Source: Cyanobacteria bacterium SBLK
GTDB lineage: Bacteria > Cyanobacteriota > Cyanobacteriia > Cyanobacteriales > Spirulinaceae
Direction of reading: 5' to 3'
Assembly (NCBI GenBank): GCA_017746715.1
Contig: JAGHZQ010000026.1
Coordinates: 1 to 64,000, forward strand
DNA length: 64,000 nt
The notes under the pieces were generated by a model that saw nothing but the letters and a program-made list of their open reading frames with translations, was not told the DNA's origin and did not search any database. The position numbers and the translations under genes are program-made. This document shows positions 1 through 64,000 of this stretch, piece by piece (the stretch's first letter is position 1; each line of letters starts with the position of its first letter).

Positions 1-1992
1 GAAAGGTGCAAAGTCGGCAACCCCTGCTAAAGGTTCGGCGATCGCACCATCTCTGACCCCATTTTGGTTGAGGTCTTCTTCCGGTTCAAACTCCCCATCG
101 CCATTGCTATCCGGCTCTCCTAAGAGATCGATGCGATCGAACAAAACGGGATCGGCATCGCGAAAATCGAGGAAAGGATAGCGATCGCCACCATCGGCAA
201 GATAGCTGAGCGTAATTGCCCGAAATGTGCGATAGCGATCGCCGACGAGTTCCCCCTCTCGCGCAACGATATCAAACTCGCCATCCCCGGTCACGACGAC
301 AGAAAGAACGCGATCGCCCGGTTCGCGATCGGGATCGAAGCTAAACTGCAAACCCCCCACTTGGGGAAATTGGCCGGGGGTTGCACCGGGAGCCGTTCCC
401 GAAACTCCATGTTCGAGGGTTTGTAACAGTTGTTCTGCCGTGAGGGTAATCAAAGTGAGTCCGTTGTTGAAGCGGAGAGAGTTGTTGATATCGAGTTCGG
501 ACACTTCTCCTTCTTCCTTACCTGCTTCTGGGTTGGCTTCTGGGGGCAACAGTTCGAAGTCATCGGGATCGGTGCCGCCGCTTGCTGCATTGATAATCCC
601 GATATTGGAACGGATGCCGCCCCCATTTTTCAAAGCAATCCGCGTCGTTGCATCGATCGCCTTAGCATAGGCAAGATCGGCATCGGCACTGATATCTCCC
701 AAATTGGTTTCTTCTGTGCGGACATAGGCGCGATCGCCTCGCAGGAATACCGTCGTGTTACCAAAAATGTTTCCATCCTGAGTGGCGATGACATCGTGGA
801 GGGCATCGGTAATCGCAACGATATCGGGATCCGGCGTGCCTCCCGTGGCAGTCACGCCCTCGTCGTCGGTGGCGTAGGCTCCGCTAATGTTGGGGTCGAT
901 ACTGTCGGGAATGATGAGACCGTTGGCATCAAAATCAATGACCAAGCGACCGACATAGGTGTAATTGGCTTTCGTGTTGACGACGGCGATGGGGTTGCCA
1001 TCCGCATCGGTTTTGAGAATGGGATAGGGTCCGGCACTCGTATCGCCAGCACGGAGGCGATCGCTTTCATCGGAGAGTAGAATGTGGGATCCTCCGGCAA
1101 CGATAATATCCACATCTCGCAGCCTAGAGGCGAGTTCGTCCTGCTCGATATACAATTGCTGCATGTGAGAGAGAAGAATGATTTTATCGATTCCCGTTGC
1201 GGTTAACTCGTCTACCCCGGCCTGAATATCGGCGGCAAGAGCATCGTAATCTTCGGCATTTTCGGGGAGTACGCTCACGTCACCCGAGGCGGCGATCGCG
1301 GGTAATAACGGCGTTGTTGCTCCCACAATGCCAATCTGTTCGCCGCCAACCGTCGCGATCGCCCATCCCGCTAATTGTCCGGCTTCTAGGGTGTCAATCT
1401 CTTGTCCGTTTTCCGTTACCCGATCTGCCAATTCGGGATCCGTGGCAAAATTTAAGTTGGCACTCAAATAAGGAAACAATGTCCCTTGATAGTCCCCGGA
1501 AGGTCGAATGATGTTGCTGACTTCTTTTGTTCCCAGATCGAAATCGTGGTTGCCAAAGGTAGAGGCTTGGATGCCGAGTCGGTTGTGGATTTCGATATTA
1601 GCGTGACCGATGCCAGCTTTACCGACGGGGGTATCGTTTATACTCGGGTCGCCACTGGCAAACAAGAAGGGACTGGGAATGTAGTTATCCCCAGAGGAAA
1701 GGATCAAGGTGTTGGGATAGTCGTCTTTGAGGGCGTTGAGGACGGCAGAAAAGCGAGGCGCATCCTGCAAGGCTTCTAAGCCGGCTTCAAAGTCGGAGGC
1801 GTGGAGGAGTTGCAGGGTAAAGGTTGTGGCATCCGAGTCGGTCGTGATGACGGATATGCCCAACCCTTTCAAGAAATCGAATAAGTTCCATGCTGCCGCT
1901 GGAGGGACGGCGATATTCAAAAAGAAGGCGATCGCGATCGCAAACATGGCGATCGCTTTCAATATTCGTTGCAACAGGCCATTTAAAAACAT
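1..1992 (-). CDS. Bifunctional metallophosphatase/5'-nucleotidase (UshA-like), 3' end cut by window edge
   Basis: Extracytoplasmic nucleotidase-type phosphoesterase; 664 codons are visible and the gene continues past base 1. The ATG at 1992 has GATGAGG upstream and is followed by a hydrophobic signal-like N-terminus ending near AAAW. The metallophosphatase domain shows LLHASDFEAG (metal-ligand strand, around residue 62) and GNHDFD (around residue 146). The C-terminal 5'-nucleotidase domain shows NGGGIRSN (around residue 450) and then FNNGLTLITLTAEQLLQ. The family normally hydrolyses nucleotides or nucleotide sugars outside the cytoplasm to release phosphate and nucleosides. The last visible part is acidic (an SNGDGEFEPEEDLNQNG stretch resembling a calcium-binding dockerin/EF-like loop). 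It lies downstream of the deiminase genes on the same strand, but a gap of about 315 bp argues for its own promoter. Confidence 0.88.
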   Translation of the reverse strand, partial: MFLNGLLQRILKAIAMFAIAIAFFLNIAVPPAAAWNLFDFLKGLGISVITTDSDATTFTLQLLHASDFEAGLEALQDAPRFSAVLNALKDDYPNTLILSSGDNYIPSPFLFASGDPSINDTPVGKAGIGHANIEIHNRLGIQASTFGNHDFDLGTKEVSNIIRPSGDYQGTLFPYLSANLNFATDPELADRVTENGQEIDTLEAGQLAGWAIATVGGEQIGIVGATTPLLPAIAASGDVSVLPENAEDYDALAADIQAGVDELTATGIDKIILLSHMQQLYIEQDELASRLRDVDIIVAGGSHILLSDESDRLRAGDTSAGPYPILKTDADGNPIAVVNTKANYTYVGRLVIDFDANGLIIPDSIDPNISGAYATDDEGVTATGGTPDPDIVAITDALHDVIATQDGNIFGNTTVFLRGDRAYVRTEETNLGDISADADLAYAKAIDATTRIALKNGGGIRSNIGIINAASGGTDPDDFELLPPEANPEAGKEEGEVSELDINNSLRFNNGLTLITLTAEQLLQTLEHGVSGTAPGATPGQFPQVGGLQFSFDPDREPGDRVLSVVVTGDGEFDIVAREGELVGDRYRTFRAITLSYLADGGDRYPFLDFRDADPVLFDRIDLLGEPDSNGDGEFEPEEDLNQNGVRDGAIAEPLAGVADFAPF

Positions 1993-2308
1993 GGGTAAAA
2001 CCTCATCAAAAAGAAGGTTGACAAAATTAGGATTTTGCAATTAACCACGCCTAGTATAAGCACGAATCCTCTATTTGGAAAAGTTGCCGAACTTAAAAAT
2101 ATGTTGAATTTTGTTAGATTCTCGCTTTTTGACTGAATATCAAATCCGGATAATTGTCCGAACTGCTGGGAATCCTATCAAACATGGGGCGATCGCGCTG
2201 CCATATTGACAAACGCGATCGCCCTTTAATTATCTCGGTTTTTCATCGCTGCTGACGAACGAGTTTAATCGATAACTGCGATCGCTACAGGCCAAAACCT
2301 TTCACTGA

Positions 2309-3802
2309 TTACGATTCTCCACGAGATAAAACTTGGGTGGTACAATGAGCGGCTCCGTATCCAAGTTTCAGATTGTCAAAGGGGATCTCTTCTACCGTTA
2401 GCCCTGCATTCCTCAGATCTTCTAGATAGTCTGGATAGTATGGGTTCTCATCAGATCCCTCTACAACAGCAATTACGCCTTCTTCCAGAGTGAGAAAGTT
2501 AATGCCATAATCTTCTTGATTTTTGACTGAGACTGGAATGATGTTTTCAAAGCCTGCGTCGCTGAGTACGTCTATAAATTCTAGATATTCATTGTCTGTT
2601 CGCAGACAATACTCACCATGCGTCCAACCAGAACAAGAATCCACATTGCGCTCCCAGACATCAGCCGTTAAGCACTTGTCTACAACACCGTCATCCGTTT
2701 CAACTTCGCTACAGTCTACACCGGGAACGATCCCAGCGGGAAAGCGATCTTCAACGAGAACGGCTGTTGTTGGACTCGCAATATTAAAATAGGTGTCTAG
2801 ATGCATTTCCTGCTGGTTTTGCCACAGATCCTTGACAACAACCACTTCTTGAACATTCGCACCAAAAACATCTTCCTCTGCGTCTAGCATCTCGTAGATC
2901 GCTTCATAAGTTGTCCGTGCACCCTGACCGATAAAAACGCGCTCCCCAGCTGGAATAAAATCACCTCCCTCTAAGACAGACCGATCTCCCGTTATCGTAT
3001 AGATTGGAGTAATGTTTAAATCGTCCAGAACCACCTCGATGATTTTCGTTTCGTTTGCACGCTGCGAATCGCTCATCTTACCGACAACGACACCATTAGC
3101 AGTTGTAATCATCTGATCGCGGGTGAAATACATATTCATCAGAGGGTCTATCTGATATTCTGCGACGACATTATAAGACCCTTCGCCACAGTTTGCATAG
3201 TTGTCACTTGGATCGGTGCACGCCAATGATTTGATTTGAGCTTGGTTCAGAACCATCCAAACTAGTATAGATGGATCTGTTGTCATTAGGGTGTCTAAAT
3301 TCCTTCGAAAATAATCTTTTTGTTCTTCGCACGCCTCCGAATCTTCAAAACTCATCTCCACTACACTGTCATCCATATCCACACAATCAAAGTCATCTAA
3401 TCCCAGAGTTGTGACTAAATCACGTAAGGTGCCGGGATTTTGACGCAGAACGCGAGCAACTTGAAGGACTTCAATATCGCGATCTTTCAGCTTTTGTACG
3501 TATTGAATATGTTCCTTAGCTGCCTGCTTGGTATTGAATGGCTCTTCAAATAAAGCCGCTTCTGGATGGAGTATGCCAGCAAATAGCTCATTTCGGGGGG
3601 TATGTACCAAGATTGTTTGAGCGGTATCCCACTCTGCGGCGGAGCCTGGTGTAATCTGCCCTTGTTGAACTGGGTTAATCAAACTATTCTCTCGCGCGCT
3701 GGCAGGAAGAGCATTCCAGAACAGGCTCGAGGCAAGGATTAACATAGCGGCTGCAAAGGCTACAACCCTAGTTAAACGATTCAATACATCAGGCACGGGC
3801 AT
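2309..3802 (-). CDS. Secreted arginine deiminase-like (ArcA/guanidino-group-modifying superfamily) protein
   Basis: 497 residues. I start at the ATG at 3802 because GAAGGAGA sits just upstream; a GTG 15 bases earlier lacks a site. Residues 1-40 are a signal peptide (basic, hydrophobic AAAMLILASSLFWNA, then PASARE). The order of motifs follows arginine deiminase: ILVHTPRNEL, YFTRD (Asp), QRANET (Arg), LEGGD (Glu), MHLDTYF (His and Asp) and the C-terminal AAHC with the nucleophile Cys. In bacterial ArcA the segment before the Cys reads RGRGGGHC and carries an Arg that binds the substrate carboxylate; here it is KLGYGAAHC. The substrate may therefore differ from free arginine. Several extra cysteines between residues about 115 and 410 fit disulfides outside the cytoplasm. 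It would act in the periplasm or be secreted, converting a guanidino group to a ureido group plus ammonia. Confidence 0.8.
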   Translation of the reverse strand: MPVPDVLNRLTRVVAFAAAMLILASSLFWNALPASARENSLINPVQQGQITPGSAAEWDTAQTILVHTPRNELFAGILHPEAALFEEPFNTKQAAKEHIQYVQKLKDRDIEVLQVARVLRQNPGTLRDLVTTLGLDDFDCVDMDDSVVEMSFEDSEACEEQKDYFRRNLDTLMTTDPSILVWMVLNQAQIKSLACTDPSDNYANCGEGSYNVVAEYQIDPLMNMYFTRDQMITTANGVVVGKMSDSQRANETKIIEVVLDDLNITPIYTITGDRSVLEGGDFIPAGERVFIGQGARTTYEAIYEMLDAEEDVFGANVQEVVVVKDLWQNQQEMHLDTYFNIASPTTAVLVEDRFPAGIVPGVDCSEVETDDGVVDKCLTADVWERNVDSCSGWTHGEYCLRTDNEYLEFIDVLSDAGFENIIPVSVKNQEDYGINFLTLEEGVIAVVEGSDENPYYPDYLEDLRNAGLTVEEIPFDNLKLGYGAAHCTTQVLSRGES

Positions 3803-4393
3803 AATTGTCTCCTTCACGGGTATTCAACAGAGTTAATAAATTGTTCTTAAGTTCTGAAGCGCCCCATCTAGGCGCGAATAAGTGAGCAAACGTACTGACG
3901 GGATAAAACAGTTTATGGATCAGTTCAAACTTCGCTCAAACAAAACTATATTTCACTATGGTGTTAATGTCAATATATAAGTTTAAAAATATTGAGAATA
4001 AGAGAATATGTTTCTTTTTGTTAACGTACCCAAATAATTTATACTAAAGTAATATGAAAATCTGGTAATAGATAAAAATTCAATTTGATACCTTGATTGT
4101 GTGCTATTCTCAATCATTATCAACTTAAGAGATCTCTCCGATAATTAGGGTAAAACCCTGATGATGCCTTGCCTAAACTTGAATCTCTGGAGAGGTCTAA
4201 TCCAGAAAAACAGATGAAACGCTTTTTAAACAGCTTTCAATCTTTACCGTCCGTACAACTGGTTTTGATGGCGTATCCGGTAGCGATCGCATTGACTCTT
4301 CTATCAGATGCGATCGCGCTGGCTAACCGAGAATCATGAGGGTGCGATCGCAAAAGCAATTCACACTCAACGGACTCCACTTTAAGACATTGA
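3803..4393. other. AT-rich intergenic region between two deiminase genes
   Basis: About 590 bp with no strong gene. The part next to the secreted deiminase (3840-4120) is very AT-rich and should hold its promoter. A short plus-strand reading frame at 4214-4339 is listed separately. Confidence 0.5.
4214..4339 (+). CDS. Possible 41-residue hydrophobic small protein
   Basis: Reads MKRFLNSFQSLPSVQLVLM and continues through a hydrophobic stretch (YPVAIALTLL) to a stop at 4339, so a single membrane segment is possible. GGAGAGG lies about 17 bases before the ATG, rather far for a ribosome site. No family recognised; it could be chance coding around two HIP1 sites. Confidence 0.22.
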   Translation: MKRFLNSFQSLPSVQLVLMAYPVAIALTLLSDAIALANRES

Positions 4394-5791
4394 TTACCGC
4401 TTGGGTACAACTCGTTGAGTTAAACTCTTCAACCAGTTATCCACAATTTCTCGGGGAACGCTACGGGTGCGACAGTGAAGCGCGTCAGTCCCCAACCAAG
4501 GCAGTTCGGGTTTACCGATAATGCCAACAACCGTGTAGTCACTACCCAGTGCCCCTCGGTAGGCCTCGAGCGCATTCTCATCGTCTTCTGCGTGGTCTCC
4601 TCCTACGATAGGAACATAGACATAGTTGTTGAGAATGAGGCTATTGGTATAAGGAGCAGTAGTCGGCTCGATGTCATAGAGCCCCGTAGTCGAGCGACCG
4701 ATGAGGATATTCGGGCAGAACACTCGAGTGACATGAAAGCCCTGCTCTTCAAAAAAGTCCGCAATGTCATCGTATGCGTCATTAATCTTCCTGTTTGGCG
4801 ACTCGGCAATGATAATCTTGTCATCAGCAAGAAATTTAGCCCAGCAGTCGATATGCCCGATGTAGGTTCCCGAGGGATCGGTGATGACGTGATACTTCGT
4901 GGTTCCCATAAAGCGATTGAACTGCCCCAGAATGTATTTCATCCGATCTTCAATGGTACTGGAGCTGGGATTATCTTCGTTTTCACGTTGATCGTCCACG
5001 GGAAGCTCATTTTGGGTAGCTACTAAATAGGAAGAGGCAACAACATTATTTGAAGTAGACATGTAGTTGCCACCAACATTAAGAAGCCCTGTATTGTACC
5101 AATTATGATCCTTAATAGGAGCGAGTTTTTGCCTGCCCCATCGTGCCTCATTCCACGCTCGAATGGGGACATTGAGATAATCGGAAAATTTAGTGGCAGC
5201 GTAGTCATCGTTAGGCCGAAAAATGCCCCCACCACCTTCTAGGAAAACATCTTCAGATCCTTGTACCAACCCTACAGAACCTCCTCCCAGAGAGGTATAG
5301 AGATGCTTGGCAATACCAAAGTAACCTGTTGTCTCATTCTTGACCCACCAAGGTCCATAATCTCGCGTCCAGTAACTATCTGTGTCCCATAAAACAAAGT
5401 GGATTAAATTGGGATCGAAATCAAGCTCTTCAGCTTCTGCTGTTGCCCTTAGATCGGCAATCACTTCACTTCGTTGAGAAAAATCGGCGCACAAGATAAA
5501 GATATGAACCGGCTCGCGATCGCCATTATTGACTTGCTGCATGCGGACAATCAAGTCGTTGGGAATCCCAAAGGTGCGCGCTCCGGATGGTGGCAATTGA
5601 ACCTGTGAAGTGGTCTCGGTTCCGGGATAGGCAATTAAAACACCTCCCATCTCCTCATATTCGGCAACGGCTCTTACTGGAGATTCTCCCTCAGATTCAT
5701 ATGTCTCGATTTTATCGGGAGCCTTGCATCGAGTTAATTTCTTGAACAAAGATGCTAGTTCGCCTGGGTGTAGTTTGCGATGATTCAACAT
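4394..5791 (-). CDS. Peptidyl-arginine deiminase (PPAD/agmatine deiminase family)
   Basis: 465 residues; ATG at 5791 with AAAAAGGT upstream. The fold family (PF04371 type) is shown by TRDYGPW (catalytic Asp), HIDCWAKF (catalytic His and Asp), YTNSLILNN (Asn) and DALHCRTRSVP (nucleophile Cys). The Asp-His-Asn-Cys set with an ALHCRT context is closer to the Porphyromonas gingivalis peptidyl-arginine deiminase than to agmatine deiminases, whose Cys motif normally reads GNIHC. The expected reaction is hydrolysis of a guanidino group (peptidyl-arginine or a small guanidine) to a ureido group plus ammonia. No signal peptide is visible, so this copy looks cytoplasmic, unlike the neighbouring ArcA-like protein. 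It lies 325 bp downstream of the pyruvoyl decarboxylase on the same strand. Confidence 0.85.
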   Translation of the reverse strand: MLNHRKLHPGELASLFKKLTRCKAPDKIETYESEGESPVRAVAEYEEMGGVLIAYPGTETTSQVQLPPSGARTFGIPNDLIVRMQQVNNGDREPVHIFILCADFSQRSEVIADLRATAEAEELDFDPNLIHFVLWDTDSYWTRDYGPWWVKNETTGYFGIAKHLYTSLGGGSVGLVQGSEDVFLEGGGGIFRPNDDYAATKFSDYLNVPIRAWNEARWGRQKLAPIKDHNWYNTGLLNVGGNYMSTSNNVVASSYLVATQNELPVDDQRENEDNPSSSTIEDRMKYILGQFNRFMGTTKYHVITDPSGTYIGHIDCWAKFLADDKIIIAESPNRKINDAYDDIADFFEEQGFHVTRVFCPNILIGRSTTGLYDIEPTTAPYTNSLILNNYVYVPIVGGDHAEDDENALEAYRGALGSDYTVVGIIGKPELPWLGTDALHCRTRSVPREIVDNWLKSLTQRVVPKR

Positions 5792-6116
5792 GAGTTACCT
5801 TTTTAGAGTGACAATTGACTTAGATTAAAACTTTTGATCGATTAATGGAGTACAAATAAAATTCGATACCCCGTTAAACTTTAAGGTATCTCTTACTATT
5901 CATAACTGTCAAGTTCTTTTTTAAATACTACGATCGTTCAAACAATGACATTAAAGAACCTTATGAGTTCAGTAGGGCGAGATCTCTAACCTACTTATCA
6001 ACATCCGAACAGCGATCGCACTATTGAGTATAAAACTAAAAAAAGGAAGAGCGATCGCGATTCTGAATAGTGTCGGGAAAGACAGAGGAGAAGCGATCGC
6101 CAGGCAGACGAGGAAT
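5792..6116. other. Intergenic region with a dispersed repeat
   Basis: 325 bp between the pyruvoyl decarboxylase stop and the PPAD-like start. The half near 5800-5960 is AT-rich and is the likely promoter area for the PPAD-like gene. The rest is dominated by the 60-bp repeat at 6041-6100. Confidence 0.5.
6041..6100 (+). repeat. 60-bp HIP1-bounded dispersed repeat, copy 1
   Basis: Aligns without gaps to 25931-25990, both ending in GCGATCGC and sharing a central TTCTGAAT and TCGGGAAAGA. Both sit between genes and translate to the same short peptide pattern (AIAILN..GKDRG.AIA), which produces spurious small reading frames. Confidence 0.7.
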
Positions 6117-7274
6117 TCACTCAGATCGAAACGAAACCCGATGCAAGAAATCATTGCTTTTGGATTGTCTCAACTTCCCGACTCCTTCATCGGGATTCAA
6201 CAGAAAGCCAATTTGTTGACCTTGCAGGAGATTGAGTGAGGGAAATCGACCGGCTTCAAACAGCAGAATATTCAAAGAGCCGCCATACTGGAAATAGCCG
6301 ATCGCTTCCCCTTTCGCGATCGCGATCGGTTGGGTGTCGGTGACGTGCTTGAACTTGTCGCGAAACACCACTGAAGCAATGGTCGTCAGTCCTACAGGAA
6401 CAACCCCAACATGACCGTAACGCTCTGTTTTGATGACCAGATAGCCCCGACGAAAACGCTCGAAGGCAACACCAAAATACTCGCCGGAAACATCTTCCTT
6501 GGCCTCAACAACCTTGCCAGACACGGGAGCGTGGTAGTGGTGATAAGAATGGGGCTTGAGAATGCAAAAAACAGCCGTACCGCCATCAAAATACCGCATG
6601 TACTGGGAGTCATTTAATAGCTCCCTCACATTCAAATAGGAGGTCTTGACGAGAAATTTAGTATCCTGCGTCAGGTTCTCAACTGTATAAATCATGCAAT
6701 CTGCCGGAGCTACCACAACCGAATCGTCCTCTGGCGATGCGATCGCTCTCGCATCGGGTTTGATTTTGCGGCTAAAAAACTGATTGAAATTGTTAAAGCC
6801 GTAATGTCCTGCCGGATTGGTCGGTTCTGGGATAATATACTGTTGCGAAACCTTGTGAATTCCACCGAGATCCTCAACCCAAGCATGAATTAAGGCCGCA
6901 CTCTCGGGAGAATCGAAGTATTCCCCCCGTATGGCGACAAAGTGTTTGGTCATTTCATAACCCGCCCCTTTGGTAACAAAGGCCCGTCCATACTCGTTCT
7001 GGTAATACAGCCAGCCGAACTTGCGGATGTAATCCAAACCCGTTGGCATTTCGGGAAGCCAAGCATACCATTCGTCAAAGAACGAGCACAGATCGTCGAT
7101 GCTTTTGTTTCTCCAGTCATATCGAATATCGCGATCGGTGTCTTCTGGAATGGGTTTGACATTTTCTATGGCTGCATCGAAGAAGGTTCGAAACCCTCGA
7201 TAGTCATCGCGATACCATTGACGCACCCGAGCGGTAAACTCTTTTATGGTTTGCGGGGCTGTTTCTGCTGACAT
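6117..7274 (-). CDS. Pyruvoyl-dependent decarboxylase, phosphatidylserine decarboxylase family (PsiD-like)
   Basis: 385 residues from the ATG at 7274, which has AAAGGAGAAG just upstream; an upstream in-frame extension has no ribosome site. The C-terminal PSD domain shows APADCMI (Asp about 192), KPHSYHHYHAP (His about 248) and GGSLNILLFEAG, where autocatalytic cleavage before Ser about 333 would leave a pyruvoyl group on a small alpha chain of about 53 residues. A long N-terminal helical part (about 1-150, rich in W, Y and F) precedes it, as in PSD-family enzymes that act on soluble amino acids (fungal tryptophan decarboxylase PsiD). There is no membrane anchor. I infer an amino-acid rather than a phospholipid substrate from this architecture and from the neighbours: 38 bp after the small helical protein and in line with the PLP decarboxylase. 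Confidence 0.82.
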   Translation of the reverse strand: MSAETAPQTIKEFTARVRQWYRDDYRGFRTFFDAAIENVKPIPEDTDRDIRYDWRNKSIDDLCSFFDEWYAWLPEMPTGLDYIRKFGWLYYQNEYGRAFVTKGAGYEMTKHFVAIRGEYFDSPESAALIHAWVEDLGGIHKVSQQYIIPEPTNPAGHYGFNNFNQFFSRKIKPDARAIASPEDDSVVVAPADCMIYTVENLTQDTKFLVKTSYLNVRELLNDSQYMRYFDGGTAVFCILKPHSYHHYHAPVSGKVVEAKEDVSGEYFGVAFERFRRGYLVIKTERYGHVGVVPVGLTTIASVVFRDKFKHVTDTQPIAIAKGEAIGYFQYGGSLNILLFEAGRFPSLNLLQGQQIGFLLNPDEGVGKLRQSKSNDFLHRVSFRSE

Positions 7275-7312
7275 GCACTTCTCCTTTTTTTTCAAGTGAT
7301 GGACTGACCGGC

Positions 7313-7804
7313 TCAAACACCTCCAGGCTCGGGCAGGGGATACTGTAACTCGGCAATCATGGCCTCGAGGGAAGCCGCATTCGGCCCGGTACTTTCTAGC
7401 TCCAACCACGTGAGAATGGCAGTCTCGTGCTGAATCATCGATTTCGTTACCTCTCGATCTTCGGGAGGAGCAGCGAGATCTATCTCCTGAAACCGATCCA
7501 AAAATGCCTCAACCGTGGGCTTTGTTATCGTTGCAAACTCCGCAAAGGTCGCCGAATTTTGATAGTCTGCCACTGCATCGTCTACATCGCTCAAATCCAT
7601 ATCCTCCAAAAGTGTCATCCCGTATTTGTAGAGAAACGGTCGCAAGCGTGCTTTGGTTTCCGTCTCCAGTTGCAACAGCGTATCGAAATGATAGCGATCG
7701 CGATCGTTCTTCGCCACCGCAATCAATGCCAAAGCCCAAGCCTCGCCAAAAATTTCGCTTTCGTAAAGCTCCCGAATTGCCTCCGGGTATGCTACATCGG
7801 CCAT
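7313..7804 (-). CDS. Small all-helical protein, possibly ferritin-like
   Basis: 163 residues, ATG at 7804 behind GAGGAGAA. It appears entirely helical with acidic and His-containing helices: ELYESEIFGEAWALAL near the start, YHFDTLLQLETETKARL in the middle, and HETAILTWLELE near residue 130. The spacing of Glu and His residues is reminiscent of ferritin-like four-helix bundles, some of which are diiron oxidases, but I cannot trace a complete ExxH set. It sits between the two decarboxylase genes (170 bp after one, 38 bp before the other), so it is probably co-transcribed and works in the same pathway, as an oxidase, a sulfur/iron carrier or a structural partner. Confidence 0.72.
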   Translation of the reverse strand: MADVAYPEAIRELYESEIFGEAWALALIAVAKNDRDRYHFDTLLQLETETKARLRPFLYKYGMTLLEDMDLSDVDDAVADYQNSATFAEFATITKPTVEAFLDRFQEIDLAAPPEDREVTKSMIQHETAILTWLELESTGPNAASLEAMIAELQYPLPEPGGV

Positions 7805-7973
7805 GATGTTCTCCTCTGAAATAACTTAAGATCTCGCACCATTCGTTATTGCACCCATAGCAGTTTGCAGAGATCGGGTTGACGCAAAAGAACGCCATGC
7901 GATCGCGGTTTTCAGCACGACAACCCAACCATTTTTCGCCCTCGAGGGATAACGAGGAGCGAAACAGTCACTT

Positions 7974-9962
7974 TTATTTCTTGCGGCGACGTTTTTTCAA
8001 GCGCTTTAACCCTTTCTTCGATTGCCGTCCGATACCCGACAGCAAATTATCCGAGGTAGCGGATGCCTCCTCGGTCGCGTTAGAACCACATTCCACGGGA
8101 CGGATATCCTTGAACTTAGAATAAGGCACCGGACAATTGCCCGCATCATCCCGAGCGTCGGGCACCGTGCCGGCTTCGATCGCATCCCGAGCCTGTAACA
8201 CCAACCGCAGCAGATCGTCCATCACCTCATAGGTCACGTTGACATTCATCGGATAGGACTTCACTGCATAGATGAATCCGGGTTCGATATTTTCATCCTC
8301 ATAGTCCGTGGGACGGAAACCACTGGTATAGCTGATGTAGGGGGCATAATCATCTCCGGGTTTTTCCTGCGGGAAGCGATACCACTGCCAGAGCAGATCG
8401 GCGATATCTTCTTGCAGTTTGTTATTGGCCTCGAGTTCTGCCTTTGCAGCCGGATCCGTAAGTTCCCGTTGATACTGCGTTACCGCATCTACCCCTTTTT
8501 TATAGACTCGGAATAAGGTCACGAATCCGTGGTCTGAGTCGTTAACGCAAACTGCCGTCGTTTCCTTGGCGATCGCCTCATCTCGGAAATAGTGCTGAAT
8601 TTCTAGAATGCCTCCCAAAATGGAGCGGAAGCCTTCTGCACCCATGAACTTCAGGGTCGCCCAAGCTGCCATGGAGTAAGCACCGGTACGAGAGACCTCT
8701 AAGGTATAGAGACCGGGATTGTAACAAGTGCGCGCTTGCAGATAAGCAGAACCCGGACGGCTCATCAGTTCTTGAAAGTGATTCAGCTTTTTCACCATGA
8801 CGACGCTGCAATTATAAGTAGACCAGCCGGTCTTATGGAAATCGCAGCCGATGGCATCGGCATGAACCATCTTGCTGATAGCATTATAGTTTGCTTGGAT
8901 CTCTTGCTTGACATCATCGGCAAAACCGAGAGTATTCGCATCAAAGTCATAACCCTTGAAGGTGAGCCAAGACCAACCAATTACCGCATCGGCATAAATC
9001 AAAGGTCGTCCTGCACCGTCGGGATACTCCGAGAGAGGATAGAGACGATCGACTAATTCTCGCACTTCTTCGATCGGGTCGAGGGCAAAGGCATCGGTGG
9101 TTCCCATGGTGCAAACAATGGCAGCGATCGGCACTTTTGCTTCCTTGAGGTTCGTCACCACCTCGGTCAGGTGCTCCATATCCATGGCATTGTTTTCATC
9201 GGTGTCGATCTCGACATAGTTATTCATGCCCAGACCGGTCCAGTCGCTGGAGTTCTGTTTGCAATAATGACCCTGCTGGGACATCAAGATTTTGGCATCC
9301 GTGCGAATCCCCGTACAGCGAGATTTATCTCCCAAGCAATTAGTGAGGGCATACTTGATGCCGTAGAAATAGCACCCGGAGCCGCCAAAAGTGAATAGAC
9401 CCCCCGCCACGTTAGGATCCCAGCCGATTAAATCTGCCAGAATTGCCGAGGTTTCCATTTCCGTCCGTTCGACATCCCAAGCATATTCCCCTTCGATAAT
9501 GTTGGGGCTAAAAACGTTGGTCATCATGGCAGTAATAATCGCTGCCGTGTTGGCTTGGGGAATCACATTTGGCATCACTAAGGGATGGTTCCAAGCGGGC
9601 ATACCGATGAATAGCTGGGCTGCCTGTTCCAGCACATCTTTCACGGGGAGCATTTCGTCTCCCAACTTAACCCCTGTAACGCCACTATAATCGGGGCTGG
9701 AAATATTGCCGGGTTCGCCGATAATTTGGTCGCCGATCAGGTAGCCCGGGGTGGAGGAAGGGTCAGATTCCGCAGTCCCGACCGGTTTGAGTTTGTTGAG
9801 ATAGCCGATCGCTTCTCCCACCATATCGGCAAAGGGATCCGAACCGGTGGTGTAATAGTAAGTCGGGAAGGCTTCGCGCATATTGGCACGCAAGCTGGCC
9901 CATCGGGGTGCGTCGCCTTTTGCACTCCCATCTTTATTCCACAACGAAGAACGAGAAGGCAT
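7974..9962 (-). CDS. PLP-dependent group II amino-acid decarboxylase
   Basis: 662 residues, ATG at 9962 with GTAAGGAG upstream. It belongs to the glutamate/aromatic amino-acid/diaminobutyrate decarboxylase family. The Schiff-base lysine lies in GCDFHKTGW (Lys about 377); upstream are the cofactor segment CTMGTTDAFALDPI and the IYADAVIGWSW strand, and the active-site entrance has GGSGCYFYGIKYAL. It is longer than the usual 470-550 residues and ends in a strikingly basic tail (about 20 residues, mostly Lys and Arg), which may bind membrane, nucleic acid or a partner. The substrate cannot be read from sequence. It is the first gene of the decarboxylase set; a hairpin and two palindromes lie within 105 bp upstream. 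Confidence 0.88.
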   Translation of the reverse strand: MPSRSSLWNKDGSAKGDAPRWASLRANMREAFPTYYYTTGSDPFADMVGEAIGYLNKLKPVGTAESDPSSTPGYLIGDQIIGEPGNISSPDYSGVTGVKLGDEMLPVKDVLEQAAQLFIGMPAWNHPLVMPNVIPQANTAAIITAMMTNVFSPNIIEGEYAWDVERTEMETSAILADLIGWDPNVAGGLFTFGGSGCYFYGIKYALTNCLGDKSRCTGIRTDAKILMSQQGHYCKQNSSDWTGLGMNNYVEIDTDENNAMDMEHLTEVVTNLKEAKVPIAAIVCTMGTTDAFALDPIEEVRELVDRLYPLSEYPDGAGRPLIYADAVIGWSWLTFKGYDFDANTLGFADDVKQEIQANYNAISKMVHADAIGCDFHKTGWSTYNCSVVMVKKLNHFQELMSRPGSAYLQARTCYNPGLYTLEVSRTGAYSMAAWATLKFMGAEGFRSILGGILEIQHYFRDEAIAKETTAVCVNDSDHGFVTLFRVYKKGVDAVTQYQRELTDPAAKAELEANNKLQEDIADLLWQWYRFPQEKPGDDYAPYISYTSGFRPTDYEDENIEPGFIYAVKSYPMNVNVTYEVMDDLLRLVLQARDAIEAGTVPDARDDAGNCPVPYSKFKDIRPVECGSNATEEASATSDNLLSGIGRQSKKGLKRLKKRRRKK

Positions 9963-10000
9963 AACAGTCTCCTTACATCAGTATTCAACACGATAAAACT

Positions 10001-10025
10001 CGTTCCAAAGCAGCACTTTGGGACG
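10001..10025 (-). promoter_or_regulatory. Hairpin in the leader of the PLP decarboxylase gene
   Basis: Arms CGTTCCAAAG and CTTTGGGACG, separated by five bases, pair in 10 positions with one wobble. On the minus strand the stem is followed by GAGTTTTATC and then, about 40 bases on, the ATG. It could be an attenuator-like structure or a 5'-UTR stability hairpin. Confidence 0.4.
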
Positions 10026-10065
10026 GGCTGCAGCCTCTCGATTGAGAAATCGGCAGGCTGCAGCC
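10026..10065. promoter_or_regulatory. Two identical 10-bp palindromes 30 bp apart, candidate operator
   Basis: GGCTGCAGCC occurs at 10026-10035 and again at 10056-10065, a centre-to-centre spacing of exactly 30 bp (about three helical turns). They lie 64-103 bp upstream of the PLP decarboxylase start. Identity, symmetry and phasing suggest a dimeric repressor or activator site; no cognate regulator is visible nearby. Confidence 0.4.
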
Positions 10066-10121
10066 ATCGGCCGTTGTTTGTTTCGATCGACCCGGTCTCG
10101 CGAGATTTTGGGAGCGCTTTG

Positions 10122-10150
10122 TTAGGGTGCATCGTACTTTGCTAACGCAC
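10122..10150. repeat. Degenerate interspersed inverted repeat (GGTGC...GCACC type)
   Basis: TTAGGGTGC and GCACCTTA arms flank an imperfect centre. Similar GGTGCGTTA...TAACGCACC elements are scattered through many cyanobacterial genomes; this is a diverged copy, and a fragment (GGTGCGTTACGCT) also lies near 25221. Confidence 0.4.
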
Positions 10151-10715
10151 CTTACTCTGGCTAATAGCAAAATCGGTTGTCATTCAAAGCCAGTTATTCG
10201 GAGAATAAATCCGCATTTTCATGTTTCGATCGCTCGGCGATCGCTAAACCGTCGCGTCAATTTTGCTAATCCCTGCGGCTGGTTTGACCTAAGCCTGTCG
10301 GTTGTCTGTCAACTTGGGAATAACGCGATCGGCCGGAATTTTGCCGATCGCGGGTTTCAATGTCTGACTGTGGCAGTCGGGGGTGGGTTTAGGGTCTGTT
10401 TTTTTCATCTTTCAACTCCTGAAAATAGGGAATCGATTGCGATACCATCCGGAAAGAATTCGAGCGACCTAACTAAGGAATTTACAGCGCGATCGCGCTA
10501 TAGAAAGCAATGAATCGCCACAACTATTGCACGATAATCTCCCTGTAACTGAAGATAAGTTTGAGATATCACTCGACAAAAATCAAGTCATTAGTAAGGC
10601 TGATTTTCTCAGAACTGATTGTACGCATTAGATCGGCAATTTATATATTTCATTTTATTAAGTTTATTTTTGTTAACACTTCAAATTCCTTGTTTTCCTG
10701 CTTGATAAATTGTTT

Positions 10716-10894
10716 GTTTCGTGCGTGAATTCCATTAAAGGAAAACCCTCATTGGGGATTGTCGCTCGCAGAAGTAGAACGGATGATAGGGAGCTCGCCT
10801 TCACAAGTTTTTCACAATTGCCTGTTAGGGTTGCAATATAAGATCGTTCATCTTTAAGCGATCGACAATTGCTCTGATTTTTGGGTGAGCAATG
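10716..10894 (+). repeat. Leader duplication, copy A (orphan)
   Basis: 179 bp matching 11922-12100 almost throughout, including the interval before an ATG at the same position (10892). In copy A' that ATG starts the PhnD-like gene; in copy A no gene follows and the sequence runs straight into a terminator copy. It therefore looks like a duplicated promoter/leader whose gene has been lost. Confidence 0.75.
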
Positions 10895-10936
10895 TTCTGT
10901 CAGAAGCACGATCGCAAGATTCATCAAAATTCTATG

Positions 10937-10968
10937 AAGCCTGATTTTATTGAATTTCGGGCTTTTTT
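10937..10968 (+). terminator. Orphan copy of a rho-independent terminator
   Basis: AAGCCTGA and TCGGGCTT arms followed by TTTT. It belongs to a repeated block 10913-10968 nearly identical to 11773-11829. No complete gene ends just before it; it follows the orphan leader copy. Confidence 0.55.
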
Positions 10969-11286
10969 CCCGTATCCATTTTACGCTTCGATGAATGGTT
11001 CGGACTCGTGCGATCGTGCAGTATAGACTATACATTTTTTGTTGGATTGTCTTATTCTCTTTAATGTATAAGACACTAAGATTCTATTCTCTTTGGTCTA
11101 TTTGAAATAGTTATAGAAAAGATTGACATTGCTACTATAATAGATAGTACTCTACAGAAAGTACAAAGCATGATTCTACAAATGTAGATATGATAAATAG
11201 TAACTTTTTGCTTTTACTCAAAGTAGTAGTTTGTTTGCTCTAATTAAAATTCTGTTACTTTTTCCAATCGATAAGGAGATTGATTG

Positions 11287-11745
11287 ATGAACAAATTGTT
11301 TTCTCTAAAGTCAGTACAGCGTTGGCTGACCATTGGTTTTTGCTCGTTACTGCTGTGTTTTTTCAATCCAGCTACGGCTCATGCAAGCGATAGCTTCCGA
11401 GCCTGCTATGGATCTGATATCCCGATGGGCCTGGTTGGTGCTCCAGAGCTGACCATCCACGTACAAGTCTCAGAAAGCGAGGAAATGGCAAAAGGTTACG
11501 GAACCGTCACATGGGCATCCGTTGGACCGAGCTTCGAGCCGATCGACTCGCCAATTGAAGGCCCGTGGTTCTGGATGTGCACGATGGACGATTGCAATTT
11601 CCGCTTCGATTTCTCCAGCGTTCCGGGTGCACGGGGGCTTCGGGGTATGTTAGTTGCCCCTGACTGGGGCAGTCCGGGAACATTCATCTACGAGTTTGAA
11701 GGCGGCCCCGGTCCAGTCAAGCAGCCAGCGGCAGTCTGCAACTAA
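11287..11745 (+). CDS. Small secreted protein of unknown function
   Basis: 152 residues. AAGGAG lies 7 bases before the ATG at 11287. The N-terminus is a clear signal peptide (WLTIGFCSLLLCFFNPATA, cleavage near AHA-SDS). The mature part is about 120 residues, rich in Gly, Pro and aromatic residues, with four cysteines (ACYG, MCTMDDCN, VCN) that could form two disulfides. No known family recognised; the hydrophobic beta pattern suggests a small beta-sandwich exported protein. A rho-independent terminator follows at 11797. Confidence 0.78.
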   Translation: MNKLFSLKSVQRWLTIGFCSLLLCFFNPATAHASDSFRACYGSDIPMGLVGAPELTIHVQVSESEEMAKGYGTVTWASVGPSFEPIDSPIEGPWFWMCTMDDCNFRFDFSSVPGARGLRGMLVAPDWGSPGTFIYEFEGGPGPVKQPAAVCN

Positions 11746-11796
11746 AGAGTCGCACACCATCAAAAGTGCGAGCGCAAGATTCATCAAAATTCTAGA

Positions 11797-11829
11797 AAGC
11801 CTGATTTCATTGCATTTCGGGCTTTTTTT
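11797..11829 (+). terminator. Rho-independent terminator of the small secreted protein gene
   Basis: Eight-base stem AAGCCTGA/TCGGGCTT with one G-T wobble, a 12-base loop and a run of T, 51 bp after the stop codon. A second copy of the block lies at 10913-10968. Confidence 0.7.
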
Positions 11830-11921
11830 CGGTAGTATAGAGCATAATTGAGTCCCCAAAGAAGCAGTAGTGAGTTGAGTCATCGCGAAAGTTTTAAGAT
11901 TTTGGCAAGATATCGCGATTC

Positions 11922-12097
11922 GTTTCCTGCGTGAATTCCATTAAAGTAAAACCTTCGTTGGGGATTGCCGATCGCAAAATTAGAACGGCTAACAGAGCGA
12001 TGGCCTTCACAAGTTTTTCACAATTGCCTGTTAGGGTTGCAATATAAGATCGTTCATCTTTAAGCGATCGCCAATTGCTCTGATTTTTTGGTGAGGT
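11922..12097 (+). promoter_or_regulatory. Leader/promoter region of the PhnD-like gene, copy A' of the duplication
   Basis: Ends at the ATG of the PhnD-like gene. It is conserved with 10716-10894 without length change, which implies selected or recently duplicated sequence. It contains TATAAGAT near 12045 as a possible -10 element and GGTGAGG as the ribosome site. Confidence 0.5.
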
Positions 12098-13078
12098 ATG
12101 CCCATGCCTTCATTCCGTTTTATCGCCCCTCGCAAATTCTTCATCACCGCACTGTGCGGTTTAGCAACGGGGGTGCTAATGGCTTGCAGCGAGCCCCAAT
12201 CCTCCGTTAACACCGCAGATATCCGCGAAACCACAGCCAGCGATCGTTCGCAGCTGAAAGGCGAACCCGTGCGCTTTGGGGTTCTGAGCATCGATAGCGC
12301 CGTATCCGTCAACGAGCGGTATCGTCCCCTTTTGGACTATTTGGAAGCCGAACTGGAACGACCGTTCGAGCTCATTTCTCTAACTCAAGAGAGCCAATTT
12401 ACCGAAGTCGAAGCGGGAAATTTAGATTTCACTACCAACAACCCCTTGGCTGCCGTACAAATCCGCCGTCTCCACGATACCGAGTTTTTGGTCACTCACA
12501 GCCGTCCCAAAACCGGCCCCCAGTTTAGCGGTTTGATTGTCGTGCGGGCCGATAGCGAGATTAAAACCCTAGAACATCTTCGAGGAAAACGAGTGAGTTG
12601 CGTGAACTTCCAGACGGCGGCGGCAGGTTGCGTTTTTCAAATTTATCACCTCCAGCAAAACGGCATCGATCCAGCTCGAGATTTTGCCGATTTTACCGAA
12701 AATAAATCCCAAGACAGTATTGTTTTAGCCGTCATTAACGGCACGATCGATGCGGGTTTCATTCGTACGGGACAACTCGAAAAGATGGTGGGCAAAGAAT
12801 TGATTCCCAATGTGAATGTTTTGCGGGTTCTCGCGCCAGTCGATGACAATTTTCTCTATACTCATACCACGGCATTGTATCCGGAGTGGCCGATCGCGGC
12901 CCTGCCTCAAACCGATTCGGAACTGGCAGAACAAGTGCGAGAAGCCCTGTTAAATATTCCTCCCGATCACCCTAGTTTAAAACCCGCAAAAGTAGAAGGA
13001 TTCATTCCTACCGTTTCCTACGACGACCTAGATAGCTTGGTAGAAACACTTAAACTTAAAAGCTGGGATTCAAAGTGA
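12098..13078 (+). CDS. PhnD-like substrate-binding lipoprotein
   Basis: 326 residues, GGTGAGG directly upstream. Lipoprotein signal: FITALCGLATGVLMAC, with the lipobox LMAC. The mature part follows the phosphate/phosphite/phosphonate binding-protein pattern: RFGVLSIDSA, YRPLLDYLEAELERPFEL, a conserved LRGKRVSCVNFQTAAAG and INGTIDAGFIRTG. In cyanobacteria such genes commonly sit beside histidine kinases without any ABC permease, and here the next gene is a transmembrane hybrid kinase 89 bp downstream. I infer a periplasmic sensor subunit for that kinase rather than a transporter part. The ligand is unknown. Confidence 0.85.
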   Translation: MPMPSFRFIAPRKFFITALCGLATGVLMACSEPQSSVNTADIRETTASDRSQLKGEPVRFGVLSIDSAVSVNERYRPLLDYLEAELERPFELISLTQESQFTEVEAGNLDFTTNNPLAAVQIRRLHDTEFLVTHSRPKTGPQFSGLIVVRADSEIKTLEHLRGKRVSCVNFQTAAAGCVFQIYHLQQNGIDPARDFADFTENKSQDSIVLAVINGTIDAGFIRTGQLEKMVGKELIPNVNVLRVLAPVDDNFLYTHTTALYPEWPIAALPQTDSELAEQVREALLNIPPDHPSLKPAKVEGFIPTVSYDDLDSLVETLKLKSWDSK

Positions 13079-13167
13079 TATAATTAGCGTACCTTTTTTA
13101 AGGATCTCATTCGATCGCATTTTTCTCATTACCTCAATTCCATCCCTCAATTTTTTCCTTCTCAGCC

Positions 13168-15216
13168 ATGTCTTCTCTGTTTCCTCGGTTCGCCTCCCTG
13201 CGCCAAAGTATTGCTTTTCGCTATCTCGGCATTGCCTGTGGAGTTTTAGTGAGCACTCAGGTTGCCTTGGGGTTAATTCAAGCTCGCAGTCAATTTCACG
13301 GGGGATTGAAAGCGCTCGAACAAAAAGCAGACAAGCAAACGCAATTTTTGAGTGCCGTCGTGCCGGAAGCCTTATTGGATATGGATTTTCTGGCGATGGA
13401 AATCCTCATGCGCCAGTCGGGACGCGATCGCGATTTTGTCTACTCGGTCATTCTCGATCGCCAAGGTACGCCCTTAACTCGCTATCTCGATCGCGAACAT
13501 CCCTCCATCGCCCGCGCCTTGGAAACCCAAGGGATCGATCTCGAAGCAACCAGTTTGCAGGGGGAAGAAATGCTGAACCTCCTCGAAGCGATTGAAGAAA
13601 ATGCCAATCTCGCGATTGTGGAAAAGCCGATCGTCTCCGGGGAAACGTTTTTGGGAAAAGCGGTCTTGGGCTATTCTCTGGAGAATGTGAGGCGACAGCT
13701 TTACTGGCAGGCAGGATTGATTTTGCTCGAGGCGATCGCCGCCAGCGGACTCTTGGCGATCTTAACGGCAGTGCTCTTCAACCGCCAAGTGCGGCGACCC
13801 CTCCATCGCTTGGCCTCCGCCGCGCAACAATTTGCCGAGGGGGATTTGGAACACCGCGCCCGAGTGGGAGAGGGCGATCGCAATGATGAGGTGGGACGGC
13901 TGACCAAATCCTTTAATAAGATGGCCGATCGCTTGCAAAATACCCTAGAGGGCTTGCAAGAACGCAATCGCACCCTCGCCTTTACCAATGCGGAACTGGC
14001 GAGGGCGACGCGACTCAAGGATGAATTTCTCTCTAATATGAGTCACGAGTTGCGAACCCCCCTCAATGCCGTCTTGGGTCTCTCCCAAGCGCTCAAAGAA
14101 AAAGTTTACGGACCGCTAACAGAACGCCAAGAACTCTCCCTCGATCGCATCCTTACGAGCGGCCAGCACCTCCTCTCCCTCATCAACGATATTTTGGATT
14201 TGGCAAAAATAGAATCGGGGAAAGAAGAGTTACAAATCGTTCCCCTGCCCGTTTCGATTCTCTGTCAAACCTGCTTGGATTTGGTGCGTCGCATGGCAGA
14301 AGAAAAACATCTCGAATTGACCCTCGAGGTGGAAGTCATCCCCAATGTTTTTGCCGTAGACGAGCGGCGCATTCGGCAAGTGCTGTTAAATTTACTCAAC
14401 AATGCCATTAAATTTACCCCCGAAGGCGGCAGCATCGCCGTCACGGCCCGGGGCGATCGCGACGAACAGGTGCTGCGAATTGCCGTGCGGGATACGGGGA
14501 TCGGCATCGCCCGAGAGGATATGAGCAAGCTCTTTGAGTCTTTCGTACAGATCGAAAGCAGCCTCTCGCGCCGTTATGAAGGAACGGGGTTGGGGTTGGC
14601 ATTGGTACGGCGTTTGGTGGAACTTCACGGCGGTTCCATCGCCGTCGAAAGCGAAGTGGGTAAAGGCAGTTGTTTTACCGTGGTTCTCCCTTGGCGCAAC
14701 CCGGAACAACTCGCCCCCGCGGACAAAGATCGCTTAGCCGGAGCGATCGGCACGATTCCCGAGTCGATTTTAGCAACGCCCCCCGACATCAAAATTCCCG
14801 CTCCTCCGGACGGAGAATACTTAATTTTGATTGCCGAAGATAATGAAAATAACGTCATGATGCTGGCGGATTATTTGACCTTTAAAGGCTACAAATTAGC
14901 CTTTGCCAAAAATGGTTTGGAAGCGGTCAGTTTAGCGAAAGAGACCAAACCCCAATTAATTTTAATGGACATCCACATGCCGCGCATGGATGGTTTAGAG
15001 GCGACCCGTTGGATTCGCTCCGATCGAGAGACCTCCGATGTTCCCATCATCGCCCTGACTGCCCTGGCCATGCCCGGCGATCGCGAAAAATGCAAAGAAG
15101 CCGGCCTCGACGATTACATCACCAAACCCGTGAACCTAGAGCGACTGCTCCAGCGCATTCATGTCGTTCTCAATCCCGAAAATTCCGAGGTGGAATCCTC
15201 CGCGCCAAGCCTCTAA
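13168..15216 (+). CDS. Transmembrane hybrid histidine kinase (HAMP-HisKA-HATPase-REC)
   Basis: 682 residues. TM1 at about 15-35; a periplasmic domain of about 140 residues; TM2 at about 180-205 (LILLEAIAASGLLAILTAVL); HAMP at about 206-258; HisKA with phospho-acceptor His 293 in SHELRTPLN; HATPase with NLLNNAIKFTPEGG, DTGIGI and GTGLGLALV; a C-terminal receiver with Asp 601 in ILMDIHMP. It probably senses through the PhnD-like lipoprotein and passes phosphate to the following soluble receiver-kinase. All genes to 25156 are on the same strand with short gaps. Confidence 0.93.
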   Translation: MSSLFPRFASLRQSIAFRYLGIACGVLVSTQVALGLIQARSQFHGGLKALEQKADKQTQFLSAVVPEALLDMDFLAMEILMRQSGRDRDFVYSVILDRQGTPLTRYLDREHPSIARALETQGIDLEATSLQGEEMLNLLEAIEENANLAIVEKPIVSGETFLGKAVLGYSLENVRRQLYWQAGLILLEAIAASGLLAILTAVLFNRQVRRPLHRLASAAQQFAEGDLEHRARVGEGDRNDEVGRLTKSFNKMADRLQNTLEGLQERNRTLAFTNAELARATRLKDEFLSNMSHELRTPLNAVLGLSQALKEKVYGPLTERQELSLDRILTSGQHLLSLINDILDLAKIESGKEELQIVPLPVSILCQTCLDLVRRMAEEKHLELTLEVEVIPNVFAVDERRIRQVLLNLLNNAIKFTPEGGSIAVTARGDRDEQVLRIAVRDTGIGIAREDMSKLFESFVQIESSLSRRYEGTGLGLALVRRLVELHGGSIAVESEVGKGSCFTVVLPWRNPEQLAPADKDRLAGAIGTIPESILATPPDIKIPAPPDGEYLILIAEDNENNVMMLADYLTFKGYKLAFAKNGLEAVSLAKETKPQLILMDIHMPRMDGLEATRWIRSDRETSDVPIIALTALAMPGDREKCKEAGLDDYITKPVNLERLLQRIHVVLNPENSEVESSAPSL

Positions 15217-15285
15217 AACCCTTCATACTGCTTGTGATTCTTACCCCGATTGTTTATCTCCAACCCCAGTCAGTTCAAACCGCCG

Positions 15286-16407
15286 ATGTCTCACTCTCTA
15301 CTCGTTGTCGATGATGACCCCGCCAACTTTTACGTAATCGAAGCCCTCCTGTTTACCGAGGGTTACGAGTTGACCGCTCTCGAAAGCGGTCGGGAAACCC
15401 TCGAATGGCTCGATCGCCATCCCTTGCCCGATTTGATCCTCTTAGATGTCATGATGCCGGATATGAACGGGATTGAAGTTTGCCAATATTTAAAACGGCA
15501 GGAGAAAACCCAAAACATTCCCATTTTGATAGTGACGGCATTAGATGCCAAGGAAGATATGGCGGCCTGCTTGGAAGCCGGAGCCGACGATTTTCTCAGC
15601 AAACCCGTTAACGGTGTCGAACTGAAAGCGCGGGTGCGATCGCTCCTGCGCATCAAGGAACAGCAAGACGCCCTCAAAATCGCCTTGGAGAACCAAGCTG
15701 CCATCGCCCAGTTGCGAGAGGACATGGCCAGCATGATCGTCCACGATTTTCGCAACCCCCTGCACTCGATTTTAGTCGGCTGCGAACTCCTGAAGAAAAC
15801 CGACCTGCAACCGAGGCAATTGCGTCAGGTGAGTAACATCGATATCGCCCACAAACGCCTCTTAAACATGACCGACGATCTCCTGGTCATGTCCAAATTT
15901 GAAGCCGGACATTTGCAATTAAATATCGAAGGATTCGATATTTGTACCCTCGCTCGGGAAATTATCGTCTCTTGGGAACCATTAGCCCAGCGCAAAACCA
16001 TTCAGCTCGACCTCGACGCGCCTCAATCGGGGACGGTGAATGCCGATGCCAATCTCCTGCACCGCGCGATCGATAATCTTCTCTCCAATGCTATTAAATT
16101 CTCATTTAGCGAAACGACAGTCACCGTCCGGATCGAAGCCGATGAGAGCACCCCCGACCGGGTAAAAATTTGCGTCATCGATTGCGGCATGGGAGTAGAA
16201 GAAGACGTCCGCCAGCAAATTTTTCAAAAGTACAATATCGGCACTTCCATTCAGGGCGTTTGTCAGTTGGGCTTGGGTTTAGCGTTTTGCAAAATGGTCA
16301 TAGAAGCTCACGGTGGAGAATTATCCGTCAGCGACAATTCCCCTCAGGGGGCAATCTTCACCATTGCGCTCCCGGTTGCCGTTTCTGCCCTACCCGTGTC
16401 CGTATGA
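15286..16407 (+). CDS. Receiver-histidine kinase
   Basis: 373 residues from the ATG at 15286 (MSHSLLVVDDD); an upstream TTG extension is unlikely. Receiver with Asp 54 (LLDVMMP) and Lys (SKPVNG), a short coiled linker, HisKA with His 153 in IVHDFRNPLHS, HATPase with NLLSNAIKFS and GLGLAFCKMV. No membrane segment; a cytoplasmic phosphorelay intermediate that can be phosphorylated by the upstream hybrid kinase. Confidence 0.9.
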   Translation: MSHSLLVVDDDPANFYVIEALLFTEGYELTALESGRETLEWLDRHPLPDLILLDVMMPDMNGIEVCQYLKRQEKTQNIPILIVTALDAKEDMAACLEAGADDFLSKPVNGVELKARVRSLLRIKEQQDALKIALENQAAIAQLREDMASMIVHDFRNPLHSILVGCELLKKTDLQPRQLRQVSNIDIAHKRLLNMTDDLLVMSKFEAGHLQLNIEGFDICTLAREIIVSWEPLAQRKTIQLDLDAPQSGTVNADANLLHRAIDNLLSNAIKFSFSETTVTVRIEADESTPDRVKICVIDCGMGVEEDVRQQIFQKYNIGTSIQGVCQLGLGLAFCKMVIEAHGGELSVSDNSPQGAIFTIALPVAVSALPVSV

Positions 16408-16450
16408 TTTTTTTTATTCTTCACGTTCGCGATCGCAGCGTAAATCGATT

Positions 16451-19400
16451 ATGGATGTTTCCACCCTTGCCAATCCCCATATTTATCTGCCTCAACTGGA
16501 AGATATTTTACAGCGAGAGGTTCTCGCGCTGTCGCCGGATCTGACGCTGCTGCAAGTGCTGGCGGCCTTAACGCAAAATGCCGCTCGTGCCGGAGCGATC
16601 GCGACGGCGAAGGACGAAACCGGCGACATTCTCTCGAGTCATTGTGCCATTATCGTCGAGAACGAGCGCCCGGTGGGGATCGTCACCGAACGGGATATCA
16701 TCCGGCGCATCGCCCGAGAAGAAGCGATCGAGAACTATCCCGCGAGGGAAGCGATGACCGCCCATCCAATCGTGCTGGCCGAAAGTGAATTTACCAATGT
16801 GTTTGCCATTGTGGAATTGATGCAGCGCCACCGCATCCGCCATTTACCCGTAACGGACGATGGCGGCTGCCTCAAGGGCTTGATTACCCCGGAATCCCTG
16901 CGTTGGGTCCTGCAACCCGTCAATCTCTTGCGAATGCGCTTGCTCTCGGAAGTGATGTCCAGGGAAGTCATCACGGCGACGCCGACGACAACAGTCTTAG
17001 AACTGGCCAAACAAATGAGTCAGTATCGCATCAGTTGCATTGTTATCGCTCGCGAAACCCCCACAGGCACGATTCCCCTCGGCATCGTCACCGAATGGGA
17101 TATCGTGCAATACAAGGTGTTGGAGTTACCCCTCGAGGGACTCCAAGCCTCGCAAGTCATGAGTGCCCCCCTCTTAACCCTCACCCCCGAGATGCCGCTT
17201 TGGGAAGCCCATCGCTTTCTCCAGAGCAAGCGAATTCGTCGCGTTGTCATCGTAGACGAAGGAGGATTTCTGCAAGGACTGGTCACGCAAACCAGTATTT
17301 TACACTCTTTGAGTTCCCTCGATCTTTATAGCGTCGTGCAAACGCTACAGCAAAAAGTCCATCGCCTCGAACGGGAAAAACAGGAAATGCTCGAGGGGCG
17401 AACCCGTGAATTGGAAGTGCAAGTCAGCGAACGCACCCAAGAATTGCAGGCTCGAGCCCGACAAATTCAATTGGTCTACCAACGAGAGCGCATTATTGCC
17501 GAGATCGCCCGGGATATTCGCCAATCTTTGGATTTGCAAGAAATTTTAGATGCCACCGTCAAAAATTTGGGGACGTTTTTGGGGGTCGATCGCGTCATTA
17601 TCTTAAAATTCGATGCGGAATGGCATGGGGAAGTGGTGGCCGAATATACCGAAGGTCCTTGGAAAGTCTTGCTGGGACGAACGATTTACGATCCTTGTTT
17701 TGCACCGGATTGGGTGAATGCCTACCGACAGGGACGCATCCGCGTGGTGGATGACGTCGAACAAATCGAAATGAGCGATTGCCATCGCGAATTCCTCGCC
17801 GAATTGCAAGTGCGGGGCAAAATTCTCGTTCCCATCGTCCTGCAAGAAACGGATCCCGAGTCTGAGGGCAAGCAATCGCCGCGCCTGTGGGGCATTCTCA
17901 GCGTCAATCAATGCGGCATTCCCCGCCAATGGCAACCCTTTGAAAGCGAATTGCTCGAGGATCTGGCCACCCAAGTCGCGATCGCCATTCAACAATCGGA
18001 ATTGTACCAACGAGCTCGAGCCGACCTTGCCGAACGCCAGCGGGTCGAAATGGCACTGCGAAATCTCGTCACCGGAACCGCCAATGCCGTCGGTCGAGAC
18101 TTTTTTCCCGCCCTGGTGCGGCATTTAGCGGAAGCCCTGGCCGTGCGAATGGCAGTGGTGACTCGCTACGAGAACGGGCAAATCGAAGTTTTAGCCAGTT
18201 GGATCGATGGACGATTGCGATCGCTGCCCCCTCTCGCCCCCGAGACTTGTCCCTGCGGTCGAGTCCTTGCCGAGGGCAGCTATTTTTGTGAGGAGGGCAT
18301 GAGCAAAGATTATCCCGACATTGCCGCCGCCCTTCCCTTTACCCCAGAAGGGTATTTAGGTTTGGCCCTGTCGAACAGCAAAGAGGAACCCATCGGAACC
18401 TTAGCCATTGTTGATGACAATGTTTTGAGCGATCGCCAACACCGTCAAGGCATTTTGCGAGTCTTTGCCGCTCGCGCCGCCGCCGAACTGGAACGACAGG
18501 CCGCCACCCAGCGATTGCAGGCTCTCAACCAAACCCTCGAATATCGAGTGAGCAAGCGCACCAGCGCCCTGCAACAGTCCTTGCAAACCCTCTCGAACAT
18601 CAAATATGCCCTCGATCGCTTTGCCATTATCGCTATTACCGATCCCCAAGGCACGATTATCGAGGTCAACGATAAGTTTTGTGAGATTTCCGGCTACGAA
18701 CGCGAGGAACTGCTCGGTCAAACTCATAAAATCGTCAATTCCGGCTATCACCCCCAAGAATTTTTTGCGTGGATGTGGGAAACCATTCAAACCGGTCGAG
18801 TCTGGCGGGGCGAGATCCAAAATCGAGCTAAAAGCGGTCGCGAATATTGGGTCAATACGACCATCGTGCCGTTTTTTAACGAAGATGGGGAACTGTTTCA
18901 ATATTTAGCCATTCGCACGGATATTACCGAACAGAAAAAATCCGCAGAAGCCATCTCCCAACTGCTGCAACAAGAAAAAGAACTCAACGAACTCAAATCT
19001 CGATTTATCACCACCGCCTCTCACGAATTTCGCACCCCCCTCGCTCTCATTTCCTCCTCTACGGGGATATTGCAGGACTATGGCGATCGCCTGGCCGGGG
19101 TCAAAAAAGCCAAGCATTTGGGTCGCATTCAAGGGGCTGTCAAACAGATGACGCAACTGCTCGAAGATGTCTTAACCGTCGATCTCGTAGCCGAGGATCG
19201 CCTGCTCTTCCAACCTGCGTCAGTCAACTTAATCGAGTTTTGCGGCCGGCTGCAAGAAGAATTCGCCCGCAGCCATCCTCAGCGACAGATCGATTGGCAG
19301 ATCGAACCCCCCGAGCCGTCCAATCGAACCATCCAAGCCGATGCCAAGCTCCTGCACCAAATTTTCAGCAACCTTCTTTCGAACGCCCTCAAATACTCGC

Positions 19401-19693
19401 CGGACGATCGCCCGGTGGAGTGTTGTTTAACCTATCATGCCGCAACGGTGGTCTTTGTCGTTCGCGATCGCGGCATCGGCATCCCCGCCGCCGATCGCGA
19501 ACGACTCTTCGAGTCTTTTCACCGCGCCGATAATGTCGGCACCATTCAAGGGACCGGATTGGGTTTGGCCATTGTCAAGAAATGCGTGGACTTGCATGGT
19601 GGCACGATCGGAATCGAGAGTCGCGAAAATTCCGGTACTGCCGTTACTGTCGAACTTCCCATTACTCTAGGAGAGGAAAAATCTCATGGTTAA
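16451..19693 (+). CDS. Multi-sensor histidine kinase (4 CBS, 2 GAF, PAS, HisKA, HATPase)
   Basis: 1080 residues from the ATG at 16451; in-frame codons upstream overlap the previous gene and are not used. Four CBS motifs span about 20-300 (AMTAHPIVLAES, VMSREVITATPT, VMSAPLLTLTPE), usually adenylate-nucleotide sensors. Coiled coil at about 300-345. GAF1 at about 345-515, GAF2 at about 535-690, PAS/PAC at about 720-840 (NDKFCEISGYEREELLG, ITEQ). HisKA His 858 in TASHEFRTP. HATPase with NLLSNALKYSPDD and GTGLGLAIV. No conserved bilin Cys motif (CH) is evident in either GAF, so they are probably small-ligand or protein-interaction domains. The stop overlaps the next ATG by 8 bases, coupling translation to its probable partner regulator. 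Confidence 0.92.
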   Translation: MDVSTLANPHIYLPQLEDILQREVLALSPDLTLLQVLAALTQNAARAGAIATAKDETGDILSSHCAIIVENERPVGIVTERDIIRRIAREEAIENYPAREAMTAHPIVLAESEFTNVFAIVELMQRHRIRHLPVTDDGGCLKGLITPESLRWVLQPVNLLRMRLLSEVMSREVITATPTTTVLELAKQMSQYRISCIVIARETPTGTIPLGIVTEWDIVQYKVLELPLEGLQASQVMSAPLLTLTPEMPLWEAHRFLQSKRIRRVVIVDEGGFLQGLVTQTSILHSLSSLDLYSVVQTLQQKVHRLEREKQEMLEGRTRELEVQVSERTQELQARARQIQLVYQRERIIAEIARDIRQSLDLQEILDATVKNLGTFLGVDRVIILKFDAEWHGEVVAEYTEGPWKVLLGRTIYDPCFAPDWVNAYRQGRIRVVDDVEQIEMSDCHREFLAELQVRGKILVPIVLQETDPESEGKQSPRLWGILSVNQCGIPRQWQPFESELLEDLATQVAIAIQQSELYQRARADLAERQRVEMALRNLVTGTANAVGRDFFPALVRHLAEALAVRMAVVTRYENGQIEVLASWIDGRLRSLPPLAPETCPCGRVLAEGSYFCEEGMSKDYPDIAAALPFTPEGYLGLALSNSKEEPIGTLAIVDDNVLSDRQHRQGILRVFAARAAAELERQAATQRLQALNQTLEYRVSKRTSALQQSLQTLSNIKYALDRFAIIAITDPQGTIIEVNDKFCEISGYEREELLGQTHKIVNSGYHPQEFFAWMWETIQTGRVWRGEIQNRAKSGREYWVNTTIVPFFNEDGELFQYLAIRTDITEQKKSAEAISQLLQQEKELNELKSRFITTASHEFRTPLALISSSTGILQDYGDRLAGVKKAKHLGRIQGAVKQMTQLLEDVLTVDLVAEDRLLFQPASVNLIEFCGRLQEEFARSHPQRQIDWQIEPPEPSNRTIQADAKLLHQIFSNLLSNALKYSPDDRPVECCLTYHAATVVFVVRDRGIGIPAADRERLFESFHRADNVGTIQGTGLGLAIVKKCVDLHGGTIGIESRENSGTAVTVELPITLGEEKSHG

Positions 19694-21407
19694 AATTTTA
19701 GCGATCGAAGACGATCCCCAAGTTCTCGATAATATTTTCGATATTCTCGAATTGGAGGATTACGATATCGTCACGGCCAATAACGGTCGGAGGGGGGTGG
19801 AGGTCGCCCTCAAAGAACGACCGGATCTCGTGATTTGCGATGTGATGATGCCTCATATGAACGGGTATGAGGTTTTACAGGCCTTGCGAGAGCAACAGGC
19901 AACAAAAACCGTTCCTTTTATCTTTTTAACCGCCAAAGCCGATCGCGCCGATCTGCGGCACGGGATGGAACTCGGAGCCGACGACTATCTCACCAAACCC
20001 TTTACCCCCCAAGAACTCCTGCAAGCACTTCTCACGCGCCTGGCCAAACAAAAAGAGCTGACCCAACACTCGAGCGAGCAAATTCAAGCCATTACCCGGC
20101 AACTGAACAATCGCCTTTATATCGACCCGATTACCGGCTTGCCCAATCGCCTGACCCTGAGAAAACAGTTTCTCAACCTCGTCCAAGCCTATCGACAAGC
20201 TGCCAAAGGCACGAAGATTTTGGGGATTGCCAGCTTGCGCGTCGATCGCTTTGAGTCCATTCGCCGGGATCTCGGCTATCAACAGGGCGATCGGCTCCTG
20301 CAAAGTTTTGCGGGCTGCTTGCGGGACAGTTTTGCCGATGAATTTGTCGCCCAAATCGATAATCGCGACTATGTCGTTCTTTTTCGACCCGTTCCCCACA
20401 AAAGAGAGTTGCTCGATCCGATTTTGGCTTTGCGCGATCGCCTGAGCAACCCCTTTACCCTCGAGGAAAAGAAAATTTTTCTCTCCATTAGTGCGGGAAT
20501 TGCCCTTTTTCCAAGGGATGGTAACAATATTGCGACTTTAACGAGTAATGCGGAAACGGCAATGGTTCGCGTGGCAGAACACCAAGGGGATACCTATGAA
20601 TTTTACAGTTCTATCAAACATCAAATCACCGCTCCCAAACTGGATTTAGAAGCAGACTTGCGCGAGGCCATCGCCCGAGAGCAATTGGAGATTCACTACC
20701 AACCGCAGATCGAGGCAACGACGCAAACTATTGCATCCTGCGAAGCCGTCCTGCGCTGGCAGCATCCCGACCGCGGTCTCATCCCGCCGGCCGAGTTCGT
20801 TCCCCTAGCCGAAGAAGTCGGCTTGCTTTCTCGCATTAGCGAGTATATCTTAGAGCGTGCTTGCGATCGCGTCGTCGGGTGGCAAAAAGAGTTCGCGCAG
20901 CCGCTTCGCTTGGCCGTCAATATTTCCAACCAACAATTCGAGCAAGCCCAGATGCGGCATCGGATTGCGAAAATACTGTCAAACAGCGGCTTGAAACCGG
21001 AAGATTTGGAATTGGAATTCGCCGAGAACTTCTTAATTCAAGATGTGGCGATCGCCCAACGCAACTTGGATGCCTTTCGTCACTTGGGGGTTAGGCTGGC
21101 GATCGATAACTTTGGTACGGGCTATTCTTCACTGCAATATCTCCAGAAGTTTAAGGTCGATACCCTAAAAATCGATCGCTGTTTTATTCGGGGGATCGAG
21201 CGTAACGGCAGCAATGGGGCGATCGTGCAAGCGATCTTGGAGATGTCCCATCATCTTGGTTTGCGGGTCGTTGCTGAAGGCGTTGCAACAAAAGCGGAGG
21301 CAATATATTTACAACAAAACCATTGCGATTTTCTCCAAGGCTCTTATTACAGCGCCCCTGTTAGTGCGATACACTTTAGTTCAAAGCTAAAAAGTCTCGC
21401 AATATAG
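19686..21407 (+). CDS. Receiver-GGDEF(degenerate)-EAL(degenerate) response regulator, paralogue 1
   Basis: 573 residues. Receiver with Asp 52 (VICDVMMP). The GGDEF signature is replaced by AQIDNRDYVVLF, so no diguanylate cyclase activity is expected. The EAL domain has EAVLRW, NISNQQF, AIDNFGTGYSSL (second Asp of DDFGTG changed to Asn), KIDRCF and AEGVA (Glu of AEGVE missing). These substitutions make phosphodiesterase activity doubtful; it may only bind c-di-GMP or a partner. Its start lies within the end of the multi-sensor kinase gene, the likely phosphodonor. Confidence 0.9.
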   Translation: MVKILAIEDDPQVLDNIFDILELEDYDIVTANNGRRGVEVALKERPDLVICDVMMPHMNGYEVLQALREQQATKTVPFIFLTAKADRADLRHGMELGADDYLTKPFTPQELLQALLTRLAKQKELTQHSSEQIQAITRQLNNRLYIDPITGLPNRLTLRKQFLNLVQAYRQAAKGTKILGIASLRVDRFESIRRDLGYQQGDRLLQSFAGCLRDSFADEFVAQIDNRDYVVLFRPVPHKRELLDPILALRDRLSNPFTLEEKKIFLSISAGIALFPRDGNNIATLTSNAETAMVRVAEHQGDTYEFYSSIKHQITAPKLDLEADLREAIAREQLEIHYQPQIEATTQTIASCEAVLRWQHPDRGLIPPAEFVPLAEEVGLLSRISEYILERACDRVVGWQKEFAQPLRLAVNISNQQFEQAQMRHRIAKILSNSGLKPEDLELEFAENFLIQDVAIAQRNLDAFRHLGVRLAIDNFGTGYSSLQYLQKFKVDTLKIDRCFIRGIERNGSNGAIVQAILEMSHHLGLRVVAEGVATKAEAIYLQQNHCDFLQGSYYSAPVSAIHFSSKLKSLAI

Positions 21408-21462
21408 AGGTATCAATTCAAAATTCAAAAGGTCGATCGGACTCAAATCAGGGATAGCGCTC

Positions 21463-23184
21463 ATGGGTAAAATTCTCGTCATCGAAGACGATCCGCAAAT
21501 ACAAGATAGCATTCTCGATATTCTCGAATTGGAGGATTACGAGATTGTCATGGCCAATAATGGCCGAACGGGGGTTGAAATTGCCTTAAAAGAGCAACCG
21601 GAACTCATCGTCTGCGATGTGATGATGCCGCAAATGAACGGGTATGAAGTGCTGCGAATCTTGCGATCGCAAACGGCAACGGCAACTACGCCCTTTATCT
21701 TTTTAACGGCCAAAGCCGATCGCACGGATCTGCGTCAGGGGATGGAACTCGGGGCGGATGATTATCTGACCAAACCCTTTACCCCTCGGGAACTCCTGCA
21801 AGCCGTCGAGACCTGCCTCGCCAAACGCGCCGCCCTCGCCCGAGAATATGACGAGCGCCTTCAACGGATCGCCCGAGAAGCCCAAAATCGCCTTTATATC
21901 GAACCCGTGACGGGGCTACCCAATCGTTTAACTTTAAGAAGGCAATTTGCCAAGAAGGTGAAGGTTTACGAGAGCCAACCCCAAGGAGACGCTCTGCTGG
22001 GTATTGTCAGCCTGCGAATCGATCGCTTTGAGTCTCTCCGTCACGATCTCGGCTATCAACAGAGCGATCGCCTCTTGGCCGAATTTGCTCGATGCTTGCA
22101 AGAAAATTTGCCCGAGCAATTTATCGCCCAAATCGAACCTCGCAAATATGTTATTCTTTTTCCTCCCGTGAGGCACGAGCAAGATTTAAGCGAACCCATC
22201 CACAATTTACAAGCATTCCTCGAAAAGCCATTTTTTTTAAACGAGCGCAAAGTGTGTCTCTCGGTTAGTGCGGGAATTGCTCTTTATCCCCGAGATGGTC
22301 GCAATATCGCGCAATTGATGCGGGCGGCAGAAACGGCTCTCGCGAGAGGGGAAAGCAAGGGCTGCACTTTTTATCGCCCGGCCTTCCGTCGCGGCAACGC
22401 GGACGCGTTAAATTTAGAAGCAGAATTGCGAGAAGCGATCGCCCGAGAGCAACTGCAAGTTCATTACCAACCCAAAATTCACGCCGTCACCCATACGATT
22501 GAAGGGTGCGAAGCCTTAGTCCGCTGGCCGCATCCCGAACAAGGCAATATCCCCCCTAATTGTTTTGTCCCCCTGGCCGAAGAGGTTGGACTCATCGATA
22601 ACATTGGGGAGTATGTCCTCGAGCGCGCCTGTTGGCAACTCAAACAGTGGCAGCAGTATGTCTCTCGTTCCTTCACGGTCGCGGTCAATGTGTCCGGCCG
22701 CCAATTCAACCGCATGGAGTTGCGCCAACGGGTTTTAAAAATCGTCGTTGACAATGGGTTAGTCGCCAGTAATTTGGAATTAGAACTCTCGGAAAATTCA
22801 TTAGTACGGGATTTGGCCACTGCTCAACGCCGCTTGGATTCTTTTCGACATTTGGGGGTGAAAATCGCGATCGACGACTTTGGAACGGGCTATTCTTCCT
22901 TGCAATACCTCCAACAATTTGAGTTCGATACTTTGAAGATCGATCGCTGTTTCATTCAAGAGATCGATCGTAATGCCAGCAATGGAGCGATCGTGCGGGC
23001 AACGATTGAAATGGCCCATCTTTTGGGGGTCAAAGTGGTTGCCGAGGGAGTGGAACGCAAAGAAGAAATGAGCTATCTCCAAGCCAATCATTGCGATTTC
23101 ATCCAAGGTTTTTACTTTAGCAAACCCCTCCCTGCTGAAGAGTTCGGCCTGTTATTGCAATCTAATGTCGTCCTCGCCTTTTAA
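21463..23184 (+). CDS. Receiver-GGDEF(degenerate)-EAL response regulator, paralogue 2
   Basis: 573 residues. Receiver ICDVMMPQMNGYE. The cyclase site is degenerate (AQIEPRKYVILF). The EAL domain keeps EALVRW, NVSGRQF, LELELSEN, AIDDFGTGYSSL, KIDRCF, VAEGVE and IQGFYFS, so it is the most likely active c-di-GMP phosphodiesterase of the three tandem paralogues. It lies 55 bp after paralogue 1; its 3' end shares a near-identical tract with paralogue 3. Confidence 0.92.
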   Translation: MGKILVIEDDPQIQDSILDILELEDYEIVMANNGRTGVEIALKEQPELIVCDVMMPQMNGYEVLRILRSQTATATTPFIFLTAKADRTDLRQGMELGADDYLTKPFTPRELLQAVETCLAKRAALAREYDERLQRIAREAQNRLYIEPVTGLPNRLTLRRQFAKKVKVYESQPQGDALLGIVSLRIDRFESLRHDLGYQQSDRLLAEFARCLQENLPEQFIAQIEPRKYVILFPPVRHEQDLSEPIHNLQAFLEKPFFLNERKVCLSVSAGIALYPRDGRNIAQLMRAAETALARGESKGCTFYRPAFRRGNADALNLEAELREAIAREQLQVHYQPKIHAVTHTIEGCEALVRWPHPEQGNIPPNCFVPLAEEVGLIDNIGEYVLERACWQLKQWQQYVSRSFTVAVNVSGRQFNRMELRQRVLKIVVDNGLVASNLELELSENSLVRDLATAQRRLDSFRHLGVKIAIDDFGTGYSSLQYLQQFEFDTLKIDRCFIQEIDRNASNGAIVRATIEMAHLLGVKVVAEGVERKEEMSYLQANHCDFIQGFYFSKPLPAEEFGLLLQSNVVLAF

Positions 23185-23401
23185 ACTCGCGAGCAAATCC
23201 TCAGACAAATATCAAAGAGGGAAAGTTATCTAGTGCAATTCATCTTGTCGGGATATTCTGGCTGTTTGGGTGAGACTCTCTTTTTTGTTTTGAGGGAATA
23301 GAGCAACCCGATCGCGAGATCGATGGATAAAATTAAAAGAGTCGGATAATATGCACCCAAACAAAAATCCTCAATATTAGAATTGCAACAGCAGAAAAAC
23401 C

Positions 23402-25156
23402 ATGAACAAAATCTTAGCGATTGAAGACGAACCCCAAGTGCTTGACAATATTCTCGATATTTTGGAATTGGAAGAGTACGACGTTATCTCGGCAAACAAT
23501 GGTCGCACGGGGGTGGAACTGGCTTTAAAGGAGTTGCCGGACTTAATTATTTCCGATGTGATGATGCCCCATATGAACGGGTATGAGGTCTTGCAAGCCT
23601 TACGATCGCATGAAGCCACAAAAACCACGCCCTTTATTTTTTTAACGGCAAAGAGCGATCGCGCGGATCTGCGCCAAGGCATGAAGCTCGGAGCCGACGA
23701 CTATCTCAGCAAGCCTTTTACCCCTCGAGAACTCTTGGAAGCCATCGAAACGCGTTTGGCAAAACGCGACATTTTAGCCCAACAATACGACGAAAAAATC
23801 CAAGCCGTTACCCGAGAATTACAGGAGCAACTCTATATCGAACCCGTAACGGGTTTGCCCAATCGCTTGACCATCCGAGATCGCTTGAGCGAAACGATCG
23901 AGAAATATCGCCAAGAGATTCAAAGGGGAGGATTATTAGCTGTTGTGAACCTGCAAATCGATCGCTTTCAGTCCATCCGTCGCGATTTGGGCTATCAGCA
24001 AACCGATATGCTGCTGAAAGAATTTGCCAACTGTCTGAGGAAGCATTTTCCCGAGCAATTTATCGCTCACATCGATGCTCGCGAATTTATTCTGATTTGT
24101 CCCCCCGTCCAGAGCAAGCGGCAATGCGTCGAACCCATTTGCACCTTGCAAAATACGCTGCGCGAACCTTTTTTAATTCAGGGAAATCCCGTTTTTCTCT
24201 CCATTGGTGCGGGGATTGCGATTTACCCCCGCGACGGCGATAATATCGTCGATCTGATGGTCAATGCCGAAACGGCGATCGGTCAGATTGAAATCCAAAA
24301 TAATCGCCATACTCCCTACCAGTTTTATAATCCTCTCAAGCATCGCCAAAGACCGACATTAAATTTAGAAGCCGAATTACGCGGCGCGATCGCCCGGGAA
24401 CAATTGCAAGTTTACTACCAACCCGTAATTAATACGGCAACGCAGACGATTGATGTCTGCGAAGCCTTAATTCGCTGGCAGCACCCCGAACGAGAACTCC
24501 TCCTCCCCCGTCGCTTTTTACCTCTCGCACAAGAAGTCGGATTGCTCGATCGCATTGGTCGATACGTGATGGAACGCGCTTGCGAGCAAGTCAAATACTG
24601 GCAGCAGGAATTCAAGTGCCCTCTTCGGCTGGCAGTCAATCTCTCGAGCGGACAGTTCGAACAAGCGGGACTGCACGACCAAATCTTGCAAATTTTAACG
24701 CAGACATCCCTCGCGCCAGAAGATTTAGAATTGGAACTCACGGAAAACTCGTTAGAACGAGATTGTCTCACGAGCAAACGCCGATTGGATGCTTTGCATC
24801 AGTTAGGGGTGAAAATCGCGATCGATAATTTTGGCACGGGCTATTCTTCCCTGCAATATCTCCAGAAATTTAAGTTCGATACTTTGAAGATCGATCGCTG
24901 TTTCATTCAAGAGATCGATCGCAATGCCAGCAATGGAGCGATCGTGCGAGCAACGATTGAAATGGCCCATCATTTGGGATTAAAAGTCGTTGCCGAGGGG
25001 GTAGAAAGCCAAGAAGAAATGAGCTATCTCCAAGCCAACCATTGCGATTTCATCCAAGGTTTTTACTTTAGCCAACCCCTCCCTGCTGAGGAGTTTGGCG
25101 GGTTGTTGCAATCGGGTTCTCCTTTTGCATCTTTGGATTCGCGATCGCCAGATTAG
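23402..25156 (+). CDS. Receiver-GGDEF(degenerate)-EAL response regulator, paralogue 3
   Basis: 584 residues. Receiver IISDVMMPHMNGYE. The cyclase site is lost (AHIDAREFILIC). EAL: EALIRW, NLSSGQF, LELELTEN, AIDNFGTGYSSL (Asp to Asn in DDFGTG), KIDRCF, VAEGVE, IQGFYFS. Activity is uncertain because of the Asn. A 217-bp gap before the gene suggests its own promoter. The C-terminal coding tract (24874-25098) nearly matches paralogue 2 and indicates gene conversion. Confidence 0.9.
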   Translation: MNKILAIEDEPQVLDNILDILELEEYDVISANNGRTGVELALKELPDLIISDVMMPHMNGYEVLQALRSHEATKTTPFIFLTAKSDRADLRQGMKLGADDYLSKPFTPRELLEAIETRLAKRDILAQQYDEKIQAVTRELQEQLYIEPVTGLPNRLTIRDRLSETIEKYRQEIQRGGLLAVVNLQIDRFQSIRRDLGYQQTDMLLKEFANCLRKHFPEQFIAHIDAREFILICPPVQSKRQCVEPICTLQNTLREPFLIQGNPVFLSIGAGIAIYPRDGDNIVDLMVNAETAIGQIEIQNNRHTPYQFYNPLKHRQRPTLNLEAELRGAIAREQLQVYYQPVINTATQTIDVCEALIRWQHPERELLLPRRFLPLAQEVGLLDRIGRYVMERACEQVKYWQQEFKCPLRLAVNLSSGQFEQAGLHDQILQILTQTSLAPEDLELELTENSLERDCLTSKRRLDALHQLGVKIAIDNFGTGYSSLQYLQKFKFDTLKIDRCFIQEIDRNASNGAIVRATIEMAHHLGLKVVAEGVESQEEMSYLQANHCDFIQGFYFSQPLPAEEFGGLLQSGSPFASLDSRSPD

Positions 25157-25200
25157 GGGAGATGGGGGAGCGTCGGGAGCAGGAGGAGTGGGGAAGCTCA
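25156..25200. repeat. G-rich purine minisatellite, copy 1
   Basis: Short GGGGAG/TCGGGAG units; the same family appears at 31985-32040 and 54014-54060, always just outside genes. Confidence 0.5.
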
Positions 25201-25245
25201 GTTCGGACGATTCTAGTCAGGTGCGTTACGCTTCTAGAAGTTCAA

Positions 25246-25271
25246 AGAGTGCGTTCAAACGAACGCACTCT
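25246..25271. terminator. Perfect 11-bp inverted repeat between convergent genes
   Basis: AGAGTGCGTTC and GAACGCACTCT with a 4-base loop. It lies between convergent genes (ends at 25156 and 25326), which fits a bidirectional terminator, although no long T run follows on either strand. Confidence 0.45.
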
Positions 25272-25325
25272 ATATGCTCTTGAATTTCTCAATAACTGAG
25301 TATTTTTTGATAAAAGGTGTTCAAA

Positions 25326-25709
25326 TTAGCGAGCGCTTATATAAACGCTTAAGTCTGCGCGCGATACATTCTCGAACACTGCTGCTGGAATCGGAGCACC
25401 CAAACAGTCGTAGACTTCTGACACCATCTCACCGGGTGGAATAACAGTTGGCGAGTTTTGCGGACAGGATCGAGGGCCGTCAAATACCTTCACTGCAACC
25501 CGTCCGATTTCAGCAAAAGGTGTGATATTCGTATAAAAAGCGCGAAACTCTGTTGTTGAAGGCTCAAACCGTACCATTTGCGGCTCCGATCCAAGTTTTA
25601 ATAGAAAACTGCTAGGCATGGGGCCAGCAGTAGCACTAGTGACTTGAATGCTCAGAGCCACAGCGACGACCAAGCAAAAAGCTACCAACATCTTAATGGC
25701 GCGTTTCAT
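25326..25709 (-). CDS. Small secreted protein of unknown function
   Basis: 127 residues, ATG at 25709 with AAGGAG upstream. Signal peptide MLVAFCLVVAVALSIQVTSATA followed by GPMP. The mature part is about 100 residues with two cysteines (SCPQ and YDCLG) that may form a disulfide, and an alternating hydrophobic pattern fitting a small beta fold. No family recognised. Confidence 0.75.
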   Translation of the reverse strand: MKRAIKMLVAFCLVVAVALSIQVTSATAGPMPSSFLLKLGSEPQMVRFEPSTTEFRAFYTNITPFAEIGRVAVKVFDGPRSCPQNSPTVIPPGEMVSEVYDCLGAPIPAAVFENVSRADLSVYISAR

Positions 25710-26210
25710 ATTTCTCCTTAAAGAAAATCAATGAACTAAATGGGGACAGTGAAGTCTGTATTCTGTTTGTTATAGCTGCACGAGAAAAGAAATTTCTAAT
25801 ATACGAGCTTTTCGAATACATACTGTCGATTACTCTAACATTACGATGTCAAAAAGATACAAATTCTGACATCTTTTTAGATTAAGTTTTTTAAACCTGT
25901 ATATTTTACCCAATGTTTATGTTCTCTTAAAAAAGAGGTGGCGATCGCAATTCTGAATGGTATCGGGAAAGATAGAGGCGGAGCGATCGCGGCGATCGTT
26001 CCTCTTGAATCGTCGGAATCGAACTTAAATTTTCAATCCGCGATCGCTTGCTTAAAATCACTAAAAAGAAAAAGTATGGCGATCGCTACATCTTTATTAA
26101 TTATTCGTCAAAGAAAATTTTCGCGATTCCTCTTGAGATTTAGTTGAGAATTTATTTTTATTGGCTTCTTAATTCTTAATATTATCATCATGCTAAGTTT
26201 ATCTTTTTGG
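25710..26210. other. Intergenic region between divergent small secreted protein genes
   Basis: AT-rich. It contains the second 60-bp dispersed repeat and several HIP1 sites; the apparent plus-strand reading frame at 25938-26147 is repeat-derived and not supported as a gene. Confidence 0.5.
25931..25990 (+). repeat. 60-bp HIP1-bounded dispersed repeat, copy 2
   Basis: Gap-free counterpart of 6041-6100 with differences mostly at single positions; begins in an A-run and ends at GCGATCGC. Confidence 0.7.
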
Positions 26211-26324
26211 GTTATTATCCGTAGTACCGAATCTCGAAGCTAGATGAAGAGATAACTCTAAACCTTCGAGTTCGGGCGAGGACACAATCCTCAAACACTA
26301 TAAAAAACTAAAAAAGGAGAAACA
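26211..26324 (+). promoter_or_regulatory. Conserved structured leader, copy 1
   Basis: Precedes the first cysteine-rich secreted protein gene. Two stems can form: CTCGAAG (26233) with CTTCGAG (26264), and GAGGA (26278) with TCCTC (26288). AAAGGAG follows before the ATG. It is closely similar to 26975-27088, where both stems are kept with a wobble or extended pairing. Confidence 0.55.
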
Positions 26325-26726
26325 ATGAAAAGATTTTTGAGCGTTCTCAGCATCCTCTGTGCCTTTGTGATGTCCGTACAGTTCTTTTTGATGTCCCCTG
26401 CGGCAATGGCTGGAGAGGTTCCCGCCGTTATCACTCCTCCAGGTGCTTGTTTTCTGGATATTAATCAGTGTGGCAATTCTAGTTCCTGTACTTGTCCGGA
26501 TGAATACGAGTACAGTCCAATCGTTGGCTATTGCTTGATTGAGGATATTGATGATGCAACGGAGCGTGGCAATGCTGTTAAGAGCATCTGTTCCATGCAA
26601 GCTGCGTTTATCCCCACGACCTGTACGGATGATTTGAATTCAGTGGGTTATCCCAGTAAATGCCTTTGTCCTGGATCGACTCACTACGACCAGCGATTTG
26701 GTCAGTGCGTCGCTTCATTCCGATAA
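26325..26726 (+). CDS. Cysteine-rich secreted protein, tandem paralogue 1
   Basis: 133 residues. Signal peptide MKRFLSVLSILCAFVMSVQF... ending near AMA-GEV. The mature protein has two related modules: C-x2-DIN-x-CGN-x-S-x-CTCP...C and C-x2-DLN-x2-GYPSKCLCP...C, each with a C...C-x-C...C pattern, i.e. EGF-like or small disulfide-rich modules. The neighbour 362 bp downstream is a paralogue with the same layout and the same leader. Probably an exported binding or surface peptide; function unknown. Confidence 0.78.
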   Translation: MKRFLSVLSILCAFVMSVQFFLMSPAAMAGEVPAVITPPGACFLDINQCGNSSSCTCPDEYEYSPIVGYCLIEDIDDATERGNAVKSICSMQAAFIPTTCTDDLNSVGYPSKCLCPGSTHYDQRFGQCVASFR

Positions 26727-26974
26727 TAGGCTTTTTCGGATTTTCCGAGGGAAGGCGATCGCATAACTGCATCTGCGGCCACGCGATCGCTTTTGTAACA
26801 TCATCGAGTCGCGATCGCATCTGAGAATAAGAAAAACATCTACTTCTTTTAATTTCTCTTGATTGTTCGCAAAAGAAAATCCTCGCGATCCTGACGAAAT
26901 TTAGTTGAGAATTTATTTCGATCGCACTTAAACCTTTTCTTAACCTTTTCTTAATCTCAATCGGATATTAATAG
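26727..26974. other. Intergenic region between the two cysteine-rich protein genes
   Basis: AT-rich with HIP1 sites. A weak hairpin (TCGGA/TCCGA, near 26738) just after the stop may act as a terminator. No gene seen. Confidence 0.4.
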
Positions 26975-27088
26975 GTTTATTATCAGTAGTACCAAATCTC
27001 GGAGATAAATAAACAGAAAACTCTAAACTTCGAGTTCGGGCGAGGATAAAATCCTCAAACACGATATAAAACTAAAAAAGGAGAAAAA
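26975..27088 (+). promoter_or_regulatory. Conserved structured leader, copy 2
   Basis: Stems CTCGGAG (26998) with CTTCGAG (27028), one G-U pair replacing A-U of copy 1, and GAGGAT (27042) with ATCCTC (27051), one pair longer than in copy 1. AAAAGGAG precedes the ATG. Confidence 0.55.
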
Positions 27089-27508
27089 ATGAAAAGATTT
27101 TTGAGTGTTCTTAGAATCCTCTGTGCATTCGTCGTGTCCCTACAGTTCTTTTTGATGGTGTCCCCGACTGCAATGGCGCAAGAGATGCCGGCTGTCATGC
27201 CTCCTGAAGGTCCTTGTACTCTGGATATTAATCCGTGTGGCAATCCTAGTATGTGTGCTTGCCCGGATGGATATGAGTATAATGCAAGTGTTAAGTTGTG
27301 CTCGATTGAAAATATTTCTCAGGCCACAGATCCCGGACTCGAGCCTCGTTTTGTTGAAAGCTCCTGTTCGATTCAGGCGTTTCTTTTACCGATACCGATT
27401 GCTTGTACGAGGGATATCAATCCATTGGGATACCCCAGTCATTGCGCATGTCCCAGCGGAACCCGATACAACGAGTTATTTGCTCATTGCGTGATTCCAT
27501 TGAGCTAA
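27089..27508 (+). CDS. Cysteine-rich secreted protein, tandem paralogue 2
   Basis: 139 residues. Signal peptide MKRFLSVLRILCAFVVSLQF..., cleavage near AMA-QEM. Two modules C-x2-DINPCGNPSMCACPDGYEY...C and C-x2-DINPLGYPSHCACPSGTRY...C match the first paralogue's modules closely, so both gene duplication and older internal module duplication are visible. Function unknown; probably extracellular. Confidence 0.78.
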   Translation: MKRFLSVLRILCAFVVSLQFFLMVSPTAMAQEMPAVMPPEGPCTLDINPCGNPSMCACPDGYEYNASVKLCSIENISQATDPGLEPRFVESSCSIQAFLLPIPIACTRDINPLGYPSHCACPSGTRYNELFAHCVIPLS

Positions 27509-27573
27509 CGCACTCATCCTAGAGATTCAATCTTGGCGATCGCCCTGCTGCGAATGCAGCGATGCGATCGCCT

Positions 27574-30500
27574 TTATAATGAAATTTGGACTGGATCGGG
27601 GAGATCGGATAGTTGCAATTCTACTTTGAGGCGATCGCCGTCGCGATCGACATTTACCACATAGCCACTTCCCGCATCGGCAAAAGCAAATGAATGGTTC
27701 TCTTTTAAGTTTACAACGATCGTGTCGATGGCAATTTGGTGACATTTGCCATCAAAGATAATTTTTTTATCGCTCAAACAATCCCGCAGCATAAATTGTT
27801 GAGTTGGAGGGATGACTCGCAGATCTAAGTGGCGCAATTGTACGGTCAATATCTCGGTTTGATGGACTTTTTTAATTTTTATATCCTCGGGCAAACCCGC
27901 GATCGCTTCGGAAGACTCAATCGGAGTCACAGTACGAAAATGCAGTGACTTTTTCTGTTTGGTTGCGACATTCTCCGCAGGAGGAACGGGAATCGGGAGA
28001 GAAATTTGTTGGGCAGAAATTCCCCACAGTTTGGATTTTTTTTCCAGTTCGGAACGGCTTTTGAGCACTTTTTTGACTTGTCCTTGTTGGCTGAGATATT
28101 CTTCTTGTTTTTTCTTAACAGCCAGCCAGCGAGAGCGGGAAAAATTAGCGATATTTTTATCTTTATTATGGGTATAGCGTTCGTAAAAAGCAAGTGTTTC
28201 GACCAAGGAACCAATCTTTTCTAAAGCAATGCCCATTTGAGGAGGCTCGAGGAACTGTTCCCAATCCCCGTAAAAGAGAATTTTTTCTTTGAAGAACACT
28301 TCGTAACGATAGCGCAGATCCCGCGATAAATCTTGGGGAGACAGTTCAGAATAGGCAATATTTCGAACGATGGAAAAGGGTAAACCCAATTCCTTGGCTT
28401 TCTCGCTCGTTAACGTTGAAGGGTAAGTTTCGATCGCCTCGATCGCCGCATCCCATTTTTTTCCTTCCAGCAAGCGAGAGAGTAATTTGTGCAAGACTTC
28501 TTCACCACATTCATCTTCTTTTGCCCCTTCGAGACACCGTTTCATTTTTTCGCGATCGCCCAAACTTTCATAAGCTAGAGTCGCATCTACCCATCGTTTT
28601 TCGCTTTCTAGAATCGGTGCAATCGGTTGCAGCCAATCTTCAGAGAGCGGACGTTGTGCTTCGTCCCAAGCCGAGATTGCGCGATCGCTACCTCCTGCTT
28701 TCACTAAATAAGGCAAACCTTGAGGAAATCCTAAAGTTTCTGCCTTAGCGAGATTGTATTCGACTTTTTTCGTACTGTTTGCATCTTCCCACAAAGTAAT
28801 GGCGCGATCGTATTCTCCTGCCTGATAAAAACAGAATCCAGCGCGATCGCCCATTCCTTGATATTTGGCTTTTGCTAATTTTTCCAGTACCGTTCCTAAT
28901 TGCAACCATTCTGTTATATTGAGTTTTATTTTTTTATTTTCTCCTAATATTTCAATTCTCTTTCCATAGGTTTGAATTGCTGTTTTCCATTGTGCGGTAA
29001 AGCGATACTTTTCAAGCGTATTATTATTGATTTTTCTGTCTAAGAACTGACTAAAGTCATGCAAGCTATCTTGGTTTTCTACTTCGCTTGCCATAAATTC
29101 AATGAGAGGTTTGACTTTAGTCGGATTAACATCTAAAGTATCTGAATCGTTGCTATCTTCATTCTTTCTCTCAATATCGTACCATGTTGATAACTTTTCC
29201 CAACACATTCCTTGCCAAAAACAGTTCCAGGCGAGGTCTAATTCTTGTTGTTGTAGGAAGTATTCTCCAGACTGTAGATAATTTTCTTCAAATTTTAAAG
29301 CCCATGCCTCGCAGATTTGTACTTGTTTTTTATCGGCTAAACGCTTATAAGCACTTTGAGCGCGTCGAATTAAATCTGCATTTTCCATGTTAATCCCTTC
29401 CGTAAAAAAAGTATTGGCAATTTCTGGAAGATCGTCCGTTCCGATCGCATCGGCACGATCGCCACGTCCGATGAGTTGAATGCGAGTTTTCCACTGGATT
29501 TTACTTTTCTGTTGTTGCAGTAATGCTAAAAATCTTTCCAATTCCAATTCATTACTGGCGTGTTTCCAAAGTTTTCTCTCTCCCTCCTTCGTATCGATAA
29601 TAAATAACCGTTCTGTCGCGCGACTGGCCGCAACATAAAGTTTATTAAAAAAGTATTTTACTTCTTCGGAAGCAGAGTTCGTTGGCAGCCAAGAATCGAG
29701 ATTGCAAGATTCGCCAAATTTATAGAGAACAACTTGTTTGAATTCTAATCCTTTAGCCGCGATCGCGCTTAAAACATTCCAAAGTGAAGTTCCTTGTCTT
29801 TTACTTTTTTCTTGCAGTTGTGCCAGAAGATTATCTTTTTGAATATAATCTCTTTCTCCACCTTGATCGCAGGGAATAATAATAATGGTATCTTGTAAAT
29901 ACTCTCCAAGTTCTTCTGGAGATATATCTTGTCCGACAATCAGTTTTTGGGGATTAAAATCGCCATGTTTTCTTGCTTTTTGAGGCTTGAGTTCTGGTAA
30001 ATCGAAGAGAACGCTTCGCCATAATTGGATAAGATTGTTAACGCCGACAATCGCAGGAATTGAACGATAATTTGATTCCAATTCGGCAAAATTCATCTCT
30101 AAATCGAGTTTTCCGGTTGGGGAAAGCGTGGTAATGACTTCATTATAAAATGCCGCTTTCAAACTTGCCCAACGAAATCCAGTTGGGTTAAGAGTTTGCA
30201 GGGGATCGCCAGCAAAAGCGAAAGGCAAACTTTCAACGTGTTGATGTTCGAGATCGTATTCTGCAAACACCGATAAACGCATAATTGCTTGCAGTTCGAT
30301 ATGCGTAAAATCCTGTGCTTCATCGCAAAAAATCGCCGTATAGTCGGGGGTATAACATTTGAGATAAAGCACGCGACGAATGAGATCTTGATCGTCCCAT
30401 TTTTCTGCTTCTTTGGTATAGCGTTTATACCATTTCCACACTGTTTCGTGAATCTCCTGAAATTCTTCTGCGGTAATGGTTTGCTCTCGCTTGGGAATTT

Positions 30501-31923
30501 CGCGATAATCTTCGACTTCTAAATAGCGATCGCGTTCGTCTAAATGATAGCCTTTAATAAAAGTGCGGATCGCCTGCCAGCATAATTCGGGGGAATATTT
30601 GCGTAAGGTCGTTCGTTCTAGGAGTTGGCGGAAGCGATGAAAAGAAATATAATTAGCATCGTTAAAGCGATCGCGTTCTTCGAGGGGGAGTAAGTTGCGT
30701 AAAAAGGTGCGAAAAGATTGAAAGAAAGAACTAATATCAGGTAACTCTTCAATAATACCCCGCTTGGCTAAAAAACGATAATGGGAGGCTAATAAAGGAA
30801 TGACTCTTTCTTTTGCAACTTTGAGCAAGCGTTCGTTATAAGCTAAAAATAAAGGATGGGGTTTACTTAAAATAGATATATTTTTCTCTTGACAAAAGCG
30901 CAAATGTTTGTGACAATAATCTGCAAAAAGATGAAAGAGCATGGTTGATTTGCCACTACCTGCTTGTCCGTTTAAAAATAAAGGTAAAGAGGGGCGCGTG
31001 GTGGAAACATCATGTAAAATAGCTTCTTCTTCTGCGGAAAGGGCCAAATTGGCATTTTCTTCATTTTCAATAGCTAACCAGTTTGTTTCATCTGCTAATA
31101 AATAACTGGGATAGGCTCGAGAGGCGATGGAGGTTAATTCATCTAATGTGGTTGGAGTTTCTGGATTGAGAGGGGAAATTTCTTTTTCGGGCCAGGTAAA
31201 ATCAAGAACTTGTTGAATTTGTTGGCGATCGGGCCTGCAAGCAAAAGGAGCAATGAGAAAAAGAACCTGCCTCGAGGGAATATCTATGGTGAGAATGCGG
31301 CTGTAGAGAACGTAAAGGTTTTCTTCTCCATAGAGTTTAATTCCCGTCCAATTTGTATCCTCGCCAAAATCTGAGGGCGAGTCTGCCAGTTCTGTGAGAA
31401 TGCGATTAAAGGTTATCCATTGAGATTGGATTTCAGGGGTAGCAAAGCCATTCAACCACCATTCGCTCTCGTAGATTGCGATGCCATTAAAATCCATTCG
31501 CAAACTGGGACGTTGCAACCAGAGTCGCAATTCATCGCTGAGGGGTAGAGGGGAATGTTGCCGATCGCTTTTCGTTTTGCATTGATTGAGCCATTGCCAG
31601 AGTTGTCCTTGTTTGATTTGACTGTCGAGGTGGCGATCGGCAAAGTTTTCGCGATCGCGTAAAAATTCTTCATAAGCGCGATCGCCACGACGAAATACCT
31701 GCAACCAGCACAAGACAGGATCGCTTCCCACTCGCCTTATGCGCGCGATTAAGCGCAGGTTGCCTTCTTTGCGCTTTAAATAGGGATAAACCCGTTCAAA
31801 GCGCCCTAGCGCCTGTTCTAGACTCATTTCTTCCAATACCCCGCACAGGCGATCGACGTGATCTCCCAGTCCGGTTTTTTCCGCAACTTGCTTATTAAAT
31901 GCGGCAGTGCGATAAACGTACAT
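27574..31923 (-). CDS. Large UvrD-like superfamily 1 helicase with long helical/TPR-like C-terminus
   Basis: 1449 residues. Residues 1-300 are a specific N-terminal region opening with a cytotoxin/RelE-like AAFNKQVAEK stretch. Walker A GQAGSGKST at about 318-326; Walker B DEAQD at about 532-536; motif V-like AAKGLEFKQVVL at about 723; motif VI-like YVAASRATERLFIID at about 765. Residues about 800-1449 are helical with repeated A..Y/F..A.LW units, resembling TPR-like repeats, and no nuclease motif was found. This is much larger than UvrD/PcrA (about 720). It stands alone in its transcription unit. It may be an RNA/DNA helicase in repair, RNA surveillance or phage defence; the motifs support ATPase/helicase only. 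Confidence 0.88.
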   Translation of the reverse strand: MYVYRTAAFNKQVAEKTGLGDHVDRLCGVLEEMSLEQALGRFERVYPYLKRKEGNLRLIARIRRVGSDPVLCWLQVFRRGDRAYEEFLRDRENFADRHLDSQIKQGQLWQWLNQCKTKSDRQHSPLPLSDELRLWLQRPSLRMDFNGIAIYESEWWLNGFATPEIQSQWITFNRILTELADSPSDFGEDTNWTGIKLYGEENLYVLYSRILTIDIPSRQVLFLIAPFACRPDRQQIQQVLDFTWPEKEISPLNPETPTTLDELTSIASRAYPSYLLADETNWLAIENEENANLALSAEEEAILHDVSTTRPSLPLFLNGQAGSGKSTMLFHLFADYCHKHLRFCQEKNISILSKPHPLFLAYNERLLKVAKERVIPLLASHYRFLAKRGIIEELPDISSFFQSFRTFLRNLLPLEERDRFNDANYISFHRFRQLLERTTLRKYSPELCWQAIRTFIKGYHLDERDRYLEVEDYREIPKREQTITAEEFQEIHETVWKWYKRYTKEAEKWDDQDLIRRVLYLKCYTPDYTAIFCDEAQDFTHIELQAIMRLSVFAEYDLEHQHVESLPFAFAGDPLQTLNPTGFRWASLKAAFYNEVITTLSPTGKLDLEMNFAELESNYRSIPAIVGVNNLIQLWRSVLFDLPELKPQKARKHGDFNPQKLIVGQDISPEELGEYLQDTIIIIPCDQGGERDYIQKDNLLAQLQEKSKRQGTSLWNVLSAIAAKGLEFKQVVLYKFGESCNLDSWLPTNSASEEVKYFFNKLYVAASRATERLFIIDTKEGERKLWKHASNELELERFLALLQQQKSKIQWKTRIQLIGRGDRADAIGTDDLPEIANTFFTEGINMENADLIRRAQSAYKRLADKKQVQICEAWALKFEENYLQSGEYFLQQQELDLAWNCFWQGMCWEKLSTWYDIERKNEDSNDSDTLDVNPTKVKPLIEFMASEVENQDSLHDFSQFLDRKINNNTLEKYRFTAQWKTAIQTYGKRIEILGENKKIKLNITEWLQLGTVLEKLAKAKYQGMGDRAGFCFYQAGEYDRAITLWEDANSTKKVEYNLAKAETLGFPQGLPYLVKAGGSDRAISAWDEAQRPLSEDWLQPIAPILESEKRWVDATLAYESLGDREKMKRCLEGAKEDECGEEVLHKLLSRLLEGKKWDAAIEAIETYPSTLTSEKAKELGLPFSIVRNIAYSELSPQDLSRDLRYRYEVFFKEKILFYGDWEQFLEPPQMGIALEKIGSLVETLAFYERYTHNKDKNIANFSRSRWLAVKKKQEEYLSQQGQVKKVLKSRSELEKKSKLWGISAQQISLPIPVPPAENVATKQKKSLHFRTVTPIESSEAIAGLPEDIKIKKVHQTEILTVQLRHLDLRVIPPTQQFMLRDCLSDKKIIFDGKCHQIAIDTIVVNLKENHSFAFADAGSGYVVNVDRDGDRLKVELQLSDLPDPVQISL

Positions 31924-31984
31924 TCAACGAACTTCCCAGTGTATAGACCGATACCTCTATTTTCTATTGTGGAGGATCGGGCTG

Positions 31985-32040
31985 GAAATTGGGGGAGATG
32001 GGGGGAGATGGAGGAGCTTCGGGAGATGGGGGAGATGGGA
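31985..32040. repeat. G-rich purine minisatellite, copy 2
   Basis: Repeats of GGGGGAGATG and TCGGGAGATGG types between the helicase start and the phosphoesterase stop. Confidence 0.55.
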
Positions 32041-32042
32041 TG

Positions 32043-33152
32043 TTATTCGTTATTTAAAATGAGTAGCGTGTTATTGTCGATTTGGGTGGGGTTTCCGTTT
32101 TTGTCGATCGCGCCGAAGGATTCTAAATACGTGCGGACGGGTTGGGAGTAATGAGAAAAATTAAATTGGCGATCGCCAGCACAAACATCAGCCCAAAATT
32201 CTCGCAAGTCTCGGGCGAGGTCTTCTGCTTCTCGGCCGGATAAATTAAGGGGAGGGAGTTCGACTAATCGGTGCATGAAGGGGTAGGAGCGATCGCCGAT
32301 GCGCTCTCGGGCCACTTGCGGTACATTCTGCAAATGGGGGATTTCTTCAATATTAAAAGACTCGATTTGTAGGTGTTTTATGCCGCGATCGCTTTCCCAT
32401 AAGTGCAAGATTCGATAGGGATTGGGATAACCTACTGTAGAACCGGTCGTAATGTCATAAATTCCCTCTCGTTCGGCAATATCTTGAATGTGAAGATGGC
32501 CGCTAAAAATCAATTTTACTCCTGCTTCGCGTAATTTCTCTAACAAAATAGGCGCATTATCGAGCATATAACGCTTACCCATCAAATGTTGAGATTGTCC
32601 GGGTAAGTGTTCGATAACATTGTGATGAATCATCACCAAAATAAACTTATCTTTAACGTCTAATAAAATTCGATCCAGCCATTCCAATTGCTCTGCATCC
32701 AAACAGCCTAATTGTTTTCCGCTCGCATCAAATTGATTGGAATTTAAGGCAATAAGTTGAACCTCGGGTAAAATTTCACGAGTGTAATAAAGTTTTTCTG
32801 TATTTTCATAACCTGCCTTGCGATAATAGCGCGGAAATTCAGACCAACCAATATTTTTTGATGTGGGTAGCGGGGTGAGGACATCGTGATTGCCCGGAAT
32901 AACATAAGCGGGAAAAGAAAGAGATTCGAGACGTTTTTGCAACCATTGATGGTTTTCTTGTTCTCCATCTTGAGTCAGATCTCCGGGGATGAGTAAAAAA
33001 TCGAGATCGAGTTGTTCTAAATGATTTAAAACAGATTCAAAAATAGGAATACTCGCTTCGACGAGGTGAAAGCGCGGGTTGTTAAAATCGACGGTATGGG
33101 TTAGAGCAATATGAGGATCGCTGGCGATCGCAAATCGAAAGTTCAGGCTCAT
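32043..33152 (-). CDS. Calcineurin-like metallophosphoesterase
   Basis: 369 residues. The metal-binding motifs appear in order: ASDPHI (DxH), PGDLTQDGE (GD), IPGNHDVL (GNHD), MIHHNVIEH (H) and FSGHLHIQD (GHxH). The first 260 residues form the catalytic domain; the last 100 are a specific C-terminal extension. Cytoplasmic, no signal peptide. The family hydrolyses phosphomonoesters or diesters including cyclic nucleotides; the substrate is not determined. Stands between the giant helicase and a MerR regulator on the minus strand. Confidence 0.88.
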   Translation of the reverse strand: MSLNFRFAIASDPHIALTHTVDFNNPRFHLVEASIPIFESVLNHLEQLDLDFLLIPGDLTQDGEQENHQWLQKRLESLSFPAYVIPGNHDVLTPLPTSKNIGWSEFPRYYRKAGYENTEKLYYTREILPEVQLIALNSNQFDASGKQLGCLDAEQLEWLDRILLDVKDKFILVMIHHNVIEHLPGQSQHLMGKRYMLDNAPILLEKLREAGVKLIFSGHLHIQDIAEREGIYDITTGSTVGYPNPYRILHLWESDRGIKHLQIESFNIEEIPHLQNVPQVARERIGDRSYPFMHRLVELPPLNLSGREAEDLARDLREFWADVCAGDRQFNFSHYSQPVRTYLESFGAIDKNGNPTQIDNNTLLILNNE

Positions 33153-33209
33153 TCTTCAATGGGTTTTTTCTCACTATATCAAGTTGGAGGGATAACATGC
33201 AACTCTTTT

Positions 33210-33243
33210 CAATTCTCAATTCTCAATTCTCAATTCTCAATTC
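33210..33243. repeat. CAATTCT heptamer tandem repeat
   Basis: Four full copies and a partial fifth of the 7-bp unit, abutting the stop codon of the MerR gene. Confidence 0.85.
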
Positions 33244-33661
33244 ATTGTTCGATGTTTGGGCAAATCGTACCATCGAGAGAATCGCGATCGGAAATTTCGT
33301 TCCATCCCGATAAAATACCTTGTAATTCCAATTGTAAAGTTTCTAAGGCCTGGATTTGTTCGCGAATCGACCGATGTTTAATTAAAAGACGTTCTCGAAC
33401 AATACCGCAAGGAACTTCGCCGCGATCTCGCACGGTTAAAATTTCGCCAATTTCTTGCAAGCTCAATCCGAGAGCGCGAGCGCGTTTGATAAAATGCAAG
33501 CGGGTAAAAATTTCGGGTTTAAAGAGGCGATATCCGGCAGGCGATCGCGTTACGACGGGAGCGAGTAATCCTCGATCTTCATAATAACGAATAGTTTTGA
33601 CCGATAAACTGCTCTCGTTTGCTACTCGTCCGATTTTTAATAATGGTTCTGAGGCTAACAA
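33242..33661 (-). CDS. MerR-family metal-responsive regulator
   Basis: 139 residues, apparently from a TTG start at 33661. The N-terminal winged helix reads KIGRVANESSLSVKTIRYYEDRGLL and PAGYRLF; an effector-coupling helix follows (FIKRARALGLSLQEIGEIL), then the dimer helix. Cysteines at about 80 (VPCG) and near the end (GTICPNIEQ) occupy positions used by heavy-metal MerR proteins (ZntR, CadR, PbrR type). It is divergent from the META-domain gene with a 113-bp intergenic region; no metal transporter is adjacent, so the target is uncertain. Confidence 0.85.
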   Translation of the reverse strand: MLASEPLLKIGRVANESSLSVKTIRYYEDRGLLAPVVTRSPAGYRLFKPEIFTRLHFIKRARALGLSLQEIGEILTVRDRGEVPCGIVRERLLIKHRSIREQIQALETLQLELQGILSGWNEISDRDSLDGTICPNIEQ

Positions 33662-33689
33662 AGTTGTTATTTGGTTGTTGTTGATTTTC

Positions 33690-33705
33690 CCCTCTTGGGA
33701 GGGGT
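33690..33705. repeat. CCCCTC/GAGGGG hairpin repeat
   Basis: Six-base perfect arms with a TTGG loop followed by GTTAGGGGTGGG, a short interspersed sequence common in cyanobacterial intergenic DNA. It lies in the divergent MerR/META promoter region. Confidence 0.5.
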
Positions 33706-33774
33706 TAGGGGTGGGTTGTTGTTGGTTTTTCGGCTAAATATTATTATAGCTTTAGTATCGATCGCGAACAAGCC

Positions 33775-34605
33775 ATGTTGATGATGAGCAATTCTCTAAA
33801 TAGAACTTTTGAATTAGGTTTAGCAGGTGCGATGGCGTTTTTTGTTGGGATCGCGTCTGCTCCTTCTACAATTGCCCTGGAGGGAGAAACTCATTCGCCA
33901 TTATCTTTAGAGGATACATCTTGGCAGTTTGTAGGATGGGATGGCGATCGCTCTCTTTTGGAGGGAACGGCAATTACGCTAAAATTTAGAGGCGATCGTC
34001 TCAATGGTTCTTCGGGTTGTAATGGTTATACAGCAATTTATCAAAGCAATACCGAAACAATGAGGGTGAGACGAGTGGTGACGACTCGCATGATTTGTCC
34101 TTCTGAGATCGTAGAACAAGAGGAGGCATTTTTACAGGCTTTGCGATCGGCGCGGCGTTATGAGGTTAGCGATCGCGGACAATTACAGATTTTTTACCGT
34201 GGCGATCGCGGTTCTGGGACGCTTGTTTTTACGTCGGATATTGCGGCGATCGAACCTCTCGTTGGGACGAGTTGGCAATTGCTTTCTTGGGGCAGTCATC
34301 GGGTACAAAATGCTCCTTTAGATCGGGTGAAGATTACTCTACAATTTTTGGACGAACGCCTTACGGGATCGTCGGGTTGCAATCGCTATGATGCTCATTA
34401 TGAAACGGTAGAAATGCGCTTGACAATTGCTTCGGTTTCTATGACGGAAATGGCTTGTTTTGGAGGAGTTGCTCAACAAGAATCGCGATATTTGGCGGCG
34501 CTACAAAATGCGATCCGATATGAGATTAATCCAAAGGGACAACTGGCAATTTTTTATCGGAGCGATCGCGGTTCTGGGACGCTTATTTTTTCTTTGGAGA
34601 GGTGA
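33775..34605 (+). CDS. Exported protein with two META domains (HslJ-like)
   Basis: 276 residues. Signal peptide in residues 1-38 (LGLAGAMAFFVGIASAPSTIA). Two copies of the META/DUF306 domain follow: about 42-155 and about 160-275. Each has a TSWQ(F/L) start, an (L)xGSSGCN(G/R)Y core and a closing G-SGTL(V/I)F strand. HslJ-type proteins are outer-membrane or periplasmic and are linked to stress and antibiotic tolerance; the molecular role is unclear. The conserved Cys of GSSGCN and a second Cys (MICPS, MACFG) recur in both domains and may pair. Confidence 0.87.
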   Translation: MLMMSNSLNRTFELGLAGAMAFFVGIASAPSTIALEGETHSPLSLEDTSWQFVGWDGDRSLLEGTAITLKFRGDRLNGSSGCNGYTAIYQSNTETMRVRRVVTTRMICPSEIVEQEEAFLQALRSARRYEVSDRGQLQIFYRGDRGSGTLVFTSDIAAIEPLVGTSWQLLSWGSHRVQNAPLDRVKITLQFLDERLTGSSGCNRYDAHYETVEMRLTIASVSMTEMACFGGVAQQESRYLAALQNAIRYEINPKGQLAIFYRSDRGSGTLIFSLER

Positions 34606-34826
34606 TTTTTAGCAAGGTCAGAGTGTTGATCGGTTCTTGCTCAGAACCATAAGTTTTCTGGGGGGCTAGCCCCACTTCGGCGCTGCTCAGTGACCGCCCA
34701 GACCCCAACAGTGCGCGTTCCCTTGCGAGTGCTTTCCTAAATCAACAAGAATGAGCACAATACTTCAGTTTTTAATTTTAATGAATATTTACTTATTTGA
34801 TAGATTTGGTGTTATTTCAAAATATT

Positions 34827-34917
34827 CTGGACTTACGCAGCGACACTATATCTAGTGTATTCAGAGATTGAAATTCGCTATCAGTAGTGTTATATTCCCC
34901 TATTTGCATAAGTCCAG
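34827..34917. mobile_element. 91-bp MITE with 13-bp terminal inverted repeats and 5-bp target duplication
   Basis: Left end CTGGACTTACGCA (34827-34839) and right end TGCATAAGTCCAG (34905-34917) are inverted repeats with one mismatch. Both flanks carry ATATT (34822-34826 and 34918-34922), a direct target duplication. The interior has no coding capacity. The GGACTTACGCA end is typical of small cyanobacterial insertion elements mobilised in trans by a full-length relative. Confidence 0.8.
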
Positions 34918-35040
34918 ATATTGATGCTGCGATCGCCGATCCTCCGAGGGTTTTAACCACCATCTCATAGTGATAACCCGTTTTAACGGTTATTTTGCGA
35001 TCGCTTTCCCCAGCCTTCTTTAGATGGCTTCTGCTGTGAG

Positions 35041-35060
35041 CCTTGGATTCAAATCCAAGG
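35041..35060. repeat. Short inverted repeat
   Basis: CCTTGGAT and ATCCAAGG with a TCAA loop. It could be a terminator stem or part of a repeat; no T run follows. Confidence 0.4.
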
Positions 35061-35400
35061 CCGATCAAAAATGAGAGCGAGGTTGATAACTAGATGGATG
35101 AGAGAAATAATCTTCAGTTACCAGTGTGGGAGTCTCGTGGTTTTTCAAAATTATTTGAACAGACAAGCGATCGCTCTAACCTTAATCCATCACTCTCCTG
35201 CCAGTTTCTCGCGATCGCTATCATTTTCAGTCTGACAAACCCCTCATTCTCATCGGGTACGGGTCGCAACAACTCCCAATCTAGCGATCGCGGAAGATGT
35301 CAAGGTTTGCTAGGGAATCCGCATATTTACCCACAATACTCAGCAAAGCCCCGTTAAGATAAGAGAATCAATCATCTACCCATCGAGATCGGGCGACTGA

Positions 35401-37059
35401 ATGTTAGGCCAAATTCTCAACGAACGCTATCAAATTATGGCAATTTTAGGATCGGGAGGATTCGGTCGCACCTACTTGGCACGAGATACCCAACACCCCG
35501 ATAATCTCTTCTGTACGGTTAAGCAATTACAGGTTGGGAGTTCGGATTCAGAACAGATGGCAAGATCTCGAGAAACTTTTTCTCGGGAAGCAGAAACGTT
35601 GAAACAGTTGGGCGTTCATCCACAAATTCCTCGCGTACTGTCCTATTTTGAAGTCTCGGGGGATTTTTTTTTAGTACAAGAATATATCGAGGGATATCCT
35701 TTAAGCAAGGAAATCGTGGTGGGCGATCGCTGGGATGAAAGCAAAGCAATCGAGTTTCTGCTGGCAATTTTACCCTTATTAGATTTTATTCACGCTCGCG
35801 GGGTCATTCATCGCGATATTAAACCCGATAATATTTTGCGTCGCCAACAGGATAATCGCTTGGTTTTGGTGGATTTTGGCAATATCAAACAAATTTATCA
35901 ATCCGAGAAGGGGGTGAGGGTGGCGATCGGAACGCCGGGTTATATGGCAAGCGAACAATTTCAAGGTAATGCTTATTTTTGCAGCGATATCTATTCCGTT
36001 GGAACCTTCGTCATTCAAGCCTTAACTGGATTTCATCCCCAATTTTTTCAATACGACTCCCAAACCGGAGATATTCTCTGGCAAAAAAATATTTGCAGTC
36101 CCGCCTTGGCAGCCGTTCTCAATCGCATGGTCTCCTATCGCTTTGGCGATCGCTATCAATCCGCCCGAGAAGCCCTCAAAACTATCGAACAGCTCCACAT
36201 TCCTCGCTCCCATACAGAATTGCCGCCGATCGCTTCGGTCTCTTATTTTCCCCCTCCCCCTACCAAGACCGGCCAATTTTCTAGCAACCGGTCGGCGATG
36301 GCAACGGTTTCTCGTCGGCGGCGGGTGAAAAAAACTAAAGTTCGCAAGACCAAATATCCCAAAATATTTGTCTTATTTTTAGGATTGCCCGTCATCATCA
36401 TTTTTGCGCTTTCCTTTGGGATTACTGTTTCCTTACAAAACGCTTCTCGTCCGCCGATCGCGACCGAGCAACCCACTCCACAACCCCCCGCCAATTCTGA
36501 AGTTTTGGAAACGGCTTCGGGTAACGAGATTCCAGCCAATTCTTGTACGGTAGATGTTGCAAACGGTCTCAATATTCGAGCGCGGCCCAATGGTGCAAAA
36601 ATTGGTGGCATGGTACGGGGAGAACGAGCAATTTTAACCGGGCTCGAAGATGGAAATTGGGTGGAAATTAGCAATCCCATTCAAGGATGGGTGGCGAAGA
36701 ATTATTTACAATGCGCTCCTTCTTCGTTTATCGAACGCGCATCCTCTCCTGCTCCAACCATAGATGCGGGACAAAGACTTTTACAAACTGCTTTTGCCAG
36801 TATGGAAGCCGGAGATATATCCAATGCGATCGCTCGAGTTCGAGAAGTTCAACCGGACAGTGCTGCTTATCGCGACGCACAAACGGCGATGACTCAATGG
36901 CGGAGAATTCAAGAGCGCTATCAAGCCATGCAGCAGGCCAAGCGATCGCGGCGTTGGGAGGATATTTTGATCGATCTCAATACTCACGGTTTGCCGGAAA
37001 GCCCTTACTGGCGGGGTAAGTTTATCGAGTTAGGAGAACAAGCGCGCTTGCGGAATTAA
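35401..37059 (+). CDS. Membrane Ser/Thr protein kinase with extracytoplasmic SH3-type domain
   Basis: 552 residues. Kinase domain about 10-270: glycine loop [15 protein letters not shown] (ATP lysine), HRDIKPDN (catalytic Asp 139), VDFGN (Asp 158, DFG), [13 protein letters not shown] segment lies at about 320-345 ([19 protein letters not shown]). An SH3_3-type domain follows (about 380-440, [16 protein letters not shown]...WVEI...GWVAKNYL), and then a helical C-terminus of about 100 residues. This is a classical cyanobacterial PknB/Spk-like layout, in which the outer SH3 domain may read cell-wall or peptide signals. The next gene (DnaJ-TPR) starts 47 bp downstream and may be co-transcribed. 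Confidence 0.92.
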
Positions 37060-37106
37060 AAGGATCGATTTTTTTGCCAAGCCGAAATACTGTCGAGAGA
37101 AGAATA

Positions 37107-38402
37107 ATGGACGATCGCCAAAACTATTACGAAATTTTAAATATTGCTCCAACGGCTACCCCAGAGGACATTAAAATGGCGTTTCGCCGTCTCGCCCGTC
37201 AATATCATCCTGATTTTAATCCCAATAATCCCCAGGCGGAAGAACAATTTAAACGCATTCTCGATGCTTATGAGGTGCTCTGGAATCCCGAACGACGACG
37301 GCAGTACGATCTCCAATTAGGAATCGAGGCAGAAGAGAAAAAACCGCACCAAGCTAACGAATGGGATTTTTATGTGCAAGGGATTGAAAAGGCCATTCAA
37401 AAAGATTATCAAGGAGCGATTGACAACTATAACCGAGCCATTAATCTCAATCCTAATTTTTTGGAGGCTTATCTCAAGCGAGGCGAGGTTTTTTATACGT
37501 TAAAAGACGATCGCATGGTTTTGGGAAATTGTCGGCAAATCTTGCAATTTTTCCCTGATTGTGCAGAGGCTCATTACTATCAGGGGCGATCGCGATATCG
37601 TTTGGGTTACGTTCAATCGGCGATCGAATCTTACGATCGCGCTATTGGTTGCAATCCCAATTTTGCGGCGGCTTATTATTATCGCGGTGTTGCCAATCAC
37701 GATTTGCACGAACATTTTCCCGCCGAGGGAGATTTAGAGCGAGCGGCAGAATTATTTCAAGAACAAAGCGATCGCAGTGGCTATCAATTGGCGAAAGATA
37801 CTCTCTCTCGCTTGGGAAAAAAAGATTGGCGAGAGGATTTTAATGGGGGAATCAATCTAACTAAGCGCATGGTTTGGGCTGGATTCGGGATCGTTATTAA
37901 TCCCAGTAATGGTGGGACAAATGCCTTTTTAACTTTGCAAATTGGAGAAGCAGTGGTAATGGGGACGTGTTGCGCTGCGATGGCCAATATTTTATTTATC
38001 TTGGGGGTTTATTTAGGTTGGCAAGATCGAATTGTTTTTCCATTTTGGTATTTATCGATTCTCGGTTTTTTGCCTTGGCTGAGTTTGGCGGTATTGGGGT
38101 TTAGTTTGCGATTTCTCTTTCGCATTCGCGCTCATTTTGGTGCGGATCTGTTTTTGGCAGGAATCAGCGTTATTCCTATTGGATTTTTAGCCCTAGCGAG
38201 TGGAATTTCAAGTCATTTAGGGGGAACTGCCATGGCAATTTTAACGCTTTTTACCAGTACGCATTTAATGATTACTCTCTATAACGGCACGATTAAAATT
38301 AGCGGATTTTCCGAGGCGATCGCGGCTTGGTGCGTTCCCATTATGCTATTAATAAGTGGCTGGCTGACATTTACAGGATTTCAAGTTTTAATGAGTTATT
38401 AG
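37107..38402 (+). CDS. DnaJ-domain TPR membrane protein
   Basis: 431 residues from the ATG at 37107. J-domain about 5-75 with the HPD motif in [13 protein letters not shown] repeats about 90-240 ([25 protein letters not shown] and two more); several hydrophobic membrane segments in about 280-431. The J-domain implies stimulation of a DnaK ATPase at a membrane, and the TPRs bind clients. The stop overlaps the convergent aldolase gene by four bases. Confidence 0.88.
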
Positions 38403-39040
38403 TTATTGGTTATTTGTTTGAGGAGAGCTGCACGTTGGGCGATCGCTTGCCAATCTTCTGTTTGAATTAAAGCAGGGGGGAATAATTTACTGGATAAACC
38501 TACGGCGATCGCTCCTGCTTCAATTAATTCAACTGTATTTTCTAGGGTAACTCCCCCTGTTGGAATGAGGGGAATATTTTCCAAGGGTGCTTTAATGGCT
38601 TTGAGATAATTTGCTCCCCCAACCGTTTGAATGGGAAAGACTTTAACGCAAGTTGCTCCGGCTTGCCATGCGCTAATAATTTCGGTTGGGGTTAAGGCTC
38701 CGGGGACAACGGGAATTTTAGCCGCGATCGCTTCTTGAATTAACTGGGGATCTGCGTGGGGAGAAAAAATAAATTGTACTCCCGCATCAATGGCTCGAGC
38801 CAGTTGTTGGGACGAAATAATGGTGCCCACCCCAATAAAAGAATGGGGGAACTCGTGGCGCAATTTTTCAATTAAAAAAGCCGGACGATCGCTATTCCAA
38901 GCAATTTCAATAAAATTAATGCCTCCCGCGATCGCTGCCCTTGCCATTTTACGCCCCAATTGCCAGTCTGGGGAACGAATCACGGCAATAATGCGCTCTT
39001 GTTGCAACTGCTGCAACCAGTTAGATAAAGAGGTTTCCAC
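38399..39040 (-). CDS. eda: KDPG/KHG aldolase
   Basis: 213 residues; GTG start at 39040. 2-Dehydro-3-deoxy-phosphogluconate aldolase, splitting KDPG to pyruvate and glyceraldehyde 3-phosphate in the Entner-Doudoroff route, with possible 4-hydroxy-2-oxoglutarate activity. Visible motifs: FIEIAWNS (catalytic Glu), [29 protein letters not shown] (Schiff-base Lys) and PTGGV. Length matches the family (205-215). Monocistronic, convergent with the DnaJ gene. Confidence 0.9.
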
Positions 39041-39240
39041 CGAAGAAAATGCCAGTACGAAAGATTCTTGGATTTTACTGCTCGGGGGTGAGTTTGGGAA
39101 ATACCGATAAGTGTGATTATCGGCATTACAATCTCTCTATCTTCCTATCCACAACGCGATCGCACTATTTTCATTCTCATCCCGATCGAGGAGCTTTCTT
39201 TGTTACGATCGAGGCAGAGTTATCGCCGATTAGAGAACAC

Positions 39241-40464
39241 ATGATCCGAGAAGTTAAGATTCAGAACTACAAATCGATTGAAAGTCTCGATCTTGAATTG
39301 GGGCGAGTGAATGTTCTCATCGGAGAAAATGGGTGCGGAAAGACCAATATTCTCGAAGCGATCGCCCTAGCGTCTGCGGCGTATAGTGATAAGTTGGATA
39401 ATGAGTTTTTAGTTTCTCGGGGTATTCGCGTGACAGAGCCTCAGTTGATGCGATCGGCTTTTGAGAAGGAGAATATTGATAAGAATATTAATGTAGAAAT
39501 TTTAGATGATACAGAACATCTTAAATTTACTCTAAAACATGATAATGAACTATATTCTAAGTGGTGTTTATTGGACATCACTAATCATGAAAATCTTTCT
39601 ACAAATAAAGAAGTACAAAAACCCATCAAAACAACAGAAATACAAAAAATCAATTCTGATGTTGAGGAAGAAACGCTCGATGTTCTACAAAGATTTGTAA
39701 TGGTCATTGAAAATAATATTTCACCAGAAAAAGTACACGAAGTATTCCAAAAAGCTGGAATGAAAATAAACATAAGAAGAATAGTAAAGATTTCATCACT
39801 TCTCGAAGATTTTCTCGTATTTTTTCCTGACAATACTTCACTCAGAATTTTTGAAGAAGAAGAACAAATACAGCCATTAGGAATTCATGGTGAAGGATTG
39901 TTTAAATTCTTGAGATTTCTTGATATGAAAGAAGATAAAACAAGATTTAACGAAATAAAAGAACGACTTCGTTTAATTAGTTGGTTTAAAGATTTTGAAA
40001 TTCCTAAAGACTTATTTGAGACCGAACGAAAAATATATATAACTGATAAATATCTCGATCGCGATCTCAAATACTTCGATCAGCGCAGTTCAAACGAAGG
40101 ATTCTTATTTACCCTGTTTTATCTTGCCCTCTTCGTTGGCGAAGAAACTCCCAAATTCTTTGCGATCGATAATATTGATAATGCACTTAATCCGAAATTA
40201 TGTTGGCGAGTCGTTGAAGAACTAATAGAACTCGCACAAAAATACGATAAACAAACCATTCTGACAACCCATAATCCTGCTATTCTAGACGGATTAGATT
40301 TACATGATGAGGAACAGAGATTATTTGTTGTTTATCGAAATAAATTTGGACGAACTCGAGCGAGACGCATTTTTCCACCAAAACCAATCGGACAGAAAAA
40401 ACCTATCAGACTTTCAGAAGCATTTTTAAGAGGTTATATTGGAGGAATGCCCAAGCATTTTTAA
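39241..40464 (+). CDS. AAA_21/ABC-type ATPase, first gene of an ATPase-TOPRIM pair
   Basis: 407 residues from the ATG at 39241 (MIREVKIQNYKSIESLDLE). Walker A IGENGCGKTN at about 29-38. Walker B region FFAIDNIDNALNPKLC, in which the usual catalytic Glu after Asp is Asn. H-loop TTHNPAILDGLDL. This is the SMC/RecF/OLD-like ATPase branch. The middle (about 80-270) is charged, helical and strongly AT-rich, unlike the flanking genes, suggesting acquisition. The following TOPRIM-like gene begins 2 bp after the stop. The layout matches split OLD-type or PARIS-like anti-phage modules by inference. Confidence 0.85.
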   Translation: MIREVKIQNYKSIESLDLELGRVNVLIGENGCGKTNILEAIALASAAYSDKLDNEFLVSRGIRVTEPQLMRSAFEKENIDKNINVEILDDTEHLKFTLKHDNELYSKWCLLDITNHENLSTNKEVQKPIKTTEIQKINSDVEEETLDVLQRFVMVIENNISPEKVHEVFQKAGMKINIRRIVKISSLLEDFLVFFPDNTSLRIFEEEEQIQPLGIHGEGLFKFLRFLDMKEDKTRFNEIKERLRLISWFKDFEIPKDLFETERKIYITDKYLDRDLKYFDQRSSNEGFLFTLFYLALFVGEETPKFFAIDNIDNALNPKLCWRVVEELIELAQKYDKQTILTTHNPAILDGLDLHDEEQRLFVVYRNKFGRTRARRIFPPKPIGQKKPIRLSEAFLRGYIGGMPKHF

Positions 40465-40465
40465 T

Positions 40466-41113
40466 ATGGCTAGATTTGGCATTATTGCAGAAGGAATAAC
40501 CGATCAAGTGGTGATTGAAAATATTTTAATGGGATATTTTGACACTTCCGATCTTGATATTATCGACCTACAACCCAAACGAAATAAAGATGCAAGTTCT
40601 TTTGGTGGCTGGGAACAGGTTTTGCGATATTGTCAAGAAGAAGACTGGGAGGAAACATTTCAACTTGTCGATTATGTTATTATTCACATTGATACTGACG
40701 TTTGCGAACATCCCAACTTTAATATCCCAAAATATGAAGCCGGACGAGAATTAAGCGTCAAAGAATTGCGCGATCGCACGATCCAGAAACTCCAAACTCT
40801 CATCGGCGAAACATTTTATAGTCAATTTTCAGAACAATTTTTCTTTGCGATCGCGATTCACTCCATCGAATGTTGGTTGCTCCCCCTGTATTGCAGCGAG
40901 ACCAAACAAGCCGAACAAATTAAAAACTGTGAAAAAAGATTAAAACGAGCATTAACCGGAGAACTGGCAAAATTTACCAAAACTTACGACGATTACGATC
41001 GCCTCTCCGAAAATTATTATTTAAACCCGAAAAAATTCCCCCAATATTATCCCAAAAATCCCAGTTTTCAATTATTTATTGAAGACATTAAAACTCGAAA
41101 TATTACAATTTAA
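40466..41113 (+). CDS. TOPRIM-like putative nuclease, second gene of the pair
   Basis: 215 residues from the ATG at 40466; translation is probably coupled to the ATPase gene. TOPRIM signatures: IIAEGITDQVVIENIL (Glu 9) and YVIIHIDTDVCE (Asp 76 and Asp 78, DxD). A later HSIECWLL motif is reminiscent of DUF4276/RloB-type proteins. Such domains bind Mg and cut DNA or RNA in OLD, Gabija, PARIS and RloAB contexts. Function as a defence nuclease is inferred. Confidence 0.78.
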   Translation: MARFGIIAEGITDQVVIENILMGYFDTSDLDIIDLQPKRNKDASSFGGWEQVLRYCQEEDWEETFQLVDYVIIHIDTDVCEHPNFNIPKYEAGRELSVKELRDRTIQKLQTLIGETFYSQFSEQFFFAIAIHSIECWLLPLYCSETKQAEQIKNCEKRLKRALTGELAKFTKTYDDYDRLSENYYLNPKKFPQYYPKNPSFQLFIEDIKTRNITI

Positions 41114-41412
41114 AGAAAGGATAACAAAGACCGAGACGAGAGCGATCGCCCCTTCCTCAGTAAAAATTACTAGACTGACTATTTTTTGTGACATTTTATA
41201 CTAAATCTCGCGATTTTATGCTCGGTTTATAGAAAAGTTAACTGGAAGTTAAAGAAAATATTGACTTGACTCCTTTAACAAGAAATAGGTAATGTAATAG
41301 AGAGTTTTTCCCTAAAGTGTCGAATTGTTTGAGTTTGCCCCAAATTCATCAGAACGCAGAGTCAAATTAAGAATAAAATCAATTGTTCTATTGAGATACC
41401 GCCAATTCGCAA
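41114..41412. other. Intergenic region with a likely promoter
   Basis: Separates the ATPase-TOPRIM pair from the receiver-GGDEF-EAL gene. Apart from the promoter candidate at 41266-41295, nothing distinct was seen. Confidence 0.4.
41266..41295 (+). promoter_or_regulatory. Candidate sigma-70 promoter
   Basis: TTGACT (41266-41271), 18-bp spacer, TAATGT (41290-41295). It would give a leader of about 110 bases before the receiver-GGDEF-EAL gene. Confidence 0.35.
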
Positions 41413-43251
41413 ATGGCTTCTACATCATCAGATCTCATTCTCATTGTTGATGACAATCCAGCAAACCTTAAACTTTTATTCAGATTTTTAAAAGAATCGG
41501 GATTTAAAGTTTTGGTCGCATCGGATGGAGAGAGCGCGATCGCAAAAGTCGAACAAGTTTTGCCGGATTTAATTTTGCTCGATGTAATGATGCCGGGATT
41601 AGATGGTTTTGAAACTTGCGATCGCATTAAAAAGAACCCCCTAACCCAAGATATTCCCATCATTTTTATGACAGCACTCTCAGAACTCGACTCAAAAGTA
41701 AAAGGTTTAAACTTGGGGGCAGTAGACTACATTACCAAACCCTTTTATCAACAAGAAGTTCTCAGCCGCATTAATTTACACCTACAATTGCGTCAGTTGA
41801 ATCAAGCACTGAACTCGCAAAATCAACAACTCCTAGAAGAAATAAAGGTGAGGAAATCCGTTGAAGGAAAATTGCGCCAACTGACCCAAGACTTAGAACA
41901 ACGAGTCGAACAGAGAACTCGCGAACTGGCAAGCGCACTAACGGATCTAGAGGCTCAAAAAGAGCGCCTCAGTTACGAAGCCTCTCATGATACGCTCACG
42001 AATTTAGCCAATCGCACCTTATTCGTCCAGCATTTATCGGCAGCCTTGACGCAATCAAAAAATGATTTTGCCGTTCTCTTTCTCGATTTAGATCGCTTTA
42101 AAAGCGTGAATGATAGTTTGGGACACTTAGTCGGGGACGAGCTTCTCAAAGCCGTTGCTCGACGCTTAAGGAACTGCATCGACGATGGAGACGAAATCGC
42201 TCGCTTGGGAGGGGATGAATTTGCGATTTTAGTATCGGGCGATCGCGATCGCGCCACTACCATCGCCCGAGAAATTCTCACCCAACTGCAAACCCCCTTT
42301 TTCCTCGGTAACTATCGCGTTTCCACCGATGCCAGCATCGGGATCGTTGGCGGCGACGAAGGCTATCGAAATGCGATCGACGTTCTCCGAGATGCCGATG
42401 TTGCCATGTATCGCGCCAAAAAAGACGGACGCGGACGTTTTGCCGTTCTCACCCCCGAAATGCAAGTTCTCTCTTTAGCGAGATTGAAATTGGAGCGAGA
42501 CTTGCCCCGCGCTCTCGAACGGCAAGAATTTTGTTTGCACTATCAACCTATTTTGAACCTGCAAACCAAAGGTTTATTGGGCTTTGAAGCCTTGATTCGC
42601 TGGCAGCATCCCGAACGGGGATTGTTATTTCCAGGAAAATTCATTGTTCTCACTGAAGAAACCGGATTCATTCAACCTTTAGGAGATTGGATATTAAAAA
42701 CTGCCAGCGAACAATTGCGACAGTGGCAAGACCGATACGATCGCGCCCTCATGATGAACGCGAACGTTTCTCCGATACAATTATTACAATGGAAAACCGA
42801 TAGCACCCTCGAATCTCTTTTGGATTCTCTGCCCGTCGAACTTTCCAGACTCAAACTCGAAATTACCGAGAGTTGTTTTGTCGAGGAAACATCAACCGCT
42901 AAAATTCAAATATTAGAGCAACTTCACGATCGCGGCATTCGCCTGTGTATCGATGACTTTGGAACGGGATACTCTTCCCTAAGCCGCCTTCACTCTTTTC
43001 CCATCGATACCTTAAAAATCGATCGCTCTTTTGTCAACAACCTGTATCGAGAGCGGGGTGGGTCGGCGATCGTGCAAACGACAATTGCTTTGGCCCATCA
43101 TTTAGGAATGGACGCGGTTGCAGAAGGAATTGAAACGCAGCAACAATACTCGCGCTTAAAAGAATTAGGGTGTGAATTCGGACAAGGCTATTTCTTTTCT
43201 CGACCGTTAGATCTTCAGCAGGCCACTCAATTTCTCGACTCAATCTTTTAA
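41413..43251 (+). CDS. Receiver-GGDEF-EAL bifunctional c-di-GMP protein
   Basis: 612 residues. Receiver about 8-122 (LLDVMMPGLDGFE, TKPF), coiled coil about 125-185, GGDEF about 190-345 with an intact ARLGGDEFAIL but no RxxD inhibitory site in the usual position, and EAL about 365-605 with EALIRW, LEITES, IDDFGTGYSSL, KIDRSF, VAEGIE and GQGYFFS all intact. Both synthesis and hydrolysis of c-di-GMP are possible. Its receiver is closely related to that of the next gene, which encodes a kinase 39 bp downstream; the two are probably one operon. Confidence 0.93.
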   Translation: MASTSSDLILIVDDNPANLKLLFRFLKESGFKVLVASDGESAIAKVEQVLPDLILLDVMMPGLDGFETCDRIKKNPLTQDIPIIFMTALSELDSKVKGLNLGAVDYITKPFYQQEVLSRINLHLQLRQLNQALNSQNQQLLEEIKVRKSVEGKLRQLTQDLEQRVEQRTRELASALTDLEAQKERLSYEASHDTLTNLANRTLFVQHLSAALTQSKNDFAVLFLDLDRFKSVNDSLGHLVGDELLKAVARRLRNCIDDGDEIARLGGDEFAILVSGDRDRATTIAREILTQLQTPFFLGNYRVSTDASIGIVGGDEGYRNAIDVLRDADVAMYRAKKDGRGRFAVLTPEMQVLSLARLKLERDLPRALERQEFCLHYQPILNLQTKGLLGFEALIRWQHPERGLLFPGKFIVLTEETGFIQPLGDWILKTASEQLRQWQDRYDRALMMNANVSPIQLLQWKTDSTLESLLDSLPVELSRLKLEITESCFVEETSTAKIQILEQLHDRGIRLCIDDFGTGYSSLSRLHSFPIDTLKIDRSFVNNLYRERGGSAIVQTTIALAHHLGMDAVAEGIETQQQYSRLKELGCEFGQGYFFSRPLDLQQATQFLDSIF

Positions 43252-43290
43252 AGACCCGTTTTTGTTAATTCTCTTCTTCTTGAATAACTC

Positions 43291-44589
43291 ATGATTATGG
43301 AACAACAAAACAAGCCCATTATTTTGATTGTTGATGACAATCCAACCAACATCAAAGTCTTATTTAATTTCTTGAAAGAGTCGGGTTTTAAAGTTTTAGT
43401 TGCCAAAGATGGAGAAAGTACCCTCAGCAAACTCGAGGAAGCCGAACCGGATCTGATTTTTCTCGATGTGATGATGCCGGGTATTGATGGTTTTGAAACC
43501 TGTCGTCGCTTGAAAGCCAACGAGAAAACTCGCGATATTCCTGTAATCTTTATGACCGCTTTATCGGAAACAACCGATAAGATCAAAGGTTTATCTTTAG
43601 GAGCAGTTGATTATATTACAAAACCCTTTCAACAAGAAGAAGTCCTCGCGCGAGCGAACTTACATCTCAAACTTCGTTCTTTAACCTTAGAATTAGAAAC
43701 AAAGAATCAACAATTACAAGATTTTAACAATCAGCTCGAACGACAAGTTGATGCGAGAACGACAGAGCTTAAAAATGCACAATCGCAACTGGTTTTGAGC
43801 GAAAAAATGTCTTCATTAGGCCAGTTAGTGGCTGGGGTTGCCCATGAAATTAACAACCCCGTAAATTTTATCTATGGCAATCTAAAATATGCTTCCGAAT
43901 ATGCCGATAGTTTATTGCATTTAGTCGAGCTCTATCAAAAATATGACAGTCAAATGACCGTTGATGAAATTGAGGATTGGATAGACCAAATCGATCTGGA
44001 TTTTGTCAAAGCCGACTTGCCAAAACTCTTAAAATCCATGCAAGTCGGTGCGGAGCGAATTCGCGAAATTGTCTTATCGTTGCGTCATTTTTCACGAATA
44101 GATGAAGCTGACTTTAAAGCCGTAGATATTCACGAAGGCATCAATAGTACCTTAATGATTTTGCACGGTCGCATGAAAGCAAAGGGGGACTTCCAAGGAA
44201 TTGAAATCAGCAGAGATTATGGAGATATTCCTCTTGTTCAATGCTATCCCGGCCAGTTAAATCAAGTATTTATGAATTTGCTGGCCAATGCGATCGACGC
44301 TTTGGAAGAATCGGAAAAGACCGAACTCGAAATTCGTGTCAAAACAGAAATATTTGGCGATTATATCATTATTTCGATTGCCGATAACGGTACGGGAATT
44401 TCCTCCGAAGTCCAAGCCAAATTATTCGATCCTTTTTTTACAACGAAACCCATTGGGAAAGGAACGGGTTTGGGTTTGTCCATCGCCCATTCTATCGTCG
44501 TCGAAAAACATCAAGGAAGTCTGCAATGCATTTCAACCTCGGGGGAAGGGACGGAATTTATTATTAAAATCCCTTGTCACATCCCCTAG
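43291..44589 (+). CDS. Receiver-histidine kinase
   Basis: 432 residues (a second Met two codons in is equally possible). Receiver about 8-125 (FLDVMMPGIDGFE); coiled coil; a cyanobacterial-type dimerisation helix with MSSLGQLVAGVAHEINNPVNF (phospho-His in AHEINNP); HATPase with NLLANAIDAL, IADNGTGI and GKGTGLGLSIAHSI. Soluble. Works with the upstream receiver-GGDEF-EAL protein, whose receiver shares the same motif layout. Confidence 0.92.
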   Translation: MIMEQQNKPIILIVDDNPTNIKVLFNFLKESGFKVLVAKDGESTLSKLEEAEPDLIFLDVMMPGIDGFETCRRLKANEKTRDIPVIFMTALSETTDKIKGLSLGAVDYITKPFQQEEVLARANLHLKLRSLTLELETKNQQLQDFNNQLERQVDARTTELKNAQSQLVLSEKMSSLGQLVAGVAHEINNPVNFIYGNLKYASEYADSLLHLVELYQKYDSQMTVDEIEDWIDQIDLDFVKADLPKLLKSMQVGAERIREIVLSLRHFSRIDEADFKAVDIHEGINSTLMILHGRMKAKGDFQGIEISRDYGDIPLVQCYPGQLNQVFMNLLANAIDALEESEKTELEIRVKTEIFGDYIIISIADNGTGISSEVQAKLFDPFFTTKPIGKGTGLGLSIAHSIVVEKHQGSLQCISTSGEGTEFIIKIPCHIP

Positions 44590-44828
44590 AGACTTGTTTG
44601 TCGATAATAAAGATCGATCCAGTGTTTGGCTTGACGAATGGCACTTTTTACAGTAGGAGCATAAGGAACTGCAAGTGCCGATCCGAGATCGTAATTCACC
44701 CAAGCGGCATAAATTTTTCGTCCTTCCCATTCATCGCGCTCGATTTCTACCCGAAAATGACGATCGCTAAAAGTCAAGATAATTTTGGGATAGTGAGGGT
44801 CAATCGCGCGATCGCCGTAGAATTGCAT
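44586..44828 (-). CDS. Conserved-looking hypothetical protein, 80 residues
   Basis: Overlaps the kinase stop tail-to-tail by four bases. Soluble, mixed alpha/beta: PKIILTFSDRHFRVEIERDEWEGRKIYAAW, then SAIRQAKHWIDLYY. Typical of short cyanobacterial proteins with beta strands then an amphipathic helix. No family name can be given and no good ribosome site is seen. Confidence 0.6.
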   Translation of the reverse strand: MQFYGDRAIDPHYPKIILTFSDRHFRVEIERDEWEGRKIYAAWVNYDLGSALAVPYAPTVKSAIRQAKHWIDLYYRQTSL

Positions 44829-45027
44829 GGAATTGTAGGGATTAATTCGATATTTTTCTCTTTTTGGGAATATGTCTTGTCAATGTGCCATTCCGATAAT
44901 CGGCGATCGCACCCTGCATAAGATTCGGACAATTGAAAAGAGATAAGTTTAGGGTCTTAAGAATTCGCAATTCTTGAATTCCCCACTATCTTACTGTCGA
45001 TCGTGCCTAAAGATCGACCCAAGAAAA

Positions 45028-45054
45028 AAGTAGTCACCTAGCGAACGACTACTT
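45028..45054. promoter_or_regulatory. Perfect 8-bp inverted repeat before the GRDP-like gene
   Basis: AAGTAGTC and GACTACTT with an 11-base loop. Read on the minus strand, the stem is followed by a run of T, like a terminator, though no minus-strand gene ends there. On the plus strand it lies 33 bp before the next ATG and could be an operator or leader hairpin. Confidence 0.4.
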
Positions 45055-45086
45055 CATCTGCATAAATATTGACGGAGACCATTATA

Positions 45087-45665
45087 ATGGCAAACTTAAC
45101 CGATCTGCATATTTCTTCCTTACTGCATTCTACCCTTAAGCAGAACCAAACTCGCGTCATTCAAGACCCCCGGCAGGCCGATCGCATCCAAACAATGCTC
45201 GCGCAATTCGATTGCGGGGTTTTGCAAGAGAAACTCGAGCAACTCGATCTGAGTTCTGTTGCGACCTCCCTAGCATCTCCCCAAGGTCAAGGATGGACGG
45301 AACGGCAGACTCATCTCGCGATCGCTCGCTATCTCCTCTTTCTCTTCGTATCCTATTTACACCCCTCCCAAATTCTCGTACCTCCCAAAGAAGTCGATTT
45401 TGTCTGGCACGAACATCTCCTCCAAGATACCCGAAAATACGCTCGGGATTGCGAAATGCTTTTTAATGGATTCGTTCACCACGCCGAGGAATCTCAATTA
45501 TGGGAGAATGCTACAGAGGAAAATTCCCGCATTGCCTATCAGCAAACGCGATCGCTCATCCGTCAATATTTGCAAAGTTCTGAAGATGATTTAGCACGAG
45601 AATTGTTAGTGCAAGAACAGCAACAACAAGACAAAGAAAAAGGTGCTTGCGGTCATCCGGTTTAA
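45087..45665 (+). CDS. Glycine-rich-domain-containing-protein-like (PF07173-type) protein
   Basis: 192 residues from the ATG at 45087, with GGAGA 13 bases before. The signature VDFVWHEHLLQDTRKYARDC followed by NGFVHHAEE matches the D-x2-WH-x-H...Y-x2-DC...G...H pattern of plant GRDP and bacterial relatives. The conserved His and Cys residues suggest metal binding or catalysis, but the biochemical role is unknown. The C-terminus is Gln/Glu-rich and ends in GACGHPV. Confidence 0.7.
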   Translation: MANLTDLHISSLLHSTLKQNQTRVIQDPRQADRIQTMLAQFDCGVLQEKLEQLDLSSVATSLASPQGQGWTERQTHLAIARYLLFLFVSYLHPSQILVPPKEVDFVWHEHLLQDTRKYARDCEMLFNGFVHHAEESQLWENATEENSRIAYQQTRSLIRQYLQSSEDDLARELLVQEQQQQDKEKGACGHPV

Positions 45666-45925
45666 CCTTCATGAAATCCTCAATGACTCTCAATAAACTT
45701 TATTGATGAAACCTCATCCCGTTCTTCTTTTCAAGCCTTTTATCCTGTAGTTATTCAGAAAGTATGTTGGTCAACCGTCTATCTTTTAGAGGCGCTACTA
45801 CGCGAATACATGATTTTAGTCGTGTCATGCCAGTAGGAATTCAATCCCTACATGTTAAGGGTATTAATGTCTCCGTCTCAATCAAAATAACTAATAGTTG
45901 CTGTCATGAGGTATCGATCGTGGAC

Positions 45926-47443
45926 ATGTCATTCTCATTCAATTGTATAGAGCTGATTCAAAAATTTGAAGGCTGCAAACTTGAAGCCTATCTTGAGCCG
46001 GCAGGCGTATGGACAATCGGTTGGGGTACAACATACTATCCGGATGGACGCATGGTTCGGCAAGGAGATGCCATCACCCAAGAAGAAGCCGATGGTTTTC
46101 TGTATAGCGAATGTCACAAAAACGCTCGCAGCGTTTCGGATTTTGTTAAGGTTGACGTTAATCAAAATCAGTTTGATGCGTTAGTGTCTTTTACATATAA
46201 CATTGGTGTGGGAGCATTGAAAGACAGCACCTTACTCCGCAAACTCAACAAAGGAGACTATGAGGGGGCTGCGGATGAGTTTAAGCGGTGGAATAAAATC
46301 GTAAAAGATGGCCAGAAAGTTGTCTCCCCAGGGTTGGTTAATCGCCGCAATGCTGAAGCAGCTTTATTTCGTAAACCTGATGGTTTTGGACAACCTATCA
46401 AACTAGAACCTTCTCCCCAATATTCAGTCAGTTTGCTGGAGGGATATCGAACGGAAAAAAATCTGGTGGTCGTCGCTTATCATAACGAGCAAGTCATCGA
46501 AATCGTTGAACTCAAGACCTCTCTCCCAGACGACGTCATCGATTTTTTCAAGCAATATCCCAAAGCAAAAAAATTCGATATTGCTCCAGCAAACAAGGAA
46601 ATTCCCCAAGGAAAGCGCATTATCTTTAACGGTCGCCAAGCTCCTCGCAAGGAAGAGGAGAATCTACTAAAGCGGAGTCAACCCCTATTATACAAAGGCA
46701 TGAGCGATGATAATTTACCGGGACACGAGATTCGAGAACTGCAAACGCGCTTGCAGGAACTTGACTATTATAAATCTGAACCTGATGGCATCTTTGGGAA
46801 TCGAACTGAGAAGGCTGTCAGAGAGTTTCAAGTCGATGTTTTGGGTTATGCTGAAGCCGATGGAAAAGTCGGTCCGAAAACTTGGGCAGCACTGTATTCG
46901 AATGCGGAGATTCCTTCTGATAAGAGCAAGCTTTCTCCCGGAACTTATTTGCGGTTAACCAAGACAAACCGGAAGGATAAATACGGTTGCTTTGTTTTAA
47001 TTCTAAAGTATATCAAGGATGGACAGTTAAAAGGCCAGCTCGAGGTTTGTTCCGGAAAACCCGGCAAACAATTCTTCCGCACGGGTTCTAAGAGCAAAAG
47101 TGGTTCTATGGAACCGCTTCCCGAAGGAAAATGGTATATCAAGGATATTCGTTGGGCAGGTGGAAAGGATGTATATTCTGGCACGATTTTCATGCCAGGG
47201 GTAGGCCCCGTTACCACTCCGGTTATATACAAAGGACCCGGTGAAACTCAGCGCAGTGATATTGAAATCCACATTGACTGGAATCGTAATAATCATTCTC
47301 CAGGAACCGCAGGCTGTATTGGGGTGAAAAACATCGCAGATTATAAAATACTAGTCGGTTGGTTGCGAGATACAGACCCCCGAGATCTTTACGTGGATTG
47401 GGATTTAGGGACTTGTCCCAAGCCATCTAGAAAGTCCATTTGA
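45926..47443 (+). CDS. Lysozyme (GH24)-peptidoglycan-binding-L,D-transpeptidase-like fusion
   Basis: 505 residues from the ATG at 45926 (a GTG two codons earlier is possible); in-frame sequence upstream is unlike a protein. Residues about 1-150: phage-type lysozyme (IELIQKFEGCKLEAY..PAGVWTIGWGTT, catalytic Glu in FEG; YNIGVGAL; NRRNAE). About 150-250: unassigned linker domain. About 265-322: peptidoglycan-binding domain (EIRELQTRLQELDYY, DGIFGNRTEKAVREFQ, GKVGPKTWAAL). About 340-500: a YkuD-like domain with His 449 (EIHIDWN) and Cys 464 in SPGTAGCIGV. It could cut glycan strands and act on peptide stems. No signal peptide: either an endolysin or a cargo/effector. Confidence 0.85.
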   Translation: MSFSFNCIELIQKFEGCKLEAYLEPAGVWTIGWGTTYYPDGRMVRQGDAITQEEADGFLYSECHKNARSVSDFVKVDVNQNQFDALVSFTYNIGVGALKDSTLLRKLNKGDYEGAADEFKRWNKIVKDGQKVVSPGLVNRRNAEAALFRKPDGFGQPIKLEPSPQYSVSLLEGYRTEKNLVVVAYHNEQVIEIVELKTSLPDDVIDFFKQYPKAKKFDIAPANKEIPQGKRIIFNGRQAPRKEEENLLKRSQPLLYKGMSDDNLPGHEIRELQTRLQELDYYKSEPDGIFGNRTEKAVREFQVDVLGYAEADGKVGPKTWAALYSNAEIPSDKSKLSPGTYLRLTKTNRKDKYGCFVLILKYIKDGQLKGQLEVCSGKPGKQFFRTGSKSKSGSMEPLPEGKWYIKDIRWAGGKDVYSGTIFMPGVGPVTTPVIYKGPGETQRSDIEIHIDWNRNNHSPGTAGCIGVKNIADYKILVGWLRDTDPRDLYVDWDLGTCPKPSRKSI

Positions 47444-47610
47444 GTTGTCAAGCAAATCAGCAGTGGCAAGGGTTTCAGCCTGCGAGGCATTCACGACTCA
47501 ATTAGTTTTGCCATAGCGTTTCTGGAGTGATGTCGTTTTCTAACTGATAGGGGTTGAAAAAGCCTTTTCCGCTAGATCGTCCCCTATCATTAGCTCGGTT
47601 AGATTTCCCC

Positions 47611-48807
47611 CTATTTATCATTATTCCGTACCTTAGCCGCGATTGCTAACAACTCCGTCCAGCGTTTTTGTAACTTTTTCGGCGTTAAGCTGAGAATTTG
47701 CAAGATTTCCTCATCGCTTTTTGCTTCCCGTCGCAATTCTAAAATTTGCTGCTGTTGGGGAGAAAGTTGTTCGAGAAACGCATCCCATTGGCTTTCCGTC
47801 ATGCCCAACCGTTGCTCCAAACCCGCCCCGAGCCATTGATGAACGAGTTCCCAATGAGAAATGCGGGCAAACTTTTCGACGTGATATTTGAATCGCTGTT
47901 GTAAATAATCCCGTTCCCGAGGGGTTAACCCCATGATTTCATCAATTTCCGATGCGGGTAAATCTTGCATTTTCAGCGCTAAATAATTGGCGCAATCTTC
48001 CCGTCCTTGATTTTGGAGATACTCGAACAAAGAAGCCATCACCCGATCGCGCTTGACTTTTTCCCAAGGATCCGGGTTATCGGAAACCATCTGCGATCGC
48101 ACTTGCTGAACCACCGCCGATCGCTGCATTTTTTCCGCATCTTCCCCCTTAGAAAATTCTGTTGCCCGTTCGATATCCACCGTTGTTTCTTTGGGCTGAC
48201 GGCGAGCAAAGGTTTGCGCTCTTAAAATAATCAATTGTTGAGAGTAACCATTGGGAAGAGAAATGCGCCGCTTGGCATATTGTTCCGTAAAGGCCATGTA
48301 TTCCGCTAATTCTAACTGAGTGCGGGGTTGATAGTTTTCGCGAACTTCATTTTCCCGACGAAAGGCTTTTAAAGACTCCGCATAAAAATCTTGTAAAAAG
48401 TCCTCAATCAAGTTGTAACGACCGGAAAAACCCAATTGTGCCTTAGCAGGGGCAATATGGCGATACACGATGGTGCTGAGGATGCCGTGAAGTTCCACCC
48501 GACCGCGTTCGGAGCCCGATTGGTAATAGTCCAAACACTTATTGAGGCGATGGCGTATCAAATAGAGTTGGTGAGAGCGGATTTCCCCAGACTTTTGAAT
48601 GCGGGTGCTTTTGCTGCAAACCCGTTGGACTTCCACAGAGATACGACTGGCTAATGCCTTAGCCGATCGCGGCATCCTGCCGAGGCGAGTTTCCAGCTCG
48701 TTGAGAATAATGGTTTCTAAGGATAAAGGAGAAGAAGAATTTTGTTCCGGATAGACAGAGGTTTGGATAGGAGAAGAATTAACGAGATTGCAGGTGTTAG
48801 CGTTCAT
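47611..48807 (-). CDS. hetZ: HetZ-family protein
   Basis: 398 residues from the ATG at 48807, close to the about 400 of Anabaena HetZ. Recognised by the sequence character: ...SRIQKSGEIRSHQLYLIRHRLNKCLDYYQSGS (RGRVELHGILSTIVYRHI, IEDFLQDFYAESLKAFRREN) and a sigma-factor-like C-terminal helical part (LSPQQQQILELRREAKSDEEILQIL). HetZ controls early heterocyst differentiation in Anabaena; homologues also occur in filamentous species that form no heterocysts, where they are thought to influence division or transcription. No other het/pat gene is near. Confidence 0.65.
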   Translation of the reverse strand: MNANTCNLVNSSPIQTSVYPEQNSSSPLSLETIILNELETRLGRMPRSAKALASRISVEVQRVCSKSTRIQKSGEIRSHQLYLIRHRLNKCLDYYQSGSERGRVELHGILSTIVYRHIAPAKAQLGFSGRYNLIEDFLQDFYAESLKAFRRENEVRENYQPRTQLELAEYMAFTEQYAKRRISLPNGYSQQLIILRAQTFARRQPKETTVDIERATEFSKGEDAEKMQRSAVVQQVRSQMVSDNPDPWEKVKRDRVMASLFEYLQNQGREDCANYLALKMQDLPASEIDEIMGLTPRERDYLQQRFKYHVEKFARISHWELVHQWLGAGLEQRLGMTESQWDAFLEQLSPQQQQILELRREAKSDEEILQILSLTPKKLQKRWTELLAIAAKVRNNDK

Positions 48808-49196
48808 GGTAATGCCCCGGTAGAAAGATGGAAACAGTGCAAGCAAAAGGATGACTTTAAGTTACGCCGAACCTTGTTGCTTACATCAGAATCTACGAAC
48901 CCCACCTCCGCCATCTAGGAATTCCTGTGTCACAACCCCAATTTGGCGCATCTCTCCGAAACTTGCGGAAATTACAGAGCAGCGCCAACAATCGCCAAAA
49001 CGCTTTCTATTACTGGTATCGAGCATCTTTTTTGCTTTGATTCAACATGCCTCATTGCCCTCGCATCCCGCTCAATTACAGGGGACGGTTAGGAAAATGC
49101 GGCCTCGCGTCCGAAATGACGATCGCAGTCTTTGTAGAATGGGCGGGATTTTAGCCCATGACCGAAGAAATAGAATTGGGCGATCGCTCGTTGAAA
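48808..49196. other. Region upstream of hetZ
   Basis: 389 bp between the Sua5/YciO stop and the HetZ start, both on the minus strand. No convincing gene; an open plus-strand frame (48851-49252) is Pro/Arg/Ser-rich, lacks a ribosome site and is rejected. It should contain the hetZ promoter. Confidence 0.45.
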
Positions 49197-49844
49197 TTAC
49201 CCCTCGATCCATTCTTCAGCGAGTTCCCATCCCAGACCCTTTCGCAAGATAAAAGGTTTCTGAGAAGTAAAATCGAGGATGGTAGAAACTTGGTAGCCCA
49301 ATTCCGAACCGCGATCGATGATGATATCGACAAAAGGATCGAGGGCGTCAAACAGGCGCGATCGCTCGAGTCCGATGGTCGGAAATTCGCCGTCTTCGTC
49401 GGGAAGGTGTGCGGAGGTAGAAATCAGGGGATTTTCTAAGGCTTCGAGAAGAGTTTGACAGATAATATTATCGGGAACGCGGATTCCTGTCGTTTTGCGT
49501 TTGGGGTTCATAACAATACGCGGTACTAATTTCGTAGCGGGGAGAAGAAAAGTATAGGGACCGGGGATGAGGCGCTTCATGATACGATAGGCTCGATCTT
49601 CCACCAAGGCGTAGCGGGCAATATTGGAAAGAGAGGAACAAAGGAAGGTAAGGGGTTTATCATTGGACAGTTGTTTGATTTTCCGGACTCGCTTGACAGC
49701 TGTTTTTGCGTTGAGATCGCAACCGATCGCATAGACGGTATCGGTGGGATAAAGCATGACCGCACCATCGTGGAGTGCTTTTGCTATTGTCTCTATTCGC
49801 CGTTGTTGTGGGTTATCCGGATGAAGTTCGTATAAGGTAGCCAT
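49197..49844 (-). CDS. Sua5/YciO/YrdC-family protein (threonylcarbamoyl-AMP synthase-like)
   Basis: 215 residues from the ATG at 49844 (MATLYELHPDN). Motifs: GAVMLYPTDTVYAIGCD, KPLTFLCSS, PGPYTFLLPATK, KTTGIRVPD and STSAHLPDEDGEFPT. YrdC/Sua5 makes threonylcarbamoyl-adenylate for tRNA t6A37; the YciO branch is a close paralogue with uncertain activity, and this length and motif set fit YciO as well. There is no Sua5 C-terminal domain. Divergent from larC with only 23 bp between starts. Confidence 0.85.
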   Translation of the reverse strand: MATLYELHPDNPQQRRIETIAKALHDGAVMLYPTDTVYAIGCDLNAKTAVKRVRKIKQLSNDKPLTFLCSSLSNIARYALVEDRAYRIMKRLIPGPYTFLLPATKLVPRIVMNPKRKTTGIRVPDNIICQTLLEALENPLISTSAHLPDEDGEFPTIGLERSRLFDALDPFVDIIIDRGSELGYQVSTILDFTSQKPFILRKGLGWELAEEWIEG

Positions 49845-49867
49845 TGCCTTGAAAAGGAAGGATAAAA

Positions 49868-51076
49868 ATGTCCAAAATTGCCTATTTAGATTGTCCCACG
49901 GGAATTGCCGGAGATATGTGTTTGGGGGCGTTATTCGATTTAGACGTTCCTCTGGACTACGCGATCGCCCAGTTGGACAAACTCGGCCTCGGAGATGAGT
50001 TTGCCTTGCGAGTAGAAACCGTTCAACGTCAGGGACAACGAGCAATGAAGGCACATATCGATTTACTCTCGGAAGGAGAAAAACATCACCATCATCCTCC
50101 TACCCGACATCTACCCGAAATCGAGCATTTAATCAGAAGCGCAAATTTACCCCAACGCGTGGAAAAATGGGGCTTGCAAGTTTTTAAAAACTTAGCAGAG
50201 GCAGAAGGGGCAGTGCATGGGATTGCACCGGAAAAAGTTCATTTTCACGAAGTTGGAGCCACTGATGCCATTGTAGACATCGTAGGGACTTGTTTGGGAC
50301 TGGATTGGTTGGGGATAGACGAACTCTATTGTTCGGCACTCCCGACGGGTGGGGGAACGGTCAAGGCAGCCCACGGTATTTTACCCGTTCCGGTGCCGGC
50401 AGTTTTGCAATTATGGGAAATGGGACGAGTACCAATTTATGATAATGGGATTGCAATGGAGTTGGTTACGCCGACAGGGGCGGCATTAGCCGTGACTTTA
50501 GCAACGCATTTCGGTTCTCGTCCTTCCCTGCAACTCTCGCGGGTGGGTTTGGGTGCGGGAACGAAGGATTTACCCCTTCCCAATATTCTCCGCATTTGGT
50601 TGGGAGAAGCGCGATCGCCGGCCCAGATTGAAGAGATCGCGGTTTTGGAAACCCAGATCGACGATATGAATCCTCAAGGCATTGCTTATACTTGCGATCG
50701 CTTATTGGAAGCGGGGGCATTGGATGTTTTTACGCAAGCGATCGCGATGAAAAAGTTTCGCACGGGTATCCTTTTAACTGTCATTTGCTACCCCTCTCGC
50801 ATTACTTTATTAGAAGAAACGATCTTTCGAGAAACGACGACTTTAGGCATTCGCCGCCGTTTCCAAAAGCGTCGCATTTTGCAGCGAGAAATACAAGAAG
50901 TTTCGACAATTTACGGCACGATCCGAGTTAAAATTGCCCGTCAAGAGGATAAAATTCTCAATATCCAACCCGAATACGAAGACTGTGCAAACCTTGCGCG
51001 GGAAAGCGATCGCCCTTGGCAAGAAATCCATAAATTAGCCTTGGATATTGCCACCAAAGAAGCCGAAAAACCATAG
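49868..51076 (+). CDS. larC: Nickel-pincer cofactor biosynthesis protein LarC
   Basis: 402 residues; AAGGA precedes the ATG. CTP-dependent nickel cyclometallase that inserts Ni into pyridinium bis-thiocarboxylate mononucleotide, completing the pincer cofactor of LarA-type racemases/epimerases. Visible: [13 protein letters not shown] start, a His cluster (KHHHH...RH) for metal, [37 protein letters not shown] and the C-terminal part with [10 protein letters not shown]. Length is typical. larA, larB and larE are not in the window. Confidence 0.93.
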
Positions 51077-51091
51077 AATCTAAGAGAATAG

Positions 51092-51110
51092 CAATCCGTG
51101 GAACTGGCAT
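51092..51110 (+). repeat. Half of a REP-like element
   Basis: CAATCCGTGGAACTGGCAT, identical to 53071-53089, but without the second palindrome arm; the tandem repeat begins right after it. Confidence 0.65.
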
Positions 51111-51206
51111 GACTTCGACATACTTCGACATACTTCGACATACTTCGACATCGCTCAGTACAAGTCGCTCAGTACAAGTCGCTCAGTACAAGTCGCTCAG
51201 TACAAG
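51111..51206. repeat. Compound minisatellite: 10-bp x4 then 14-bp x4
   Basis: 51111-51150 is four copies of (T/G)ACTTCGACA; 51151-51206 is four perfect copies of TCGCTCAGTACAAG. No spacers and no cas genes, so not CRISPR. Located downstream of larC. Confidence 0.9.
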
Positions 51207-51241
51207 TCACTCGACGACCCCCTGCCCGTTTCTTGGGAATT

Positions 51242-51598
51242 TCAAATTCCTAAAGCAGCCGCGATCGCCTCTTCTTTGGCGCGAAAACCTACTAAAACAG
51301 CCGTCCCCTCTTTAACCATTATCGGACGCTTGAGTAACATGGCATCATTCGCAAAAGCATTAATCCATTGTTCGTCTGTAAAGCTGTTTCTTTGCTCTCC
51401 CAAGGCGCGATAAGAAGCACCCGAAGTATTTCGCATTGCCTTCGCCGTGAGAGAATCCACCCATTCTCGAATCATTTCTGACGTGGGTGGACTTTCTTTT
51501 GTGTTGATAAATTCATAAGTTACCCCCTTAGTATCGAGCCACTTTAAAGCCTTTTTGCAAGTACCGCAATTGGGAATCCCATAAATTTGTAAAGACAC
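51242..51598 (-). CDS. ArsC/Spx-family thioredoxin-fold protein
   Basis: 118 residues with a GTG start at 51598, chosen because CAGGAA lies upstream and the length matches the family; an ATG ten codons earlier has no ribosome site. LQIYGIPNCGTCKKALKWLD carries a CxxC (CGTC) at the start, typical of the Spx/MgsR/YffB-like branch rather than CX5R arsenate reductase alone; LLKRPIMVKEGTAVLVGF is the conserved cis-Pro loop and substrate strand. Probably a thiol redox protein. The monocistronic gene is flanked by a minisatellite. Confidence 0.85.
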   Translation of the reverse strand: MSLQIYGIPNCGTCKKALKWLDTKGVTYEFINTKESPPTSEMIREWVDSLTAKAMRNTSGASYRALGEQRNSFTDEQWINAFANDAMLLKRPIMVKEGTAVLVGFRAKEEAIAAALGI

Positions 51599-51733
51599 GA
51601 TTTTTATTCCTGAAACTCTATCTACCATTACAAATGGTATTTTAATACATTATTACCCGTTCTTCACAATTTCAAACAGAGACAAAAGGGTGTTATTATC
51701 GTCTCTGTCGGTATTTTGCCTCTCTTTGTCATT

Positions 51734-52138
51734 ATGATCGATCTCTCAAGCTCTATCAAAGTTTCTCAGCATCCTTCAAAAGGAAGAATGGTAATTGCGA
51801 CGCAACTCATCCAATCGGGTGAAGTCATTGAAATTTCCCCCGCGATCGCGATCGCTGACAAAACGCGAGAACTCTTGAAACCCACCGAACTTTTTCAATA
51901 TTGTTTTGTTCGACCCGATCGCTACCTTGGCAATCGGCCTGCAAGCGGTTATCTTGTTCTAGGATTGGCAACGTTCTGCAATCATTCAGATCGACCCAAT
52001 GCAAAGATTGAGTGGGTCAAAAATGAGATTGGAGATTGGGCGCATTTAATTGCTTTAAATGCAATCGACTCGGGTGAAGAAATTCTTTTATTTTATACAG
52101 ATATTGAAGATTATGAATCATCCAATTGGGTACAATGA
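51734..52138 (+). CDS. SET-domain protein lysine methyltransferase
   Basis: 134 residues from the ATG at 51734. A compact SET domain: GRMVIATQLIQSGEVIEISPA, then FCNHSDRPNAKI (NHxxxPN, SAM/lysine channel) and AIDSGEEILLFYTD (GEEI..Y). No post-SET or other domain. Bacterial SET enzymes methylate protein lysines; the target is unknown. Followed after 43 bp by an AT-rich formyltransferase-like gene on the same strand. Confidence 0.85.
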   Translation: MIDLSSSIKVSQHPSKGRMVIATQLIQSGEVIEISPAIAIADKTRELLKPTELFQYCFVRPDRYLGNRPASGYLVLGLATFCNHSDRPNAKIEWVKNEIGDWAHLIALNAIDSGEEILLFYTDIEDYESSNWVQ

Positions 52139-52181
52139 ATAATATTTTGTAGTTTTTGAAGAGAAACTAATCGATCGAATC

Positions 52182-53039
52182 ATGCCAAAAAACGAGTTTT
52201 ATCTTCTCACAGATTCTACTATTACTTGTAGTTATTTAGTATCTAAATGGATCGAAAGTTTTTCACATGACTCTAATTTCCGAGGAATTTTAGTCAAAGA
52301 AGAACAACCATCAATAGATATTCTGCAAAAAAGAAAAACGTTTCATGCAAACTATGTGGGTCAGAAACAGTTAACTCATACAATGAAAAAAGAACTGAAC
52401 TCGATCTATAGCGATTTTGATGATACTGAAAAAGCCATGATCGATTTATTTGGCATATCTAAATCTTCTACAACAGGATACACAAACACATTTTTTCTCG
52501 GCAATAATGTCAATGGAAAGTATGCAAAAAATTTTTTACAAGCAGCCTGTAAAGATGTTTCTCCTTATATTTTTGTTTGTGTTACCCAAATTCTGAAACC
52601 TTGGTGGATAGAACTCAGTCATTCAAAAATTTTTAATGTTCATTCTGCTGTTTTACCCTATGCAAGAGGAGTCTATGCTATAGAAAATATGGCTACATTG
52701 AGAGATATTGACAAATTCAAGCAAGCAGCAGGATTTACGATTCATTATATTGACGAAGGAGTAGATATGGGGCCGATTATTCGAGCAGAAAGAGTCATCG
52801 ATCCTTTTCGCTTCAATTCAATATGGAGTTTGAAAGGGTATATTTATATGGCCGAATTTGATGCGTATATTGAGATGGCTAAGGAAATTTTAGCAAACGA
52901 GGGAACAATGCCCGCCGGAATCATTCAAAATCCTAGTTTGCGAGGTCCGAACTTTCTAGGCAAAAATTTTACCTCTGATAAACGGAGAGATGCAGAAAAA
53001 AGTTATGTAGAAATGAAAAGTCAAATCAAAAATGTTTGA
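52182..53039 (+). CDS. Formyltransferase-family protein
   Basis: 285 residues. The C-terminal half has the GART/Fmt-type active site: KIFNVHSAVLPYARG (Asn and His) and GFTIHYIDEGVDMGPII (Asp). This fits N10-formyl-THF-dependent formyl transfer. The N-terminal half is atypical (Lys-rich, about 130 residues before the conserved core), and there is no Fmt C-terminal OB domain. The strong A/T codon bias differs from the neighbours and suggests transfer. The acceptor (amino sugar, amino acid or peptide) cannot be deduced; it may belong with the SET gene just upstream. Confidence 0.78.
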   Translation: MPKNEFYLLTDSTITCSYLVSKWIESFSHDSNFRGILVKEEQPSIDILQKRKTFHANYVGQKQLTHTMKKELNSIYSDFDDTEKAMIDLFGISKSSTTGYTNTFFLGNNVNGKYAKNFLQAACKDVSPYIFVCVTQILKPWWIELSHSKIFNVHSAVLPYARGVYAIENMATLRDIDKFKQAAGFTIHYIDEGVDMGPIIRAERVIDPFRFNSIWSLKGYIYMAEFDAYIEMAKEILANEGTMPAGIIQNPSLRGPNFLGKNFTSDKRRDAEKSYVEMKSQIKNV

Positions 53040-53070
53040 GAAAATGAAAGGATTTAAGAAAATCAATCAA

Positions 53071-53099
53071 CAATCCGTGGAACTGGCATCCTGCCAGTT
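53071..53099. repeat. REP-like palindromic element
   Basis: CAATCCGTGG followed by AACTGGCA-TCC-TGCCAGTT, a perfect 8-bp palindrome. A truncated copy is at 51092-51110. Similar elements are common in cyanobacterial intergenic DNA. Confidence 0.65.
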
Positions 53100-53187
53100 T
53101 CCTACAAGATGAGGATCGGAAAACTGTTCGACTCGAACAAATTCCGGAGGGCGATAACCCGGTTGAGGCAGTTCTTTGACCTTCAAG

Positions 53188-54012
53188 TTAATATTCTTCA
53201 GTATTGCGACTCGCCGCCCTTTCTCTTCGCCGATCTTCGCGTTGTCTGCGCCGTCTCATTTCCGCATAATCGCGATCGCCTCTTCTACTATTATCCCGCT
53301 CGCTCTGAGAAGGGCGGCGAGAAGGGCGCTTTTTCCGAGGAGGAGTATTGCGAGAGCCTTTCTTACCATAGCGATCGCGCAGATCTTCACGCATGGCGAT
53401 AAAAAAGTCCCGCCGCAAACAAGGGTACGCCCCCACCCAAAGGTTCTGACTGGGAATATAAATATCGCTGACCTTGCGAATATTTTCCAGATCGGGATCG
53501 TTGGACATGACCAGACATTCCACGGGTTGACCCCGGGCAATGGCCTTGTGAATGCGCTGCAAAGGCGCTTTAATAATGATTCTAAATCCTTCCTTATCGC
53601 CAATTTCGACATTGATACGGCGTTCCCGGTTTTCCACAATGACCAAATCCCCCAAACGGTTAAAACTCTCCGCCTCATCGATAATATCTTCCGTAATAAA
53701 TACATCCAGTACCCGACCCCGCCAAAAACCGCTATAACGCCATTTTCGATAAGAAGAATTTTTCATGCTCGCCCAATACACCGGAGACCACAGCCAATAA
53801 AAGCCAAAAATAATCCCCAAAATAAACTTAAATCCTTGCGCCACCCCCCCAAAGAGAATATCTAATACCCAAAGCACAATCACGCCAACAAAAGAAATCA
53901 GCAGCCGTCGCAACACGTCCCTCACGGTTCCCCAAACAGCAGCATATTGGGAACCCGTAGCGATCGTCGGGACTAACTGTTCGAATTTTTCTCGGGTGAT
54001 GGGAATGAGCAT
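53188..54012 (-). CDS. Cyanobacterial membrane protein with basic C-terminal tail
   Basis: 274 residues from the ATG at 54012. Two adjacent membrane segments at about 30-80 (LLISFVGVIVLWVLDILFGG and FILGIIFGFYWLWSPVYW) followed by a soluble domain (about 90-210; DVFITEDII, RRINVEIGDKEGFRIIIKAP, PVECLVMSNDPDL, SDIYIPSQNLWVGAYPCL) and a disordered tail of about 60 residues very rich in Arg, Lys, Ser and Glu. I recognise the type as a conserved cyanobacterial protein sometimes labelled transporter permease, but nothing here supports transport. Function unknown. Confidence 0.8.
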   Translation of the reverse strand: MLIPITREKFEQLVPTIATGSQYAAVWGTVRDVLRRLLISFVGVIVLWVLDILFGGVAQGFKFILGIIFGFYWLWSPVYWASMKNSSYRKWRYSGFWRGRVLDVFITEDIIDEAESFNRLGDLVIVENRERRINVEIGDKEGFRIIIKAPLQRIHKAIARGQPVECLVMSNDPDLENIRKVSDIYIPSQNLWVGAYPCLRRDFFIAMREDLRDRYGKKGSRNTPPRKKRPSRRPSQSERDNSRRGDRDYAEMRRRRQREDRRRERAASRNTEEY

Positions 54013-54013
54013 G

Positions 54014-54060
54014 GGGCAGAGGGAGCGACGGGAGCAGGGGAGCGACGGGAGCGGGGGAGT
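54014..54060. repeat. G-rich purine minisatellite, copy 3
   Basis: GGGAGCGACGGGAGC units between two convergently spaced minus-strand genes; related to copies at 25156 and 31985. Confidence 0.6.
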
Positions 54061-54064
54061 CAAA

Positions 54065-54892
54065 TCAAAGAATTTTTTCGAGACCGTATACTAAAGATTT
54101 TAATTCGGTAACTTTGCGAATGGCGAGGAGAACTCCCGGCATGAAAGAAGCGCGATCGCTGGTATCGTGGCGCAGAGTGTAAATTTGACCGGGAGAACCA
54201 AAAAGAATTTCCTGATGGGCAATCAGTCCGGGAAGGCGCACGCTGTGAATGCGGATATTTTCATCCCCAATACTTCCTCTCGCCCCCGTTAACTTTTCCG
54301 TTTCCTCCACCGAGGGCGGGTTGTAAGTCTTGCCTAATTCTGCCAGCATTTGTGCCGTTTTAATCGCCGTCCCGCTCGGTGCATCGGCTTTTTGGTTGTG
54401 GTGCAATTCAATAATTTCAACGTGATCGAAATATTTTGAGGCTTGAATAGCAGCTTGCTGCATTAAAATCACGCCAATGGAGAAATTAGGCGCAATTATC
54501 GCCCCCGTGCTGGCTTTTTCGGCAAAATCCGCCAAATCTTTAATTTGTTCCGGGCTGAGTCCCGTCGTCCCCACCACCGGACGCACGCCATAAGCGATCG
54601 CACTGCGGACATTTTCGTAAACGCCATCGGGATGAGTAAAATCCACCATAACGCCTTGGACTTTTTCTTGGGTCGCGACGACTAAAATACTTTGCAGGTC
54701 ATTGACGATGGGAACTTCCAATTCACCGCACCCTGCAATCACTCCCGCATCTCGTCCCAATAAATCCGGGTTGAGGTCTACCGCACCCACCAAGAGCGTA
54801 TCTTTGGCTTCGGCAACAACTTTAATGACCTCGCGCCCCATTTTGCCCCCCGCACCATTGACGACGACGGGAATTGCTGCTTCATTGACCAT
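54065..54892 (-). CDS. dapB: 4-hydroxy-tetrahydrodipicolinate reductase
   Basis: 275 residues. NAD(P)H-dependent reductase of lysine and diaminopimelate synthesis. Rossmann motif [39 protein letters not shown] and the active-site [15 protein letters not shown]. Length and motifs are those of the cyanobacterial enzyme. Followed by the membrane protein gene 53 bp downstream. Confidence 0.96.
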
Positions 54893-55137
54893 CTTTTTTG
54901 TCTCGCTACGTTCAAGCCAAACCTTATTTTACCCCCCACCCGTAAAATTCACGCATCGCTGTAATATTGAGAGCAATTTCTCTTCAGTCATCTGGCATTC
55001 GGAACAATGATATCTTTGCGGAAATGGGTTGTCGCGATCGCCTAAAAATCCCTGTTGCAAAAAGTGTCATAGTCGATCGTGAAATTAACGATGATTCGCT
55101 TAGGCTCGATATATTCGTTTATTTTTGCCCGAACATC

Positions 55138-56349
55138 ATGGTGAAACGTGCCGAGTTTTATCCTGCCAAATTAACCCCACTTTTCGTTCGCCTCATCCAA
55201 AGTCTTTCTTATGGGGTCGCTTATACCGCCTATCGCTTGAATTTAAAAGTTGCCGACAGGGATTTAGATAAATTAAAAGCCATAGAGGGCGATCGCTTCG
55301 TTCTAATGCCCAATCATCCCTCATTTAGCGATGCCATCGCCCTCTGCCTCCTCTCTGCGCGCTCGGGACAGTTATTTCACTACCTTGTCGCCCATGATAA
55401 CTTTCGCGGTTGGCAGGGGGAATTTTTGCAACGCATGGGCTGTTATTCTATTAAACGCGGCGCGGGCGATCGCCCCAGTATTGCTTATACCCTCGCTCTC
55501 TTGCGCCAAGATGCCACCAAACTCGTTATTTTTCCCGAGGGAGGCTGTTCTTATCAAAACGATACAGTCATGCCCTTTCGCCCCGGGGCGGTGCAAATGC
55601 CCCTGCAAGTGCTGCAAAAACTCGCCCAGCAAACCGCAGTAGTTCCCAATTTCTTTCTCGTTCCCATTAGCCTCAAATATCGCTATCGCACTTCCATGAC
55701 CAATACGATCTCCAATAGCCTGCGCCAATTAGAAACTACTCTCGATATTGTACCGAAAAACAAGTCATTTTATCCGCGCTTACGAGCGATCGGCGAAAAA
55801 GTCCTCAATAATATCGAACGAGAATATAGTATTTTTACACCTAATTTATATGAGTCAGATCTCAATCGACGAATCAAAAAAGTGAGAACTCATCTTATAA
55901 CCGATTGCGAACAAAAATTAGGAATCGACTCGAATTCTCATCTTCCCCTACGGGAACGGGTTTATAAAATTCAATTTCTCCTCGACTCTCAAAGCGAACT
56001 ATCTTCCGGTTCTGCAACCCTTTATAAAGCCACGATTCGCCTGCTCAACTTTGATGCGCTTTATGATGGTTACGTTGCTGCCGATCCCACTTCCGAACGC
56101 TTTTTAGACACCTTGACTCGTTTGGAACGAGAAGTGTTGGCAATCGATCGCCCTCAGCCCAAAGGCGATCGCGATGCCTTTGTAAAAATCGGCGATCCCG
56201 TCAATCTGAAAAACTATTTACCCGCCTGCAAGCAGGATCGCACCCAAACCATCGACAATCTCACTCAAAAGATACAAGATGCCGTCCAACAAAATTTAAA
56301 TACCATGCCCTCTCATGGGACTTTCGCTTTTCCCAAATCAATTTGCTAA
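55138..56349 (+). CDS. PlsC-type acyltransferase family protein
   Basis: 403 residues from the ATG at 55138. Acyltransferase core: LMPNHPSFSDAIAL (HX4D catalytic), FHYLVAHDN, RMGCYSIKRG, FPEGGCSYQNDTVMPFRPGAV, VVPNFFLVPISLKYRY. It resembles 1-acyl-glycerol-3-phosphate acyltransferases, but has an extra C-terminal region (about 230-400, helical) typical of a cyanobacterial subgroup. Probably membrane-peripheral; acyl donor and acceptor unknown. Confidence 0.85.
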   Translation: MVKRAEFYPAKLTPLFVRLIQSLSYGVAYTAYRLNLKVADRDLDKLKAIEGDRFVLMPNHPSFSDAIALCLLSARSGQLFHYLVAHDNFRGWQGEFLQRMGCYSIKRGAGDRPSIAYTLALLRQDATKLVIFPEGGCSYQNDTVMPFRPGAVQMPLQVLQKLAQQTAVVPNFFLVPISLKYRYRTSMTNTISNSLRQLETTLDIVPKNKSFYPRLRAIGEKVLNNIEREYSIFTPNLYESDLNRRIKKVRTHLITDCEQKLGIDSNSHLPLRERVYKIQFLLDSQSELSSGSATLYKATIRLLNFDALYDGYVAADPTSERFLDTLTRLEREVLAIDRPQPKGDRDAFVKIGDPVNLKNYLPACKQDRTQTIDNLTQKIQDAVQQNLNTMPSHGTFAFPKSIC

Positions 56350-56652
56350 GATTATTAGAATTGCTCCCTCGAGGAATTAAGCAAGTTGGCTAAAATACCG
56401 CAATTGTTGTTTTCGGCGATCTGTACTCCTCGCAAAGGTTAATTGATTCAGAATTGTTACAATTTTTCGTCTTTCTCAACGACGAGCATCTATACTTTTC
56501 TCCAGAATTGTCTCTCTCCTCTGCTATTATCCAACAGATTCGTTGTTTTTTTGGCTGAAAAATAAACCTTCTTTAGGGCGATCGTTTGGGAAATTTTTAA
56601 GTATTGGTATCTTGTACGCGTAAATTGCTCAATGTTTTTGCAGGAGAATTGA
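56350..56652. other. Intergenic region ahead of the AAA-WD40 array
   Basis: 303 bp, no gene seen; must hold the promoter of the array. GCAGGAGA directly precedes the first ATG. Confidence 0.4.
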
Positions 56653-59600
56653 ATGAGAAGCCATCACTATCAAGTGGGGGGAAGTCTAAGCGATAATGCA
56701 CCGAGCTATATCGAACGACGTGCCGATCGAGAATTATACAACGCTCTCAAACAAGGAGAATTTTGCTACGTTCTCAACTCTAGACAAGTGGGAAAATCTT
56801 CTTTATTGGTTCGCACGCGCCATCAACTTGAAAGAGAGGGATTTAAGTGTGCAAGTATTGACATGACCAATATTGGCAGTGAAACGATTACTCCCACTCA
56901 GTGGTACAAAGGAATTGCCGTGGAATTGTGGCGGGGTTTTAAACTCTTGCGAAAAGTTAAATTTAAAACTTGGTGGGCGGAACGGGAAGGCATTTCTGTC
57001 GTACAGAAATTGAGTCAATTTATTGCAGAAGTCGTGCTGCAAGAATTCACAGAAGACAAACTCTTTATTTTTATTGATGAAATTGACAGCGTTCTTAGTT
57101 TGAATTTTCCCATTGATGACTTTTTTGCTTTGATTCGCTTCTGTTACAATCAAAGATCCCACGAGCCAAAATACAATCGCCTCAGTTTTGCCATTTTTGG
57201 AGTGGCGACGCCTTCGGATCTAATTTCCGATAAAAAGAGAACTCCCTTTAATATCGGTAAAGCTATAGAATTACAAGGGTTTCAGATTGACGAAATCGAT
57301 GCCCTCACTGCCGGATTGACAACGAACAAAAAACAAGGAAAGATTATTGTTGAAGAAATTTTGAGATGGACCGCCGGACAGCCATTTTTAACGCAAAAAT
57401 TATGTCAAATTGCCATCGAATCCGGTCGCAATGGCAATAACGAAATGCTAACGATTCCGCCAGGTGCGGAAACCTTCTGGGTAGAAAGTCTGGTCAAATC
57501 GCGCATTATTCATAAATGGGAGTTGCAAGACGAACCCGAGCATCTTCGCACGATCCGCGATCGCATCAAGCGCAATGAGACTTATAGCGCTCGTTTATTG
57601 GGAATTTATCAAAAAATTTTACAGGGACGCAGTATTAAATCCGATGACAGTCGCGAACAAATTGAATTGATTTTGTCGGGTTTAGTTATTAAATCAGAAG
57701 GAAAATTAAAAGTTAAAAATAGAATTTATCAGGAAATTTTCAATTTAGAATGGGTAGAAAAACAACTAGAAAAGTTGCGCCCTTACTCGGAAGTTTTAAA
57801 GGCGTGGATTGCTTCCCACTATACTGATGAATCGAGATTATTGCGCGGTAGAGCCTTAGAGAAAGCCCTTGAATGGTCTCAAGGAAAGAGTTTGAGCGAT
57901 ATCGATTATCAATTTTTGAAAGCCTCTCAAGAACTCGACCAAAAAGAAATGAAGATCCGATTGGAAGCCGAGCGGGGTAAAGTCATTGAGGCTCAGCTCA
58001 TTCACGATCGCCAAGCGGCCAAAGTGCAACAAATTTTTTTGGGAATTACCAGTATTGCCTTAGCGATCGCCTCGATCTTGGGAATCACTGCCTTTTTGCT
58101 ATACCGCAAAGCGATCGAAAGTGAAAATAATACCAGAATGAGTGAAATACAGGCTCTTGTCTCCTCTTCCAATGCCCTTTTAGCCTCTCGAAACCAATTC
58201 GATTCTCTCATTGAAGCCATCAAAGCCACCCAAAGGTTGCAAGAGGTCGATAAAATCGATTCTCGAATCAAAGCGCGAGTGCATAGTAGCCTGCGCCAAG
58301 CTATTTATAAAACCATCGAGTACAATCGCCTTTCGGGTCACAATTCTGGGATTTGGGGCGTTGCTTACGCCCCCGACGGAGAAACGATTGCGACGGCAAG
58401 TAAAGATGGAACGGCGAACTTATGGAATAGAGAAGGACAATTGCTGGCAACCTTGGAGGGACATAAAGCAGCTGTATTGGGGGTAGCTTTTGCCCCCGAT
58501 GGCAGGACGATCGCCACGGCCAGCGAGGACAATACGGCTAAACTTTGGGATGTCGAGGGAAATTTACTCGAAACCTTAACCGGACACGATGCGGCCATTC
58601 TCGATATCGTTTTTTCTCCAGACGGAGAAGCGATCGCCACCATGGGAGAAGATAGCGTCGTTAAACTGTGGACGCGAGACGGACAGCTGCGCTATACTCT
58701 GAGCGGTCACAATGCTGCTGTGTGGGGCGGCGTATTTTCCCCCGATGGAGAAACCTTAATTACGGTGAGTACCGATACGACCGTCAAATTTTGGAGTCGA
58801 GAGGGGCAATTGCAAAACACCTTCGTCGCTCACGACGATCCGGTTTGGGATGTGGCGATTTCTCCAGATGGCCAAACCATCGCAACAACGAGTTCCGATC
58901 GAACGGTCAAACTGTGGACGCGGGAAGGAGGATTGCTCGGAACGCTGATCGGTCACGAGTCTCGGGTCTTAGCGATTGCTTTTTCTTCAGACAATCAAAC
59001 TCTTGCTACTGCCAGTGAAGATAATACCGCAAAAGTCTGGACGAGGCAAGGACAATTGCTAGCTACTCTAACCGGACACGATGCCGGTATTTGGGATATT
59101 GCTTTTTCTCCAAAAGGAGATGCTTTAATCACGGCCAGCGATGACAAAACAGCAAAACTGTGGAATTGGAAAGATAGATTTCTGACCGTTCTAATTGCCC
59201 ACGAAGGCGGGGTTTGGGATGTAGAATTCCTTCCCGACGGTCAAACGGCAATTACGGGCAGCGAAGATAAAACTGCTAAGATGTGGACGCGAGAGGGACA
59301 ATTGCGCCAAACTTTAGTCGGACACGAGGGAACGGTGATCGGGGTTGCCGTTGCGCCCGACGGCCAAACGATCGCCACGGCCAGTCGGGATAGCACCACG
59401 AAGTTATGGCAAGGCAACCGGGAAATTGCCGCATTTCCCAGTCACGATAATGTGGTTTTTGACGTTGAGTTTGCCCCCAGTGGCGATATTTTTGCCACGG
59501 CGAGCGCCGACAAAACCGCCAAACTCTGGAACGTGCAAGGAGAATTGCAAGCAACGCTCCTCGCTCACGAAGCCACGATTACCGACCTAGGGTTTGCACC

Positions 59601-60147
59601 AGACGGTCAAACCCTTGCAACGGCCAGTTTGGATGGAACGGTTAAATTCTGGAATTTAAAGGGAGAGTTGCTCGATTCGTGGATCGCCGACCCCCTCGGG
59701 ACGGCTGCAGTTGCATTTTCCCCCGATGGAGAAACCGTGCTGACAGGTGGAGAAAATAGTACTGCCAAACTTTGGAGCAGATCGGGAGAATTACTGGCCA
59801 CTCTTTCCGGACATAATGCAGGAGTCTGGGGAGTCGCCTTTTCTCCCAATAATGATATTCTGGCAACGGTCAGTTGGGATAAAACTGCCAAATTATGGAC
59901 TCGCGAAGGCAAGCTGCTTCTGACTCTCATCGGTCACGATGCTGGCGTGATGGGACTTTCCTTTTCCCCGGACGGGAATATTTTAGCGACGGCCAGTTGG
60001 GACGGGACGGCAATTTTGTGGCATTTAGAACGCATCCTCAATTTAGATGAATTTACGTATGCTTGTAATTGGGTGCGAGATTATCTCCGCACCAATATGG
60101 AACTATCGAAAAGCGATCGCCATCTTTGCGATCGCGTCAATCAATAA
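56653..60147 (+). CDS. AAA-like STAND ATPase with transmembrane segment and 14 WD40 repeats, paralogue 1
   Basis: 1164 residues. N-terminal AAA-like (PF14516-type) domain about 5-330: [24 protein letters not shown], Walker A SRQVGKSSLL (about 42-51), Walker [28 protein letters not shown] winged-helix-like region follows (about 300-380), then a coiled coil, one membrane segment at about 459-482, and from about 560 to 1125 fourteen WD40 repeats (each with a PDG..(I/L)AT.S.D.T.KLW core), i.e. two seven-bladed propellers. The tail [15 protein letters not shown] is shared with many cyanobacterial WD40 proteins. The STAND layout suggests a ligand-triggered oligomerising switch. Paralogue 2 follows after 30 bp. 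Confidence 0.92.
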   Translation: MRSHHYQVGGSLSDNAPSYIERRADRELYNALKQGEFCYVLNSRQVGKSSLLVRTRHQLEREGFKCASIDMTNIGSETITPTQWYKGIAVELWRGFKLLRKVKFKTWWAEREGISVVQKLSQFIAEVVLQEFTEDKLFIFIDEIDSVLSLNFPIDDFFALIRFCYNQRSHEPKYNRLSFAIFGVATPSDLISDKKRTPFNIGKAIELQGFQIDEIDALTAGLTTNKKQGKIIVEEILRWTAGQPFLTQKLCQIAIESGRNGNNEMLTIPPGAETFWVESLVKSRIIHKWELQDEPEHLRTIRDRIKRNETYSARLLGIYQKILQGRSIKSDDSREQIELILSGLVIKSEGKLKVKNRIYQEIFNLEWVEKQLEKLRPYSEVLKAWIASHYTDESRLLRGRALEKALEWSQGKSLSDIDYQFLKASQELDQKEMKIRLEAERGKVIEAQLIHDRQAAKVQQIFLGITSIALAIASILGITAFLLYRKAIESENNTRMSEIQALVSSSNALLASRNQFDSLIEAIKATQRLQEVDKIDSRIKARVHSSLRQAIYKTIEYNRLSGHNSGIWGVAYAPDGETIATASKDGTANLWNREGQLLATLEGHKAAVLGVAFAPDGRTIATASEDNTAKLWDVEGNLLETLTGHDAAILDIVFSPDGEAIATMGEDSVVKLWTRDGQLRYTLSGHNAAVWGGVFSPDGETLITVSTDTTVKFWSREGQLQNTFVAHDDPVWDVAISPDGQTIATTSSDRTVKLWTREGGLLGTLIGHESRVLAIAFSSDNQTLATASEDNTAKVWTRQGQLLATLTGHDAGIWDIAFSPKGDALITASDDKTAKLWNWKDRFLTVLIAHEGGVWDVEFLPDGQTAITGSEDKTAKMWTREGQLRQTLVGHEGTVIGVAVAPDGQTIATASRDSTTKLWQGNREIAAFPSHDNVVFDVEFAPSGDIFATASADKTAKLWNVQGELQATLLAHEATITDLGFAPDGQTLATASLDGTVKFWNLKGELLDSWIADPLGTAAVAFSPDGETVLTGGENSTAKLWSRSGELLATLSGHNAGVWGVAFSPNNDILATVSWDKTAKLWTREGKLLLTLIGHDAGVMGLSFSPDGNILATASWDGTAILWHLERILNLDEFTYACNWVRDYLRTNMELSKSDRHLCDRVNQ

Positions 60148-60177
60148 ACGATACCTACAGACGATGGGGAGGACGGA

Positions 60178-63100
60178 ATGAAGAATCATCACTATCAAGT
60201 TGGGGGCAGCCTTGCCGATAATGCACCGAGTTACGTCGAGCGTCGTGCCGATCGAGAATTATACGAAGCCCTCAAACAAGGAGAATTTTGCCACGTCCTC
60301 AACTCCAGACAAATGGGCAAATCTTCTTTATTGGTTCGCACGCGCTATCGCCTCGAGCGGGAAGGATTTAAGTGTGCAAGTATTGACATGACCAATATTG
60401 GCAGTGAAAACATTACCCCCACGCAATGGTACAAAGGTATTGCTGTGGAATTGTGGCGGGGTTTTAAACTTTTGCGAAAAGTTAAATTCAAAACTTGGTG
60501 GGCAGAACGAGAAGGTATTTCTGACATCCAAAAATTGAGCCAATTTATTGCGGAAGTATTGCTGAAAGAATTGCCCGCAGATCGACTCTTTATTTTTATT
60601 GATGAAATCGATAGCGTTCTCAGTTTGAATTTTCCCATTGATGATTTTTTTGCCCTAATTCGTTTTTGTTACAACCAAAGAACTCACGATCCTCGTTACA
60701 AGCGACTGACTTTTGCTATTTTTGGAGTCGCCACCCCTTCAGACTTAATTTCTGATAAAAAGAGAACCCCTTTTAATATTGGCAAGTCGATCGAATTACA
60801 GGGTTTTAAAATTGATGAAATTCATTCCCTCGCGGCAGGATTGAAGACGGGGTACAATCGCGATCGCGTTATTGTGGAAGAAATTTTAAAATGGACGGCA
60901 GGACAGCCATTTTTAACGCAAAAATTGTGTCAGATTGCGATTGAAGCCAGCCGCATTGAAACCGGTAAATCTTTGGTAATTCCCCCAGGAGCAGAGGCAT
61001 TTTGGGTCGAGAGTTTGGTCAAATTGCGAATTATTGACAAATGGGAATCCCAAGACGAACCGGAACACCTGAAAACCATTCGCGATCGCCTCAAAAGAAA
61101 TGAAGTATATGGCGCTCGCTTGTTAGGAATGTATCAAAATATCTTGCAAGAACAAGAAATTAAAACAAATGACACTCGAGAACAAATTGAATTAATTTTA
61201 TCGGGTTTAGTAGTTAAATTAGAGGGAAAGTTACAAGTCAAAAATAAAATTTATCAACAGATTTTTGATTTGAAGTGGGTAGAAACGCAATTGGAAAAAT
61301 TACGCCCCTATTCTGAAGTATTCAAGGCTTGGCTGGATTCCAAACAAACCGATGAATCGAGACTATTACGGGGAAATGCCTTAAAAAATGCCCTAGAATG
61401 GTCTCGCGGAAAAAGTTTGAGCGATATTGACTATCAGTTTTTAAAAGCCTCTCAAGAACTCGATCAACAAGAAATACAAATGCGTTGGGAGGCAGAACGG
61501 GCAAAAACGATTGAAGCTCAACTCATTCGCGATCGCAAAATTGCTAAAATTCAACGACTGCTGCTGGCAACTGTAAGCGCGGGTTTTGCGATCGCGTCCG
61601 TATTGGGAATGACAACTTTTTGGCAGTACCGCCAATCGGCAGCCAGCGAACGCACGGCCAGAATTAGCGAAATTCGGGCACTGGCTGCGTTCTCAAACGC
61701 TCTTTTTGTTTCCCAGAATAAATTTGACGCACTGATAGAAGCGATCGAAGCCGCGCAAAAATTGAGTGCGATCGAGCGAGTCGATCCGCAGATTGAGGAA
61801 CGAGTGCAACAGGTTTTGCGCCAAGCGATTTACAGTACGGCAGAATACAATCGCTTCTCGGGTCATAAAGCAGGAATTTGGGATGTCGCCTACGCACCCG
61901 ACGGACAAACCCTCGTCACGGCCAGCAAAGATAAAACCGCAAAAGTATGGCGTAAAGATGGAACCTTGTTAAGAACGCTCCAAGGTCACGAAGCCCCGGT
62001 TTTAGGGGTGGCTTATGCTCCCGATGGAGAAGCAATCGTGACGATCGGGGAAGATAACATCGCCAACCTCTGGACGCCTCAAGGACAATTGCTACATACC
62101 CTCGTCGGACACGATATCGCCATTGTAGCGGTGGCATTTTCTAGCGACAGCCGGACAATTGCCACGGCAGGAGAAGATGGTATCGTCAAGCTCTGGACGC
62201 GAGAAGGAGAATTCTTGCACGATCTCATCGGTCATACCGCTGCCATTTGGGGTGTGGCTTTTTCGCCAGACGGCGAGATTTTGGCAACAGTCAGTTCGGA
62301 CAGAACCATCAAACTGTGGAATCGACAGGGAAAATTGCTCGATACGATAATCGGACACGATGCGGCAGTTGGGGGCGTGGCTTTTTCTCCAGATGGAGAG
62401 ATTTTGGCAACCGCCAGTTCGGACAAAACCATCAAACTGTGGAATCGACAGGGAAAGTTGCTCGATACCCTCATCGGCCATGAGTTTCGGGTATTAGATG
62501 TTGTTTTTTCCCCAGACGGTCAAACCCTAGCAACGGCTGGTGAAGATAGAACCGCTAAATTATGGGCGCGAGATGGACAATTGCTGGCTACCCTAACCGG
62601 ACATCAAAGCACGATCTGGGCTGTTGACTTTGCACCCGATAATAAAACTTTAGTGACAGTTAGCGATGACTATACCGCTCGGCTATGGAATCTCGAAGAG
62701 GCATTTGTTACTTATCTTTCAGAACATAGAGCGGGAGTTCGAGATGTCGCCTTTGCACCCGATGGCAAAACATTGGTGACGGGAAGCAACGATGGTACGG
62801 CTAAAGTATGGACTCGCGGGGGAAGATTGCGCGAGGTTCTGAGGGGACACGAAGGGACGGTTTTAGGAGTTGCCGTTTCTCCCGATAGTCAAACGATCGC
62901 AACAGCGGGCGAGGATAGCACGGGCAAATTATGGCAGCAAGGAAAACCCATGACTTCCCTCATCGGTCACGATATTGCGGTTTGGGGAATTGCTTTTGCT
63001 TCCCACGGAGAAATTGTGGCCACGACAAGTGCCGATAAGACGGCCAAACTCTGGAATTTGCAAGGAGAATTACTGGCAACCTTGCTCGACCATCAAGCAA

Positions 63101-63678
63101 CAATTTTAGATATTGCCATTGCTTCCAACGATCGCGCCTTGGCTACGGCAAGCTGGGATGGAACGGTGAAATTATGGAATTTAGAAGGAGAATTATTGAA
63201 CTCTTGGATCGCCGATGAAATTGGTGCCTCTGCCGTTGCGTTTGCTCCCGATAATCAAGTTCTGATTACGGCAGGAGAAGAGGGTTTACCCAAGCTCTGG
63301 AATTTGTCTGGAGAATTGTTGAGCGCTCTGTCCGGACACAAAGGTGCTATCATGGAGGTGGCTTTTAGCGCCGATGGAAAAATGATAGTCACGGGGAGCT
63401 TGGACAATACGGCGAAATTATGGACTCGAGAGGGGAAACTCCTAAGAACCCTCACCGCTCATAGTGCGGCGATCGTGGGGGTTGATTTTTCTCCAGACAG
63501 CAAAATATTAGCGACGGCAAGCCGAGACAATACCACAATTCTTTGGGATTTAGAGCGCATTCTCGAGTTAGATGAATTGACCTATGCTTGCCATTGGGTT
63601 CGAGATTATCTCCGCACCAATACAGAATTAACAGAAGAAGAGCGCCATCTTTGCGATCGCATTTATTTTCAAGAGTAA
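60178..63678 (+). CDS. AAA-like STAND ATPase with transmembrane segment and 14 WD40 repeats, paralogue 2
   Basis: 1166 residues, GGGGAGG before the ATG; 30 bp after paralogue 1, so one operon. Same order: AAA-like domain with [10 protein letters not shown] and LFIFIDEID, winged-helix-like region, TM (about 462-482), fourteen WD40 repeats from about 560, and the tail [15 protein letters not shown]. The ATPase half is much more conserved between the two proteins than the propeller sensors, as expected for duplicated sensors with different ligands. Blades 4 and 5 are a recent tandem copy (62254-62499). Confidence 0.92.
62254..62499 (+). repeat. Recent 123-bp tandem duplication of one WD40 blade
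   Basis: 62254-62376 and 62377-62499 encode adjacent blades that differ at only a few positions over the first 90 bases (identical [12 protein letters not shown]). Confidence 0.85.
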
Positions 63679-63807
63679 AGGGTAAAAAATAAAGCGTTTT
63701 CTTGGATTTGCTGAATGGATGCCTATTGTCGAGATGTTAAAATTGACCCAATCGACTTCATGCTCCTTGTTTTCATTTATCCTCGTCCTTTTATCTTCAA
63801 CCCTCCA

Positions 63808-64000
63808 ATGACCTTCGACTTGGAATTTCCCGGCACGCCCTTGCCCGCTAATTCTCACTTCTATATCGAGCGACCGCCCATCGAAGAACAGGCCTGTCGG
63901 GAAATTCTCAAACCCGGGAGCGTTACTCGCATTAAAGCACCGAGGAGAATGGGGAAAAGTTCTTTACTGGCGAGAATTCTCGATCGCGCCAAAGCGGAAG
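63808..64000 (+). CDS. Third AAA-like domain protein, 3' end beyond window
   Basis: First 64 codons only: MTFDLEFPGTPLPANSHFYI with ERPPIEEQACREIL and Walker A-containing RIKAPRRMGKSSLLARIL. Same PF14516-type family as the two upstream proteins but from a different branch (FYIERPPIEE start), so it is not a third copy of the same gene. A 129-bp gap follows paralogue 2. Downstream domains are not visible. Confidence 0.8.
   Translation, partial: MTFDLEFPGTPLPANSHFYIERPPIEEQACREILKPGSVTRIKAPRRMGKSSLLARILDRAKAE

Follow-up and report, generated by a model that had tools for sequence, protein, structure and literature searches.

A mosaic secreted-sulfatase island in Cyanobacteria bacterium SBLK carries a recurring pair of genes for a PSD-type decarboxylase and a PPAD-like deiminase

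Five genes on the minus strand of Cyanobacteria bacterium SBLK DNA, at positions 2309-9962 of the window (the whole 64,000-nt stretch analyzed here), encode two decarboxylases, two deiminases and a helical protein, which raises the question of whether they form one pathway. All five genes are intact and lie where an earlier note had placed them; family scans confirmed the families it had named for four of the five products (the helical protein, HEL, has no family), and each of the four enzymes (PLP decarboxylase, PSD, PPAD-like deiminase and ADI) retains its catalytic motifs. The genes are thus real, but the five-gene span is not complete: a sixth gene, NUC (2040 to <1, minus strand, cut by the contig edge), follows, and the island continues on another contig. 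From the PLP decarboxylase through NUC, the gaps between successive genes are 169, 35, 325, 576 and 268 nt. HEL-PSD (35 nt) is the only tight spacing among the six genes, and with the other gaps at 169-576 nt a single operon is therefore not established.

The window begins at a contig edge, and an exact 92-bp overlap (positions 1..92) with the beginning of contig C118 links it to the sulfatase/FGE/AraC island on that contig. The join was checked, with both the NUC reading frame and its homology running through the overlap into C118, where NUC is completed to a 732-aa, predicted secreted 5'-nucleotidase-like protein, encoded behind leader DNA that is common to the sulfatase genes. The island as a whole holds sulfatases, the formylglycine-generating enzyme FGE, AraC regulators, the 5'-nucleotidase and HAD. 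In Symploca SIO1C2, the gene order is PLP decarboxylase-HEL-sulfatase-FGE, and the ~22 kb that directly follow HEL in our strain, with PSD, PPAD, ADI, NUC and more sulfatases, are missing. PLP decarboxylase homologues sit among sulfatases in four genomes: sulfatases/FGE surround them in Symploca, Okeania and Microseira, and the Moorena homologue lies amid sulfatase/HAD/NUC genes. Together, the 92-bp overlap, the Symploca collinearity without the block and these sulfatase neighborhoods show that the locus is a mosaic: an island of secreted sulfatases whose left end consists of the PLP decarboxylase and HEL genes. The PSD, PPAD, ADI and NUC block, for its part, looks like an insertion into this older island.

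The PSD-superfamily decarboxylase (~7274-6117, minus strand; 385 aa, likely start at 7274 from a ribosome-binding site) scores 133.6 bits against PS_Dcarbxylase (PF02666, 9e-39; cut-off 22 bits) and carries the GGSL self-cleavage motif (YGGSL, with the GGS cleavage site), the His of HHYHAPVSG and the Asp of PADC, but misses the phosphatidylserine decarboxylase equivalog cut-off (TIGR00163, 79.9 vs. 111.75 bits). To our knowledge, cyanobacteria make no phosphatidylserine-derived lipids, which makes an ordinary PSD function unlikely. Its best solved relative is a PsiD-type L-tryptophan decarboxylase (PSDC-PSD, 9e-10), which has the GGS motif in common with it but also an N-terminal PSDC domain (PF12588) that is undetected in the window protein even at E 10. 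PsiD-type enzymes are a family of free amino acid decarboxylases, and those of known substrate act on tryptophan. The PSDC domain is also absent from the Okeania (55-59%) and Embleya (44%) homologues, and present in the Parabeggiatoa and Enterobacter proteins. The related PSDC-PSD gene of the Enterobacter plasmid adjoins an antiporter for basic amino acids, whose best-matching models are Arg/Orn and His/histamine; the surroundings of the Embleya gene are GC-rich and unannotated with no neighbors resolved, and no PSD homologues were found in viral contigs.

The PPAD-like deiminase (5791-4394, minus strand; 465 aa; PAD_porph PF04371, 3e-14) has PPAD as its best solved relative (7e-34 to 2e-39 against PDB entries). 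Its overall sequence is much closer to PPAD (2e-39) than to agmatine deiminase (8e-5), and it does not reach the curated agmatine deiminase (AguA) cut-off (21 vs. 483 bits). The alignment places the catalytic Cys-His-Asn and the guanidine-binding Asp pair in the protein (D144, H313, D315, N383, C440), and, for the catalytic and binding residues of Porphyromonas gingivalis PPAD (PMC4487231), equivalents of W127, D130, Y233, H236, D238, C239, N297 and C351 are kept, as is the catalytic set in the Parabeggiatoa homologue. In PPAD, R152 grips the C-terminal carboxylate of the substrate and is essential for activity (PMC4487231); this position is apparently Ile190 in the window deiminase and Ile in the Parabeggiatoa protein, in a motif-based reading across an adjoining insertion. 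Such a residue would suit a substrate without that carboxylate, i.e., a decarboxylated one. The window deiminase further differs from PPAD in that no signal peptide was seen and in a long extra segment before RPNDD. Source genome excepted, PPAD was found in none of 292 genomes in the phylum and none of 391 in the order, and no homologues were found in plasmids or viral contigs; the closest homologue reported is a Candidatus Parabeggiatoa protein (65% identity), from the only genome among 43 in the Parabeggiatoa order in which PPAD was detected.

This Parabeggiatoa genome carries the same arrangement. On its contig L055, a PSDC-PSD gene and then a PPAD gene are adjacent, in the order and on the strand seen in the window, and each is the sole match found in the 8.8-Mb genome. 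A PSD-type decarboxylase followed by a PPAD-like deiminase is therefore a recurring two-gene unit, whose sole outside instance comes from a draft MAG, on a contig 8 kb long. The Parabeggiatoa decarboxylase is PsiD-type (1e-78 to the PsiD-type L-tryptophan decarboxylase), which supports a free amino acid substrate, and belongs to a different subfamily from the window PSD (about 31% over 200 aa). By contrast, the co-occurrence of all five families that the earlier note had named as a check on its pathway was absent across the 17 genomes with PLP decarboxylase homologues, so that its idea of an amine/guanidine pathway survives for the pair only. Our literature search, mostly outside subscription papers, found no account of a PSD-PPAD pair or of a sulfatase/decarboxylase island.

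We thus read the locus as a sulfatase-island mosaic with a PSD/PPAD decarboxylation-deimination pair and separate roles for the ADI and the PLP decarboxylase, a reading to which we give slightly less than even odds (about 45%). The pyruvoyl PSD enzyme would decarboxylate a basic amino acid in free form, as suggested by the antiporter beside the Enterobacter relative; arginine or a closely related compound is the likeliest candidate. The PPAD-like enzyme would then act on the amine so formed, hydrolyzing its guanidino group and releasing ammonia. This second step is modeled on that of agmatine deiminase (agmatine to N-carbamoylputrescine). The proposed logic is that of the arginine decarboxylase/agmatine deiminase route to putrescine, in which arginine is decarboxylated and the guanidine of the amine hydrolyzed, and the PPAD-like enzyme and agmatine deiminase belong to a common PAD_porph/agmatine deiminase superfamily with an identical catalytic triad; the window decarboxylase is, however, a PSD-fold pyruvoyl enzyme rather than a PLP or PvlArgDC one, and we saw no gene for an N-carbamoylputrescine hydrolase at this locus. 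Horizontal acquisition of the pair is the best reading of its origin.

The 325-nt gap between PSD and PPAD, the single outside instance and the different subfamilies of its decarboxylase and ours count against such a pair, and the inserted block might instead be chance cargo, i.e., genes that scavenge independently of one another (those for the exported deiminase, the nucleotidase, sulfatases and HAD), next to which PSD and PPAD have unrelated roles. The large gaps, a strong, separate promoter-like site ahead of ADI (3973-3945), the absence of ADI homologues from all 292 cyanobacterial genomes and all 17 PLP-decarboxylase genomes, and an Okeania PSD homologue without a nearby deiminase all agree with this, but it would leave to coincidence that, out of thousands of Parabeggiatoa genes, the one immediately before PPAD is again of the PSD type, with order and strand unchanged, and we consider it rather unlikely. 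A peptide substrate appears more doubtful still: the PPAD-like enzyme would citrullinate a C-terminal or internal peptide arginine, and the decarboxylase or neighboring hydrolases would process the product. A profile closest to peptidylarginine deiminase, the retained Y233 and R154 equivalents and the C69 dipeptidase and C45-type Ntn hydrolase next to the Parabeggiatoa pair are consistent with such a route, against which stand the missing signal peptide and the apparent loss of R152, absolutely required by PPAD for peptide C-terminal arginine (PMC4487231).

Finally, all five genes could serve a single pathway for an arginine-derived or aromatic amine, given their proximity on one strand, the short HEL-PSD gap and the presence of a PLP decarboxylase homologue in the Parabeggiatoa MAG (on another contig from the pair), as well as of both PLP decarboxylase and PSD homologues in Okeania SIO2C9 (also on separate contigs). 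With the PLP decarboxylase and HEL at home in a collinear sulfatase island that lacks the remaining genes, and PPAD in no other of the 391 genomes of the order, this is highly improbable.

It is tempting to speculate further, although we regard this as doubtful, that a PSD-fold arginine(-like) decarboxylase and a PPAD-descended deiminase without the carboxylate clamp constitute an independently evolved agmatine-type route, common to mat-forming cyanobacteria and giant sulfur bacteria. PPAD-type enzymes have hitherto been known mainly as protein-citrullinating virulence factors. If true, this would represent an independently assembled way of making guanidine-derived amines, and a PPAD-type enzyme capable of a small-molecule metabolic role, with a lost carboxylate-binding arginine and a decarboxylase gene alongside as its testable sign.

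The ADI-like enzyme (ORF 3817-2309, minus strand; likely start at the ATG at 3802 by its ribosome-binding site, feature 2309..3802) passes the threshold of the ADI Pfam model (PF02274, 2e-43), has intact FTRD, LEGGD, HLDT and HC motifs and, by visual inspection, a signal peptide of the Sec type. It aligns with the ArcA arginine deiminase at the catalytic motifs and at the residues of the free-arginine pocket, but is predicted to be exported and scores only 101.5 bits against the TIGR01078 equivalog (cut-off 489.1); the nearest homologues found are at 22-27% identity. An extracellular step is possible, in which this enzyme would separately convert external arginine to citrulline and ammonia, although the genome comparisons lend it no support.

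HEL (7804-7313, minus strand) is an orphan all-helical protein of 163 aa with no Pfam, NCBIfam or PDB sequence match and no homologue in 292 cyanobacterial genomes. The sole other copy found, that of Symploca SIO1C2 (90% identity), likewise lies directly after the PLP decarboxylase and is the only one among the 17 PLP-decarboxylase genomes. The best Foldseek matches of its model (pLDDT 76) are ferritin-like, but all have E > 0.2, a weak resemblance.

The group II PLP decarboxylase (9962-7974, minus strand; 662 aa; Pyridoxal_deC PF00282, 2e-15, 56.9 bits vs. a cut-off of 27) forms its own subfamily with a C-terminal extension, and its 17 homologues come from cyanobacteria, SAR324, Chromatiales and Parabeggiatoa. 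None of these 17 genomes has PSD, PPAD or ADI beside it, and a conserved five-gene cluster was rejected, with no five-gene or PLP-PSD-PPAD neighborhood among them. The His/Asp/Lys active-site set is present (Schiff-base K377 in CDFHKTGW; D325 and H232 invariant), as in the group II L-2,4-diaminobutyrate and tyrosine decarboxylases, and the nearest solved relatives are 2qma and 7cwx, but the enzyme scores far under every curated decarboxylase cut-off; its AlphaFold model is poor (pLDDT 64) and played no part in our conclusions. It probably acts on another substrate than the PSD enzyme, for which the sulfatase/FGE association provides one lead. Elsewhere, this subfamily accompanies SHMT and an N-methyltransferase, which provide a separate one.

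The minus strand of the window bears all five open reading frames described in the earlier note, and their families agree with those named there: a group II PLP decarboxylase (7974-9962), a helical protein (HEL, 7313-7804), a pyruvoyl decarboxylase (PSD, 6117-7274), a PPAD-like deiminase (4394-5791) and an exported ArcA-like deiminase (ADI, 2309-3802), with ribosome-binding sites putting the probable starts of PSD and ADI at 7274 and 3802, respectively. H232, D325 and K377 are retained in the PLP enzyme, PSD carries PADC, HHYHAPVSG and YGGSL, the catalytic set of the PPAD-like protein (D144, H313, D315, N383 and C440) is kept, and the ADI motifs FTRD, LEGGD, HLDT and HC are all intact. HEL had no match in family and profile searches, and its AlphaFold model (mean pLDDT 76) bears a weak likeness to ferritin-like bundles (every E > 0.2).

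The proposal that these genes form one five-gene pathway was not borne out. PLP decarboxylase homologues occur in 17 genomes (13 cyanobacteria, one SAR324, one Chromatiales and two Parabeggiatoa), none of which has PSD, PPAD or ADI beside them. In four cyanobacteria (Symploca, Okeania, Microseira and Moorena) the homologue lies among sulfatases, accompanied in the first three by a formylglycine-generating enzyme (FGE), in Okeania and Moorena by a nucleotidase, and in Microseira and Moorena by a HAD protein. The closest homologue (Symploca SIO1C2, 91% identity) stands in the order PLP decarboxylase, HEL, sulfatase, FGE. The window's PLP enzyme falls in an uncharacterised group II subfamily nearest diaminobutyrate and tyrosine decarboxylases. 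In two Crocosphaera MAGs (L005:7519-11947 and L006:7387-11947), SHMT and a sarcosine/dimethylglycine N-methyltransferase-like gene precede the PLP decarboxylase; as a lead only, a candidate serine decarboxylase there would fit a route from serine through ethanolamine to methylated amines or choline. In Paraprochloron terpiosi (L007:7247-11953), a TyrDC-like decarboxylase lies upstream of a broken, stop-bearing PLP decarboxylase copy.

The window's contig (C38) begins at window position 1, cutting a sixth gene, 5'-nucleotidase-like (NUC, 1-2040, minus strand). This end matches, base for base, the opening 92 bp of C118, another contig of the genome, and the NUC frame continues across the join into a 732-aa protein aligning unbroken with Okeania and Moorena homologues; the two contigs are thus joined on sequence rather than on reads. 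Past NUC, C118 carries sulfatases, a HAD protein, an alkyl sulfatase, two AraC regulators and an FGE gene; four of five sulfatases have the CxPxR motif (Cys-type, FGE-modified). Compared as DNA with Symploca, the joined island is collinear over PLP and HEL (85 and 83%) and again at sulfatases (81%) and FGE (70%), with no such match at that Symploca place for the ~22 kb between HEL and the collinear sulfatases (PSD, PPAD, ADI, nucleotidase, more sulfatases, HAD, AraC and alkyl sulfatase). The PLP-HEL and PSD-PPAD-ADI parts therefore differ in history. The simplest reading is that the block was inserted at this locus, although it could conceivably have been lost in Symploca.

A two-gene decarboxylase-deiminase unit is nonetheless supported, by one outside instance: the recurrence that fails for PLP with PSD, PPAD or ADI holds for a decarboxylase with a PPAD-like deiminase, in Parabeggiatoa only. 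Among the genomes searched, the PPAD-like protein has one other occurrence, in Candidatus Parabeggiatoa sp. nov. 1 (65% identity), and was not found elsewhere in 292 phylum and 391 order genomes, in 43 Parabeggiatoa-order genomes, or, beyond Parabeggiatoa, in the 16 other PLP genomes. The gene immediately before it there, in the same orientation, encodes a PSDC-PSD (PsiD-type) decarboxylase, and downstream come genes for a C69 dipeptidase and for a C45-type Ntn hydrolase. Because each gene of the pair is the sole match in the 8.8-Mb genome at the thresholds used, we estimate the probability of chance adjacency at about one in several thousand. Since the two decarboxylases belong to different subfamilies, what has been kept seems to be the role, not the exact gene. 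Filamentous gliding bacteria, giant sulfur oxidizers and cyanobacteria among them, have been proposed to exchange genes (PMC6390638). On Enterobacter cancerogenus plasmid pUPC1 (L047:4154-6954), a third PSDC-PSD gene adjoins a basic amino acid/polyamine antiporter, likely forming a decarboxylation-antiport unit with a pyruvoyl enzyme; this neighbour points to a basic amino acid as substrate.

In Porphyromonas gingivalis PPAD, the essential R152 holds the substrate carboxylate (PMC4487231, whose printed mutagenesis primers supplied the sequence context for R152/R154), whereas both the window and Parabeggiatoa proteins, read by motif next to an insertion, appear to have Ile at that position, two before an R154 equivalent kept in an RPND motif; the remaining catalytic positions checked are kept in both. 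The apparent lack of a carboxylate clamp, together with the adjoining decarboxylase gene, suggests that the deiminase acts on the decarboxylated product. The step order and substrate that we infer for the pair would, for arginine, have agmatine converted to N-carbamoylputrescine. A peptide substrate is possible, as the sequence is closer to PPAD than to agmatine deiminase.

ADI, preceded by a promoter-like site of its own, bears the residues for free arginine and had no close relatives among the genomes searched (best plasmid homologues, 22-27% identity); once exported, it may release ammonia from external arginine.

Around the island, a divergent PhnD-like binding protein and then a sensor kinase gene flank one side (window:12098-15216), and an IS605 OrfB-type transposase (L043:1738-3003) lies immediately past FGE, where the island ends on the right. 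The genome has another sulfatase island (L044:5810-16497, contig C66), with a DUF1254/DUF1214 protein between sulfatase genes. Start-region and leader DNA is repeated among NUC (leader of window:1-2040) and the L042 and L044 sulfatase genes (~70-90% identity), as if leaders had been duplicated or recombined within islands.
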